Assembly (NCBI GenBank): GCA_937888435.1
Contig: CALAQS010000054.1
Coordinates: forward strand, 1-48,717
DNA: 48,717 bases
Source of the DNA: an uncultured Acidobacteriota bacterium
GTDB taxonomy: Bacteria > Acidobacteriota > Thermoanaerobaculia > UBA5066
Reading direction: 5' to 3'
Shown: piece after piece, positions 1 through 48,717 of the stretch
Numbering within the stretch: the stretch's first letter is position 1
Layout: every line of letters begins with the position of its first letter
Notes under the pieces: model-generated
Databases searched by the model: none
Told to the model about the DNA's origin: nothing
The model's input: the letters and a program-made list of their open reading frames with translations, nothing else
Position numbers and translations under genes: made by a program

Positions 1-48
1 AGCCCCGTCCCGGCGCGTTAGGATCGCGGAGGAGGCTCTGGAGGTCCG

Positions 49-1392
49 ATGTACCTTTCCGTCGCTCGCGTCGTCGATCTCACCGATCCCGCCCTCAACC
101 TTCTCGGTGGCTTTTCGCTCGAAGACGCCCGCGCGCGCGTCGCCTCGGGAGACGCGAAAGCGGTCGCCGACCTCGACGGCTCGTACGCGCTCGTCGGCGT
201 GGACGGGATCACGGTGAGGCTCGCGCGCTCGCTCGACCGCCCGCTCCGATACTTCCTCGCCAAGGAAGCGGACGGCCCCGTCCTCGTCGTCGCGGACCGG
301 ATCGATGCGATCGAGAGATGGCTCTCGGCGCACGGGCACGGCGATCAGTTCCACCCGAGCTATACGCGCATGGTGCCCGCGCACCACGTCGTCACGCTGC
401 GCCTCGTCGGCTGCCCGGATCCCGCTCCGAGCTATGTGCGGACGTTCACGCCCGCGCGGAACGTCCTCCCCGGGGACCTCGGCGAGATCGGCCGCCTCTA
501 TATCGGCGCGCTCTCGGACGAGATCGCAAAGTGGCTCGAGACGGTTCCCGCGAACGAACCGGTCGGCGTCTGCTTCTCGGGCGGAATCGACAGTGGCGCC
601 GTGTTTCTCGTGACGCACCACGTCCTCCGCCGCCTCGGCATGAGCCCGGCGCGCCTTAAGGCTTTCACGCTCTCTCTCGGGAGCGGCCCTCTCGTCGAGG
701 GCCCGGATCTCGCCCAGGCGCGGGCGTTCCTGGACTCGCTCGACTTCGGCTTTTTCCTCGAGCACATCGACGTCGACCCGGAGTCTCTCGACCCGAGGGA
801 AGCGGTGCGCGTCATCGAGGACTACAAGCCGCGCGACGTGGAGTCCGCGACGATGGCGCTCGCGCTCCTCCGCGGCATCCGCGCGCGCCATCCCCAATGG
901 CGCTTCCTGCTCGACGGAGACGGCGGCGACGAAAACCTGAAGGACTACCCCATCGACGAGAATCCCGAGCTCACGATCCGGAGCGTCGTGAGCAACCTGA
1001 TGCTCTATCAGGAAGGATGGGGCGTCGGCTCGCTCAAGCACTCGGAGACGTACTCCGGCGGCCAGAGCCGCTCGTACGCGCGCACGTATGCGCCGCTTCG
1101 CGCCTGCGGTTTCTCCGGTTTCAGCCCGTTCACGCGCCCGCGCGTCATCGCCGTGGCCGAGGGCATCCCGTTCGACGCGCTCACGAAGGGCCGCGTCGAA
1201 AAGCTCTACGCGCTGAAAGGCGAGATCGTCTCGCGCGGCGTCGAGGCGATCACCGGCCAGAAGATGCCCGTCTACCCGAAGCGCCGGTTCCAGCACGGGG
1301 CAGGCGGACAGGACGTCTTCCAACGGCGCTTCCCCTTCTCCGAGGCGCAGTACCGCGCCGCGTTCCTCTCGCGATACCTCGGCGCGGCGTGA
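49..1392 (+). CDS. Asparagine-synthetase-like amidotransferase (degenerate glutaminase domain)
   Basis: The protein has 447 aa. The C-terminal part is an ATP-pyrophosphatase synthetase domain with the PP-loop SGGIDS at residues 177-182 and the asparagine-synthetase-type DGDGGDE at 289-295, so it should adenylate a carboxylate and transfer an amine. The first ~110 residues resemble a class II glutaminase fold (LDGSYALVG, a SLDRPLRY segment). They begin MYLS, so the catalytic Cys that normally follows the initiator Met is absent; free ammonia or another amine may be the donor. At ~450 aa it is shorter than AsnB (~550 aa). The ATG at 49 follows GGAGG-type sequences. Its stop overlaps the GTG of the radical SAM gene. 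Related proteins include AsnB, beta-lactam synthetase and lasso-peptide cyclase. The substrate is unknown, and asparagine synthesis is not the default reading in this context. Confidence 0.8.
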   Translation: MYLSVARVVDLTDPALNLLGGFSLEDARARVASGDAKAVADLDGSYALVGVDGITVRLARSLDRPLRYFLAKEADGPVLVVADRIDAIERWLSAHGHGDQFHPSYTRMVPAHHVVTLRLVGCPDPAPSYVRTFTPARNVLPGDLGEIGRLYIGALSDEIAKWLETVPANEPVGVCFSGGIDSGAVFLVTHHVLRRLGMSPARLKAFTLSLGSGPLVEGPDLAQARAFLDSLDFGFFLEHIDVDPESLDPREAVRVIEDYKPRDVESATMALALLRGIRARHPQWRFLLDGDGGDENLKDYPIDENPELTIRSVVSNLMLYQEGWGVGSLKHSETYSGGQSRSYARTYAPLRACGFSGFSPFTRPRVIAVAEGIPFDALTKGRVEKLYALKGEIVSRGVEAITGQKMPVYPKRRFQHGAGGQDVFQRRFPFSEAQYRAAFLSRYLGAA

Positions 1393-2384
1393 TCGACTTT
1401 TTGGCGGCTGATCACGAGGCGCGCGAGGAATCGATCCTCGGCCTGAGGCCTCCGCGGAACGCAGTGGATCCCTCCCGCCCGTACGGCTTCTTCGTCGAGG
1501 AGGAACCGCGCGCGGGCGGCGGCACGGATCGGGTCGCCACGGTTTTCCTGACGAACCGGGAGTGCCCGTGGCACTGCCTCATGTGCGATCTCTGGAAGAA
1601 CACGCTCGAGGCGCCGACGCCCAAAGGCGCGATCCCGGCGCAGATTCGATTCGCGCTCGAGAGGTTGCCTTCCGCGAGCGCTCTGAAGCTCTACAACGCG
1701 GGCAGCTTCTTCGACCACGCTGCGATCCCGAGGGAGGACTACAGGGCGATTGCTTCGCTCGCGCGCGGCTTCGAGCGCGTGGTCGTGGAGTGCCATCCCG
1801 CCCTCGTCGGCGATTCGAGCCTGAGGTTTCGCGATCTCCTCGGAGGCCCGCATCTTCAGGTCGCGCTGGGGCTCGAGACCGCGAACGAGGAGATCCTGAG
1901 AAGGCTGAACAAGGGGATGACCGTCGCCGACTTTCGGGCCGCCGCCTCTTTCCTTCTTCAAAACGGGATCTCTCTGCGGGTCTTCGTCCTCGTCGGGCTC
2001 CCTTTTCTCCGAAGGGAAGAGTGGGCGGACGCGACGCGCATGAGCATCGAAGCGTCTTTCCGGTCGGGCGCGGAGGTCGTCTCGCTCATTCCGACGCGTC
2101 TCGGCAACGGCGCGATGGAGGAGCTGCAGAGACAAGGCCAGTTCCAGCCCCCGACGTTTGAGGATTTGGAAATGGCGCTCGAAGATTTCTTAGAAGGTGA
2201 AGAGGGGAACGCCCGCTCGTCGGGCCTCGTCCTCGCGGACCTTTGGAATGCCGACGCTCTGGGCGCCCCGTCCTGCTGCGCCGTATCTCGCGTGAACAGA
2301 CTCCGCAAAATGAACCTCATTCAAAGAAATCTCCCTCTCCCTCCTTGCCCCTCGGGCCTGCATCGCCTTCGTTCCGAGGCGTGA
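1389..2384 (+). CDS. Radical SAM enzyme
   Basis: The protein has 331 aa, read from a GTG that overlaps the upstream TGA (GTGA), the tightest start available and consistent with coupling. The SAM-cluster motif CPWHCLMC (CX3CX2C) is at Cys59, Cys63 and Cys66. Further on come a YNAGSFFD segment and GLETANEEILRRLNKG, typical of the partial TIM barrel of radical SAM proteins. No extra Cys-rich SPASM-type domain is obvious; only a CC pair occurs near the C-terminus. The enzyme is expected to cleave S-adenosylmethionine to a 5'-deoxyadenosyl radical. Its substrate cannot be read from sequence. It lies between an Asn-synthetase-like gene and a flavoprotein 3 bp downstream, so a shared pathway is likely. 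The last ~150 residues hold stretches of unusually AT-rich codons (for example TTC TTA GAA) that are part of a dispersed DNA repeat. Confidence 0.85.
   Translation: MIDFLAADHEAREESILGLRPPRNAVDPSRPYGFFVEEEPRAGGGTDRVATVFLTNRECPWHCLMCDLWKNTLEAPTPKGAIPAQIRFALERLPSASALKLYNAGSFFDHAAIPREDYRAIASLARGFERVVVECHPALVGDSSLRFRDLLGGPHLQVALGLETANEEILRRLNKGMTVADFRAAASFLLQNGISLRVFVLVGLPFLRREEWADATRMSIEASFRSGAEVVSLIPTRLGNGAMEELQRQGQFQPPTFEDLEMALEDFLEGEEGNARSSGLVLADLWNADALGAPSCCAVSRVNRLRKMNLIQRNLPLPPCPSGLHRLRSEA
2003..2025 (+). repeat. Dispersed purine-rich repeat, diverged copy
   Basis: TTTTCTCCGAAGGGAAGAG followed by TGGG, inside the radical SAM gene. It matches the 43774 copy at TTTTCT, GAAGGG and AAGAG. Confidence 0.4.
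2184..2207 (+). repeat. Dispersed purine-rich repeat, exact-core copy
   Basis: Contains TTTCTTAGAAGGTGAAGA, 18 bp identical to 44298-44315. It is read as TTC TTA GAA GGT in the radical SAM gene. Confidence 0.65.
2317..2342 (-). repeat. Dispersed purine-rich repeat, diverged inverted copy
   Basis: The minus strand reads GATTTCTTTGAATGAGG, sharing TTTCTTNGAATGNGG with the 10403 copy. It lies ~130 bp from the plus-strand copy at 2184. Confidence 0.35.
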
Positions 2385-2387
2385 CGC

Positions 2388-3893
2388 ATGCAGGCCGATT
2401 TCGACGTCGCGATCGTCGGGTCCGGCTTCGCCGGCTCGCTTCTCGCGCTCGTGGCGCGACGGCTCGGCCTCTCCGTCCTTCTCCTCGAAAAAGGTTCGCA
2501 TCCGCGTTTCGCGATCGGCGAGTCCACGTCGCCGCTCGCAAATCTCCTCCTCGAGGAGCTCGCCACGCGCTATGCGCTCCCCCGCCTCCTGCCGTTCGCG
2601 AAGTGGGGCTCCTGGCGGCGCGCGCACCCGGAGATGAGCTGCGGCCTGAAGCGCGGCTTCAGCTTCTTCCACCACACGGAGGGACGGCCGTTCGCGAGCG
2701 CCCCTGATCGGCAGGATCAGCTTCTCGTCGCCGCGAGCCCGAACGACGAGGTCGCCGACACGCACTGGTACCGGCCCGACTTCGACGCCTTCCTGGTCGA
2801 GGAGGCACGCGAAGCGGCGGCGGAGTACCTCGACGGGACGGAGATCGAGAGCGCCGCCTTCGATAGCGGGAGATTTCGCGTCGACGCGGTCCGGCGCGGA
2901 AAGGGGATCTCTCTTCGCTCGCGATTCCTCGTGGACGCCTCGGGACGAAGCGGCGCGCTTCACGATGCGCTCGGCGTTCGCCGCGTCGCTCCGTTCCTCC
3001 CTTCGACGCAGGGCCTCTTCACGCACTTCGAAGGAGTTCGACGACTCGACGAGATGGGAATTCCCGGCGGTCCCGAGATTCCGCCATACCCGATCGACGA
3101 CGCGGCCGTTCACCACGTCTTTCCGGGCGGCTGGATCTGGATACTGAGGTTCAACAACGGCCTGACGAGCGCCGGTGTCGCGGCCTCGGACGCCTTCGCC
3201 GATGCGGTCGGTCTCGCTCGAGGCGAGGCCGCGTGGAAGCGGCTACTCGGGCGTTTTCCGACGATCCGGGACCAGTTCGAAAAAGCGCGCCCGACGCTCC
3301 CCTTCGTCCATGCCCCGCGACTCCCGTTCCGCGTCGACCGCGCGGCCGGGCCGGGCTGGGCTCTCCTCCCGTCGGCCGCGGCGTTCGCCGACCCGCTTCT
3401 CTCGACGGGCTTTCCGCTCGCCCTCCTCGGCATTCATCGGCTCGCCGAAGCGCTCGAGAAGGACTTCGCGACGCCGCGCTTCGACACCCGCCTCGCCGCC
3501 TACGGCGCTCTCACGCTCGAGGAGGCCGACCGCTCAGCGCGGCTCGTCGCGGCGCTTTACGGTTCCTTCGGGGATTTTCCTCTCTTCGTCGAGCTGTCGA
3601 AGCTCTACTTCGCGGCGGCCCACTTCTCGGAGTCCGCGCGGCGCCTCGGTCGACCCGAGCTCGCGGGCTCGTTTCTGTGCGGATCGCATCCTCAGTTCGG
3701 ACCGGCGCTCGACGCCTGCTGCCGCGCGGCTCTCGCCCCGCGAGATGCGAAAGGACGCGAGCGGCTTCTCGCGGACGTCGCCCGCGCGGTCGCGCTCGTC
3801 GACCTCGCGGGCCTTCTCGACACCTCGCGGAGAAACTGGTTCCCCGCCCCGCCCGTCAGCGTTTCTTGCGCGGCTTCTTCGGCACCGGCTTGA
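2388..3893 (+). CDS. FAD-dependent oxidoreductase of the flavin-halogenase-like superfamily
   Basis: The protein has 501 aa. An N-terminal Rossmann FAD-binding motif GSGFAG is at 11-16, followed by the GES motif (44-46) shared by flavin-dependent halogenases and geranylgeranyl-reductase relatives. DASGRSG (183-189) and DPLLSTG (335-341) match other FAD-contact motifs of this superfamily. The segment GLKRGFSFF holds Lys88 at about the place of the halogenase catalytic Lys. WIWIL at 249-253 resembles the halogenase signature WxWxIP but lacks the Pro. It could therefore be a halogenase, an oxygenase or a reductase. The ATG lies 3 bp after the radical SAM stop. Its 3' end overlaps the convergent amidase gene by 38 bp. 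Placement in the FAD superfamily is firm; halogenation is speculative. Confidence 0.75.
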   Translation: MQADFDVAIVGSGFAGSLLALVARRLGLSVLLLEKGSHPRFAIGESTSPLANLLLEELATRYALPRLLPFAKWGSWRRAHPEMSCGLKRGFSFFHHTEGRPFASAPDRQDQLLVAASPNDEVADTHWYRPDFDAFLVEEAREAAAEYLDGTEIESAAFDSGRFRVDAVRRGKGISLRSRFLVDASGRSGALHDALGVRRVAPFLPSTQGLFTHFEGVRRLDEMGIPGGPEIPPYPIDDAAVHHVFPGGWIWILRFNNGLTSAGVAASDAFADAVGLARGEAAWKRLLGRFPTIRDQFEKARPTLPFVHAPRLPFRVDRAAGPGWALLPSAAAFADPLLSTGFPLALLGIHRLAEALEKDFATPRFDTRLAAYGALTLEEADRSARLVAALYGSFGDFPLFVELSKLYFAAAHFSESARRLGRPELAGSFLCGSHPQFGPALDACCRAALAPRDAKGRERLLADVARAVALVDLAGLLDTSRRNWFPAPPVSVSCAASSAPA

Positions 3894-5631
3894 CCGGCTG
3901 TGGCGCGGCTTTCGACGGGGGCGGCGGCACGGGCCCGTAGAGCTCCGGCGGCGGGCCGCCGAAAAAGGCGACGACCGCGGACGCGAGCGACTCGGCGAGG
4001 GAGTCGCGGAAGACGCGCGTCTTCATGAGCGCGCGGTCCTCCTCGTTGCCGAGGTTCGCGAGCTCGACGAGAACCCGGTTCGGGACCCGGTTGTACCGGA
4101 GCACCGCCGGCACCCACTCGCGGCCGGCGCGGATCACGTGCGTGCGCACCGGCGAAAAGCTGTGCACCGGCAGCCCCGCCTCGCGCAGCGCGGCGATGAT
4201 GCCGTTCGCGAGCGCCGTGGAGACGCCCTCGGATGCGACGCGCTCCTTGCGGTTGAACGAGACGACCGGCTGCTCCTTCACCTCGCGATATTCCGCGTAC
4301 GCCGGGCCCGTCTTACCGTAACGTTCGCGGAGGTAGCGCTCGCCGGGCACGTAGACCATCGCGCCCCGCACGGAGGGATGCAGCGAGTCGGCGTGCAGAG
4401 AGACGAAGATCGTCCGTTCCGGCGGCACTTTCGTGCCGTCCGGCCCGGGCCGCCGAATCAGGCTGTTCGCGAGATACCACCTGAGGTTGACGCCGACCGT
4501 GGGATCCGCGAGGGAATAGGTCGGGTCGGTGAGGAGGAGCTGGGCCCGGCTGCTGCGCAGTCCGTCGCTGTCGGGCACCTTCCACCCGAGCACGGAGTCC
4601 TTCGTCGTCATGAGGACCTCGGCGCGCGTCTTTTCGGCGAGGATCCTCCTCAGCCGGCAGGCGACGTCGTAGACGTACGTCGACTCCCAGACGCCCCCAT
4701 GGAGCGTTCCTGTGTCGCGGCCGCCGTGGCCCGCGTCGAGAATCACGCGCACGCCCGCGAGCCCCCGGGCGATCTCGGGACGCGCGAACTGCGCCGACTC
4801 GGCCTTCTCCCGAGCGCGCTCCAAAGAGCGCGGATCGTCCTTCGGGAGGAACTCCTCAGTCAGGTATTCCATCGGGATCTTCACGGGGAAGCCGACCGGA
4901 ATCGCGTGGACGTTCGCGATGAGGGAGCGCGCGGCGATCGTCATGGCGAGGTCGTTCACGTCGACGGCATCCAGGCGGCCCGTGAAGCGCACGACGACGG
5001 CCGAGTAGAGCGCCTCGCCCTTGCGCAGGCGGTACACGGCGTACCGGCCCCTGTCGTCCTGGTCGTAAACGAGATTCGGCGGCTCCGTATCGGGCACGCT
5101 CTCGGCGTCGCGGAACGGCGCCAGGAGAAGCTCCACGGGAATCCGGACCGTGGCGCCGGGCGGTACGACGTCGAGAGAGAGCGCGTTCTCCTTCGCGAGG
5201 GCCGGCACGTTCCCGGCCGCGCCCGTGAACCATTCGGCGATCTCGGCGAGGCGCTCTTCCTCCACCGCGATGTGAAGCCAGCCCGCCGTCGCGCGCACGT
5301 CGGACGGAAAGAGCGCCGTAATCGCGGCGCGCTTCGACTCGTCGGAAAGCGCCGCGTAGGAGAGCACGGCGCTCCGGGTGCCCGCCAAAATACCCGGCAG
5401 GGTGAGCAGCCGCTGCGCCGTCGCGTCGTCCTTCGAGACGCGGCGGGCGAACTCGACCGGCGTCTCGCCTTCGAGAGGCCGCGCCTCGACGGTGATCGCT
5501 CCGTCCGCGCGCTGGACGGCGAAGTCCCGCGACACCTCGACGCGGCGGACGGCGCGGAGCGGAGACGACGAGGCGGCCGGCAGGAAAAGGGCGGCGCAGG
5601 CCGCGGCGGCGAGAGAGTGCCGGCCGCTCAA
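3856..5631 (-). CDS. N-acetylmuramoyl-L-alanine amidase (Amidase_3) with LysM-like repeats
   Basis: Zinc amidase that should cleave the MurNAc-L-Ala bond of peptidoglycan in the periplasm. From the TTG at 5631 it has 591 aa and a short signal peptide (~residues 1-20). That TTG overlaps the gatA stop as TTGA. Two LysM-like stretches precede the catalytic domain: ~118-166, ending PPGATVRIP, and ~198-254, ending IPVGFPVKIP. The catalytic domain starts at ~293 with DAGHGG (His302), then Glu316 in GGVWES, His413 in SLHADS and Glu524 in VELANLGN, which are the expected zinc ligands and catalytic Glu. The C-terminus is a Pro/Lys-rich tail. The start is uncertain because an open frame continues upstream into gatA, but upstream residues look like frame-shadow. 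It is the last gene of a gatC-gatA-amidase operon. Confidence 0.85.
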   Translation of the reverse strand: MSGRHSLAAAACAALFLPAASSSPLRAVRRVEVSRDFAVQRADGAITVEARPLEGETPVEFARRVSKDDATAQRLLTLPGILAGTRSAVLSYAALSDESKRAAITALFPSDVRATAGWLHIAVEEERLAEIAEWFTGAAGNVPALAKENALSLDVVPPGATVRIPVELLLAPFRDAESVPDTEPPNLVYDQDDRGRYAVYRLRKGEALYSAVVVRFTGRLDAVDVNDLAMTIAARSLIANVHAIPVGFPVKIPMEYLTEEFLPKDDPRSLERAREKAESAQFARPEIARGLAGVRVILDAGHGGRDTGTLHGGVWESTYVYDVACRLRRILAEKTRAEVLMTTKDSVLGWKVPDSDGLRSSRAQLLLTDPTYSLADPTVGVNLRWYLANSLIRRPGPDGTKVPPERTIFVSLHADSLHPSVRGAMVYVPGERYLRERYGKTGPAYAEYREVKEQPVVSFNRKERVASEGVSTALANGIIAALREAGLPVHSFSPVRTHVIRAGREWVPAVLRYNRVPNRVLVELANLGNEEDRALMKTRVFRDSLAESLASAVVAFFGGPPPELYGPVPPPPSKAAPQPVKPVPKKPRKKR

Positions 5632-7115
5632 CTCACCGCGCCCGGTGCGCGCCGCGCGAGGGCGCCGGATGCGTCCTCGAGAACGCGTGCGAGCGCGAAG
5701 AGAAGCGGCTCCGAGTCGCCCGGCCCGATGAGCTGCATCCCGATCGGAAGCCAGTCCCGGGAGAAGCCCGACGGAACCGAGACCGCGGGCAGGCCCGCGA
5801 GGCTCGGAGGAACGGTGAAGACGTCCGCCAGGTACATCGCGAGCGGGTCGTCCGTCTTCGCGCCGAGCTCGAACGCGGGCTCGGGCGAGGTCGGGCACAG
5901 GATCGCGTCCACGCCGCGAAAGGCCGCGGCGAAGTCTCGCGAGAGAAGGGCGCGGACCCTCTGGGCGCGGCCATAGTAGGCGTCGTGATAGCCGGCGGAG
6001 AGCGCGAACGTGCCGAGCAGGATTCGCCGCTTCACCTCAGGCCCGAAACCCGCCGACCGCGTCTCGCGGTAAAGGCCAGCGAGCGAGGCCTCGCCCCTTC
6101 TCGCGCCGTAGCGCACGCCGTCGAACCGGGCGAGGTTCGACGAGGCCTCGGCCGTGGCCGTGAGGTAGTAGACCGGCACGGCGAGCGTCACGCGCGGCAC
6201 GGACACCGTCGTCACCAGGGCGCCCGCGGCCCTGAACGCCGCCGCGGCTTTCTCGAAAGAGGCCTTCACGTCCTCATGGAGGCCCCCTTCCGCCGACGAC
6301 GCCTCCGCGAGAAGGCCGATCCGCACCCCACGGGCGCCCCTGCCTGGCGCCGCGAGGACGTCCGGCACCGGCGTCGCGAGCGCCGTCGAGTCCCTCGGGT
6401 CGGCGCCCGCCATGACGGCGAACGCGCGCGCCGCTTCGTCCACCGACCGCGTCAGGGCGCCCGCCTGATCGAAGGACGACGCGAAGGCAATGAGGCCGTA
6501 GCGCGAGACGCGGCCGTACGTCGGCTTCCAGCCCACGAGGCCGCAGAAGGCGGCCGGCTGCCGCACGGAGCCGCCCGTGTCGGTTCCGACCGCGAGCGGC
6601 ACCGCGCGCGCCGCGACCGCCGCAGCCGACCCTCCCGACGACCCGCCCGGCACGCGCGCCGGATCCCATGGGTTCTTGACCGGGCCGTACGCGGAGTTCT
6701 CGTTCGACGAGCCCATTCCGAACTCGTCGCAGTTCGTCTTGCCGACGACGACCGCTCCCGCCTGAACGAGCCGCGCGACGCACGTCGCGTGGTCGGGCGC
6801 CACGAAGCCCGCGAGGATCTTCGAGCCGGCCGTGGAGGGCCGACCCGCGACGTTGATGTTGTCCTTCACCGCGAACGGAACGCCCGCGAGCGGCAGCTGC
6901 TCGCCCGCGTTGACGCGCCGGTCGACCTCTTCTGCTTCGCCCAGAGTCAGCGCGGCATTCATCGAGAGGAAAGCGCCGAACGCTTCCTGCGCCTTTCCGG
7001 TGCGCACGAGCGACTCCTCGGCGACCGCGCGCGCGGTGACGCGCCCCGTGCCGACGGCATCGGCGAGCGCCACGAAAGATCCCTCGAGAAGCGCGGCCGG
7101 CGAAGGCTCGGTCAA
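5628..7115 (-). CDS. gatA: Asp-tRNA(Asn)/Glu-tRNA(Gln) amidotransferase subunit A
   Basis: Amidase-signature subunit of the tRNA-dependent transamidase. It releases ammonia from glutamine for GatB to convert mischarged Glu-tRNA(Gln) or Asp-tRNA(Asn). At 495 aa the length is normal. The Ser-cisSer-Lys triad is present: Lys84 in VKDNI, Ser159 in GGSSGGS and Ser183 in TDTGGS. The start is TTG at 7115, 4 nt after the gatC stop, with a GAGGGA-like sequence inside the gatC end. gatB does not follow; the next gene is a cell-wall amidase, so gatB must lie elsewhere. Confidence 0.95.
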   Translation of the reverse strand: MTEPSPAALLEGSFVALADAVGTGRVTARAVAEESLVRTGKAQEAFGAFLSMNAALTLGEAEEVDRRVNAGEQLPLAGVPFAVKDNINVAGRPSTAGSKILAGFVAPDHATCVARLVQAGAVVVGKTNCDEFGMGSSNENSAYGPVKNPWDPARVPGGSSGGSAAAVAARAVPLAVGTDTGGSVRQPAAFCGLVGWKPTYGRVSRYGLIAFASSFDQAGALTRSVDEAARAFAVMAGADPRDSTALATPVPDVLAAPGRGARGVRIGLLAEASSAEGGLHEDVKASFEKAAAAFRAAGALVTTVSVPRVTLAVPVYYLTATAEASSNLARFDGVRYGARRGEASLAGLYRETRSAGFGPEVKRRILLGTFALSAGYHDAYYGRAQRVRALLSRDFAAAFRGVDAILCPTSPEPAFELGAKTDDPLAMYLADVFTVPPSLAGLPAVSVPSGFSRDWLPIGMQLIGPGDSEPLLFALARVLEDASGALARRAPGAVS

Positions 7116-7119
7116 ACGC

Positions 7120-7407
7120 TCAATCCCTCGTCACGACGCGCGGCACCACGAAGTGCCCGTGTGCGAAGGCGGGCGCGTTCGCCTCGATCAGAGGACCGGG
7201 CGAGCCGTCGCGGGCGACGTCCTCCCTGAGCGGCGTCGGGTGCGCGGCCACGTCGCCTTCCAGCAGCGACTCGGGCAGCTCCCTCAGCGCCTCGAAGTGA
7301 TCGACGATCCTCGTGAGCTGCCCCGCCATCGCCTCGCGCTCGGCGTCGGAAAGCTCCAGGGCCGCGAGCGCGGCCACCTTCGAGACGAGCGCGGGGGCGA
7401 TCCTCAT
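7120..7407 (-). CDS. gatC: Asp-tRNA(Asn)/Glu-tRNA(Gln) amidotransferase subunit C
   Basis: Small 95-aa subunit that wraps around GatA and stabilises the GatAB interface. The N-terminal helix pattern (VSKVAALAALELSDAE) and central FEAL...LPES region fit GatC, as does the position directly before gatA. The ATG at 7407 has no Shine-Dalgarno sequence. A TATACT hexamer ends only 6 nt upstream, which suggests a leaderless transcript. It heads the gatC-gatA-amidase operon and is divergent from the sensor kinase at 7479. Confidence 0.9.
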   Translation of the reverse strand: MRIAPALVSKVAALAALELSDAEREAMAGQLTRIVDHFEALRELPESLLEGDVAAHPTPLREDVARDGSPGPLIEANAPAFAHGHFVVPRVVTRD

Positions 7408-7413
7408 CGCGAA

Positions 7414-7419
7414 AGTATA
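7414..7419 (-). promoter_or_regulatory. Candidate -10 box for gatC (leaderless type)
   Basis: TATACT on the minus strand (5/6 to TATAAT), 6 nt before the gatC ATG. No convincing -35 was seen. If used, transcription would start at or next to the ATG. Confidence 0.45.
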
Positions 7420-7428
7420 GCGGCCTGC

Positions 7429-7457
7429 TTGACGCCCGAAGGGCGTGCCCGTACCGT
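7429..7457 (+). promoter_or_regulatory. Candidate sigma-70 promoter for the sensor kinase gene
   Basis: TTGACG at 7429-7434 and TACCGT at 7452-7457 are separated by 17 nt. The predicted transcript starts near 7464, about 15 nt before the ATG at 7479, and contains an AAGGA ribosome-binding sequence. Confidence 0.4.
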
Positions 7458-7478
7458 CCCTGTTAAGGACCCGCAGAC

Positions 7479-9479
7479 ATGAGGCCCTTCCTTCTCTTTC
7501 GCCCGGGCGGCGACGTGCCGGAGGCCATTCGGAGCCCGCTCGAGAAAGCCGGCACCGAAGTTCTCGTCGCGGGCACGCTGGAGGAAGCCGGCACTCTGCT
7601 CTATTCCTCGATGCCGGACGTTCTACTCGTGGTCCCGCCCGGCACCGCGGCCGATGCGGCGACTCTGCTTTCCCTCCTGCCCCATGCGGTTGCGCCTCCC
7701 TCGGTGTTCGTCCTCGCGGACGACGGCGCCCCGCGCCGCCCGCTGGCGCTCGAGACGATCGCGCGCAGCCCGTGGAACCGAGCGACGGCGGCGCTCGGGG
7801 AAGACTCGGACGACCCGGCCCCGGCGATTCTCCTTTCCCGCGTCCAGCTCACCTCCCTCCTGGAGCTGTGGGAGCAGTTCGCGGCCGAGGGCCGCGATTT
7901 CATCGAGCACGCCCTTCGTGCGCTTTCGCTCTCCCTCGATGCCTCACGGGTGAGCCTCTTCCGGTGGAAGGCGGGCTCGGCCGTCGCGACGCTCCAGGGC
8001 TCGAGCCTCGGCTCCGGTGTCGTCGGCCGGGAGGTGGAGATCGCGCGCTATCCGGAGCTGCGCGCCGCCGCGTCGCGATCGGGCCCCGTCCTCGTGGAAG
8101 AGATCGACCGCGACCCCCTCATGGGTGAAGCCAAGAGCTACCTCGAAGGCGCGCCGATCCGGTCCCTGCTCTGCCGGCAGCTCCCCGGCGAGGGAAGCGA
8201 CCTCTACCTTCACGCGGTCCGCCAGCGCGTGCCGTTCGGCCTCGTAGACGTGGCGCTGTTCGGGGCCGCCGCGCGCCTGTTCCGGGCCGCGCACGACGCG
8301 GGCCGGCCCCACGACGCCCTGGAGAAGAACCCCGACCGCAAGCGCCTGCGCACGGTGCAGCGCATTCTCACGGGAATCCCCGACGCGACCGCGATGGTGG
8401 GGCCGACCGGCGAGATTCTCATCGTGAATCCGCCGTTCTGCGGGCTGACGGGCCGTCTCGAGTCCGAGCTCGTCGGGCTCGACTACCACGTGCTGCTTCG
8501 GCCGCCCGGCCCGGAGGAAACGTTCGACGAGGCGCCGCGCCCAGACGGCTCGCGCCTCGCGCGGGAGAGGGTGCGTCTTCTCACGGCTTCGGGCCAGACG
8601 ATTCCCGTCGAGGTCATCTCGATGCCGACGCCCGACGAGACGGCGGGGCAGGCGGGCTGGTCGACGCTCACCTTGCGCGACCGGCGGAAGGAGAACTCGC
8701 GCGAGGCGCGGGAGAAGGTGCTCGCCAAGGACCTGGCCGAGACGTCGCGGCAGCTCGAGGTCCTGCAGGCGAGCGTGCGCGAGGCCGAGGCCATGCGCGC
8801 TCGCTTCTGGACGGCGGCCGCGCACGAGCTCAGGACTCCTCTCGCGATCGTGCAGAGCTACCTCGAGGTCGTGCTGACCGACCTCTCCGCCGAGGTCCCC
8901 GAGCGCCCGACCCAGCTCCTGAAAACCGCCGCGGACGGGCTCTCGCGTCTCGAGAGACTCATCGCGGATGTGCTGGACGCCGCGGTCACGGGACGCGCGC
9001 GCGCCACCGTCCACCTCTCCCAAGTGGATCTCGGCGAGGTCGTGCGTGGCCTCTCGGGCACGCTCTCGGCGTCGGCGTTCAAGCGCGGCCTTAGGCTCCG
9101 CGTGGACGTGCCGAAAGGGCTCCCCCGCGTCAGCGGCGACCGCGAAAAGATCGAGCGGCTCGTCACGAATCTCGTGGACCACTCCCTGAGGACCACACCG
9201 CGGTCGGACGATCCCATTGTTCTCTCTGCGTCGCGCGAGGGCGACCGCACCGTGATCCGAGTCGTGGACCGCGGCCCGACGCTCTCCTCCGAGAGGACGG
9301 CTCACCTTTTCGACGACGTCGGGTCGGCGCGCAGCGGCGGCGAATTCGGACTTTCCGTGGCGCGGCGGCTCGCCGACGCCATGAGGGTCGAGCTCACCGC
9401 GTATCCCGATGCGGACGGCTCGAACGTGAAGTGTGTTGTGTGGCCGGCCGCGCCGGGGCCCGACGAGGCCTCCCGCTGA
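7479..9479 (+). CDS. PAS-containing sensor histidine kinase, possibly impaired in ATP binding
   Basis: The protein has 666 aa. Residues 1-~115 look like a degenerate receiver-type fold, ~125-275 may be a GAF-like sensor and ~292-400 is a PAS domain (MVGPTGEILIVN). A coiled linker (~402-440) leads to an HisKA dimerisation domain with phospho-acceptor His449 in HELRTPL. The catalytic ATPase domain is recognisable but eroded. The N-box reads NLVDHSLR, with Asp where the Mg-binding Asn is expected. The G1 motif reads DRGPT rather than DxGxG. GEFGLS (621-626) keeps the G2 glycines. No transmembrane segment was seen, so it should be cytosolic. No response regulator is adjacent. AAGGA precedes the ATG. 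Confidence 0.85.
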   Translation: MRPFLLFRPGGDVPEAIRSPLEKAGTEVLVAGTLEEAGTLLYSSMPDVLLVVPPGTAADAATLLSLLPHAVAPPSVFVLADDGAPRRPLALETIARSPWNRATAALGEDSDDPAPAILLSRVQLTSLLELWEQFAAEGRDFIEHALRALSLSLDASRVSLFRWKAGSAVATLQGSSLGSGVVGREVEIARYPELRAAASRSGPVLVEEIDRDPLMGEAKSYLEGAPIRSLLCRQLPGEGSDLYLHAVRQRVPFGLVDVALFGAAARLFRAAHDAGRPHDALEKNPDRKRLRTVQRILTGIPDATAMVGPTGEILIVNPPFCGLTGRLESELVGLDYHVLLRPPGPEETFDEAPRPDGSRLARERVRLLTASGQTIPVEVISMPTPDETAGQAGWSTLTLRDRRKENSREAREKVLAKDLAETSRQLEVLQASVREAEAMRARFWTAAAHELRTPLAIVQSYLEVVLTDLSAEVPERPTQLLKTAADGLSRLERLIADVLDAAVTGRARATVHLSQVDLGEVVRGLSGTLSASAFKRGLRLRVDVPKGLPRVSGDREKIERLVTNLVDHSLRTTPRSDDPIVLSASREGDRTVIRVVDRGPTLSSERTAHLFDDVGSARSGGEFGLSVARRLADAMRVELTAYPDADGSNVKCVVWPAAPGPDEASR

Positions 9480-10720
9480 AGAGTGATCCCGCGATCCGGC
9501 GTAGTCTCCGCGCCCTCCTCCGGCGCGCCGACGCGGCGGCGGCGGCGTCCATCGCGCGGCCGGAGGACCGCGTCCGGGCCGTTGGAGGAGCGGTGCGCGA
9601 CGCATTCCTCGGAAGAAGGGGCGGAGATCTCGATCTCGTGGCCCCGCCCGGGAGTGCCGAAAAGCTCGCGGCGAAGCTGGCGGCGCGGGCCGGCTCGCGC
9701 GTCGTGCCGATCGGTGCCCCGCCGAAGCGCATCCTCAAGGTGCCGTTTCGCTCGCACGAGATCGACGTCTGGGAAGAGACCGGGGATCCCGCTGCCGACC
9801 TTCTTCGGCGCGACTTCACCGTGAACGCTCTCTCTTTTTCGCTTCCCGAAGGCACGTTCGCGAGCGCGCCCGGCGCGCTCGCGGATCTCGCGGCGCGGCG
9901 GCTCACGCCGCCGCGGCCCGGGGTTTTCCGCGAGGACCCGCTCCGGGTTCTACGAGCGGCGCGTTTCCTGGCACAGTTGCCGGGGTTCCGCGTCGCGAGC
10001 CGAGCAACGCCGGAACTGAAGGAAGCCGCAAAATCTCTTCGAGTGGTGCCCGCGGAGAGGCGTCTCGTCGAATGGGACAAGCTCCTCGGCGCGCCCGCCG
10101 CCGGCAGGGTGCGCGCCCTTCGGTTCCTCGAGCGCATCGGCGCCCTGCAATCCCTCTTTCAAACCACGGCGCCGCGCACGCGGCGCGGAATCTCCCTCGT
10201 CTCCCGCCTCTCCTCGGCGGACCCGCGCGTGGCGCGCGCCCTTCTCCTGCTGCCGCTCGGCCGGGAACGGGCGCAGGAAATTCTTAGAAGGTGGAAGACC
10301 AGTCGGGAGGAGCAGCGGCTCGCGAGCCGCCTTTTCGCGCTGCCCCTCCGCGGGCCGCGGCGAGCTCCGACGCGCCGCGACGTGGCTGCGCTCCTCCGCT
10401 TTTCTTCCCCATTCGAAGAAAAAACCACCGCCTTCCTTCGCGCCGCCGGCGACTCGCGCGCAAGAGAGCTTGCCCGCGCGGCCCAAGGCATCCTGGGCCG
10501 CCCCGCTGCGCTCCGTGGGATCCTGCGGCCGACCCGCCCTCTTCCTTTCGCAGAAATCTCTTCTCTTCTCGGCCTCCGGGAAGGGCCGGCCCTGGGGCGG
10601 GCGCTGGACGCCTTCGACCTCGCTCTCGCGTCCTCGGAGATCCGCGGCCCGCGCGCGGCCCGGGCCTGGCTTCGGCGTCCTCGGCCGCTTCCGGGCGCAC
10701 GGCCGCCGCTGTTGAAGTAA
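9431..10720 (+). CDS. tRNA nucleotidyltransferase / poly(A) polymerase family protein
   Basis: Class II nucleotidyltransferase that adds or repairs tRNA CCA ends, or polyadenylates RNA. The head-domain motif GGAVRD is at 52-57, the metal-binding DLD at 66-68 and RRDFTVNAL at 126-134, followed by an REDPLRVLRAARF neck motif. At 429 aa it fits CCA-adding or PcnB-type enzymes; sequence alone does not separate these. The start is uncertain. GTG at 9431 (or 9440) overlaps the kinase 3' end by ~49 bp, and no start codon occurs immediately after the kinase stop. The C-terminal third contains three AT-rich repeat copies (10281, 10403, 10539), one using the rare codons AGA AGG. Confidence 0.85.
   Translation: MCCVAGRAGARRGLPLKSDPAIRRSLRALLRRADAAAAASIARPEDRVRAVGGAVRDAFLGRRGGDLDLVAPPGSAEKLAAKLAARAGSRVVPIGAPPKRILKVPFRSHEIDVWEETGDPAADLLRRDFTVNALSFSLPEGTFASAPGALADLAARRLTPPRPGVFREDPLRVLRAARFLAQLPGFRVASRATPELKEAAKSLRVVPAERRLVEWDKLLGAPAAGRVRALRFLERIGALQSLFQTTAPRTRRGISLVSRLSSADPRVARALLLLPLGRERAQEILRRWKTSREEQRLASRLFALPLRGPRRAPTRRDVAALLRFSSPFEEKTTAFLRAAGDSRARELARAAQGILGRPAALRGILRPTRPLPFAEISSLLGLREGPALGRALDAFDLALASSEIRGPRAARAWLRRPRPLPGARPPLLK
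10281..10298 (+). repeat. Dispersed purine-rich repeat, exact-core copy
   Basis: TTCTTAGAAGGTGGAAGA inside the nucleotidyltransferase gene, read in a different frame (CTT AGA AGG) from the copy at 2184. Confidence 0.65.
10403..10424 (-). repeat. Dispersed purine-rich repeat, inverted copy
   Basis: The minus strand reads TTTTCTTCGAATGGGGAAGA, one substitution and one insertion from the 43774 copy. Confidence 0.5.
10539..10566 (-). repeat. Dispersed purine-rich repeat, diverged inverted copy
   Basis: The minus strand reads GATTTCTGCGAAAGGAAGAG, matching the family at GATTTCT, GAA, GG and AAGAG. It is the third copy in the same gene. Confidence 0.35.
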
Positions 10721-10723
10721 AAT
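10718..10723 (+). promoter_or_regulatory. Candidate -10 box upstream of pilT
   Basis: TAAAAT lies 21 nt before the pilT ATG in the short gap after the nucleotidyltransferase gene. No clear -35 or Shine-Dalgarno sequence was seen. Confidence 0.25.
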
Positions 10724-10744
10724 GACCCGAGAGTCGACATCCAG

Positions 10745-12202
10745 ATGGATCTGACCGAGCTTCTGAAGTTCGTCACGAAGAAGGAGGCCTCGGATCTCCA
10801 TCTGAAGCCAGGCCGTCCGCCACTCCTTCGCGTCAACGGCCGGCTCGTGCCTCTCAAGACCGACCCGCTCTCGCCGAAGGAGATCGAGGACATGGTCCTC
10901 CCCATCCTGACGCCGTACCAGCGGGACAAGCTGCAGCAAAACTACGCCGTCGACATCGGCTACGGCATTACCGGCGTCGCGCGCTTCCGCGGCAACATAT
11001 ACCTGCAGCGCGGCACGTGGACGGCCGTCTTCCGCCGCATTCCCTACCAGATTCCGCAGGTCGCTGCCCTGAATCTGCCCGAGGTGATCGAGACGTTCGC
11101 CGACCTGCCCGCCGGCCTCGTCCTCGTGACGGGGCCGACCGGATCCGGCAAGTCGACGACGCTCGCGGCGATGGTCAAGCTCATCACCGAGCGCCATCCC
11201 GTCCACATCGTCACGATCGAGGACCCGATCGAATATCTCTTCCAGGACAACATGGCCTCCGTCTCGCAGCGGGAGATGGGAACCGACACCGTGTCCTTTC
11301 CGGAGGCCCTTCGCAACGTGATGCGGCAGGACCCCGACGTCATCATGGTCGGCGAGATGCGCGACTGGGAGACGATGTCGACCGCGATCACGGCCGCCGA
11401 AACGGGCCACCTCGTCTACTCGACCCTCCACACGAACAGCGCGTCCCAGACGATCGACCGCATCATGGACTCGTGCCCGCCGACGCAGCAGAACCAGGTG
11501 CGCCGCCAGCTCGCGCTCGTGCTCCGGGCGATCATCTCCATGCAGCTCATCGACCGCGTGGACGGCAAGGGCCTCATACCCGTCGTCGAGATCCTCATCA
11601 ACTCACCGAAGATCGCCAAACAGATCGAGACCGGCGAGACGAAGGACATCCCCGAGGAGATCGAGACCTCGGTCGCGTATTTCAGGATGCAGTCGATGAA
11701 CCAATCGCTCATCGCGCTCCTCGTGAACGGCGCGATCGACGTGAACGCTGCGATGAAGCTGTCGTCCGATCCCGAAGACCTCTCACTCAAGCTCCGGAAG
11801 CTCTTCCCGAAAATCGAGGAGCGCGGCCGAGGAGGAATCATGTCCCCATCCGCGAACGACTTCTCCGCCATCACCGAGCTCATGGACGTGAAGCGCCTTT
11901 ACGAAGAGCAGGAAGAGAAATGGCGCCAGCGCCTGATCGAGAAAGACGAGCTCATCTCGTCACTCGAGGCCGACCTCTCGGAGAGGGATCGAATGATCCA
12001 GGTCAAGGCTCAGCAGGGATCCGAGGCCGAGAGCGAGATCCAGAAGGTCCGATCTGACGCCGAACGGCAGCGCCAGGAGATGGCGACGAAGGTCGCCCAG
12101 CTCAACGAGCGGATCCGGGATCTGAACCAGAAGCTCCTCGGGACCGGCTCGGCGTCCGCCACGCCGGTCGGAACTCCTCAGGCCGGCTTCTTCAAGCGCT
12201 GA
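10745..12202 (+). CDS. pilT: Type IV pilus retraction ATPase PilT/PilU-like with C-terminal coiled coil
   Basis: Hexameric secretion-superfamily ATPase that powers pilus retraction (twitching, DNA uptake). Walker A GPTGSGKST is at 130-138, the Asp box includes TIEDPIEY at 157-164, the Walker B region with catalytic Glu204 is at 198-206 and the His box HLVYSTLHTN is at 222-231. The start MDLTELLKFVTKKEASDLHL is typical of PilT. Standard PilT ends near residue 345-370. This protein has 485 aa, and residues ~375-465 form a charged heptad-like coiled coil followed by a short Ser/Pro tail ending GFFKR. No other pilus gene is adjacent. PilT versus PilU cannot be decided. Confidence 0.92.
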   Translation: MDLTELLKFVTKKEASDLHLKPGRPPLLRVNGRLVPLKTDPLSPKEIEDMVLPILTPYQRDKLQQNYAVDIGYGITGVARFRGNIYLQRGTWTAVFRRIPYQIPQVAALNLPEVIETFADLPAGLVLVTGPTGSGKSTTLAAMVKLITERHPVHIVTIEDPIEYLFQDNMASVSQREMGTDTVSFPEALRNVMRQDPDVIMVGEMRDWETMSTAITAAETGHLVYSTLHTNSASQTIDRIMDSCPPTQQNQVRRQLALVLRAIISMQLIDRVDGKGLIPVVEILINSPKIAKQIETGETKDIPEEIETSVAYFRMQSMNQSLIALLVNGAIDVNAAMKLSSDPEDLSLKLRKLFPKIEERGRGGIMSPSANDFSAITELMDVKRLYEEQEEKWRQRLIEKDELISSLEADLSERDRMIQVKAQQGSEAESEIQKVRSDAERQRQEMATKVAQLNERIRDLNQKLLGTGSASATPVGTPQAGFFKR

Positions 12203-12223
12203 CGTTCGTCTTCAGCCAGCGCT
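12195..12223. terminator. Imperfect hairpin between convergent pilT and hydrolase genes
   Basis: AGCGCTGA at the pilT stop can pair with TCAGCCAGCGCT 9 nt later, with a 2-nt bulge. No U-run follows on either strand, so termination is doubtful. Confidence 0.25.
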
Positions 12224-12243
12224 TCTTCAGGTCGCGACGCGAG

Positions 12244-13068
12244 CTAAGCGTCTAGGAACGCGATGGCGCGCCGCGCGAACGCCACGGGGCGCTCGGTGGG
12301 CGGCACGTGCCCGCAGCGCGGCAGGACCTCGAGGCGGGCGTTCGGCAGGCCGCGCACGAGGCGCTGGCCCGCGGCGAGCGGAAAAATTCGGTCGCGGTCT
12401 CCCCAGACGACGAGCGTCTCGTGCGGAAGCCTCGCGAGATCGCGAGGCTTCACCGCGTCCTCCCCCGCCGCCATGGACGCGACGAGCTTCATGAGCTGCG
12501 GCCGATTCTTTCGGCGTCCTTTGTAGAGGGTTGCCGCGAGGGCGACGAGCGGATGCCCGAGGAAGCGCGAATTCACGCTCGTCGCGAGGAGGCGCCGCGC
12601 GTCGGCGTAGCTGCCCGGGACGAAGGGTAGCGACGCCGCGAGCACGTCGATGGTCTCTTCGACCGGCTGCCCCGCGGTGTCGACGAGGACGAGCCTCCTG
12701 ACGAGGCGCGGGTAACGGCGCACCACGTCGAGCGCCACGGCGCCGCCGAGCGAATGGCCGAGCAGATCCACGCGCTCGGGCCGGTCTGGCAGCGCTTCGA
12801 TCGCGTCGACGACGGCGTCCGCGAGCAGGCGAATCCGGTATTCGACGCCGGGGCCAGCCGGCTTGTCGCTTCTGCCGTGGCCGAGAAGGTCCATCGCGAC
12901 GACACGCCGCCCCCGCGCGAAAAGCGGCAGCGTGAGGGCCCACTCGCCATGGTCCGCCCCGATGCCGTGCAGGAGGACGAGCGGCGGCGCACCGGAGGGA
13001 CGGGACGCGCCGACGTCGAGGCAGCCGACATGGAGGCCGGTTGGAAGCGCGAGACGGCGGAACTTCAC
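12244..13068 (-). CDS. Alpha/beta-fold hydrolase
   Basis: The 274-aa single-domain hydrolase has oxyanion segment LLHGIGADHGEW (32-43), nucleophile elbow GHSLGG with Ser106, Asp224 or Asp226 in WGDRDRIFP and His254 in GHVPPTERP. This is a complete Ser-Asp-His triad of the esterase/epoxide-hydrolase/C-C hydrolase superfamily. MDLLGHGRSDKP (59-70) is the usual DxxGxGxS strand-4 motif. The substrate is unknown. It starts 9 bp after the lexA stop on the same strand and is therefore probably co-transcribed and possibly SOS-inducible, which is unusual company for lexA. Confidence 0.85.
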   Translation of the reverse strand: MKFRRLALPTGLHVGCLDVGASRPSGAPPLVLLHGIGADHGEWALTLPLFARGRRVVAMDLLGHGRSDKPAGPGVEYRIRLLADAVVDAIEALPDRPERVDLLGHSLGGAVALDVVRRYPRLVRRLVLVDTAGQPVEETIDVLAASLPFVPGSYADARRLLATSVNSRFLGHPLVALAATLYKGRRKNRPQLMKLVASMAAGEDAVKPRDLARLPHETLVVWGDRDRIFPLAAGQRLVRGLPNARLEVLPRCGHVPPTERPVAFARRAIAFLDA

Positions 13069-13077
13069 GATGAGAAG

Positions 13078-13686
13078 CTAGTACTTCCTCATGAGCCCGA
13101 CGACGACTCCCTGTACTTTGAGGTCGCCCTCCGCGACCCAGATCGGCGACATGCGCTCGTTCGCGGGCTGGAGCCGGATGCGGCCGTCCGCCTCGCGGTA
13201 GAAGCGCTTGAGCGTGGCCTCGCCGTTCAGGAGGGCGGCCACCATTTCGCCGTTCGAAGCCTTCTCGCGCCGGTTCACGACGACGAAGTCGCCGTCGTGG
13301 ATGCCGTCGTCGATCATCGAGCTGCCGTTCACGCGCAGGACGTAGTTCTGTCCCTTGCGCGTGAGCACGTCGGGGACGGCGACCGTCTCACCCTCGGGCT
13401 CGGGCTCGATGGGCTGCCCGGCAGCGATGCGGCCTGCGAGAGGGAGCTCGACGGCTCCGGCGGGCTTGTTCTCCTCGGCCAGGACGAGAGAGCGCCGCTT
13501 GTTCCAATCGCGCACGAGCACGCCCTTCTCGAGGAGCAGCTTGATGTGCTTCTGAAGCGTGCCGAACGAGGAGTACCCGAACTCCTCGCAGATCTCACGC
13601 TGGGTGGGCGAAAGGCCCCTCTTCTGCCGGTAGGCGCGAATGAAGTCCAGAATTTCTTTTTGCTTCGGAGTGAGAGTCAGCGCCAT
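13078..13686 (-). CDS. lexA: LexA repressor
   Basis: SOS repressor of 202 aa. The N-terminal winged-helix DNA-binding domain (~1-65) includes SPTQREICEEFGYSS. The S24 peptidase-like domain has the Ala89-Gly90 autocleavage bond in GRIAAG, nucleophile Ser123 in GSSM and general base Lys160 in ATLKRF. All catalytic elements are intact, so RecA-stimulated self-cleavage is expected. The upstream region is AT-rich and carries a duplicated copy of the gene's own first nine bases and 5' flank. No textbook Shine-Dalgarno sequence lies next to the ATG. Confidence 0.95.
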   Translation of the reverse strand: MALTLTPKQKEILDFIRAYRQKRGLSPTQREICEEFGYSSFGTLQKHIKLLLEKGVLVRDWNKRRSLVLAEENKPAGAVELPLAGRIAAGQPIEPEPEGETVAVPDVLTRKGQNYVLRVNGSSMIDDGIHDGDFVVVNRREKASNGEMVAALLNGEATLKRFYREADGRIRLQPANERMSPIWVAEGDLKVQGVVVGLMRKY

Positions 13687-13699
13687 AAAAAATAAGGCC
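13678..13699. repeat. Direct repeat, proximal copy (covers the lexA start)
   Basis: A 22-bp sequence identical to 13759-13780. It contains the complement of the lexA start codons (ATG GCG CTG) and the AATAAGGCC flank. A shared CCTAATTTT follows 14 bp later in both copies (13714 and 13795), so the duplicated module is ~45 bp with an 81-bp period. Confidence 0.9.
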
Positions 13700-13721
13700 C
13701 TCTACGAGAAACTCCTAATTT

Positions 13722-13732
13722 TATTCGGAATA
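13722..13732. promoter_or_regulatory. Palindrome upstream of lexA, candidate operator
   Basis: TATTC-G-GAATA is a perfect 5-bp-arm palindrome 36 bp upstream of the lexA ATG. A second palindrome, TTTCT-T-AGAAA, lies at 13801-13811 in the duplicated copy. LexA autoregulation is expected from the family, but that these are LexA sites is inference. Confidence 0.3.
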
Positions 13733-13758
13733 GCTGAAATCTGAATCCCATGGAACGC

Positions 13759-13780
13759 CAGCGCCATAAAAAATAAGGCC
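13759..13780. repeat. Direct repeat, distal copy
   Basis: Identical to 13678-13699 and 81 bp away. It carries an orphan copy of the lexA start codon context with no following open frame. Confidence 0.9.
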
Positions 13781-13942
13781 TTTTATTAAGATTACCTAAT
13801 TTTCTTAGAAAGAATCGAGGATAGATGCTCGATAAAGTCAGGATACAGTTTCAATCAAGCCCATCACGCGCAAGATAGGCGTAAATTGCAGATTCGTCAA
13901 GGAAAAATGGGGAGCGTGGCCGAGCGCTAAACTCTAAGGGCG

Positions 13943-14386
13943 TTGCGCGAAAAGAACCCCGCTAGGTCGCCAAAAACCCTCGGGCGGCGCATCCTGCGCA
14001 CGGCTCTTTCCCTCGCCGTCGCCGCGTTCCTCCTTTTCGCTGGCATCCTCTTCCTCTTCAACAGGCCATTCAGCGACAACCCGGAGGCGCTCCGCGCGTC
14101 GCGCCTGACGACCACGAATCAGCTCTTTCCGATGCAGGTCGCGGTCTTTCCCGAACGGATTGCGCGCTACAAGCCTCGTTTCTTCGGCCACACGGAGGAT
14201 TCGATCTCGACCGACCAGATCGCGTCCGTGAAGATTCAGGCCGGCGTGGTGTTCGCGGACGTCGTCATCGACACGACGGGAGGCTCGCCGCCGATCGTGA
14301 TCCACGGGCTCTGGAAAAAGGACGCCGAGCGCCTGCGCCATCTCATCGGCGCCGCTCAGGAAATCCGCCGAAAACGGGCACCGTGA
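13943..14386 (+). CDS. Small membrane-anchored protein, PH-like domain possible
   Basis: The protein has 147 aa from a TTG at 13943. A basic N-terminus is followed by one hydrophobic segment (~20-39, LSLAVAAFLLFAGILFLF). The rest is a predicted beta-rich domain (~60-130) ending in an amphipathic helix (DAERLRHLIGAAQEI). This arrangement recalls bacterial PH-like domain proteins, but no diagnostic motif is present. No function is assigned. It precedes a lipoprotein gene by 85 bp. AAGGG lies close to the TTG, so the start is uncertain. Confidence 0.6.
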   Translation: MREKNPARSPKTLGRRILRTALSLAVAAFLLFAGILFLFNRPFSDNPEALRASRLTTTNQLFPMQVAVFPERIARYKPRFFGHTEDSISTDQIASVKIQAGVVFADVVIDTTGGSPPIVIHGLWKKDAERLRHLIGAAQEIRRKRAP

Positions 14387-14471
14387 GCGCAGGCATCCAT
14401 TTGAAGTTCGGGCGGTTTGCGGGGAGAATCCGCCGACCCCACCAAGGCAACAATCGACAGGGAGGATTCGA

Positions 14472-15116
14472 ATGAAGAACGTTCTCAGGATCACCGCCGT
14501 GGCGCTCTGCTGCGTGGCGCTCGTCGCCTGCAGCCAGAAGGGCCCGGCAGAAGCCGCCCTCAAGGCCGCCGAAGCTTCCATGAACGAGATCAGGGCTGAA
14601 GGCTCGAAGTACGCGCCAGAGGAGACGAAGGGCGTCCTGACGTCATTCGTGTCCGCCCAGGACTCTTTCAACAAGGGCGACTACAAGGTCGCGATGGAGA
14701 TCGCGCAGGGCATCCCCGCCAAGTCCAAGGACGTGAGCGCGGCCATCGCCGCCAAGAAGGACGAGCTCGGAAAGGCGTGGGCCGGCCTCGCCAGCGTCCC
14801 CGCCATGGTCGACCAGATCAAGGCGAAGGTCGAAGCGCTCGGCGCGATGAAAAAGCTCCCGAAGGACATGGACGCCTCCAAGCTCGAGGCCGCGAAGGCG
14901 AGCCTCGCGGACATGACGAAGACCATGGGCGAGGCCTCCGAAGCGTTCAAGTCCGGCAACCTGATGGACGCCGTGACGAAGGGCAACGCGGTCAAGGCCA
15001 AGGCCACCGAGACGATGGCCGCCCTCGACCTCACGGCCGGCGCTCCCGCGGTTACCCCTCCCGCCGCTCCCGCTCCCAAGGCCGCTCTCAAAAAGGCCAA
15101 GCCGGCCAAGAAGTAA
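14472..15116 (+). CDS. Hypothetical helical lipoprotein
   Basis: The 214-aa protein has a type II signal peptide, lipobox VALVACS with Cys20 as the lipidation site. The mature part is almost entirely Ala/Lys/Glu-rich helix with repeated patterns such as AALKAAEASM and ALKKAK, and ends in a Pro/Ala/Lys-rich tail (~190-214). It is probably anchored to a membrane, facing the periplasm. The family was not recognised. GGGAGG precedes the ATG, and a strong intrinsic terminator follows at 15142. Confidence 0.75.
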   Translation: MKNVLRITAVALCCVALVACSQKGPAEAALKAAEASMNEIRAEGSKYAPEETKGVLTSFVSAQDSFNKGDYKVAMEIAQGIPAKSKDVSAAIAAKKDELGKAWAGLASVPAMVDQIKAKVEALGAMKKLPKDMDASKLEAAKASLADMTKTMGEASEAFKSGNLMDAVTKGNAVKAKATETMAALDLTAGAPAVTPPAAPAPKAALKKAKPAKK

Positions 15117-15141
15117 ACCCCTCGAATCCCGGAACCTCAGA

Positions 15142-15169
15142 CCCGCGCCAAACCGCGGGCCTTTTTTTC
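15142..15169 (+). terminator. Rho-independent terminator after the lipoprotein gene
   Basis: CCCGCG (15142-15147) and CGCGGG (15154-15159) form a 6-bp GC stem with a 6-nt loop, followed by seven T. It faces the convergent argJ end but has a U-run only on the plus strand. Confidence 0.85.
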
Positions 15170-15175
15170 TCGCCT

Positions 15176-16357
15176 TCAGCTCCTGTAGTCGGCGTTCAAC
15201 GACACGTAGTCGTGTCCAAGGTCCGAGGACAGCTTCGAGGCCGTCGCCGTTCCGGCCCCGAGGTCCACGACGACCTTCACGCGCTCTCTGCGGAAGATGC
15301 GCACCGCGTCCTTTTCACGATAAGGCGCCGGACTGCCGTCCTTCACGAGCGTCAGCGGCCCGAGCCGGAGCGAGACTCGCTTTTCCGAGAAGCGGGCTCC
15401 GCTCCGGCCAACGGCCGCGAGGATGCGCCCCCAGTTCGGATCGCCGCCGTGGAGCGCGGTCTTCACGAGCAGCGACGTCGCGACGGCATGCGCAGCGGCC
15501 TTCGCCTCGGTCTCCGTTCGCGCGCCGGTGACGGTGAGGTCGAGGACGCGCGTCGCCCCTTCCCCGTCGCGCACCATTTTCCACGCGAGCGTGCGGCAGA
15601 CCTCGGCGAGCGCCTTTCGAAACTCCGGCCCGTCGTCCACCGCCGCGAGCTCCGGCCCTCCGAGCGCGCCCGATGCCATCAGCAAAACCGTGTCGTTCGT
15701 GGAGGTGTCGCCGTCCACGGAGACGAGGTGGAAGCTCACATCGGCCGCACCGCGAAGCGCCGTCTTGAGATAGGCGGGCGTGGCGGGCACGTCGGTCATG
15801 ACGAACACGAGCATCGTGGCCATGTTCGGATGGATCATGCCGGCGCCCTTGGCGACTCCCACGACGCGGCCACGGCGGCCCATCCACGCGAACGAGGCCT
15901 GCGCGACCTTCGGGCCCACGTCGGTCGTGAGGATCGCGTGCGAGGCGGCGTCGAGCCCCGAGGGCGAAAGGCGCCACTTCGCGTCGGGAAGCGCGGCGCG
16001 GATCTTCGCATCCGGCAGGACCACCCCGATGACGCCCGTAGACGAGACGATGACCTCCTCCTTCGGAAACCCGAGGAGCGCCGCCGCGCAGTTGCGCACG
16101 CGTCGCGCGGCGTCGAGACCCGGTTTTCCGGTGACGGCGTTCGCGCAGCCCGCGTTCACGACGACCGCGCGGACACGGCCCCGGCTCCGGGCGAGGTCGC
16201 GCCTGCCGAGGATGACGGGCGCGGCCTGGAACCGGTTCTTCGTGAACAGGGCTGCGGCGTTTGCGCCTTTCTCGGCCACGAGGAGCGCAAGGTCGGGGCG
16301 CTTCTTCCGAATGCCTGCGCGCACACCCGAGGCCAAAAAGCCCTTCGGGAGCTTCAT
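15176..16357 (-). CDS. argJ: Glutamate N-acetyltransferase / amino-acid acetyltransferase ArgJ
   Basis: Ornithine acetyltransferase of 393 aa. It transfers the acetyl group from N-acetylornithine to glutamate and, in bifunctional forms, can use acetyl-CoA. Auto-processing should occur before nucleophile Thr181 in KGAGMIHPNMATM; the sequence around the cleavage site is canonical. VNAGCANAVTG and GDPNWGR motifs are present. Its ATG overlaps the argH stop as ATGA, making it the last gene of the arg operon. With ArgJ present, no separate ArgA or ArgE is needed for a cyclic pathway. Confidence 0.95.
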   Translation of the reverse strand: MKLPKGFLASGVRAGIRKKRPDLALLVAEKGANAAALFTKNRFQAAPVILGRRDLARSRGRVRAVVVNAGCANAVTGKPGLDAARRVRNCAAALLGFPKEEVIVSSTGVIGVVLPDAKIRAALPDAKWRLSPSGLDAASHAILTTDVGPKVAQASFAWMGRRGRVVGVAKGAGMIHPNMATMLVFVMTDVPATPAYLKTALRGAADVSFHLVSVDGDTSTNDTVLLMASGALGGPELAAVDDGPEFRKALAEVCRTLAWKMVRDGEGATRVLDLTVTGARTETEAKAAAHAVATSLLVKTALHGGDPNWGRILAAVGRSGARFSEKRVSLRLGPLTLVKDGSPAPYREKDAVRIFRRERVKVVVDLGAGTATASKLSSDLGHDYVSLNADYRS

Positions 16358-17727
16358 GCCGCACCTCCCGCGAGACGCCGTACCGCGGCCTTCGCGGCGC
16401 GCGCCACCTGGCGCGGCGCGGTGCCGCCCGTGATGTCCCGCTTGGCGAGCGCGCGCCGCAAGTCGAGCGCCTGAAGGTCCTGGGCGGTGATCGCCTTCGA
16501 GGGCCCGAGAGCCGCAAGCGTCGTGCCGAGCGCCTCGGCCTCCGCGATGCGTCGGCCGACGAGCTCATGCGCCTCGCGGAACGGCATGCCCCGCTTCGCA
16601 AGCGCGTCGGCGAGCTCGGTGGCGAGCAGGCGGTCGTCCGAAGCCGCCTGAGCCATCCGCTCGCGGTCGAGCTGAAGCCCCTCGACGATGCCCGTCAGCG
16701 CCGGCAGCGCGGCGAGAAGGACGCCCCGCACGCGGAAGACGGGCTCCTTGTCGAGCTGGAGGTCTTTGTCGTAAGCGAGCGGCAGCCCCTTGAGAACCGC
16801 GAGCAGCCCGGTGAGGTCGCCGATCGCACGTCCGGCGTGGCCGCGCGCGAGCTCGAGGACGTCGGGGTTCTTCTTCTGCGGCATCCGCGACGAGCCCGTC
16901 GCGAGCGCGTCGGGCAGCGTCGCGAAGCCGAACTCGTCGGACGTGAAGGCGATGAGGTCCTCCCCGAGGCGCGAGAGGTGGACGAGGAGGAGCGCCGACG
17001 CGAAAAGGTATTCGGCGGCCGCGTCGCGGTCGGAGACCGCATCGAGCGAGTTCGCGGTGGGCCTGAGGAACCCGAGGCTCCGCGCGAGGGCCTCGCGGTC
17101 GACCGGCAGCGGCGTCCCCGAGAGGGCGCCCGAGCCGAGCGGGCACTCGTCCGCGCGCGAGGCGGCGTTGTCGAAGCGGCTTGCATCGCGCCGCAGCATC
17201 TCGACGTAGGCGAGGCACCAGTGGCCGAACGTGACGGGCTCGGCGCGCTTCAGGTGCGTGTAGCCCGGCATCGGAGTCGCGGCCTCGGCTTCCGCGCGGC
17301 GCGCGAGCGCGAGCGCGAAGGCGCGCGCGGCCGCCGCTCCCTCGGCGAGGGCCTCTTTCAGGTAGAGGCGGAAGTCGGTCGCGACCTGGTCGTTCCGCGA
17401 GCGGCCCGTGTGGAGCTTCCCCGCGAGCGGCCCCACCTTCGCCGCGAGGCGCGCCTCCACGAAAGAATGCACGTCCTCGTCGTCCGCGTCGGGAGGCACG
17501 CCCGTCCTGGATACTTCGACGCCGATCTCCTCGAGGCCGGCGACGATCTTCTTGACTTCGCCCGGCGAGAGCACACCGGCCCTGCCGAGCGCCTCGGCCC
17601 AGGCGATCGAGCCGCGGACGTCCTCCGCGAGGAGCGCCTGGTCGAACCCGAACGAGTCGTTGAAGGCCCGGAGAACCTGGGCGGGAGGCTCGGAGAACCG
17701 GCCCCCCCAGAGCTGGCGCCGGGTCAA
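16354..17727 (-). CDS. argH: Argininosuccinate lyase
   Basis: Cleaves argininosuccinate to arginine and fumarate. The 457-aa protein starts LWGGRF. It has HTGRSRND at 106-113, His158 in GYTHLKRAEP and the superfamily signature GSSRMPQKKNPD (278-289) with the catalytic Ser. The TTG at 17727 lies 4 nt after the argG stop. All key motifs are intact. Confidence 0.96.
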   Translation of the reverse strand: MTRRQLWGGRFSEPPAQVLRAFNDSFGFDQALLAEDVRGSIAWAEALGRAGVLSPGEVKKIVAGLEEIGVEVSRTGVPPDADDEDVHSFVEARLAAKVGPLAGKLHTGRSRNDQVATDFRLYLKEALAEGAAAARAFALALARRAEAEAATPMPGYTHLKRAEPVTFGHWCLAYVEMLRRDASRFDNAASRADECPLGSGALSGTPLPVDREALARSLGFLRPTANSLDAVSDRDAAAEYLFASALLLVHLSRLGEDLIAFTSDEFGFATLPDALATGSSRMPQKKNPDVLELARGHAGRAIGDLTGLLAVLKGLPLAYDKDLQLDKEPVFRVRGVLLAALPALTGIVEGLQLDRERMAQAASDDRLLATELADALAKRGMPFREAHELVGRRIAEAEALGTTLAALGPSKAITAQDLQALDLRRALAKRDITGGTAPRQVARAAKAAVRRLAGGAA

Positions 17728-17731
17728 TGCC

Positions 17732-18967
17732 TCACCCTTCCCCGGAGACGACGGCCTGATACGTCGTTCCGGCCTTCAGGCGCAAGCGCCCCTTCGTCGG
17801 CAAACCGAACAGGCGGATGAAGCCGGTCGCATCGGCAGGCGTGTAGCCGCGCATGTCGAACGAGGCGAGGTGCGCCGAGTAGAGCGCGTGCGGCGAGGTG
17901 CGGCCCACGACCGACGAGGAGCCCTTGTAGAGCTTGAGCGTGACGTCGCCCGTCACGGTCGGCATGAGCGCGTTCATGAACGCGTCGAGCGCCTCCCGGA
18001 GCGGCGAGAACCATTGCCCGAAGTACACGAGCTCGGCGTAGCGCGCGGCTAGCTTCTCCTTCTCGTGCACGCTGTCGCGGTCGAGCGTGAGCGTCTCGAG
18101 CGCCCGGAGCGCCTGGACGAGCAGCGTCCCTCCCGGCGTCTCGTAGACCCCACGCGACTTGATTCCGATCAGCCGGTTCTCGACGATGTCCACGCGGCCG
18201 ACGCCGTGCCGGCCGCCGATCTCGTTGAGCTTCTGGATGAGCGGAACGGGCGCGAGCCTCTGGCCATTCACGGCCGCCGGCAGGCCGGCCGAGAAGGAGA
18301 TCGTGACGCGCTCGGGCACGTCCGGCGCCTTCTCGGGATCGACCGTGAGCTTGAACATCGAGGGCTCGGGCTCGAACCCGGGCTCTTCCAGCGGGCCGCC
18401 CTCGTGCGAGAGATGCCAGAGGTTGCGGTCGCGCGAGTAGGAATCCTTCTTCGTGGCGGAGACGGGGATGCCCCGCGCCGCGGCGTAGTCGATGGCGTCC
18501 TCGCGCGACGCGATGTCCCACTCGCGCCACGGCGCGATGATCGCGAGCTCCGGCGCGAGCGCCATGTACGCGAGCTCGAACCGGACCTGGTCGTTGCCCT
18601 TCCCGGTGCAGCCGTGCGCGAACGCGTCGCAGCCCGTCGCGAGCGCGACCTCGACCTGCTTCTTGGCGATGAGCGGGCGCGCCGTGGCCGTGCCGAGCAG
18701 GTAGTCGTGCTCGTATGCGGCGCCCGCCTTGAGGACCGGGAACAGGTAGTCCTTTGCGAACTCGTCCTTTGCGTCGACGAGGAAGAACTCGGAAGCGCCG
18801 GTCTTCTTCGCCTTCTCTTCGAGGCCCGAGGTCTCCTCGGCCTGGCCGACGTCTACCGCCACGGCCACGACCGCGCAGCCGTAATTCTCCTTGAGCCAGG
18901 GAATGATGACGGATGTGTCGAGCCCGCCCGAGTAAGCGAGCGCGACTTTCTTGATCTTCGGCTTCAC
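17732..18967 (-). CDS. argG: Argininosuccinate synthase
   Basis: Condenses citrulline and aspartate using ATP. It has 411 aa from the GTG at 18967, which overlaps the argD stop (GTGA). The PP-loop AYSGGLDTS sits at ~11-19. GCTGKGNDQVRFE and RNLWHLSHEGG are characteristic ArgG segments. An open frame extends further upstream, but it lies inside argD and has no ArgG character. Confidence 0.96.
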   Translation of the reverse strand: MKPKIKKVALAYSGGLDTSVIIPWLKENYGCAVVAVAVDVGQAEETSGLEEKAKKTGASEFFLVDAKDEFAKDYLFPVLKAGAAYEHDYLLGTATARPLIAKKQVEVALATGCDAFAHGCTGKGNDQVRFELAYMALAPELAIIAPWREWDIASREDAIDYAAARGIPVSATKKDSYSRDRNLWHLSHEGGPLEEPGFEPEPSMFKLTVDPEKAPDVPERVTISFSAGLPAAVNGQRLAPVPLIQKLNEIGGRHGVGRVDIVENRLIGIKSRGVYETPGGTLLVQALRALETLTLDRDSVHEKEKLAARYAELVYFGQWFSPLREALDAFMNALMPTVTGDVTLKLYKGSSSVVGRTSPHALYSAHLASFDMRGYTPADATGFIRLFGLPTKGRLRLKAGTTYQAVVSGEG

Positions 18968-20178
18968 GAGATTTTCTCCTTCGGCGGCTCGCGGAGGATC
19001 TCCTCGAGCGCCCTGACGAATCCGGACAAGGCCGGGCGTGGCACGACGTACGGGGGGAGGAGGCGCAGCACTTTCGCCCGGGACGTCCCGACGACGAAGC
19101 CCTTCTTCAGAAGCGCGTTCTGAACCTCGGCGGCGTCCCGGTCCAGCTCCACGCCCCAGATGAGGCCGCGGCCGCGGACGTCCACGATCGCGCCCTTGCT
19201 GCGCTTCTGTGCATTTCGGAGCTTCTTCCCGAACCATTCCCCCGTCTCGCGGATCTTCTCGAGGAGGCCGCCGTCCACGATCTCGGAGAGCGTCTCGAGC
19301 CCGAGGCGGCACGCGATCGGGTTGCCACCGAAGGTGGTCCCGTGGTGACCGGGTTTGACGAGCGACGCGATCCGCTCGCTCACGAGAACGGCTCCGAGCG
19401 GCAGGCCGCCGCCGAGGGGCTTGGCGAGCGTCACGAGATCGGGCGCCACGCCCATCTCCTGGAAGACGAAGAGGTGGCCGGTGCGCCCGAGGCCCGACTG
19501 AATTTCGTCGAAAACGAGCGCCGCGCCCACGCGGTCAGCCGCGGCGCGCGCGGCTCTCGCGTACTCTCTCGTCAGCGGGACGATGCCCCCTTCGCCGAGA
19601 ATCGGCTCCAGGAAGATCGCGGCCGTATCCGGCGTGGCGGCGCTCTCGAGGGCCACGACGTCGTTCGCGGGAAGGAAGATCGTCTCGCCCACGAGCGGCT
19701 CGAAGGGCTTGCGGTACGCCTCGTTACCCGTGAGCGCGAGCGCTCCCATCGTGCGGCCGTGAAAGCCGCCCTCGAGAGCGAGCATCCGGCTTCGCCCGGG
19801 CGCGGCGAGGCGCGTGAACTTCACCGCGGCCTCGACCGCCTCGGTGCCGCTGTTGCAGAAGAAGACGCGCGGCATCCCGGAGAGCTGCGTGAGGCGCTCG
19901 GCGAGAAGCCCCTGCGCCGGGTGGTAGAAGAGATTCGAGACGTGGAGAAGGCGGTTCGCCTCCTCGCGGAGCGCCTTCACGAGGCGCGGATGCCGGTGGC
20001 CGAGCGCGTTCACGGCGATTCCGGCGAGGAGGTCCCAGTAGACCTTTCCCTCGGCGTCGACGAGCTTCGCGCCCTTTCCCGCGCGCGGGTGGAAGGACGT
20101 GCGCTTGTAGGTGCCGAGGATGTTCTCGGCATCCCGCTTCTCGACGAGCGACGGGGATTCAGGCGGCGGCTGCTGCAA
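18964..20178 (-). CDS. argD: Acetylornithine aminotransferase
   Basis: PLP-dependent class III aminotransferase converting N-acetylglutamate semialdehyde to N-acetylornithine; some members also act in lysine synthesis. The 404-aa protein has NSGTEAVEAA (109-118), FDEIQSG with Asp224, and Lys253 in LAKPLGGG as the Schiff-base residue. The TTG at 20178 has a strong upstream GGAGG at good spacing and overlaps the argB end by 20 bp. The adjacent argB and argG support the arginine role. Confidence 0.94.
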   Translation of the reverse strand: MQQPPPESPSLVEKRDAENILGTYKRTSFHPRAGKGAKLVDAEGKVYWDLLAGIAVNALGHRHPRLVKALREEANRLLHVSNLFYHPAQGLLAERLTQLSGMPRVFFCNSGTEAVEAAVKFTRLAAPGRSRMLALEGGFHGRTMGALALTGNEAYRKPFEPLVGETIFLPANDVVALESAATPDTAAIFLEPILGEGGIVPLTREYARAARAAADRVGAALVFDEIQSGLGRTGHLFVFQEMGVAPDLVTLAKPLGGGLPLGAVLVSERIASLVKPGHHGTTFGGNPIACRLGLETLSEIVDGGLLEKIRETGEWFGKKLRNAQKRSKGAIVDVRGRGLIWGVELDRDAAEVQNALLKKGFVVGTSRAKVLRLLPPYVVPRPALSGFVRALEEILREPPKEKIS

Positions 20179-20962
20179 GGCGGGTCCCTCCGATGCCCTC
20201 GGACAGCGCCGAGGCGTGGTCGTTCGGTCCTGCGATGACGACCTGGGAAACGCCCGCCTTCACGGCCTCGAGGCAGGCGACGAGCTTCGGGCGCATCCCC
20301 CCGGCCACGGCGCCGGACGACAGCAGCGCCCAGGCGGAGTCGGGGTCGAGCTCCGGCACGACCTTCCCCTGGGCGTCGAGGAGGCCTTCGACGTCGGTGA
20401 GAAAAACGAGTCTCTCGGCCCTCAGCGCCGCCGCGAGTGCGGAAGCGGCCGAATCGGCATTCACGTTGAGGAGCGTCCCCTCGCGCCCGAGCGCGACGGA
20501 GGCCACGATGGGCAGCAGGTCGGCACCGAGGATCGCGCTGATGAGCTTCGGATTCGAGAATGTGACGCGCCCGACAAACCCGAAGTCCACGCCGTCGAGA
20601 CGGGGGTGGAACTCGGCCCACAGCGTCTCGCCGTCCGCGCCCGAGAGCCCCGCCGCCGTGATCCCGAGCGAACGGAACTCGGCCACGAGCGACTTGTTCA
20701 CGAGGCCCGACAGGATCGAGACGACGACGTCGAGCGTCTCGGGATCCGTGATGCGCAGGCCGCGGTAGGTCTTCTTCGGGATCTTGAGCGCCTGCAGCGA
20801 AGCGTCGATCCGCTTGCCGCCGCCGTGCACGACGACGATGCGCGCTCCTGCGGTCCAGCGGGCCGCGATGGCGGCAAGCGCGCGCGCGCGGAGCGCGGGG
20901 TCCTCGAGAAGGCTTCCGCCCAGCTTCACGACGATGGGACGCCCGACGTGGGTCGCGCTCAC
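20159..20962 (-). CDS. argB: Acetylglutamate kinase
   Basis: Phosphorylates N-acetylglutamate, usually the arginine-controlled step. The 267-aa protein has the amino-acid-kinase motifs VKLGGSLL near the N-terminus and VVHGGGKRID for the glycine-rich loop, plus NVNADSAASALA and FLTDVEGLLD. The GTG start overlaps the argC TGA (GTGA). No long N-terminal helix of the arginine-sensing hexameric type is evident, so feedback behaviour is uncertain. Confidence 0.95.
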   Translation of the reverse strand: MSATHVGRPIVVKLGGSLLEDPALRARALAAIAARWTAGARIVVVHGGGKRIDASLQALKIPKKTYRGLRITDPETLDVVVSILSGLVNKSLVAEFRSLGITAAGLSGADGETLWAEFHPRLDGVDFGFVGRVTFSNPKLISAILGADLLPIVASVALGREGTLLNVNADSAASALAAALRAERLVFLTDVEGLLDAQGKVVPELDPDSAWALLSSGAVAGGMRPKLVACLEAVKAGVSQVVIAGPNDHASALSEGIGGTRLAAAAA

Positions 20963-21984
20963 GCGAGGCCCTCCGTCTCGGGATGCCGGAAGAGCCGGTT
21001 CATGTTCTGCACGGCCGAAGACGCCGCCCCCTTGAGCAGGTTGTCCAGGGCCGAGACGAGAACGCCGCGCCGGCCGCCCGGCAGCACGGCAAACCCGATC
21101 TCCGCGCGCGGCGTGCCCACGACGTCGCGCAGCTCAGGCAGCTCGCCCGGCGCCCGAACGCGCACGAACGGAGTCTTCTCGTATGGTTTCGCGTACGCGG
21201 CCGCGAGCGTCTCTTTCGTCTGCGGCTCCTCGAACGAGACGTGGAGCGTCGAGAGGAGGCCGCGTACCACCGGCAGGAGGTGAGGCACGAAGACGAACGG
21301 CGCGTCCTCGGGAAGGCCGAGGCCCTGCCGCATCTCCGGCTCGTGCCGATGCACGCCGACGGCGTAGGCCTTGAAATTGCCGTCGAGCTCGGAGAAGGAG
21401 TAGGCGACGTCGCTCTTCTTCCCCGCCCCCGAGACCCCGCTCACGCTGTCGCAGATGACGGGCTGCTCTTTCGCGAGGAGAGGGAGCACGGGCTTGAGCG
21501 CGAGGAGGACGGACGTCGGATAGCAGCCCGGGTTCGCGACGAGCCTCGCGCCGGGAAGCTCCGCACCGCACCACTCGGTGAGGCCGTAAACCGCTTCGGC
21601 GAGGAGCTTGGGTGCGGGATGCTCGAACCCGTACCACTTCGGGTAGGCGGCCGCGTCGCGAAGCCGGAAGGCCCCGGAAATATCGATGACCTTCGCGCCG
21701 AATTCGAGGATCTTCGGAGCGAGCTCGGCCGACGTCTCGTTCGGCGTCGCGAGGAAGACGACGTCCGGCCGCGACGCCTCGAGACGCTTCTCGGAGAATG
21801 GCTCGGCCTCCGGCCCGGAGGCGCGCCCGAGCAGCGGATGAAGCCGCTCGAACGGGATGGGGCGCGCGTCTTTCTTTCCGGAGGAGAACACGGAGACGAT
21901 TTCGGCGTGGGGGTGGCGCGAGAGAAGCGCGCAGAGCTCCGCTCCCGAGTACCCCGTGGCCCCGACGACGGCTGCCCGCGTCAC
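20959..21984 (-). CDS. argC: N-acetyl-gamma-glutamyl-phosphate reductase
   Basis: NADPH-dependent reductase of the third arginine step. It has 341 aa from the GTG at 21984, which overlaps the argR stop (GTGA). The nucleotide-binding GATGYSG is at residues 8-14 and catalytic Cys154 is in NPGCYPT. A longer upstream open frame runs inside argR and is not part of the protein. Confidence 0.95.
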   Translation of the reverse strand: MTRAAVVGATGYSGAELCALLSRHPHAEIVSVFSSGKKDARPIPFERLHPLLGRASGPEAEPFSEKRLEASRPDVVFLATPNETSAELAPKILEFGAKVIDISGAFRLRDAAAYPKWYGFEHPAPKLLAEAVYGLTEWCGAELPGARLVANPGCYPTSVLLALKPVLPLLAKEQPVICDSVSGVSGAGKKSDVAYSFSELDGNFKAYAVGVHRHEPEMRQGLGLPEDAPFVFVPHLLPVVRGLLSTLHVSFEEPQTKETLAAAYAKPYEKTPFVRVRAPGELPELRDVVGTPRAEIGFAVLPGGRRGVLVSALDNLLKGAASSAVQNMNRLFRHPETEGLA

Positions 21985-22481
21985 CCGTGCCCCCGCCGGG
22001 AGCGGTTCGGCAGAAGGCCTGACGAGAGCCGCCGGGCGAGCCGCTGTGAGATGGCACCCGTGGCCGCCGCGAGGAAGATCGTGTCGTCGCCGGCGATCGT
22101 GCCCACGACCCCTTCGAGCGCGGCCTCGTCGAGGGCGCGCGCCACGGGGTGCGCCGCGGCCGGAGGCGTCTTGAGGACGACGAGGTTTCCCGCCGTCGCG
22201 ACGCCGAGCACCCACTCGCGGAGCGCGCGCTCGAGGCGCTCCTCGCGGCGGGCCTTCAGCTCGCCGTCTGCCGCCAACGCCTCGGCGCCGGGCACGACGT
22301 AGCCAGCAGCCGACTTCGCGAGGCCGAGGTCCTTGAGATCCCGCGACAGCGTGGGCTGCGCCACGTCGATCCCCCGGCGTTGGAGGCGGTGCTGCAGCTC
22401 TTCCTGCGAGTGCACGGCGCCGTCGCGGATGACCTTCAGGATCTCGTCGCGCCTCCTCAGCGTGGTCGAATGACTATTCAC
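21981..22481 (-). CDS. argR: Arginine repressor
   Basis: Arginine-dependent repressor of 166 aa. The N-terminal winged helix (~8-75) includes HSQEELQHRLQRRGIDVAQPTLSRD (helix-turn-helix). The C-terminal hexamerisation domain has GTIAGDDTIFLA, which binds arginine. It is the first gene of argRCBDGHJ. Tandem ARG-like boxes overlap its promoter and its GTG start codon, so strong autoregulation of the whole operon is expected. There is no Shine-Dalgarno sequence. Confidence 0.95.
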   Translation of the reverse strand: MNSHSTTLRRRDEILKVIRDGAVHSQEELQHRLQRRGIDVAQPTLSRDLKDLGLAKSAAGYVVPGAEALAADGELKARREERLERALREWVLGVATAGNLVVLKTPPAAAHPVARALDEAALEGVVGTIAGDDTIFLAAATGAISQRLARRLSSGLLPNRSRRGHG

Positions 22482-22496
22482 ATGAACGAATATTCA
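22467..22496. promoter_or_regulatory. Tandem ARG-box-like operator
   Basis: CGAATGACTATTCA (22467-22480) and TGAACGAATATTCA (22483-22496) each match TGAAT-N4-ATTCA with one mismatch. They are spaced by 2 bp, as expected for two boxes bound by one ArgR hexamer. The operator covers the -10 region and the argR start codon. Confidence 0.8.
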
Positions 22497-22517
22497 TTCA
22501 TTATCGCCGCGCGTCAA
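22489..22517 (-). promoter_or_regulatory. Candidate promoter of the arginine operon
   Basis: On the minus strand, TTGACG (22512-22517) lies 17 nt from AATATT (22489-22494), which is inside the distal ARG box. The -10 ends 7 nt before the argR GTG, so the transcript would be leaderless. Confidence 0.6.
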
Positions 22518-22565
22518 GCTTTTTCTTTCGTGACGCAAGCCACGCGGTCCGCCGCCTTCGGGGGC

Positions 22566-22571
22566 TAGAAT
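22566..22571 (+). promoter_or_regulatory. Candidate -10 box for the sigma-factor gene
   Basis: TAGAAT, exactly 7 nt before the ATG of the 12-codon leader at 22579. No clear -35 was seen. Confidence 0.4.
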
Positions 22572-22578
22572 TCCTCAG

Positions 22579-22617
22579 ATGAGCCTCGACGCTTCCCGCC
22601 GGCGGGTGCCAGGATGA
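22579..22617 (+). CDS. Putative 12-codon leader peptide before the sigma-factor gene
   Basis: ATG followed by a frame encoding MSLDASRRRVPG. Its TGA overlaps the sigma-factor ATG as ATGA. The ATG sits 7 nt after a TAGAAT hexamer. It could be translated from a leaderless transcript and deliver ribosomes to the sigma start, which lacks a good ribosome-binding site. It is very short, so chance is possible. Confidence 0.35.
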   Translation: MSLDASRRRVPG

Positions 22618-23177
22618 GCCCTTCGCGCTTTTTCGACCCGTTCGAGGCCGAGATTGGACGGCTGCCGGAGAAGCTGCGGCGCTTTTTCCTTTCGCGCGGC
22701 GTGCGCACGGAAGACGATGCCCGGGACCTCGCGCAGGAGACCCTCCTGCGCGTCCTGCAGCGGCTCTCGCGCGGCGAGCTGCTGGACTCGCCCGAGGCGT
22801 TCTCCCTCGGGGTCGCTAAGAACGTCTTCTTCGAGTACTGCCGCCGTGTCGCGAAATCTCACGCCCACGACGGCCTCTCCGGTGCCGTGGAGCTCGCCGG
22901 AGTCGAGGATCCCCTGACGGACGCGCTGGCGTCGAGCCAGGCAATTCTCTTCCGCAAGGCGCTCGAGCTCCTGCCCGAGCGGATGAAGAGCCTTCTCGTC
23001 AAGCGGTTCGTGGAGGAGGTGCCGTCGCGCACGATCGCGCGCGAGGAAGGCATCTCGACGGACGCCATCGACATGCGCGTCTATCGCGCGAAGCGCGAGT
23101 TGAAAAAGCGCATGGACCGCGAACGCGCGGCGCGGGGAAACGGAGATCCTCCGCCGGATCCGGACCTCCTTTCGTGA
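22614..23177 (+). CDS. ECF-type RNA polymerase sigma factor
   Basis: The 187-aa protein has a sigma region 2 (~15-85, DARDLAQETLLRVLQRL with DSPEAFSLGVAKNVFFEYCRR) and a region 4 helix-turn-helix (~115-170, LLPERMKSLLVKRFVEEVPSRTIA). The spacing and lack of regions 1 and 3 fit the extracytoplasmic-function group. The last 15 residues are Pro/Asp-rich. It is coupled by GTGA to a downstream membrane protein that is likely its partner. The target regulon is unknown. Confidence 0.85.
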   Translation: MSPSRFFDPFEAEIGRLPEKLRRFFLSRGVRTEDDARDLAQETLLRVLQRLSRGELLDSPEAFSLGVAKNVFFEYCRRVAKSHAHDGLSGAVELAGVEDPLTDALASSQAILFRKALELLPERMKSLLVKRFVEEVPSRTIAREEGISTDAIDMRVYRAKRELKKRMDRERAARGNGDPPPDPDLLS

Positions 23178-24004
23178 GCGTCTCGTCGCCCGGATTCGCG
23201 GAGATCCGCGACTATCTCCTCCGCCGCATGACCGACACGGCACGCAGCCGTTTCGAGGAGGCCTACTTTCGCGACGACACCCTGCTGGACCGGATCGAAG
23301 CCGAGGAGGACGCTCTCGTCTCCGACTACGTCCTCGGACACCTGAGCGACGGCGAAAAGCGCCTCTTCGAGGAGTCGCTTCTCGGAACGCCCTACTACCG
23401 CGAGCGGGTCGAGACCACGAGCCGGCTCCGGCTGAAGGTGGGCTCACCATCGCTCTTTCCACCGCGAGCGGCCGCGGCGTCCTCCGCCGACGCGCGCCTC
23501 TTTCCGGGGCGAACGGGTATCGCGGTGGCGTTCTCTCTCCTGACGCTTCTGCTCGTCGCGGCCCTTCTCTCGGCTCTGCGCCTCAAGAGCGATCTTTCGC
23601 GCGCGCGGCTGGAGCTCACCGCGAGGCCGGCGCCAGCCGCCGGTCCGGCCGCGCAGGCGGGTGTCGTCCCGCTCGCGCAGTCGGTCGTGCTCGGCACCGC
23701 ACGGGCCTTCGGTCCGGCGATCGCGAGCCTCAGGCGGGCCACGGGCGGTGCGATCCTCCTGAGCTTCCCACGCGCGCTGCTCAGCCGGGAGAATGTGTCC
23801 TGCACCGTCGTTCTCTCCGACGGGAAGAGGGTGGCCTGGGAGTCCGCTGTTTTCCCGTCGAAGGAAATGGACGAGGGGGACGTGTCGCTGCGCCTGCCGC
23901 CGGGTGTGCCTCCCGCCGGCGCCTACTCGGTCCTTCTCAAGGCTCCCGGCGCGCCGGATCGCCCGGAGACCCTGCTCGGCATCCTCGAGATCCTCGACCG
24001 TTAA
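23174..24004 (+). CDS. Probable anti-sigma-like single-pass membrane protein
   Basis: The 276-aa protein begins at GTG overlapping the sigma-factor stop. Residues ~1-90 are helical and cytoplasmic, with SDYVLGHLSDGEKRLFEESLL resembling the N-terminal helices of anti-sigma factors. The HxxxCxxC zinc motif common in that group is absent; the protein has one Cys, far downstream. A transmembrane helix spans ~113-136. The outer part (~140-276) is an Ala/Pro-rich linker and a beta-rich domain. Position and topology suggest it holds the sigma factor at the membrane. Its stop codon shares a TTAA with that of the convergent TetR gene. Confidence 0.65.
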   Translation: MSVSSPGFAEIRDYLLRRMTDTARSRFEEAYFRDDTLLDRIEAEEDALVSDYVLGHLSDGEKRLFEESLLGTPYYRERVETTSRLRLKVGSPSLFPPRAAAASSADARLFPGRTGIAVAFSLLTLLLVAALLSALRLKSDLSRARLELTARPAPAAGPAAQAGVVPLAQSVVLGTARAFGPAIASLRRATGGAILLSFPRALLSRENVSCTVVLSDGKRVAWESAVFPSKEMDEGDVSLRLPPGVPPAGAYSVLLKAPGAPDRPETLLGILEILDR

Positions 24005-24672
24005 GGAGGGAGGTCGGGTCGGCCGGCCGAGGGCGCGCGCAGGCCGTCGAGGAAGAGCGACGCGAACGCTTCACCGATCTCGTCCGCGGACGCCCCGCCA
24101 CCCGCGCGATACCAGCGCGCCATCCAATTCAGGGCGCCGAGGATCGCGAACGCCGAGATCTTCGGATCGATCGGGCGAAAAATTCTCTTCGCCACGCCCT
24201 CGGCGATCACGTCGCGCAGGCTCGCTTCGTATGCATCGCGGACACTCACGACGGTGGCGCGCCGCCGCGCGTCGAGCGCGTCGAACTGGAGCGCGAGCGC
24301 CGTCCCGTGGAACTTGTCCACCATGACCCGGGCGTGCTCCACGACGATCCGGCGCAGCGCCTGATCGGGCGGCAGCGCGGAGGCCCGCACGCGCTCGGCC
24401 ACGTCGAGCATCGCGTGGTTCGCCGTCTCGTGGCAGAGCGCGAGAATCTCTTCCTTGTCGCGAAAGTAGTAATAGAGGCTGCCGCGCGTCAGCAGAAGCT
24501 CCTCGGCGATGTCGTCCATCGAGGTGCCGTAGAACCCCTTCGCCGCGAAGCTGCGCACGGCGCTTTCGAGGATCCGCGCGCGCTTGACCCTGCGTTTCGT
24601 CGCCACGTGCGCCGACGGGGTCCGGCGACGGGCGGCGCTGCCCCGCGTTCCGGCGACTTCCTTGCGCGACAT
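24001..24672 (-). CDS. TetR/AcrR-family transcriptional regulator
   Basis: The 223-aa protein starts at MSRKEVAG. After a basic leader comes the TetR helix-turn-helix (~33-80): RARILESAVRSFAAKGFYGTS then MDDIAEELLLTRGSLYYYFRDKEEIL. The C-terminal ligand domain (~90-215) is variable and includes WMARWYRAGG. This resembles FadR/AcrR-type regulators of lipid or efflux genes, but the ligand is unknown and no obvious target gene is divergent from it. An open frame continues upstream through the tRNA and is not used. Confidence 0.9.
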   Translation of the reverse strand: MSRKEVAGTRGSAARRRTPSAHVATKRRVKRARILESAVRSFAAKGFYGTSMDDIAEELLLTRGSLYYYFRDKEEILALCHETANHAMLDVAERVRASALPPDQALRRIVVEHARVMVDKFHGTALALQFDALDARRRATVVSVRDAYEASLRDVIAEGVAKRIFRPIDPKISAFAILGALNWMARWYRAGGGASADEIGEAFASLFLDGLRAPSAGRPDLPP

Positions 24673-24708
24673 GGCGCGTTTGATCTTAGGCCCTTCACTC
24701 GCGGAATG

Positions 24709-24736
24709 AAAAAGGCCCCGCGCGGGAAGCGGGGCC
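24709..24736 (-). terminator. Rho-independent terminator after tRNA-Pro
   Basis: GGCCCCGC (24714-24721) and GCGGGGCC (24729-24736) form an 8-bp stem with a 7-nt loop. On the minus strand five T follow (A-run 24709-24713 on plus). Confidence 0.8.
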
Positions 24737-24750
24737 GAAGCGTGAGGAGA

Positions 24751-24827
<77 letters not shown>

Positions 24828-24892
24828 AGGAGCGCAAACGATACCATCCGGCGACCCTCGCCGCCAACGGGTGGATGACGCTCCGCGATCGG

Positions 24893-26605
24893 CTACGGTC
24901 CGGCCGCGGCCCCGTAGCCGCGGGGGTCCGCGACCCCCGTGAGCGTTCCGTCTCTCTCGAAGGCGATCGCGTGAACGATTCCGAGCGCTGATCGCTCTTC
25001 GAGCACGTGCCCTTTCTCGCGCAGCGCCGCTTTCACATTTTCGGGAAACGCCCCGGTTTCCACCTCGATGCGGTCCGGCAGATGCTGGTGATGAAAGCGC
25101 GGTGCGGCGACCGCCTCGGCGAGCGGCTGCCCGCGCGGGCCGGCGTTCAGGAAAACCTGCAGGACCGTCGTCGGAATCGTGGCCCCGCCCGGCGAGCCGA
25201 GGACGAAGCGCGGCCGGCCGTCCTCGAGGACGATCGTCGGCGTCATGGACGACAAGGGCCGCCCGCCCGCGCGCACGGCGTTCGCCTCGCCCTGAACGAG
25301 GCCGAACATGTTCGCGATCCCCGGCACCGCCGAGAAATCGTCCATCTCGTTGTTGAGGAGGACCCCGACGCCCGGCACGACCGTTCCGTTTCCGAACGTG
25401 TCGTTCAGCGTGTACGTCAGCGACACGGCGCCGCCGTCCGCCGTCGCGCTGGAGAGGTGCGTCGTCTGATCGCGCTCGCCGGGCCACGCGCCGCCCGGCA
25501 TCTCCCGCGACGGCGTGGCCTGCACGGGGTCGATCGAGAAGCCGAGTGCGGCGAGGCGGGCGGGCGCGAGGAGCCGCGCCAGCGGCATGTCCACGCAGTC
25601 GGGGTCTCCGAGAAAGCGGTTCCGGTCGGCGTATGCGCGGCGCTCGGCTTCGGCGATCAGGTGGATGGCCTCCGCCGAATCGCGGAACGAGATGTCCCCG
25701 CGCACGAATCGAAGCTGCCCGAGGATGGACGCGAGAAGGAAGCCGCCCGCCGAGGGAAGCGGCATCGTCACGAGCCGAAAGCGGCCGTAGTCGAACGCGA
25801 ACGGGATCCGCCATGACGGCGCGTAGCCGGCGAGGTCCGCCTCCGTGAGGACTCCGCCGGTCGCGCGGACGAACGCCGCGATCCTGCGGGCGACCTCGCC
25901 GCGGTGGAATCCGTCCGCACCCCGCGAGGCGATCGCCTCGAGTGTCGCCGCGAGATCCGGTTGCACGAGAAGCGTTCCCGCCGCGACGGGTTCTCCCTGT
26001 GGATAGAAAAGGCGAGCGGCCTGGGGATCGCGGGACAGGACGCGCCGGACACGCTCTTCGGCGAGCTCGCGAGCGAGGCCGGGAGGGACGCGATACCCGT
26101 CCCGCGCGAGCGCGATCGCGGGCGCGACGAGCCGGCCCCAGGGCAGGCGGCCAAACTTTCTGTGCAGGGCTTCGAGGCCGCGCACCGTTCCGGGGGTCGC
26201 CACCGCGAGACCGCCGTAGCGCGAGGCCTGCGCGCGGGAGGCTCCTCCCGCGTCGAGATAAGTGTTTCGCCATGTGGCCGCCGGGGCTGTCTCGCGGAAG
26301 TCCAGCGCGAAAAAGTCGCCCTCAGCCGTTCGCACCAATGCGAAGCCCCCGCCCGCCAGGTTGCCGGCCTGCGGATAGGTGACCGCGAGAACGAAGGCGG
26401 CGGTAATCGCCGCATCGACGGCGCCGCCTCCCGCGGCGAGGACACGGGCGCCCGCCTCGACGGATTCAGGCGTCGCGGCCGAGACTATGCCCCTTTTCGA
26501 ATGTGCCGCCAGCGCCTCGCCGAACGGCGCGGAGGCCTGCGCCGACAGGGCGGCGAGCGCGAGAAACAACGCGGCGGCGGCTCCGGCGACGAGGCGCAAG
26601 CGCAT
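24893..26605 (-). CDS. ggt: Gamma-glutamyltransferase
   Basis: Periplasmic N-terminal-nucleophile hydrolase that cleaves or transfers the gamma-glutamyl group of glutathione and related compounds. The 570-aa precursor has a signal peptide (~1-25). The glutamate-binding Arg104 is in DFRETAP. Auto-cleavage should occur before Thr381 in DQTTHLSS, giving large and small subunits. PLSSMTPTIV and GSPGGATIP in the small subunit match the family. It starts 11 bp after the Ser/Thr kinase gene on the same strand. Confidence 0.94.
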   Translation of the reverse strand: MRLRLVAGAAAALFLALAALSAQASAPFGEALAAHSKRGIVSAATPESVEAGARVLAAGGGAVDAAITAAFVLAVTYPQAGNLAGGGFALVRTAEGDFFALDFRETAPAATWRNTYLDAGGASRAQASRYGGLAVATPGTVRGLEALHRKFGRLPWGRLVAPAIALARDGYRVPPGLARELAEERVRRVLSRDPQAARLFYPQGEPVAAGTLLVQPDLAATLEAIASRGADGFHRGEVARRIAAFVRATGGVLTEADLAGYAPSWRIPFAFDYGRFRLVTMPLPSAGGFLLASILGQLRFVRGDISFRDSAEAIHLIAEAERRAYADRNRFLGDPDCVDMPLARLLAPARLAALGFSIDPVQATPSREMPGGAWPGERDQTTHLSSATADGGAVSLTYTLNDTFGNGTVVPGVGVLLNNEMDDFSAVPGIANMFGLVQGEANAVRAGGRPLSSMTPTIVLEDGRPRFVLGSPGGATIPTTVLQVFLNAGPRGQPLAEAVAAPRFHHQHLPDRIEVETGAFPENVKAALREKGHVLEERSALGIVHAIAFERDGTLTGVADPRGYGAAAGP

Positions 26606-26616
26606 ACGGCCAGAGC

Positions 26617-29394
26617 CTAGCGCAGCGTGACGGCGAGATTCTTCGACACGTCCACGTCGAGCGCGAGCGTCCGGCCGTCGCCGCCGAGCGTGAACGTGGT
26701 GACTTTGTACTGGTTGACGCTGCGATCCGTCGCGATGACCCAGGCTTTGAACTCGGCCTGCCCGGTTGGCAGATCGATCTCACCGTCGAAGCTCCCGCCG
26801 CCCGACTTGCGGCCGAAGTCGAAGGAGCGCCGAAAGACCTCGACGTCGTTGCGGCGCACCATCACATAGCCCTGCGGGGCCGGCACGGTCACGGCAATGT
26901 GCAGCCGGACGCGAGCCGGCGTCGGCTTCGTAGGCGGTGGAGTCTCGGCTTTCGGCGCCACCGCGACCGACTCCGGAGCGGCCGTCGGCACGACGGCGGG
27001 CTTCGACGAGGACTTCAGAGAGCGAATCTTCTCGGCTGCTTTCTTCTGAGCCCCGCGCCCTTGCTTGGCAACCTCCGTCTGGGCGGCGGCCTTGAGCTCC
27101 TGCGCTTCGGCCGAATCGGGGATGAGCGCAAGGACCGTGTCCGCTTCCACGATGACGCGGGCATAGTCCTGCGCGGCGCGGGCCTCGCGGGCGACCGCGA
27201 GGCGCGCGCCGGCCTCCGCGACCCGGCGGTCCTGATCTTCCTTCTTGGCGAGCGCCGCGTCCGCCTTTTCGAGGGCCGCGCGGGCGGCGACCGATTCGGG
27301 CGCCTGCCGCAGCAGCTCGAGAAAAGCCGTTCGCGCTTCCGCCGGGCGGCCCTGGGCCAGCGCCCGGGATCCATCCTCGAGAAGCCTCTTCCGCGCGAGC
27401 GTGTCCCGTTCCGCCGTTGCGTCAGGGGCCTTACCCGCGATCGCGCTGCTCCGCTGGAGGAGGGCGACGACGACGACGAGCGCCAGCAGGACGGCGCCGC
27501 CGACGATGAGGAACACGAAGCGCCTACTCACCTCGCGCTTGAGAACTTCGGGCACCTTCTCCGCGAGAGACTGCCCGCCCGAGCCGAGGCTCACGGCGCC
27601 AGTCACGGGCCCTCCAGGGCGCGGCGGAATCGTCGCGACAGGGCCCGTGACGTCGCGGCCGGGCGGACGCGCAGGGACGCCGGCGGGCCGGGCCATGGGC
27701 AACCGGGCAGACGGCGCCATCGTGCTTGCCGCGGGACGCAGGGGCTGGATCGGCCCGGTGATGTCCCGCCCTGCTTTGACGATGCGGGGAACGCCGCCCG
27801 GCGACTCCACCGGCGTAGCGGGCGGCGTCGGCGTGCGCGGCGGCGCCGGGGTCCGGGCGAGCGGGGCGGGCGGGCCGGACACGGCGGTGACCGCGGGAGG
27901 CGGCGCCGGCGGAGTGCTCTCCCGGATGGCGTCCCTCGGCGGGACGCCGACAGCCGGGGATCCCGCCGGTGGGCGGATCGTCTGAATCCTCTCGGTCACC
28001 TGCGAGAGCGGGTCGTTCGCAGGCAGCACCGGCTCCGACAGACGGTCCGGGATCTTCTCCAGTGGACGCTCCGGGGCCTTGATGCGTCCGCTGTCCCGAT
28101 CCGTCGCCGGCTTGACGCCGCGCTTCACGTCGGAGACGAGCGTCCCGGGAGACGACGGCGGCGGCTCGTGAGGAGCAAGGGCTTCATCCCGCGCATTCAC
28201 CGAGTTCCTCTTCAAGGAGTCCGTGTCCAGGCTCCAGTCGGGAATGGGAGACTCCTTGCTGAACGAACGCGGTGGAAGGGCGGCCAGCGAGGGGTCGAGG
28301 TCGCTCCGCCCGCGGCGGGCGAGATCCTCGAGCGTCGTGGTTCCGCCGCCGAGGGGTCTCAGCGCCGCCCCGGGGCGCGCGAGCGGAGCCGCGGGCACGG
28401 GAGACTTTTCGGAGGTCGCCGGACGGCTTTCCTTGGATTCGACGGCCGAGACGGGGCCGAGCCGCTCGGCCTGCGCCACCATCTCGCCCAGATCCTTCAG
28501 CATCTCCATCTCGGCGTGGCGGGCGCGAAACTCGGAGAGGGCCCGCACGAAGTCCCTTCCGCTCTGGAAGCGGGCCGCCGGATCCTTCGCGAGCGCACGT
28601 GCGAGGACCGGGTTGAACTCGGCCGGGATCGCCGCGTCGTATGTCTGGGGAGACGGATACTCCTCGTGGACGATCTTGTAGGAGATCGACGTGAGGTTGT
28701 CGCCGGCGAACGGCTTTTTCTTCGTGAGGAGCTCGTACAGGACCACGCCGAGCGAGAACAGGTCGCTGCGCCCGTCCACGATCTCGCCGGTCACCTGTTC
28801 GGGCGACATGTAGTTCGGCGTGCCGAGAAACTGCCCGGTGGCCGTGAGGCTCGAGCTTTCCATCTTCGCGATTCCGAAGTCCGTGATCTTCACGGTGCCG
28901 TCGGTCGTGAGGATGATGTTTGCCGGCTTCACGTCGCGGTGCACGATGCCGCGGCGGTGGGCGTAATCGAGAGCGTCCCCGACGGAAATCACGATCTCGG
29001 CAATCCGGTCGTACGAAAAGGACACCTTGTCCTTCAGAAGTTGCTTGAGATTCTTCCCCTCGACGTACTCCATCGCGATGAAGGACGTCCCGGTCTCGAC
29101 TTCCTCGCCGACATCATGGATCGTGACGATGTTCGGGTGGGAGAGTGTGCCTGCCGCCTGCGCCTCCCGCAGGAAGCGCTCCGTGAACTCCCGCGTCTCC
29201 GAATCGTCCTCGCCGCTGGCCCGGATCGTCTTCAGCGCGACACGGCGGCCGATGACCGGGTCGCGCCCGAGGAAGACGACTCCCATCGCGCCCTTTCCCA
29301 GCTCGCGTTCCACCTCGTAGCGCGCGAATTTTCTGGGCAGATTGGACGGTCCCGGTTCGGGCGGCAGACGACCTCCATGCCTGCGCACGGTCAC
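26617..29394 (-). CDS. Membrane-anchored Ser/Thr protein kinase (PknB-type) with periplasmic extension
   Basis: About 925 aa from a GTG at 29394 (29388 is an alternative). The Hanks-type kinase domain spans ~26-285: GKGAMGVV loop at 33-40, ATP-binding Lys55, HRDVKPAN from 152, DFG at 172-174 and SPEQ at 197-200, all intact and arginine-aspartate regulated. A ~330-residue Pro/Ala/Thr-rich linker follows, then a transmembrane helix (~622-645). The outer part has a TPR-like helical region rich in Ala/Glu and a C-terminal beta domain of ~90 residues. No PASTA repeats were seen. This resembles the large kinases of Acidobacteriota and Myxococcota. The signal it senses is unknown. Confidence 0.9.
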   Translation of the reverse strand: MTVRRHGGRLPPEPGPSNLPRKFARYEVERELGKGAMGVVFLGRDPVIGRRVALKTIRASGEDDSETREFTERFLREAQAAGTLSHPNIVTIHDVGEEVETGTSFIAMEYVEGKNLKQLLKDKVSFSYDRIAEIVISVGDALDYAHRRGIVHRDVKPANIILTTDGTVKITDFGIAKMESSSLTATGQFLGTPNYMSPEQVTGEIVDGRSDLFSLGVVLYELLTKKKPFAGDNLTSISYKIVHEEYPSPQTYDAAIPAEFNPVLARALAKDPAARFQSGRDFVRALSEFRARHAEMEMLKDLGEMVAQAERLGPVSAVESKESRPATSEKSPVPAAPLARPGAALRPLGGGTTTLEDLARRGRSDLDPSLAALPPRSFSKESPIPDWSLDTDSLKRNSVNARDEALAPHEPPPSSPGTLVSDVKRGVKPATDRDSGRIKAPERPLEKIPDRLSEPVLPANDPLSQVTERIQTIRPPAGSPAVGVPPRDAIRESTPPAPPPAVTAVSGPPAPLARTPAPPRTPTPPATPVESPGGVPRIVKAGRDITGPIQPLRPAASTMAPSARLPMARPAGVPARPPGRDVTGPVATIPPRPGGPVTGAVSLGSGGQSLAEKVPEVLKREVSRRFVFLIVGGAVLLALVVVVALLQRSSAIAGKAPDATAERDTLARKRLLEDGSRALAQGRPAEARTAFLELLRQAPESVAARAALEKADAALAKKEDQDRRVAEAGARLAVAREARAAQDYARVIVEADTVLALIPDSAEAQELKAAAQTEVAKQGRGAQKKAAEKIRSLKSSSKPAVVPTAAPESVAVAPKAETPPPTKPTPARVRLHIAVTVPAPQGYVMVRRNDVEVFRRSFDFGRKSGGGSFDGEIDLPTGQAEFKAWVIATDRSVNQYKVTTFTLGGDGRTLALDVDVSKNLAVTLR

Positions 29395-29540
29395 GCAGGC
29401 GATCCGGGGAAATACCCGGAATCCCGAAATTCTAGCAGCCGCGCGGCAAGCAGCCCGGGAGAGCCGCGCAATCGCCGTGTCCTGTTCCTGCGCAGTCCCG
29501 CGGCGGCGAAAAGAACCTGCCACGCCAGAACACCCGCGCC

Positions 29541-29546
29541 TATAAT
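29541..29546 (+). promoter_or_regulatory. Candidate -10 box for the EF-G-like gene
   Basis: A perfect TATAAT, 34 nt before the ATG at 29581. The gene also has GGAGGG at ribosome-binding distance. No convincing -35 was seen. Confidence 0.5.
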
Positions 29547-29580
29547 TCCCGCCCCGAAACGAACCACCGGAGGGCCTCGA

Positions 29581-31671
29581 ATGAAGGTTTACCCCGCTTC
29601 CGCCATCCACAACGTCGCCGTCGTCGGCCACAATGGGGTCGGCAAGACGACGCTCGTTTCCGCCCTCCTGCACGAAGCCGGCGCGACGCCGCGCTTCGGA
29701 CGCGTGGAGGACGGCAACTCGCCGACCGACTTCGACCCGGAGGAGATCGAGCGGAAGATCTCGATTTCGCTCGCGGTCGCGTCGCTCGAGTGGAAGAAGA
29801 ACAAGGTCAACCTCATCGACACGCCCGGTTACGGGATCTTCGTCTCCGAAATGATCTGCGGCCTGAAAGCGGCGGACGCCGCGCTTCTCGTCGTGGACGC
29901 CGTCGCCGGCGTCGAGGTCCAGACGGAGAAAGCCTGGAAGCTCTGCGACGAGCTCGGCCTCCCCCGCCTCCTGGTCGTCAACCGGATGGACCGCGAGAAC
30001 GCGGACGGCGGCCGCGTCATGGAGCAGCTTTCCCGCAAGTTCGGCCGCACCTGCGTCTGCCTCGAGGCTCCCATCGGGCGCGAGAAGTCCTTTCGCGGCG
30101 TCATCGACCTCGTGGCCATGGAGGGCTATCTGACCGACCCCGCCGGCAAAACGGTGCCGGGCCCCGTCCCCGAGGAGTTCGCGAAAGATGCCGCGACCCT
30201 GCACGAGTCGCTCGTCGAGATGGTCGCCGAGGGCGACGACAAGCTCATGGAGATGTTCTTCGCCCAGGGCAACCTCTCCGAGGAGCAGATGAAGCCCGCC
30301 CTCACGAAGGCGATTCGCGACCGCAGGATCACGCCGGTCCTGTTCGCCGCGAGCGGCGACCACGAGACGGGCGTCGAAAAGCTCCTCGACGAGATCGTGG
30401 ATCTGCTGCCGGCGGCCGACTCCTTCCAGACCGTCGCCCAGAACAAGGCCGGGCAGAGCGAGGCTCTGGCCGCCGACCCATCCGGCCCCGCTGCCGCGTT
30501 CGTCTTCAAGACGATCTCCGATCCGTACGCCGGGCGCCTGACGCTTTTTCGAGTCGTCTCGGGCACGTTCAAGAGCGATGGCACCTACTGGAACGCCTCA
30601 CGCGAGACAGCCGAGCGCTTCGGTCCCGTCTTCTCTCCCCTCGGCAAGACGATGCAGAACGTGACCGAAATCCCCGCGGGCGACATCGGAGGCGTCGCCA
30701 AGCTCAAGGAGACGCTCACGGGCGATTCCCTCTCCGCGAAGGAAAAGCCTTTCATCTTCGCGCCTCCAACCATTCCGGAGCCCGCGATCGCCTTCGCGAT
30801 CGAGCCGAAGTCCAAGGGGGACGAGGACAAGATATCGGTCGCGCTCCACAAGCTCATCGAGGAGGACCCGTCCCTCCGCTTCTCGCGGGACGCCGACACG
30901 CACGAGTTCCTGCTCGCGGGCGCGGGGCAGCTGCACGTCGAAATCGCGGTCGCGCGCATGAGGAGGAAAAGCGGCGTCGAGGTCATCCTCCACCCGCCGA
31001 AGGTCCCGTATCGCGAGACGATCACGCGGCCGGCCGAAGGGCACGGCCGGCACAAGAAACAGACGGGAGGGCACGGCCAGTTCGCCGACTGCAAGATCCG
31101 CATCAAGCCCCTCGCCCGCGGCGAGGACTTTGAGTTCGTCGACGACCTCTATGGCGGCTCGATCCCGCGCAACTACGTGCCCGCGGTGGAAAAAGGTATC
31201 CAGGACGTGCGCAAGCGCGGCTTCCTCGCCGGGTTCCCGATGGTGGACTTCCGGGTCGAGCTGTACGACGGCCAGTACCACGACGTCGACTCGTCGGAGA
31301 TGGCGTTCAAGATCGCGGGATCGCTGGCCTACAAGGACGCCATGGAGAAAGCGAAGCCGACCATCCTCGAGCCGATCATGAAGATCGCGATCCGGGCTCC
31401 ACAGGAGTACATGGGCGATCTCATGGGCGACCTCACGTCGCGCCGCGGCCGGCCGGCGGGCATGGACCAGGACGGGGACGACTCGATCATCCGCGCCGAG
31501 GCGCCGCTCGCCGAGATGATCTCGTACGGATCCATCCTGCGCGCCATCACGCAGGGACGTGGCTCGTTCCACATGGAGATGGGCCATTACGAGGAAGTCC
31601 CGCGTCCGCTCCAGGAAAAGCTCATCGCCGAGCGCGCGAAGCACCGCAAGGTGGAGGTCGTCGAGGAGTAA
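29581..31671 (+). CDS. EF-G-like translational GTPase (EF-G paralogue)
   Basis: The 696-aa protein has the five-domain EF-G layout. The G domain has G1 GHNGVGKT (16-23), G3 DTPGY (80-84) and G4 NRMD (134-137). Domain IV includes GGHGQFADC, and domain V ends GHYEEVPRPLQEKL. Ordinary EF-G has GHIDAGKT and DTPGH. Here the catalytic His is Tyr84 and the switch I region reads DPEEIERKISIS instead of the ERGITI type. These are traits of the EF-G2/FusA2-like subfamily, whose role in translocation is unclear. The main fusA with rpsL/rpsG/tuf is not here, which supports a paralogue. Divergent from the kinase gene. Confidence 0.9.
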   Translation: MKVYPASAIHNVAVVGHNGVGKTTLVSALLHEAGATPRFGRVEDGNSPTDFDPEEIERKISISLAVASLEWKKNKVNLIDTPGYGIFVSEMICGLKAADAALLVVDAVAGVEVQTEKAWKLCDELGLPRLLVVNRMDRENADGGRVMEQLSRKFGRTCVCLEAPIGREKSFRGVIDLVAMEGYLTDPAGKTVPGPVPEEFAKDAATLHESLVEMVAEGDDKLMEMFFAQGNLSEEQMKPALTKAIRDRRITPVLFAASGDHETGVEKLLDEIVDLLPAADSFQTVAQNKAGQSEALAADPSGPAAAFVFKTISDPYAGRLTLFRVVSGTFKSDGTYWNASRETAERFGPVFSPLGKTMQNVTEIPAGDIGGVAKLKETLTGDSLSAKEKPFIFAPPTIPEPAIAFAIEPKSKGDEDKISVALHKLIEEDPSLRFSRDADTHEFLLAGAGQLHVEIAVARMRRKSGVEVILHPPKVPYRETITRPAEGHGRHKKQTGGHGQFADCKIRIKPLARGEDFEFVDDLYGGSIPRNYVPAVEKGIQDVRKRGFLAGFPMVDFRVELYDGQYHDVDSSEMAFKIAGSLAYKDAMEKAKPTILEPIMKIAIRAPQEYMGDLMGDLTSRRGRPAGMDQDGDDSIIRAEAPLAEMISYGSILRAITQGRGSFHMEMGHYEEVPRPLQEKLIAERAKHRKVEVVEE

Positions 31672-31675
31672 ACGC

Positions 31676-32071
31676 TCAGCGGAGGCGTGTCACGCCGGGG
31701 TACCCGTCGAACCCGGCGTCGAAGGTCAGGATCTCGGTCACGCCCTGCTCTTCCATGACGGCGAGGTGCAGGGCGTCGCGCGCCGAGAGCTTTCGCCGGG
31801 CGAGGAGGATCGCCTTTGCGCGTTCGACCGAGGACGCCTGGACTGAAAACACCTCGTCGACGACCGCGAGAAGCGCGTCGAAGGCCGGCTGGATCGCTTC
31901 CCGCCGGTCGACCGCCGCGTAACGGTGGAGAATCTCCTGCAGGACTTCCGCGTCCGTAACGAGCCGGCGTCTCTCCGAAGCCAGTTGCTCGAGAAGCCGT
32001 TGGGTGTCGACCTTGTGCGGATGCGCTCTCCCTATGAGGTACATCGGAATGTTGGAGTCGACGAAAATCAA
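31676..32071 (-). CDS. vapC: PIN-domain ribonuclease toxin, VapC family
   Basis: The 131-aa protein reads from a TTG overlapping the vapB stop (TTGA). The PIN acidic residues are Asp5 in FVDSN, Glu42/Glu46, Asp99 in SARDALHLA and Asp118 in TFDAGFD, so the metal site looks complete. It should cleave a specific RNA such as a tRNA, and be held inactive by the partner antitoxin. It is convergent with the EF-G-like gene, ending 4 bp from it. Confidence 0.9.
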
Positions 32072-32331
32072 GGTTCTTCCGGCTCTCCGGCGCCGTAGCC
32101 CTTCTCGATCTCCGCGAGCATCTGTCCGATGTCGCCTGACGGGAAGGAGTGCCGTGCAGCCCTGCGTATCGCGGCGATCTTGTCCCCAACGTCTCCGAGC
32201 GGCTCTTTCCGGCGCGCTTCGCGCAGAGCGCCGCGCACCCACTCCGCGACAGTCATGCGCTTCGCGCGCGCGGCGCGCTGGATCTCGCGGATTTCCGGCT
32301 CGTCGAGAAGCACCTGAAGACGCTTACTCAT
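32068..32331 (-). CDS. Ribbon-helix-helix antitoxin, VapB-like
   Basis: The 87-aa protein starts [21 protein letters not shown], a beta strand and helix of the ribbon-helix-helix fold, followed by [16 protein letters not shown]. It should bind DNA as a dimer and neutralise VapC through its C-terminal tail. The ATG at 32331 is preferred over 32337 because TAGACT lies exactly 7 nt upstream of it, the spacing seen at other leaderless candidates in this window. It is coupled to vapC by TTGA. Confidence 0.85.
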
Positions 32332-32338
32332 GGGCATG

Positions 32339-32344
32339 AGTCTA
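32339..32344 (-). promoter_or_regulatory. Candidate -10 box for vapBC (leaderless type)
   Basis: TAGACT on the minus strand, 7 nt before the vapB ATG. No Shine-Dalgarno sequence lies between. Confidence 0.4.
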
Positions 32345-32483
32345 TCAGACTTGTGCTGCGACTTCTCACCTTGGCCCTCGCGGGCCTCCAGCGGCTCCTC
32401 CGCGCCGCGGCATTTTGCACTGATCTGTCCGCATCATGGCGGCAGGCGGCCTCGAGGGCGGACGTTTAGGGGGAGGTCCGCCA

Positions 32484-33806
32484 ATGCCAGTTGTGGAGAC
32501 GACCGCCGAAGGGGAGCTCCTCGGAGGGCCGATCAGCAACGAACCGGGCCCGGCGGGGGCGCCCGTCTCTTCCGCGCCCGAGACGCTATGGGGGTCGCGC
32601 TTCGCGCAGCGCATGCAGCGCATCAGGGCCTCGATGATCCGTGAGCTTCTCAAGCTCACGGAGAATCCGGAGGTCATCTCTTTCGCCGGCGGGCTGCCGG
32701 CACCCGAGGTTTTTCCCGTGGAGGAGGTCCGGGCGGCCACGAACCGCGTCCTGACGGAGCACGGCACGACGGCGCTCCAGTACACGACGACCGAGGGCTA
32801 CCGGCCCCTACGCGACCTGTTCGTCCGCCACATGGCGCGCTACGGAGTCACCGTGGGGCCGGAGAACGTGCTCGTGACGTCCGGCTCGCAGCAGGCGCTC
32901 GACCTCGTGGGCAAGCTCCTCATCAACCCGGGGGACCGGGTGCTCACAGAAGAGCCGACGTACCTCGGCGCGCTCCAGGCCTTCAACGCTTACCAGGCCG
33001 AGTACCTCCCGGTGCCGATCGACGACGAGGGTCTCGATCTCGACGCCCTCGAGAAGCAGCTGCGCGCCGGTCCGAAGTTCCTGTACGTGCTGCCGAACTT
33101 CCAGAATCCGGGCGGGGTCACGCTGAGCCTCGCCCGCCGCCGCCGCGTCGTCGAGCGGGCGGCTCACTACGGCATCCCGATCGTCGAGGACGACCCGTAC
33201 GGGCAGCTTCGATACGAGGGCGAGCACCTCCCACCGCTCGTGAAAATCGACGCCGAGCTCCACGGGTGCGGGGGCGGCGAGCGGGGGTTCACGGGCAACG
33301 TCCTCTACATGTCGACGCTTTCCAAAACCCTCGCGCCCGGCCTGCGGATCGCCTGGGTCGTGGCGCCCGAAGCCGTCGTCTCAAAGCTCGTTCAGATCAA
33401 GCAGGGCGCGGACCTCCACTCCTCGACCTTCTGCCAGTACGTCGCGTACGAGGTCGCTAGGGGCGGTTTCCTCGACCAGCATGTTCGTCGCATTAGGGCG
33501 GTCTACGGGGAGCGCCGCGAGGCCATGCTGTCTGCGCTCGCACGGCACTTCCCACACGGCGTCCGCTGGACGCGGCCGCAGGGAGGCCTGTTCCTGTGGG
33601 TCACGCTGCCAAAGGGGTTCGACACCATGGCGCTTCTCGACGAGGCGATCCGGGAGAAGGTCGCCTTCGTCCCGGGCGCGGCTTTCTACCCCTGCGGCGG
33701 AGGCGAGGAGAGCATGCGCCTGAACTTCTCCTACGCGGCGCCCGACGTCATCGAGGAAGGCATCAAGCGGCTAGCACGCGTCGTCCAGCGGAAGAAAGAG
33801 ATTTGA
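32484..33806 (+). CDS. PLP-dependent aminotransferase (class I/II, LysN or MocR-domain type)
   Basis: The 440-aa protein reads from the ATG at 32484, which follows GGGGGAGG; an earlier ATG at 32436 lacks such a site. After a ~40-residue Pro-rich leader comes the fold-type I domain: SGSQQALDL, NFQNPGG with Asn208, EDDPYG (Asp236, Tyr239) and Lys281 in TLSKTLAPGLRI, plus MRLNFSYA near the C-terminus. It resembles 2-aminoadipate/aromatic aminotransferases related to LysN. The substrate is uncertain. It is convergent with lpxA, and no other amino-acid gene is adjacent. Confidence 0.88.
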   Translation: MPVVETTAEGELLGGPISNEPGPAGAPVSSAPETLWGSRFAQRMQRIRASMIRELLKLTENPEVISFAGGLPAPEVFPVEEVRAATNRVLTEHGTTALQYTTTEGYRPLRDLFVRHMARYGVTVGPENVLVTSGSQQALDLVGKLLINPGDRVLTEEPTYLGALQAFNAYQAEYLPVPIDDEGLDLDALEKQLRAGPKFLYVLPNFQNPGGVTLSLARRRRVVERAAHYGIPIVEDDPYGQLRYEGEHLPPLVKIDAELHGCGGGERGFTGNVLYMSTLSKTLAPGLRIAWVVAPEAVVSKLVQIKQGADLHSSTFCQYVAYEVARGGFLDQHVRRIRAVYGERREAMLSALARHFPHGVRWTRPQGGLFLWVTLPKGFDTMALLDEAIREKVAFVPGAAFYPCGGGEESMRLNFSYAAPDVIEEGIKRLARVVQRKKEI

Positions 33807-33828
33807 TCCCCGCTTCTCTCCCCCGCCG

Positions 33829-34608
33829 TCACGCCCCGTGGATGCCTTCCTTGGATCCCGCAATGAAGTCGCGGAGGACCTTCACGTCCTCCGACGTCCC
33901 GACGAGCGCGTCGAGCCCTGCGAGGAGGGCGGCCTTGTCGTGGCGGTGCCTGTGGAGGACGCGGTAGGCCTTCTGCAGGGCGGCCACGCGCTCTTTCGAG
34001 AACCCCTTCCGTTCCAGCCCCACGCTGTTCACCTTCCACGCCCTCACGTCGCGGTCCGAGGAGCTCCAGAGAAACGGCAGAACGTCGTGGTTCATGCCCG
34101 AGAACGCCCCGACGAAGGCATGCCGGCCGATCCTCAGAAACTGCCGGACGGCGGCGAAAGCTCCGAGGACGACGTCGTCCCCGACGACGCAGTGGCCCGC
34201 GAGTGAGGCGCCGTTCGCGAAGACCGTGCGGTTTCCGACGACGCAGTCGTGAGCCACGTGCGAATACGCCATGAACAGGTTGTCGTCCCCTATGATCGTG
34301 GTGCCGTGCCCGGTCATCGTCCCGCGGTGGATCGTGCAGAACTCCCGGAAGGTGTTGCGGTTGCCGATCGTCAGGGTCGTCGGCTCGCCTCTGTACTTGA
34401 GGTCCTGGGGCGGACCTCCGAGCGCGGCCTGGGGGGAGACGCGGTTGTCCTCTCCGAGCGTCGTGGGCCCTTCGATCACGGCGTGGGCGCCCACGGTCGT
34501 GCGGGCGCCGATCGTGACCCGCGCGCCCACGATTGCATAGGGGCCGATCTCCGCGGTCTCATGGACGGAGGCCGAAGGGTCGGCGATGGCGGTGGGGTGG
34601 ACGCCCAT
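33829..34608 (-). CDS. lpxA: UDP-N-acetylglucosamine acyltransferase
   Basis: First enzyme of lipid A synthesis, transferring a hydroxyacyl chain from ACP to UDP-GlcNAc. The 259-aa protein has left-handed beta-helix hexapeptide repeats through ~residue 180 and catalytic His120 in SHVAHDC, then a helical C-terminus. The ATG overlaps the fabZ stop by one base (TGATG). It is the last gene of the envelope operon; lpxB or lpxI does not follow. Confidence 0.95.
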   Translation of the reverse strand: MGVHPTAIADPSASVHETAEIGPYAIVGARVTIGARTTVGAHAVIEGPTTLGEDNRVSPQAALGGPPQDLKYRGEPTTLTIGNRNTFREFCTIHRGTMTGHGTTIIGDDNLFMAYSHVAHDCVVGNRTVFANGASLAGHCVVGDDVVLGAFAAVRQFLRIGRHAFVGAFSGMNHDVLPFLWSSSDRDVRAWKVNSVGLERKGFSKERVAALQKAYRVLHRHRHDKAALLAGLDALVGTSEDVKVLRDFIAGSKEGIHGA

Positions 34609-35087
34609 CAGGATCCCGCCGTCGGGCGCCTGACGAGACTGCTCATCAGCTCGCCCTCCGCGCAAAGAGCGCCGTCCACGCGGGCTTCCGCCTTCATGCG
34701 CACGATGTTGGAGCGGACCTGCACGATCTCGGCGACGACGATCAGCTGATCGCCCGGAAAAACGGGGCGCCTAAAGCGCGCCTTGTCGACGCCCGAGAGG
34801 TACATCAATGTTTGCTCCGGCTCCTCCATGCCCGTGAAGAAGAGGCAGCCGGCGACCTGAGCCATGCACTCGAGGATGAGGACGCCGGGCATGACCGGGT
34901 TCCCCGGAAAATGGCCCTGGAAAAACGGCTCGTTGACGGAGACGTTCTTGAGACCCGTGACCTTTGAGCCCGCGACAACCGGTCCCGCGGTCAGGGAAAC
35001 GATGCGGTCCACGAGCAGGAAAGGATACCGGTGCGGCAGGAGCCGCATGATCTCCAGGATGTTCCTCCCCGTCCTCTGTTCGCTCAT
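34608..35087 (-). CDS. fabZ: 3-hydroxyacyl-ACP dehydratase FabZ
   Basis: Hot-dog-fold dehydratase of fatty-acid elongation, 159 aa. LLPHRYPFLLVDRI and GHFPGNPVMPGVL are diagnostic. Catalytic His59 and Glu73 are present. The ATG overlaps the lpxD stop (ATGA). Its position between lpxD and lpxA is the classic arrangement balancing lipid A and phospholipid acyl chains. Confidence 0.95.
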   Translation of the reverse strand: MSEQRTGRNILEIMRLLPHRYPFLLVDRIVSLTAGPVVAGSKVTGLKNVSVNEPFFQGHFPGNPVMPGVLILECMAQVAGCLFFTGMEEPEQTLMYLSGVDKARFRRPVFPGDQLIVVAEIVQVRSNIVRMKAEARVDGALCAEGELMSSLVRRPTAGS

Positions 35088-36115
35088 TCCCCTGCTCCCT
35101 TGAGGAGGCCCGCTTTTTCGGCGAGGCGGCGCACGAGACGCGCCGTCTCCGGCAGCCGGCGAAACTCGATGTGCGACTTCTGGTAGGCGCGGTACGCGAA
35201 CGCGGGCGTCCCGTGGAGCGCTTCGCCGTCCGGCACGTCCGCCCCGATGCCGCTCTGCGCCTGCACCTTGACGCCGTTGCCGACGGTGATGTGGCCGGCG
35301 ACGCCCACCTGCCCGCCCAGGACGACGCCGTCTCCGATCACGGCCGAGCCCGCGATGCCGACCTGGGCGCAGAGGACGTCGTGGCGGCCGAGCCGCACGT
35401 TGTGGCCCAGCATGACGAGGTCGTCGATCTTCGTGCCGGCGCCGACAGACGTCGTTTCGAGAGCCGCGCGGTCGATGCACGTGTTCGCGCCGATCTCGAC
35501 GTCGTCGCCGATCGTGACGCCCCCGACCTGCGGGATCTTCACGAGGCCTTTCTCCGTCGTCGCATAGCCGAAGCCGTCCCCGCCGAGGACGGCGCCGCTG
35601 TGGATCTCGACGCGCTCCCCCAGCACGACATCGTCGTAGAGAACGACATGGGGGTGCAGCCACGAGCCCGCTCCCACCCGGCATCGGGCCCCGATGACCG
35701 TGTGAGCGCCCACGATGGCGTTCGCCTCCACGCGCGAAAGGTCTCCCACGACGGCATAGGGACCGATTTCCGCGGACGGATCGACGAACGTGCCCGCATC
35801 GACGACGGCAGTCACGTGGATGCCGGGCCGCGGAATCCGCGCCGGATGGAACAGGCGCAGCACGAGAATGAGAGCCGCGGACGGATCCAGAACCTCGATG
35901 ACCGTCCGGCCGAGGAGCGCGGACGCCGAGCGCGCGAGGAACGCGCCCGCCGCGGAAACGGCCGCGCGCGGCAGTGCCGGCTCTTCGCTCACGAACGAGA
36001 GCATGTCCGCGCCCGCGCCTTCGAGCGAGCGCACGCCGACGAGTCTCCGGTCCCCGTCGCCGACGACGCGTCCGCCGCAGGCGGCTGCCACTTCGGCGAC
36101 GGAGAGCGACGCCAC
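35084..36115 (-). CDS. lpxD: UDP-3-O-(hydroxyacyl)glucosamine N-acyltransferase
   Basis: Third lipid A step, adding the second acyl chain. The 343-aa protein has an N-terminal uridine-binding domain (~1-100), then the left-handed beta helix with GGDGFGY (178-184) and catalytic His238 in LGHNV, and a C-terminal helix for ACP binding. The GTG start is 7 nt after the skp stop. Confidence 0.95.
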   Translation of the reverse strand: MASLSVAEVAAACGGRVVGDGDRRLVGVRSLEGAGADMLSFVSEEPALPRAAVSAAGAFLARSASALLGRTVIEVLDPSAALILVLRLFHPARIPRPGIHVTAVVDAGTFVDPSAEIGPYAVVGDLSRVEANAIVGAHTVIGARCRVGAGSWLHPHVVLYDDVVLGERVEIHSGAVLGGDGFGYATTEKGLVKIPQVGGVTIGDDVEIGANTCIDRAALETTSVGAGTKIDDLVMLGHNVRLGRHDVLCAQVGIAGSAVIGDGVVLGGQVGVAGHITVGNGVKVQAQSGIGADVPDGEALHGTPAFAYRAYQKSHIEFRRLPETARLVRRLAEKAGLLKGAGE

Positions 36116-36122
36116 GCCCGGC

Positions 36123-36755
36123 TTACTTCTTCGGCGCGGCCGGGGTGGCCGTCGTGGCCGGCTTGGCGGCGGCAGGCGCGGCGGGCTTCGCGGCCGCCGG
36201 TGCGGCCGGCGCGGCGATCTGCGAGTTGAACTTCGTGATGACGGCCTCCGTCAGGTCGACGGTCTTGTCGTCGGCGAAGAGCAGCCCCGAGTTGAACTTG
36301 TTGAAGACGAGGGCGTAGCCCTGCTCGCGCGCGACCTCGTTGATGACCGGCATGATCCGCTTCTCGAGCTCCCCGAGTTCCTTGCGCTGCGACTCTTCCA
36401 GCTCGCGTTGCGCGTCGTCCTGGAAGCGCTTCAGATCGAGCGCTTTCGCCTGATAGTCCTTCTGGAGCTTCTCCATCGCGTCCTCGGACAGGGCCTTGCC
36501 CTGGTCCTGGATCTTCTGCTCCATGTCCCGCAGCTCCTTCTGGCGCTTCTGCAGGTCTTCCTGCTTGGCCTGCTGGACCTTCTGGACACGGGCAAGGCTC
36601 TCCTTGCCGATGGCGGATTCCTGGACGATCTTCTGGACCTCGATCACGCCGATCTTTCCGCCGGGCGCGGTCGCGGTAACGGTCTGGGCCGAGGCGCCGC
36701 CGGCGAGGACGCCGAGAGCGAGGGCGCCAGCCGCGAGAGTGACGATGCGATTCAT
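36123..36755 (-). CDS. skp: Periplasmic chaperone Skp/OmpH
   Basis: The 210-aa protein has a signal peptide ending ~GGASAQ, then the Skp core (~34-175) with long charged helices (ESLARVQKVQQAKQEDLQ and on) that form the tentacles of a trimer holding unfolded outer-membrane proteins. The last ~30 residues are an Ala/Pro/Lys-rich tail not found in E. coli Skp. AAGGAG precedes the ATG. It follows bamA, the usual order. Confidence 0.92.
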   Translation of the reverse strand: MNRIVTLAAGALALGVLAGGASAQTVTATAPGGKIGVIEVQKIVQESAIGKESLARVQKVQQAKQEDLQKRQKELRDMEQKIQDQGKALSEDAMEKLQKDYQAKALDLKRFQDDAQRELEESQRKELGELEKRIMPVINEVAREQGYALVFNKFNSGLLFADDKTVDLTEAVITKFNSQIAAPAAPAAAKPAAPAAAKPATTATPAAPKK

Positions 36756-36832
36756 GGATGGAACTCCTTCAATTAATTTTGGCCCGGGCGGGGACGCCGA
36801 GTCCACGAAGGCGGCCATCATACTGGAAATGG

Positions 36833-39460
36833 CTAGAACGTCGTCCCGATGGAGAACTCGAAATCCGTCCGGGACTCGGACTGGATCACGGTGCCCGCCT
36901 GGTCCTTGATGTCCTTCGGCTGAAGGTTGATGCCGTAGATGAACCGCAGGGGCGCCTGGAAAATCGGCAGGAGAATCCGCATCTCGACTCCCGTCGACTT
37001 GCGCAACGATCCGAGGGCCGGAGATTGGCCCTCGAGCCACGTGTTCCCCGCATCGAAGAATACCGCGAGCTTGAGAGGGCCGGCCACGGCGTAGACGTAC
37101 TCGGAGTTGAACACGAGAAATCGGTCGCCACCGAGGAGCGCCCCGGCGCTCGTGAAGAACGCCTTGTTGTGGCTGTCGATCGGGTAGATCGACCCGAACT
37201 TGAAGCCGCGCACCGACCGGTCTCCCCCGATGCGGTAGCGTTCGAACAGAGGCAGCCGGCTGTCGTAGCCCGTCTCGCCGACGACCTGCTCGCCGGCGTA
37301 CGCTCGAAGCATGCCCATGTCGAGGTTGAAGGCGAAGTTCGACTTCTTCCCCACGGGGATGTACCGCGTGATGTTCGCGCTCAGCTTGAGGTACGAGAAG
37401 TCGCCTCCGAAAGGGCCTCCCGCCACCGACACGGAGAGACCGATCTTCATACCGCGAGTCGGGTCGAATGGGTCGTTTCGGCTGTCGTACCGGTAGCCGG
37501 GGGTGACCGCCGAAATCGTGCCCGCATACGTCGCATAGGCGATGGGGAGATATCCCCCGCCCGGTGGCGCGGGCGGCGGATAGACCTGATAGGTGCTCGT
37601 CGTGTCGGTGAACCCGTAGAAGATCGAGAAGAGGTCGAAGAGGCCGAGACCGTAGCCTAAGGAGACGTTGACGCCCTTGCTTGTTTCGCTGAGGCCGCCC
37701 GCGACGTCGGTGTAGTCGAGCGAGCGGTCGAAGATCGACCCGCCCACCGACATCCGCTTGTCGAGGAACCACGGCTCAGAGAACGAGATGTCGAAAAAAT
37801 TCGAGCGGCTGCCGCGCTGGAACTGCAGGCCGAGCGTGTCGCCCCGACCGAGGAAGTTGCGCGTGTTGAACTGGAACTGCCCGAAGAGGCCGTCCAGCTG
37901 CGAATAGCCCGCTCCGAACTGGACCTCGTTGCGATTCGTGTCCGTCCCCTTGATCGAGACGTCGACGGTCTTCTTTTCCGCGTTGACGCGGAAGTCCGGG
38001 TCTTCCTCGATCTTGTAGTAGCCGAGCTGCGTCACCTTGAACAAGCTCTTCTTGAACGTCTCCATGTCCATGATGTCGCCTTCGAAAACCTGCAGCTCGC
38101 GCCTCAGCACCTTGTCGCGCGTCGTCTTGTTGCCCGTGAACTCGATCCGGCCGAGCCGGTACTGATCGCCCTCGGTGATCTTTACGGCGACGTCCACGAC
38201 GTGCTTGGGCTTCTCGGTGTTCTCGGGGTTCATGAAGACGTAGATGTAGCCCCGGCTGCGGTAGGTCGCGTCGATCGCCTTCATGCCGTCCGCGATCACC
38301 TTCTGGCTCATCGGCTTTCCGGCTTTGTATCCGAAGAACCGCTCGAGCGCCTCCGGCCGGAACACCGTGGAGCCCTCGACGGTGACCTTGCCGAAGTAGA
38401 ACTTCTCGCCCTCGACGATTGGAATCGTGATTTTCACCCGGCGGCTGATCTTCTCCGGGCGCTTCTCGGAAGGGTTCGCCACGAACACGTCGAGGGTCGG
38501 GTCCTTGATGACGACGTCCTTGTAGCCGACGTCCTGATAGACCTTGCGCAGCGCCTCGACGTCCTCTTCGTATCCCGCCTGGTTGTACGTGGACTTGCTA
38601 TCGAAGAAGCGCCACCAGTGCGCCTGCTTCGTCTTGGAGAGCGCGTACCGGAGCTTCGTCTGGCCGAAGACCGTGTTGCCCGTGAACACGATCGATTCGA
38701 TCTTGACCTTGTCGCCCTCATCGACGAGGAAGACGATGCGGCGTTGAAGGTCGGAGACGTTCTCGGTCGTGGCGTCGATCGCCGCGGAGCGGAATCCTTC
38801 GGTCTTGTACGCTTCGAGAAGTACGGCCTTCGCTTTCGCGATGTCGCGCAGCGAGACGGGCGCGCCGACGCGGATCTCGGCCTTGCCTTCCTTGAGCTTG
38901 TCCTTGAGCTGCGACGTCGTGAGCTTCTTGTTGCCCCGGAACTCGAGGTCCGCGACCGTGGGCTGTTCCACGACGGTCGCGACGAGCACGACGCCCGCGG
39001 GGGACGTTTCCTTTTCGAGCGTCAAGTCCTCGAACAGCCCGGAATCCCAGAGCTTGCTGAAGTTCCGCTTGATCAGGTCGTCGTCGTAGGGGTCGCCCAC
39101 TTTGACGCCCAGGTAGAAGCCGACGGTCTCGGGAGCCGTGGTCTTCCCGCCGCGCACGAGGATCTGCACGATCTTCGGCCTATCGGCGGCGGGGACCGCG
39201 GGCTCGGGGGCGAGGGCCATCGACGCCTTCGGCATCGTGCCCGTGAGCGACGAATCGGGCCGGGTCGCGCCGAACATGCCTTCGCCGGCAGCCGTGGGAG
39301 CGGGCTCGGGGGTGGGCACCGGAGTCGGTGTCTGCGCACGGGCCGTCTCGCAACAGAGAAAGGCCGCCAGAACACAGGCGAGAACTCCGGCCGGAATGAC
39401 GCGCGCGGATCGACTCGAGGCGGACCCGGCTGGACCGCCGGACGAGCAATTCAGGGGCAC
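36833..39460 (-). CDS. bamA: Outer membrane protein assembly factor BamA
   Basis: Core of the beta-barrel assembly machine. About 875 aa from a GTG at 39460, 5 nt after the clpC stop. A signal peptide (~15-42) is followed by a ~55-residue Pro/Ala-rich linker, five POTRA domains (~100-440) and a 16-strand barrel. The barrel has the lid-loop region GGDRSVRGF (VRGF motif) and ends in FEFSIGTTF, a C-terminal beta-signal with terminal Phe. The linker between signal and POTRA1 is longer than in E. coli. An upstream open frame extends into clpC and is not used. Confidence 0.95.
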   Translation of the reverse strand: MPLNCSSGGPAGSASSRSARVIPAGVLACVLAAFLCCETARAQTPTPVPTPEPAPTAAGEGMFGATRPDSSLTGTMPKASMALAPEPAVPAADRPKIVQILVRGGKTTAPETVGFYLGVKVGDPYDDDLIKRNFSKLWDSGLFEDLTLEKETSPAGVVLVATVVEQPTVADLEFRGNKKLTTSQLKDKLKEGKAEIRVGAPVSLRDIAKAKAVLLEAYKTEGFRSAAIDATTENVSDLQRRIVFLVDEGDKVKIESIVFTGNTVFGQTKLRYALSKTKQAHWWRFFDSKSTYNQAGYEEDVEALRKVYQDVGYKDVVIKDPTLDVFVANPSEKRPEKISRRVKITIPIVEGEKFYFGKVTVEGSTVFRPEALERFFGYKAGKPMSQKVIADGMKAIDATYRSRGYIYVFMNPENTEKPKHVVDVAVKITEGDQYRLGRIEFTGNKTTRDKVLRRELQVFEGDIMDMETFKKSLFKVTQLGYYKIEEDPDFRVNAEKKTVDVSIKGTDTNRNEVQFGAGYSQLDGLFGQFQFNTRNFLGRGDTLGLQFQRGSRSNFFDISFSEPWFLDKRMSVGGSIFDRSLDYTDVAGGLSETSKGVNVSLGYGLGLFDLFSIFYGFTDTTSTYQVYPPPAPPGGGYLPIAYATYAGTISAVTPGYRYDSRNDPFDPTRGMKIGLSVSVAGGPFGGDFSYLKLSANITRYIPVGKKSNFAFNLDMGMLRAYAGEQVVGETGYDSRLPLFERYRIGGDRSVRGFKFGSIYPIDSHNKAFFTSAGALLGGDRFLVFNSEYVYAVAGPLKLAVFFDAGNTWLEGQSPALGSLRKSTGVEMRILLPIFQAPLRFIYGINLQPKDIKDQAGTVIQSESRTDFEFSIGTTF

Positions 39461-39465
39461 CCTGC

Positions 39466-41892
<2,427 letters not shown>

Positions 41893-41907
41893 CGTCAGAT
41901 GACCGTT

Positions 41908-42630
41908 TCAACCCCTCGGAGAGACGGGGAGGGCGGTCCCGACGACATCGCTCAACCCCTCTTCTCCCAGCAATTTGATCGTAGCACAGCGACGCGCCCA
42001 TTCCGGGTCGTGGGTCACGACGATCGCGGCCCCGGCGCGCTCTTTCGCGACCTCGGCCAGAAGCTCGAAGACCTGTGCGGCGTGGGCGGCGTCGAGGCTT
42101 CCCGTAGGCTCGTCGCAGAGGAGGAGCCGCGGCCGCCTCACGACCGCGCGCGCGATGGCGACGCGCTGCCTTTCGCCGCCGGAAAGCGTCCGCGGGAACG
42201 CGGCCGCGCGGCCGAGAAGGCCCACGCGGTCGAGAACCTCGCGCGCCTCGCGGCGGGAGCCTTGCTCCGGGCGACCAGCGAGAAAAAGAGGCAGCGCCAC
42301 GTTTTCCTCGGCGGTGAGCTCGGGAAGGAGATGATGGAACTGGAACACGAATCCCACGCTCGCGCCGCGCACGGCCGCGCGTGGGGCCGGCGCGAGCGTG
42401 GCCCAGTCCGCGCCGTCGAGCGCCACACGGCCCGCGTCGGGCGCGTCGAGCCCGGCGAAAAGGTGGAGCAGCGTCGACTTTCCGCAGCCCGAAGGGCCGG
42501 TGATGGCGAGGAGATCGCCCGCCGCGACGGCGAGTGAAACGCCGCGAAAGACCTCGACCCGCGCGTCGCCGGCCCCAAACCCCTTCGCGAGGCCTTCCGC
42601 GACGAGCAACGCCGCCGCCTCAGGCGCCAC
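41908..42630 (-). CDS. lolD: Lipoprotein-releasing ABC transporter ATP-binding protein LolD
   Basis: The 240-aa ATPase energises release of outer-membrane lipoproteins from the inner membrane. Walker A GPSGCGKST is at 45-53; the signature LSGGERQRVAIARA, Walker B LLLCDEPTGSLD and the switch His in VVTHD are all present. The GTG start overlaps the permease gene by 11 bp, so the two gene products are partners. Confidence 0.93.
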   Translation of the reverse strand: MAPEAAALLVAEGLAKGFGAGDARVEVFRGVSLAVAAGDLLAITGPSGCGKSTLLHLFAGLDAPDAGRVALDGADWATLAPAPRAAVRGASVGFVFQFHHLLPELTAEENVALPLFLAGRPEQGSRREAREVLDRVGLLGRAAAFPRTLSGGERQRVAIARAVVRRPRLLLCDEPTGSLDAAHAAQVFELLAEVAKERAGAAIVVTHDPEWARRCATIKLLGEEGLSDVVGTALPVSPRG

Positions 42631-43765
42631 GCAGGGCCTCCACGGCGGGCTGGCGCGCGGCGGCGCGGGCGGGCACGGTCGCCACGACGAACGCCCACAG
42701 GATCGACAGCGCCGCGACCACGCCCACGTCGAGAGGGTCCACGCGAAACGGCGCGTGGCTCATCCCGTAGAGCTGCGCCGGGAGCGGAACGAGGCCGAGC
42801 CTCTCGAGCAGGATGGAGGCCGCGACGCCGAGAAGGACGCCCGCGAGCGTGCCGGCCATCCCCACGCAACCCCCCGCGGCCCGAAAGACGTTCTCCACGG
42901 TCCTCGGAGACGCCCCGAGAACCGAGAGGACGGCGGCGTCCCCCGCGCGCGTCGCGGCGAGAACCGCCGACGTCGCCGCGAGGTTCAGCCCCGCCACGAT
43001 CACGATCAGGAAAACGGCCGCGAACAAGACGAAGCGCTCGAGCCTCAGCGCGAGGACGAGAGCGCGGTTCTGCTCTTCCCACGTCGTCAACGTGACGGAA
43101 GGCCCGAGCGCGGCCGCCACGGCCGCAGCGCCGGCCTTCGCCTTCGACGGGTCCTTCAGAAAGACCTCGTAGCCGGTGGCCCCGTCCGAGCCGAGCGCGA
43201 AGAGGCGCCGCGCCTCGTCGAGCGGCAGGCTCGCCTCGGCGGCGCGACGTCCCGTGGAAGAGGGCGCGAGGGCGGTGATCCTCAAGGTCGAGACGATCGG
43301 GACCGGACCGAGCGGCGAGAGCCGCGCGCGCGAAGAGACGAGCGTCACGGTGTCTCCAGGCACGACGCCGAGCGGCCGGGCCTGGGCCACGTCGAGCACG
43401 AGCCCTTTCGTCCGCTCGCGGCCCACGACCTCCGCCGGAGCGGCGTCGCGCCCCATCGACACCCACACGCGGCCCCGCGCCACGGGTGAGACGGACACGA
43501 CGCCGGGGACGGCGGCGAGCTTGCCGCCGATCCGGTCCGCGTCGTGGAACGGGCCTCGGCCTGCGGGCGTCACGAGGAGATGCGGCGTCTCGGCGAGAAG
43601 TCGGCTCCTCACGTGCGTCTGAAACCCCGCGAGAAGCGCGAGCGACACGACGAGAGCCGCGACGCCGAGCGCGAGCCCGCAAAAAGCCGCGAGCGCGACG
43701 ACCCCCACCTGCGCGTCACGCCGCGACGCGAGGAGATATCTTCTGGCGAGAAAGAAGGAAATCAA
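42620..43765 (-). CDS. Lipoprotein-releasing system permease, LolC/LolE family
   Basis: The 381-aa protein has one N-terminal transmembrane helix (~20-48), a large periplasmic domain (~50-245) and three more helices (~252-277, ~305-330, ~350-370), the MacB/LolCE topology. Only one LolC/E-type gene is here, so a homodimer (LolF-like) is probable. The TTG start follows a short intergenic hairpin after lysS and lacks a good ribosome-binding site. Confidence 0.9.
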   Translation of the reverse strand: MISFFLARRYLLASRRDAQVGVVALAAFCGLALGVAALVVSLALLAGFQTHVRSRLLAETPHLLVTPAGRGPFHDADRIGGKLAAVPGVVSVSPVARGRVWVSMGRDAAPAEVVGRERTKGLVLDVAQARPLGVVPGDTVTLVSSRARLSPLGPVPIVSTLRITALAPSSTGRRAAEASLPLDEARRLFALGSDGATGYEVFLKDPSKAKAGAAAVAAALGPSVTLTTWEEQNRALVLALRLERFVLFAAVFLIVIVAGLNLAATSAVLAATRAGDAAVLSVLGASPRTVENVFRAAGGCVGMAGTLAGVLLGVAASILLERLGLVPLPAQLYGMSHAPFRVDPLDVGVVAALSILWAFVVATVPARAAARQPAVEALRGA

Positions 43766-43771
43766 GAGAAG

Positions 43772-43798
43772 AAGATTTTCTTGGAAGGGGAAGAGGGC
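43772..43798 (+). repeat. Dispersed purine-rich repeat, intergenic copy
   Basis: AAGATTTTCTTGGAAGGGG then AAGAGGG, two mismatches to the 44298 copy. It lies between the lysS stop and the lolC/E start and can pair with 43815-43830. Confidence 0.5.
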
Positions 43799-43819
43799 GA
43801 CGGCCGCCTGCTGACCTTT

Positions 43820-45394
<1,575 letters not shown>

Positions 45395-45401
45395 CGGGCC
45401 G

Positions 45402-45407
45402 ATTAAA
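45402..45407 (-). promoter_or_regulatory. Candidate extended -10 for the lysS-lpxA operon
   Basis: TGG-TTTAAT on the minus strand. The hexamer ends 7 nt before the lysS ATG and has an upstream TG. No Shine-Dalgarno follows, so a leaderless start is likely if used. Confidence 0.4.
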
Positions 45408-45455
45408 CCATCGACGCGTCCGGCAGGCCCGTCACCCGGGCCTTATCGATCGCCG

Positions 45456-47042
45456 TCACGCACCGCCGAGGGCGTCGAAGAGCAGCCAGAGGCCCGCGAA
45501 CGCCCGGAGATGCCGGAAGCGGGAGCGCGTCAGGTGATTCCAGGGCTCGATGCCCTCCGACTCGGCCGCGGCGAGGGCCTGGCGGAAGAGGCCGTCGACC
45601 TCCCGGGCGCGCGCGAGGCACTTGCCGGCGGTCGCGAGCGTACCTTCGGAAGCGGACGAATCCCCCACTTCGCCCACGAGGTCGCGCAGCTCCCGCGCCT
45701 CTTCGTCCATCTTCTGCCGAAGGACGGAGGCGTTGAAGAAGAGGCGGTCCCGCTCACCCGGGGATTCAGTGTCCTTCCCTTTGCGCAGGATCCGGAGGGC
45801 CGACCGCACCTCCCAGGCCTCGAGCCGGGCTCCGTGCGCGGGCACGCCGGTCGCCGGGTCCGACCGAACGAGATCCACGCTCGCGAAAAGCCGGCGGGCC
45901 GTCTCGGACGTGACGCGATCCGTCTCGGCGCGCCAGGCGATCCCCGAGCCCGTGTCCCGGCGGATCGGCAGGGGCGTGGCGCCTTTCGACAGGGCCTCCC
46001 TTTTCCTGCGGCCGCCACCGGCGGTCGAATCCGAGCCCACGTCGAACTCCTCCGCGGCCGCGGGATCGAGGTGCGCGAGAAGCTTGTGGAGGGATTCCTT
46101 CAGCCGTTTGACGTCGCGCGGGCGCACCCCGCGCCGGCGGCTCGCCTTCTCGAACTCGTCCTTGTCCTTGCGGAAGCGCTCGAGATCCTCGCGGAACTCG
46201 GGGCTCATGAAGCGCGCGTCCTGCTCGAGGTCCTTTTCCTTCTCGAGGACCTCGCGCGACGCCGACAAAATGCGCTTCTCCTCCTCCTTGTAGAGAAGCT
46301 GGAACTTCTTCTTCACCGCGACATTCGACGACAGGATCGCCTGCATGACCTCGGAGTCGTAAAAGGCCCTGCCCATCCGGTGCTTCAGCGTGCGGATGTT
46401 CTCGAGAGTCCCGCGCTTCGAGAGGTCCTCGAACCGTTCGCAGGCCTCGAGGTCGCGGCGCAGGATGTCCAGGAGGGAGACGACGGACTTGACCTCGGCG
46501 GAGTCGGCCCGCTGCCGCACCATGAGAGAGAGGAGCGCCTCGCTCAGCTTCTGCAGCTCGGGGGCGGGCTTGATCTCCATCTCGCCCCCTTTCCCCGGCG
46601 TCGTGCCGAGGCGCGTCAGGAGGAAGTCCACCTTGTCCATCTCGTCGGGCGAAAGGGTCGGCGCGTAGTAATAGAACTTCAGGATCGAGAGGAGCAGATC
46701 CTCGTCGCCGGCCTTCACGCGCTCGAAGAACTGGCGCATCGTGCTCGGGGAGATCTGGCGGTCGTCCTCGGCCAGCGTCGCGTGCAGCGTGTCGAGCTGG
46801 CCGTCGAGGCGCGCCATCGCCGCGCGCGTATCGGCGGCGGGCTCGACGCCTTTCGTCTCCTTGATGCGCTTGATCTGCTCGTACAGGGGGGCGAAGGAGA
46901 CCGCTGGCCCCGTGGCTCCGCGAAGGCTCGTGCGGTGCACGCCCTGGAGAAATTGGTGAAAGGTCCACAAGGTCTTGAACTTCGTCGAAAGGCGGGCATA
47001 AGCCTGCGAGATGGCTTCGGGGTCTGGCACGGCGCTGGTCAC
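45456..47042 (-). CDS. Conserved-looking helical protein of unknown function
   Basis: The 528-aa soluble protein starts at a GTG at 47042. No signal peptide or transmembrane helix was seen. It is predicted mostly alpha-helical, with a Lys/Glu-rich probable coiled coil at ~230-320 (KKFQLLYKEEEKRILSASREVLEKE region broken across positions) and a low-complexity Gly/Arg/Lys break at ~345-365. The N-terminus (ISQAYARLSTKFKTLWTFHQFLQG) is a distinctive aromatic/helical stretch. No catalytic motif was recognised. It diverges from hpt with a 26-bp gap, suggesting a shared regulatory region. The codon bias matches its neighbours, so it is a real gene despite being unassigned. Confidence 0.75.
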   Translation of the reverse strand: MTSAVPDPEAISQAYARLSTKFKTLWTFHQFLQGVHRTSLRGATGPAVSFAPLYEQIKRIKETKGVEPAADTRAAMARLDGQLDTLHATLAEDDRQISPSTMRQFFERVKAGDEDLLLSILKFYYYAPTLSPDEMDKVDFLLTRLGTTPGKGGEMEIKPAPELQKLSEALLSLMVRQRADSAEVKSVVSLLDILRRDLEACERFEDLSKRGTLENIRTLKHRMGRAFYDSEVMQAILSSNVAVKKKFQLLYKEEEKRILSASREVLEKEKDLEQDARFMSPEFREDLERFRKDKDEFEKASRRRGVRPRDVKRLKESLHKLLAHLDPAAAEEFDVGSDSTAGGGRRKREALSKGATPLPIRRDTGSGIAWRAETDRVTSETARRLFASVDLVRSDPATGVPAHGARLEAWEVRSALRILRKGKDTESPGERDRLFFNASVLRQKMDEEARELRDLVGEVGDSSASEGTLATAGKCLARAREVDGLFRQALAAAESEGIEPWNHLTRSRFRHLRAFAGLWLLFDALGGA

Positions 47043-47055
47043 GTTTTTCGGATGA

Positions 47056-47061
47056 TAGTCT
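47056..47061 (+). promoter_or_regulatory. Candidate -10 box for hpt-ridA (leaderless type)
   Basis: TAGTCT, exactly 7 nt before the hpt GTG. No Shine-Dalgarno sequence is present. Confidence 0.35.
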
Positions 47062-47068
47062 GACCGCC

Positions 47069-47587
47069 GTGATCGACCGCATCCTGCTTTCCGAAGAGAC
47101 GATCGCGAAGCGCCTGGATGTCCTCGCGAAAGAGATCGACGCCGCCTACGCGGGCAAGGATCTCCTCGCCGTCGGCATCCTCAAGGGCTCAGTTTTCTTC
47201 CTGACCGACCTCCTGAAGCGCCTCAAGGTGCCGGTTTCGGTCGACTTCCTCCAGGTGCGTTCCTATGCCGGAACGAGCTCCTCGGGAAACATCAACATCG
47301 TCCACGACCTCTCGATGGACGTGCTGGACAGGAACGTCCTCCTCTTCGAGGACGTGATCGACACCGGGCTCACGCTCCGGAAAATCCTCGACCTCCTCGC
47401 TTCGCGCAAGCCCCGCTCGCTCGGCGTCGCCGCCCTCCTCAAGAAGAAGCTGCCCGAGAACCGTGACATCCGCACGGACTTCCTCGGGTTCGAGATCGGC
47501 CCCGAGTTCGTCGTGGGCTATGGCCTCGACCTCGACGAGAAGTACAGGAATCTGCCGCACGTGGCCGTATGGGATCCAACGCGATGA
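47069..47587 (+). CDS. hpt: Hypoxanthine phosphoribosyltransferase
   Basis: Purine salvage enzyme making IMP (and GMP) from hypoxanthine or guanine and PRPP. At 172 aa the length is typical. The PRPP loop is FEDVIDTGLTL (Glu94, Asp95, Asp98). VGILKGSVFFLTDL and FVVGYGLDLDEKYRNLP match the family. GTG start. The stop overlaps the ridA ATG (ATGA). Confidence 0.95.
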   Translation: MIDRILLSEETIAKRLDVLAKEIDAAYAGKDLLAVGILKGSVFFLTDLLKRLKVPVSVDFLQVRSYAGTSSSGNINIVHDLSMDVLDRNVLLFEDVIDTGLTLRKILDLLASRKPRSLGVAALLKKKLPENRDIRTDFLGFEIGPEFVVGYGLDLDEKYRNLPHVAVWDPTR

Positions 47588-47967
47588 GCCTGAAGACCAT
47601 CTCCGTCGACAACGCCCCGAAAGCCATCGGCCCCTACGCGCAGGGCATCGTGGCCGGAGGGTTCCTCTTCACAGCCGGCCAGGTGGGCCTCGACCCGGCC
47701 ACCATGAAGCTCGTCGAGGGCGACGTCGCCGCCCAGACGCGGCGCGTCTTCGACAATCTCGAGGCCGTGCTCGCGGGCGCGGGCGCCACGCTTTCGGACG
47801 TCGTCCGCGCGGGAGTGTTCCTCGTCGACATGGGCGACTTCGCGAAGATGAACGAGGTCTTCGCGGCCCGCTTCGGCGCCCACCGACCGGCGCGGTCGAC
47901 CGTCGCGGTCGCGGCGCTCCCGGCAGGAGCCCGAGTGGAGATCGAACTGGTCGTCCGCGTAGGATAG
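47584..47967 (+). CDS. ridA: RidA-family reactive enamine/imine deaminase
   Basis: The 127-aa protein hydrolyses reactive 2-aminoacrylate-type enamines released by PLP enzymes. It has GPYAQG near the N-terminus, FTAGQVGLDP, and the catalytic Arg104 in RPARSTVAV, followed by LPAGARVEIE. The ATG at 47584 overlaps the hpt stop as ATGA and is preferred over 47569. Confidence 0.93.
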   Translation: MSLKTISVDNAPKAIGPYAQGIVAGGFLFTAGQVGLDPATMKLVEGDVAAQTRRVFDNLEAVLAGAGATLSDVVRAGVFLVDMGDFAKMNEVFAARFGAHRPARSTVAVAALPAGARVEIELVVRVG

Positions 47968-48007
47968 GGGACCCGTCCGGACACTCCGGACGTCAAGGAG
48001 CCCCACC

Positions 48008-48454
48008 ATGCGCCTGCACCGCTGCCTCCCGGCCCTCGCCCTGCTTCTCTTTCTCCCCGCCCGCGCCGACGAGACCGCGGCGAACGCCCCGCCGAAGGAG
48101 CCCGCGGCGAAGAAGGCTCCGGCTGTGGCGACGGCGAAGCCGGCGGCTGCGGCGGGGGCCTCGCTGAGAGTGGCGCGCGATCCCGTGACCGGCGCCCTGC
48201 GTCCTCTCACCCCCGAAGAAGCCCGCCAGCTCCTCGGAGCGCGGCCGCTGGTCGTGGCCGAGCCCCAGGTCGTCACGCTGCCGGATGGAACGAAGATGAT
48301 GCGGCTCGGCCCGGATCATGCCAGCCTCTCCGTCGTCCGAAAGAATCCGGATGGAACCCTCACGAGCGCATGCGTCCACGGCACGGATGAGGCACGAGCC
48401 TTCCTCGAGGCCGCGCCCGGACCCGTTCCGGCCCCCGCGACCCGGGAGAAGTAG
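48008..48454 (+). CDS. Small secreted protein of unknown function
   Basis: The 148-aa protein has a signal peptide (~1-20, ending PARAD), an Ala/Pro/Lys-rich low-complexity linker (~21-50) and a compact region with RPLTPEEARQLLG and LPDGTKMMRLGP. A Cys in SACVHG lies near the end. AAGGAG precedes the ATG. The TPEEARQL segment recurs in small secreted proteins next to large extracellular proteins in related bacteria. This fits the gene downstream, but the link is an inference. Confidence 0.7.
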   Translation: MRLHRCLPALALLLFLPARADETAANAPPKEPAAKKAPAVATAKPAAAAGASLRVARDPVTGALRPLTPEEARQLLGARPLVVAEPQVVTLPDGTKMMRLGPDHASLSVVRKNPDGTLTSACVHGTDEARAFLEAAPGPVPAPATREK

Positions 48455-48460
48455 GGCGAC

Positions 48461-48717
48461 ATGCTGCGCCGCTCACTCCTGCCGCTCCTCCTCCTGGCGA
48501 CGCTCGCCGCCCCGCCGCTTTTTGCGGCGGCAAACATCGTCATCGTCAATGCCGATCCGGCGGGAACCGGCCTCAGCGACACCACTTCGGTCGCGCCCGT
48601 GGGCGGGAATGCGGGCACGACGCTCGGCCAGCAGCGCCTCATCGTGTTCCAGCAGGCCGCCTCCATCTGGGGCGGTCTCCTCGCGAGCACCGTCACGATC
48701 CGGGTGAGCGCGAGCTT
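48461..48717 (+). CDS. Secreted protein, 5' part only (runs off the window)
   Basis: The ATG at 48461 opens a frame to the window end (85 residues). A clear signal peptide (~1-23, ending LFAAA) is followed by NIVIVNADPAGTGLSD and VGGNAGTTLGQQR, then a QQAASIWGGLL segment. This opening is typical of large extracellular proteins, often with PA-domain or peptidase parts, in which a tentative metalloprotease-like region follows. The function cannot be assigned from this fragment. It lies 6 bp after the small secreted protein, so the two may be co-transcribed. Confidence 0.6.
   Translation, partial: MLRRSLLPLLLLATLAAPPLFAAANIVIVNADPAGTGLSDTTSVAPVGGNAGTTLGQQRLIVFQQAASIWGGLLASTVTIRVSAS

Follow-up and report, generated by a model that had tools for sequence, protein, structure and literature searches.

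The Direct Repeat at the Start of lexA

What has been duplicated where a sequence that holds the start codon of lexA recurs a short distance upstream, and which protein would act there? The question arises in a 48,717-nt stretch of DNA (the window, i.e., the whole stretch that was analysed), part of a MAG of 3.7 Mb in 366 contigs (G000). LexA commonly represses its own gene, and lexA is usually thought to be controlled mainly by LexA. The original prediction read the repeat either as a duplicated operator or promoter that gives two control sites at lexA, or as a recent slippage event. The features concerned are the following.

13078–13686, minus strand: lexA coding sequence, 202 aa; TIGR00498, with PF01726 (LexA DNA-binding domain) and PF00717 (Peptidase_S24)
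13678–13730, minus strand: proximal repeat copy, containing sites D and C and the lexA start
13759–13811, minus strand: distal repeat copy, containing sites B and A
13702–13767, minus strand: mini-ORF of 21 codons (MALAFHGIQISAIPNKIRSFS, then a TAG stop), starting at the duplicated ATG, in the lexA frame
13872–13900, minus strand: probable lexA promoter; −35 TTGACG at 13895–13900, spacer of 17, −10 TATCTT at 13872–13877

The lexA product scores 176.8 bits against TIGR00498 (cut-off 110.95), and its gene starts at 13686 on the minus strand, inside the proximal repeat copy. The sequence CAGCGCCATAAAAAATAAGGCC at 13678–13699 is identical to CAGCGCCATAAAAAATAAGGCC at 13759–13780 (22 bp, spacing 81), and both copies share CCTAATTTT further on (13714–13722 and 13795–13803); the repeat and this shared stretch were thus correctly described from the start, as was the AT-richness of the region, 62% between 13678 and 13860 compared with 32% for the whole window. 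In an ungapped comparison of 53 bp, the two copies are 77% identical. No exact direct repeat in the 250-bp region exceeds these 22 bp, and 2000 single-base shuffles gave none longer than 14; no third match to the 22-mer with up to three mismatches was found in the 366 contigs of the own genome. The mini-ORF, a putative ORF only, would be a side product of the duplication. The lexA promoters of congeners and of other family members have hexamers (read by eye) similar to those in the window.

Paired Palindromes in the lexA Leader

The recurring unit in the upstream regions of lexA in relatives from families f1 and f3 is a 15-bp palindrome, CCKAAT-N3-ATTMGG, paired exactly 31 bp apart, in which the second palindrome overlaps or nears the lexA start codon. 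The window has two such pairs, at −123/−92 and −42/−11 relative to the lexA ATG. The scores given here are from a matrix of lrpX sites (see below).

13683–13697, minus strand: site D, CCTTATTTTTTATGG, position −11, overlapping the lexA ATG; score 16.0
13714–13728, minus strand: site C, CCGAATAAAATTAGG, position −42, 31 bp from D; score 18.2, the best in the window
13764–13778, minus strand: site B, CCTTATTTTTTATGG, position −92, the duplicated start-codon site; score 16.0
13795–13809, minus strand: site A, TCTAAGAAAATTAGG, position −123, 31 bp from B; score 7.1, eighth in the window

As pairs, C and D score 34.2 and A and B 23.1, while the spacing from B to C is 50 bp, which is no multiple of 31. 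The different palindromes that had been seen after each copy of the 22-mer do exist, but they straddle the edges of these larger 15-mer units. When the spacer was left free between 1 and 30 in a search of 60 genomes, all six AT-rich pairs had a gap of exactly 16; the other two places found (in G014 and G056) are GC-rich, with a different spacing. Operators of the Lrp/AsnC type are characterised by a 15-bp imperfect palindrome and a spacing of two or three helical turns, and both properties are seen here (31 bp). Single sites are uninformative and the paired pattern is needed, since a single-site scan with CCKAANNNNNTTMGG of the own genome returned 10 sites, mostly GC-rich, versus six in the reversed control.

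Two loci, L005 and L006, carry a second 31-bp pair further upstream of lexA, at about −240 to −170, and L009 and L010 have one at a similar offset; the one in L005 overlaps the start region of a sigma-70-family gene in divergent orientation.

The Extra Pair Is Confined to One of Four Congeneric Genomes

The comparison of upstream regions in relatives bears out a single-copy ancestral state: three congeners, each with one pair, have 102–103 nt between the −10 and the lexA ATG, versus 185 nt in the window, which has two. The extra copy is therefore present in one of the four genomes of the genus, and the leader in the window is longer by 82–83 nt, the period of the repeat being 81. The distal pair lies 62 nt from the −10, compared with an ancestral distance of 60–61 nt in the congeners, and the proximal pair holds the ancestral position at the start codon. 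From the leader lengths and these retained distances, it follows that tandem duplication added about 81 bp to the leader. What was doubled in the lexA leader, as judged from these alignments, is a pre-existing pair of putative operator sites; the single ancestral pair is conserved in the genus and the family.

Over 57 positions, the distal copy matches 47 and the proximal copy 45 in G002, 37 and 34 in G001, and 34 each in G003. The duplicated ATG is missing from all three congeners. A simple single duplication with even drift does not account for an identical 22-bp core in copies that have otherwise diverged; the identity of the core possibly results from selection on the sites or from later conversion.

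The Same Pair Precedes an Lrp/AsnC-Family Gene

The pair pattern recurs directly before a gene of the Lrp/AsnC family, termed lrpX, in all 12 genomes of family f1 that have the gene, and LrpX is encoded elsewhere in the same genome as the lexA of the window. Its product contains PF13404 (AsnC-type HTH) and PF01037 (Lrp/AsnC ligand-binding, RAM), both over cut-off; of the proteins with a solved structure, E. coli Lrp is the nearest to it in sequence (2gqq, E 1.3e-23). We have not named it Lrp itself because it reaches no NCBIfam equivalog cut-off. Orthologs (at least 67% over a 60-residue query) occur in the 12 f1 genomes and in three of family f3. In G009, 25 residues at the end of a contig match at 84%; in G005, G014, G016 and the other members of the class, there are only paralogs, with at most 50%.

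As at lexA, the second site overlaps the ATG of lrpX, and the first covers a TATAAA −10 (by eye). The pair scores at the 12 f1 loci range between 37.0 and 42.4, these loci being the training set of the matrix itself. The presence of the same type of operator at its own gene suggests that LrpX is most likely autoregulated. The three f3 lrpX loci have weak pairs (12.6, 15.5 and 5.7), so that the motif appears to be well shared only within f1.

The matrix was made from 24 lrpX sites only (9 distinct, both strands counted) in the 12 f1 genomes. Applied to the whole window, it ranks 13714, 13683 and 13764 first to third and 13795 eighth. Background percentiles were set aside, as their loci had been picked for holding pairs. 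The set of lexA upstream regions comprises loci from 30 of the 49 genomes with a match, among 60 genomes. In 12 of the 13 genomes with LrpX, the best 31-bp pair before lexA scores between 17.6 and 36.8, versus at most −0.1 in all 17 genomes without it; the exception is G017, where LrpX is present, yet the best lexA pair reaches only −2.3. The lowest of the 12, in G018 (17.6), is barely above the control maximum of 17.0 over 328,431 positions, the control loci (L044–L120) coming from many phyla and being unscreened for LrpX. The best pair is the one proximal to lexA in nine of the 12 genomes; in G008, G012 and G006, a pair further upstream scores higher, the proximal pairs scoring 21.0, 25.2 and 16.4, respectively. 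When spacings from 8 to 79 were compared, 31 was common to 12 of the 13 genomes and the next best, 62 (2 × 31), to three.

These counts (12/13 with the regulator vs 0/17) come from related genomes. The LexA tree, which includes 23 of the 30 loci, provides two well-supported independent contrasts, which agree with the association in 1.7 of 2 on average, and with only two contrasts the co-occurrence cannot reach significance; shared ancestry could account for much of it.

Other Matches to the Pair in the Genomes

With up to two mismatches, the 46-bp pair pattern finds nine matches on both strands of G000 versus none in the reversed control, and 108 versus 19 summed over 19 genomes of the family and order, 16 of which have matches; in G005, G009, G013 and G016, it is not above control. 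Three of the nine matches in G000 are outside lexA and lrpX, in contigs C101 (GC-rich, two readings) and C242. With three mismatches, the counts for pattern and control are 29 vs 23 in G000, 43 vs 23 in G002 and 40 vs 24 in G003, and the recognisable regulon is therefore small, with no large one evident, although some of these weak sites may be real.

One further candidate target is a small gene near recA, where the pair lies just upstream of a TTGATT −35 in G000 and similarly in G012 (by eye), a position that suggests an activator-like role. In G002 and G003, two pairs, some of them loose, precede this gene 72 bp apart, so doubled pairs may not be unique to the lexA of the window. A TPR-like identity proposed by eye for the small gene was dropped, as no Pfam match was found in it.

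Among the matches rejected as operators, those at G015:C51 and G018:C28 show, by eye, the hairpin and T run of an intrinsic terminator, and the one near G000:C14:2557 resembles a dif site. In this last region, ATTTAACATAATAAATATTATCGGAC is located between a ParB gene (PF02195) and a gene for an LptF/LptG permease (PF03739), at about 1385–1415 of locus L265; it also occurs in L266 and at G003:C14:29914. It reads like what we take to be the consensus of an XerCD dif site, and a dif beside parB would be unusual.

A Separate Direct Repeat Is the Probable LexA Box

A direct repeat distinct from the 22-bp repeat lies over the −10 of the lexA promoter.

13867–13884, minus strand: probable LexA box, TTACGCC-TATC-TTGCGCG; one mismatch to TTNCGCC-N4-TTNCGCC

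With up to two mismatches, TTNCGCC-N4-TTNCGCC occurs upstream of lexA in all 30 regions (no mismatch in five, one in 19 and two in six), whereas among 385 pieces of 300 nt from the same control loci (L044–L120) none matches within one mismatch and 4 match at two. It also occurs, at the same threshold, upstream (352–420 nt) of all 12 imuA-like genes, in seven of them within one mismatch; an earlier, stricter direct-repeat expression had found six of the 12. The imuA-like genes were found by RecA-family similarity, and the protein from G000, the sole one checked, matches the ImuA model with E 5.7e-13, which is below cut-off. Upstream of 11 recA genes, the motif is exact in one (G004), has two mismatches in two and at least three in eight, so recA seems mostly not to be marked by it. 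A direct-repeat scan of 17 genomes gave counts near control among the matches listed; the informative result is the enrichment before lexA and imuA-like genes only. TTNCGCC-N4-TTNCGCC is hence put forward as the probable LexA box, a candidate for the class as a whole.

A further leader element, nearly invariant, was seen upstream of lexA in order-level relatives (L018, L019, L020, L025 and L027, of genomes G014, G017, G016, G015 and G018, respectively): GGCCGA-GGG ... CGGCCGCGGTGG-TCCCTCGGCC, folding into nested stems. Six of its 23 predicted pairs are changed on both sides and several are broken in some rows, the covariation term being slightly unfavourable; the only Rfam matches in these five loci are tRNAs.

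A Proposed Second Lock on lexA and Its Alternatives

In our estimation, the repeat at lexA is probably an 81-bp doubled two-site operator, most likely bound by the autoregulated LrpX and hindering lexA. From the sequences, we infer LrpX as the binder, repression as the effect and a strengthening by the second copy. As 31 bp is about three turns, the 15-bp palindromes share one helix face, where LrpX dimers would bind and assemble cooperatively to cover the leader and the start codon of lexA, hindering transcription as a roadblock or by wrapping; this mode of repression is a guess, because the −10 is some 60 nt upstream of the lexA sites. To LexA autorepression at the direct repeat in the promoter, LrpX would then add a second lock. 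The species of the window would have an array of four sites (−123, −92, −42 and −11) instead of two, for which stronger or more cooperative control may be expected. More tentatively, and with somewhat less than even confidence, we suggest that, in a family of Thermoanaerobaculia (Acidobacteriota), the gene of the SOS master repressor is controlled in a conserved manner by a near-dedicated, autoregulated Lrp/AsnC-type sensor, by which a small-molecule (amino-acid-like) signal sets the SOS threshold, and that this species has doubled the pair.

The part of the original prediction that speaks of a duplicated operator with two control sites agrees with the local tandem duplication; a reading of the palindromes as LexA sites is not supported, since TTNCGCC-N4-TTNCGCC marks lexA and imuA-like genes and the pairs track the Lrp gene. 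That the palindromes are a clade-specific LexA (SOS) box, the repeat providing two sites of lexA autorepression, is very improbable, although they are located directly before lexA and LexA autorepression is common. A LexA box is expected to be common to SOS genes and conserved with lexA, and the pair is neither: its best score is 0.2 before the 12 imuA-like genes and −7.4 before the 11 recA genes, and it is lacking in 18 of the 30 lexA upstream regions (G017 and the 17 genomes that have LexA but no LrpX). TTNCGCC-N4-TTNCGCC is present at every one of the 30 lexA genes (24 within one mismatch) and the 12 imuA-like genes, and it is an Lrp gene that the pair precedes throughout f1. Hardly credible is an action of the palindromes in RNA, as hairpins or an attenuator, or of the duplicated ATG through a leader peptide that controls lexA translation. 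The palindromes do lie within the transcribed leader, and a 21-codon ORF begins at the duplicated ATG; however, the common half-site combinations CCG..TAGG would be mismatched as RNA stems, the same motif lies over or upstream of the probable promoters of other genes (by eye), the congeners lack the duplicated ATG, and Rfam finds nothing in 13600–14000 with E up to 1. (The latter search also disposed of a degenerate tRNA start suspected at 13905–13970, GGGGAGCGTGGCCGAGCG....)

The suggestion of recent slippage bears on the second copy as such; the ancestral pair is conserved in genus and family. That this copy arose by recent neutral slippage and has no regulatory effect, only the ancestral pair being at work, would suit its restriction to one of the four genomes of the genus and the low score of distal site A. 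We consider it rather unlikely, given that sites B and D are still identical while the flanks have diverged to 77%, that site C resembles the lrpX consensus more closely than does A, the corresponding distal site, and that in G002 and G003 another gene is preceded by two pairs at a distance of 72 bp, of which the weaker are loose matches.

If the doubled operator read by LrpX is real, a conserved second type of operator at lexA would connect the response to DNA damage with the sensing of nutrients, in a phylum that has been little studied. The comparison also yields TTNCGCC-N4-TTNCGCC as a LexA-box candidate for the class.

Comparison with Known Systems

Alphaproteobacterial LexA boxes are direct repeats, GTTC-N7-GTTC. 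The candidate box TTNCGCC-N4-TTNCGCC resembles them in its 11-bp period and its location upstream of lexA and imuA-like genes, but differs in its letters. We found no report on Lrp-type control of lexA or on LexA motifs in Acidobacteria in the literature covered, which included few subscription papers.

E. coli Lrp provides one example of Lrp/AsnC-family operators. Another is Ss-LrpB of Sulfolobus, for which a 15-bp consensus and three dimers bound cooperatively at its own gene are described (PMC4046817). For the family, a usual site spacing of two or three helical turns (PMC2995911) and a 30–31 bp periodicity of sites (PMC8707732) are given. Such operators and the lexA pairs are alike in their 15-bp imperfect palindromes, regular clusters, helical-turn spacing and (here presumptive) autoregulation. 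The present system differs in its motif, CCKAAT-N3-ATTMGG, in its small recognisable regulon and in having lexA as a conserved target.

The nearest precedent is the colicin E8 gene of E. coli, on which AsnC and LexA form a double lock (PMC4482635). There, as proposed here, an Lrp/AsnC protein and LexA at one promoter region restrain an SOS gene. The target of that lock is a plasmid colicin gene, whereas the second regulator predicted here from sequence would act on lexA itself.
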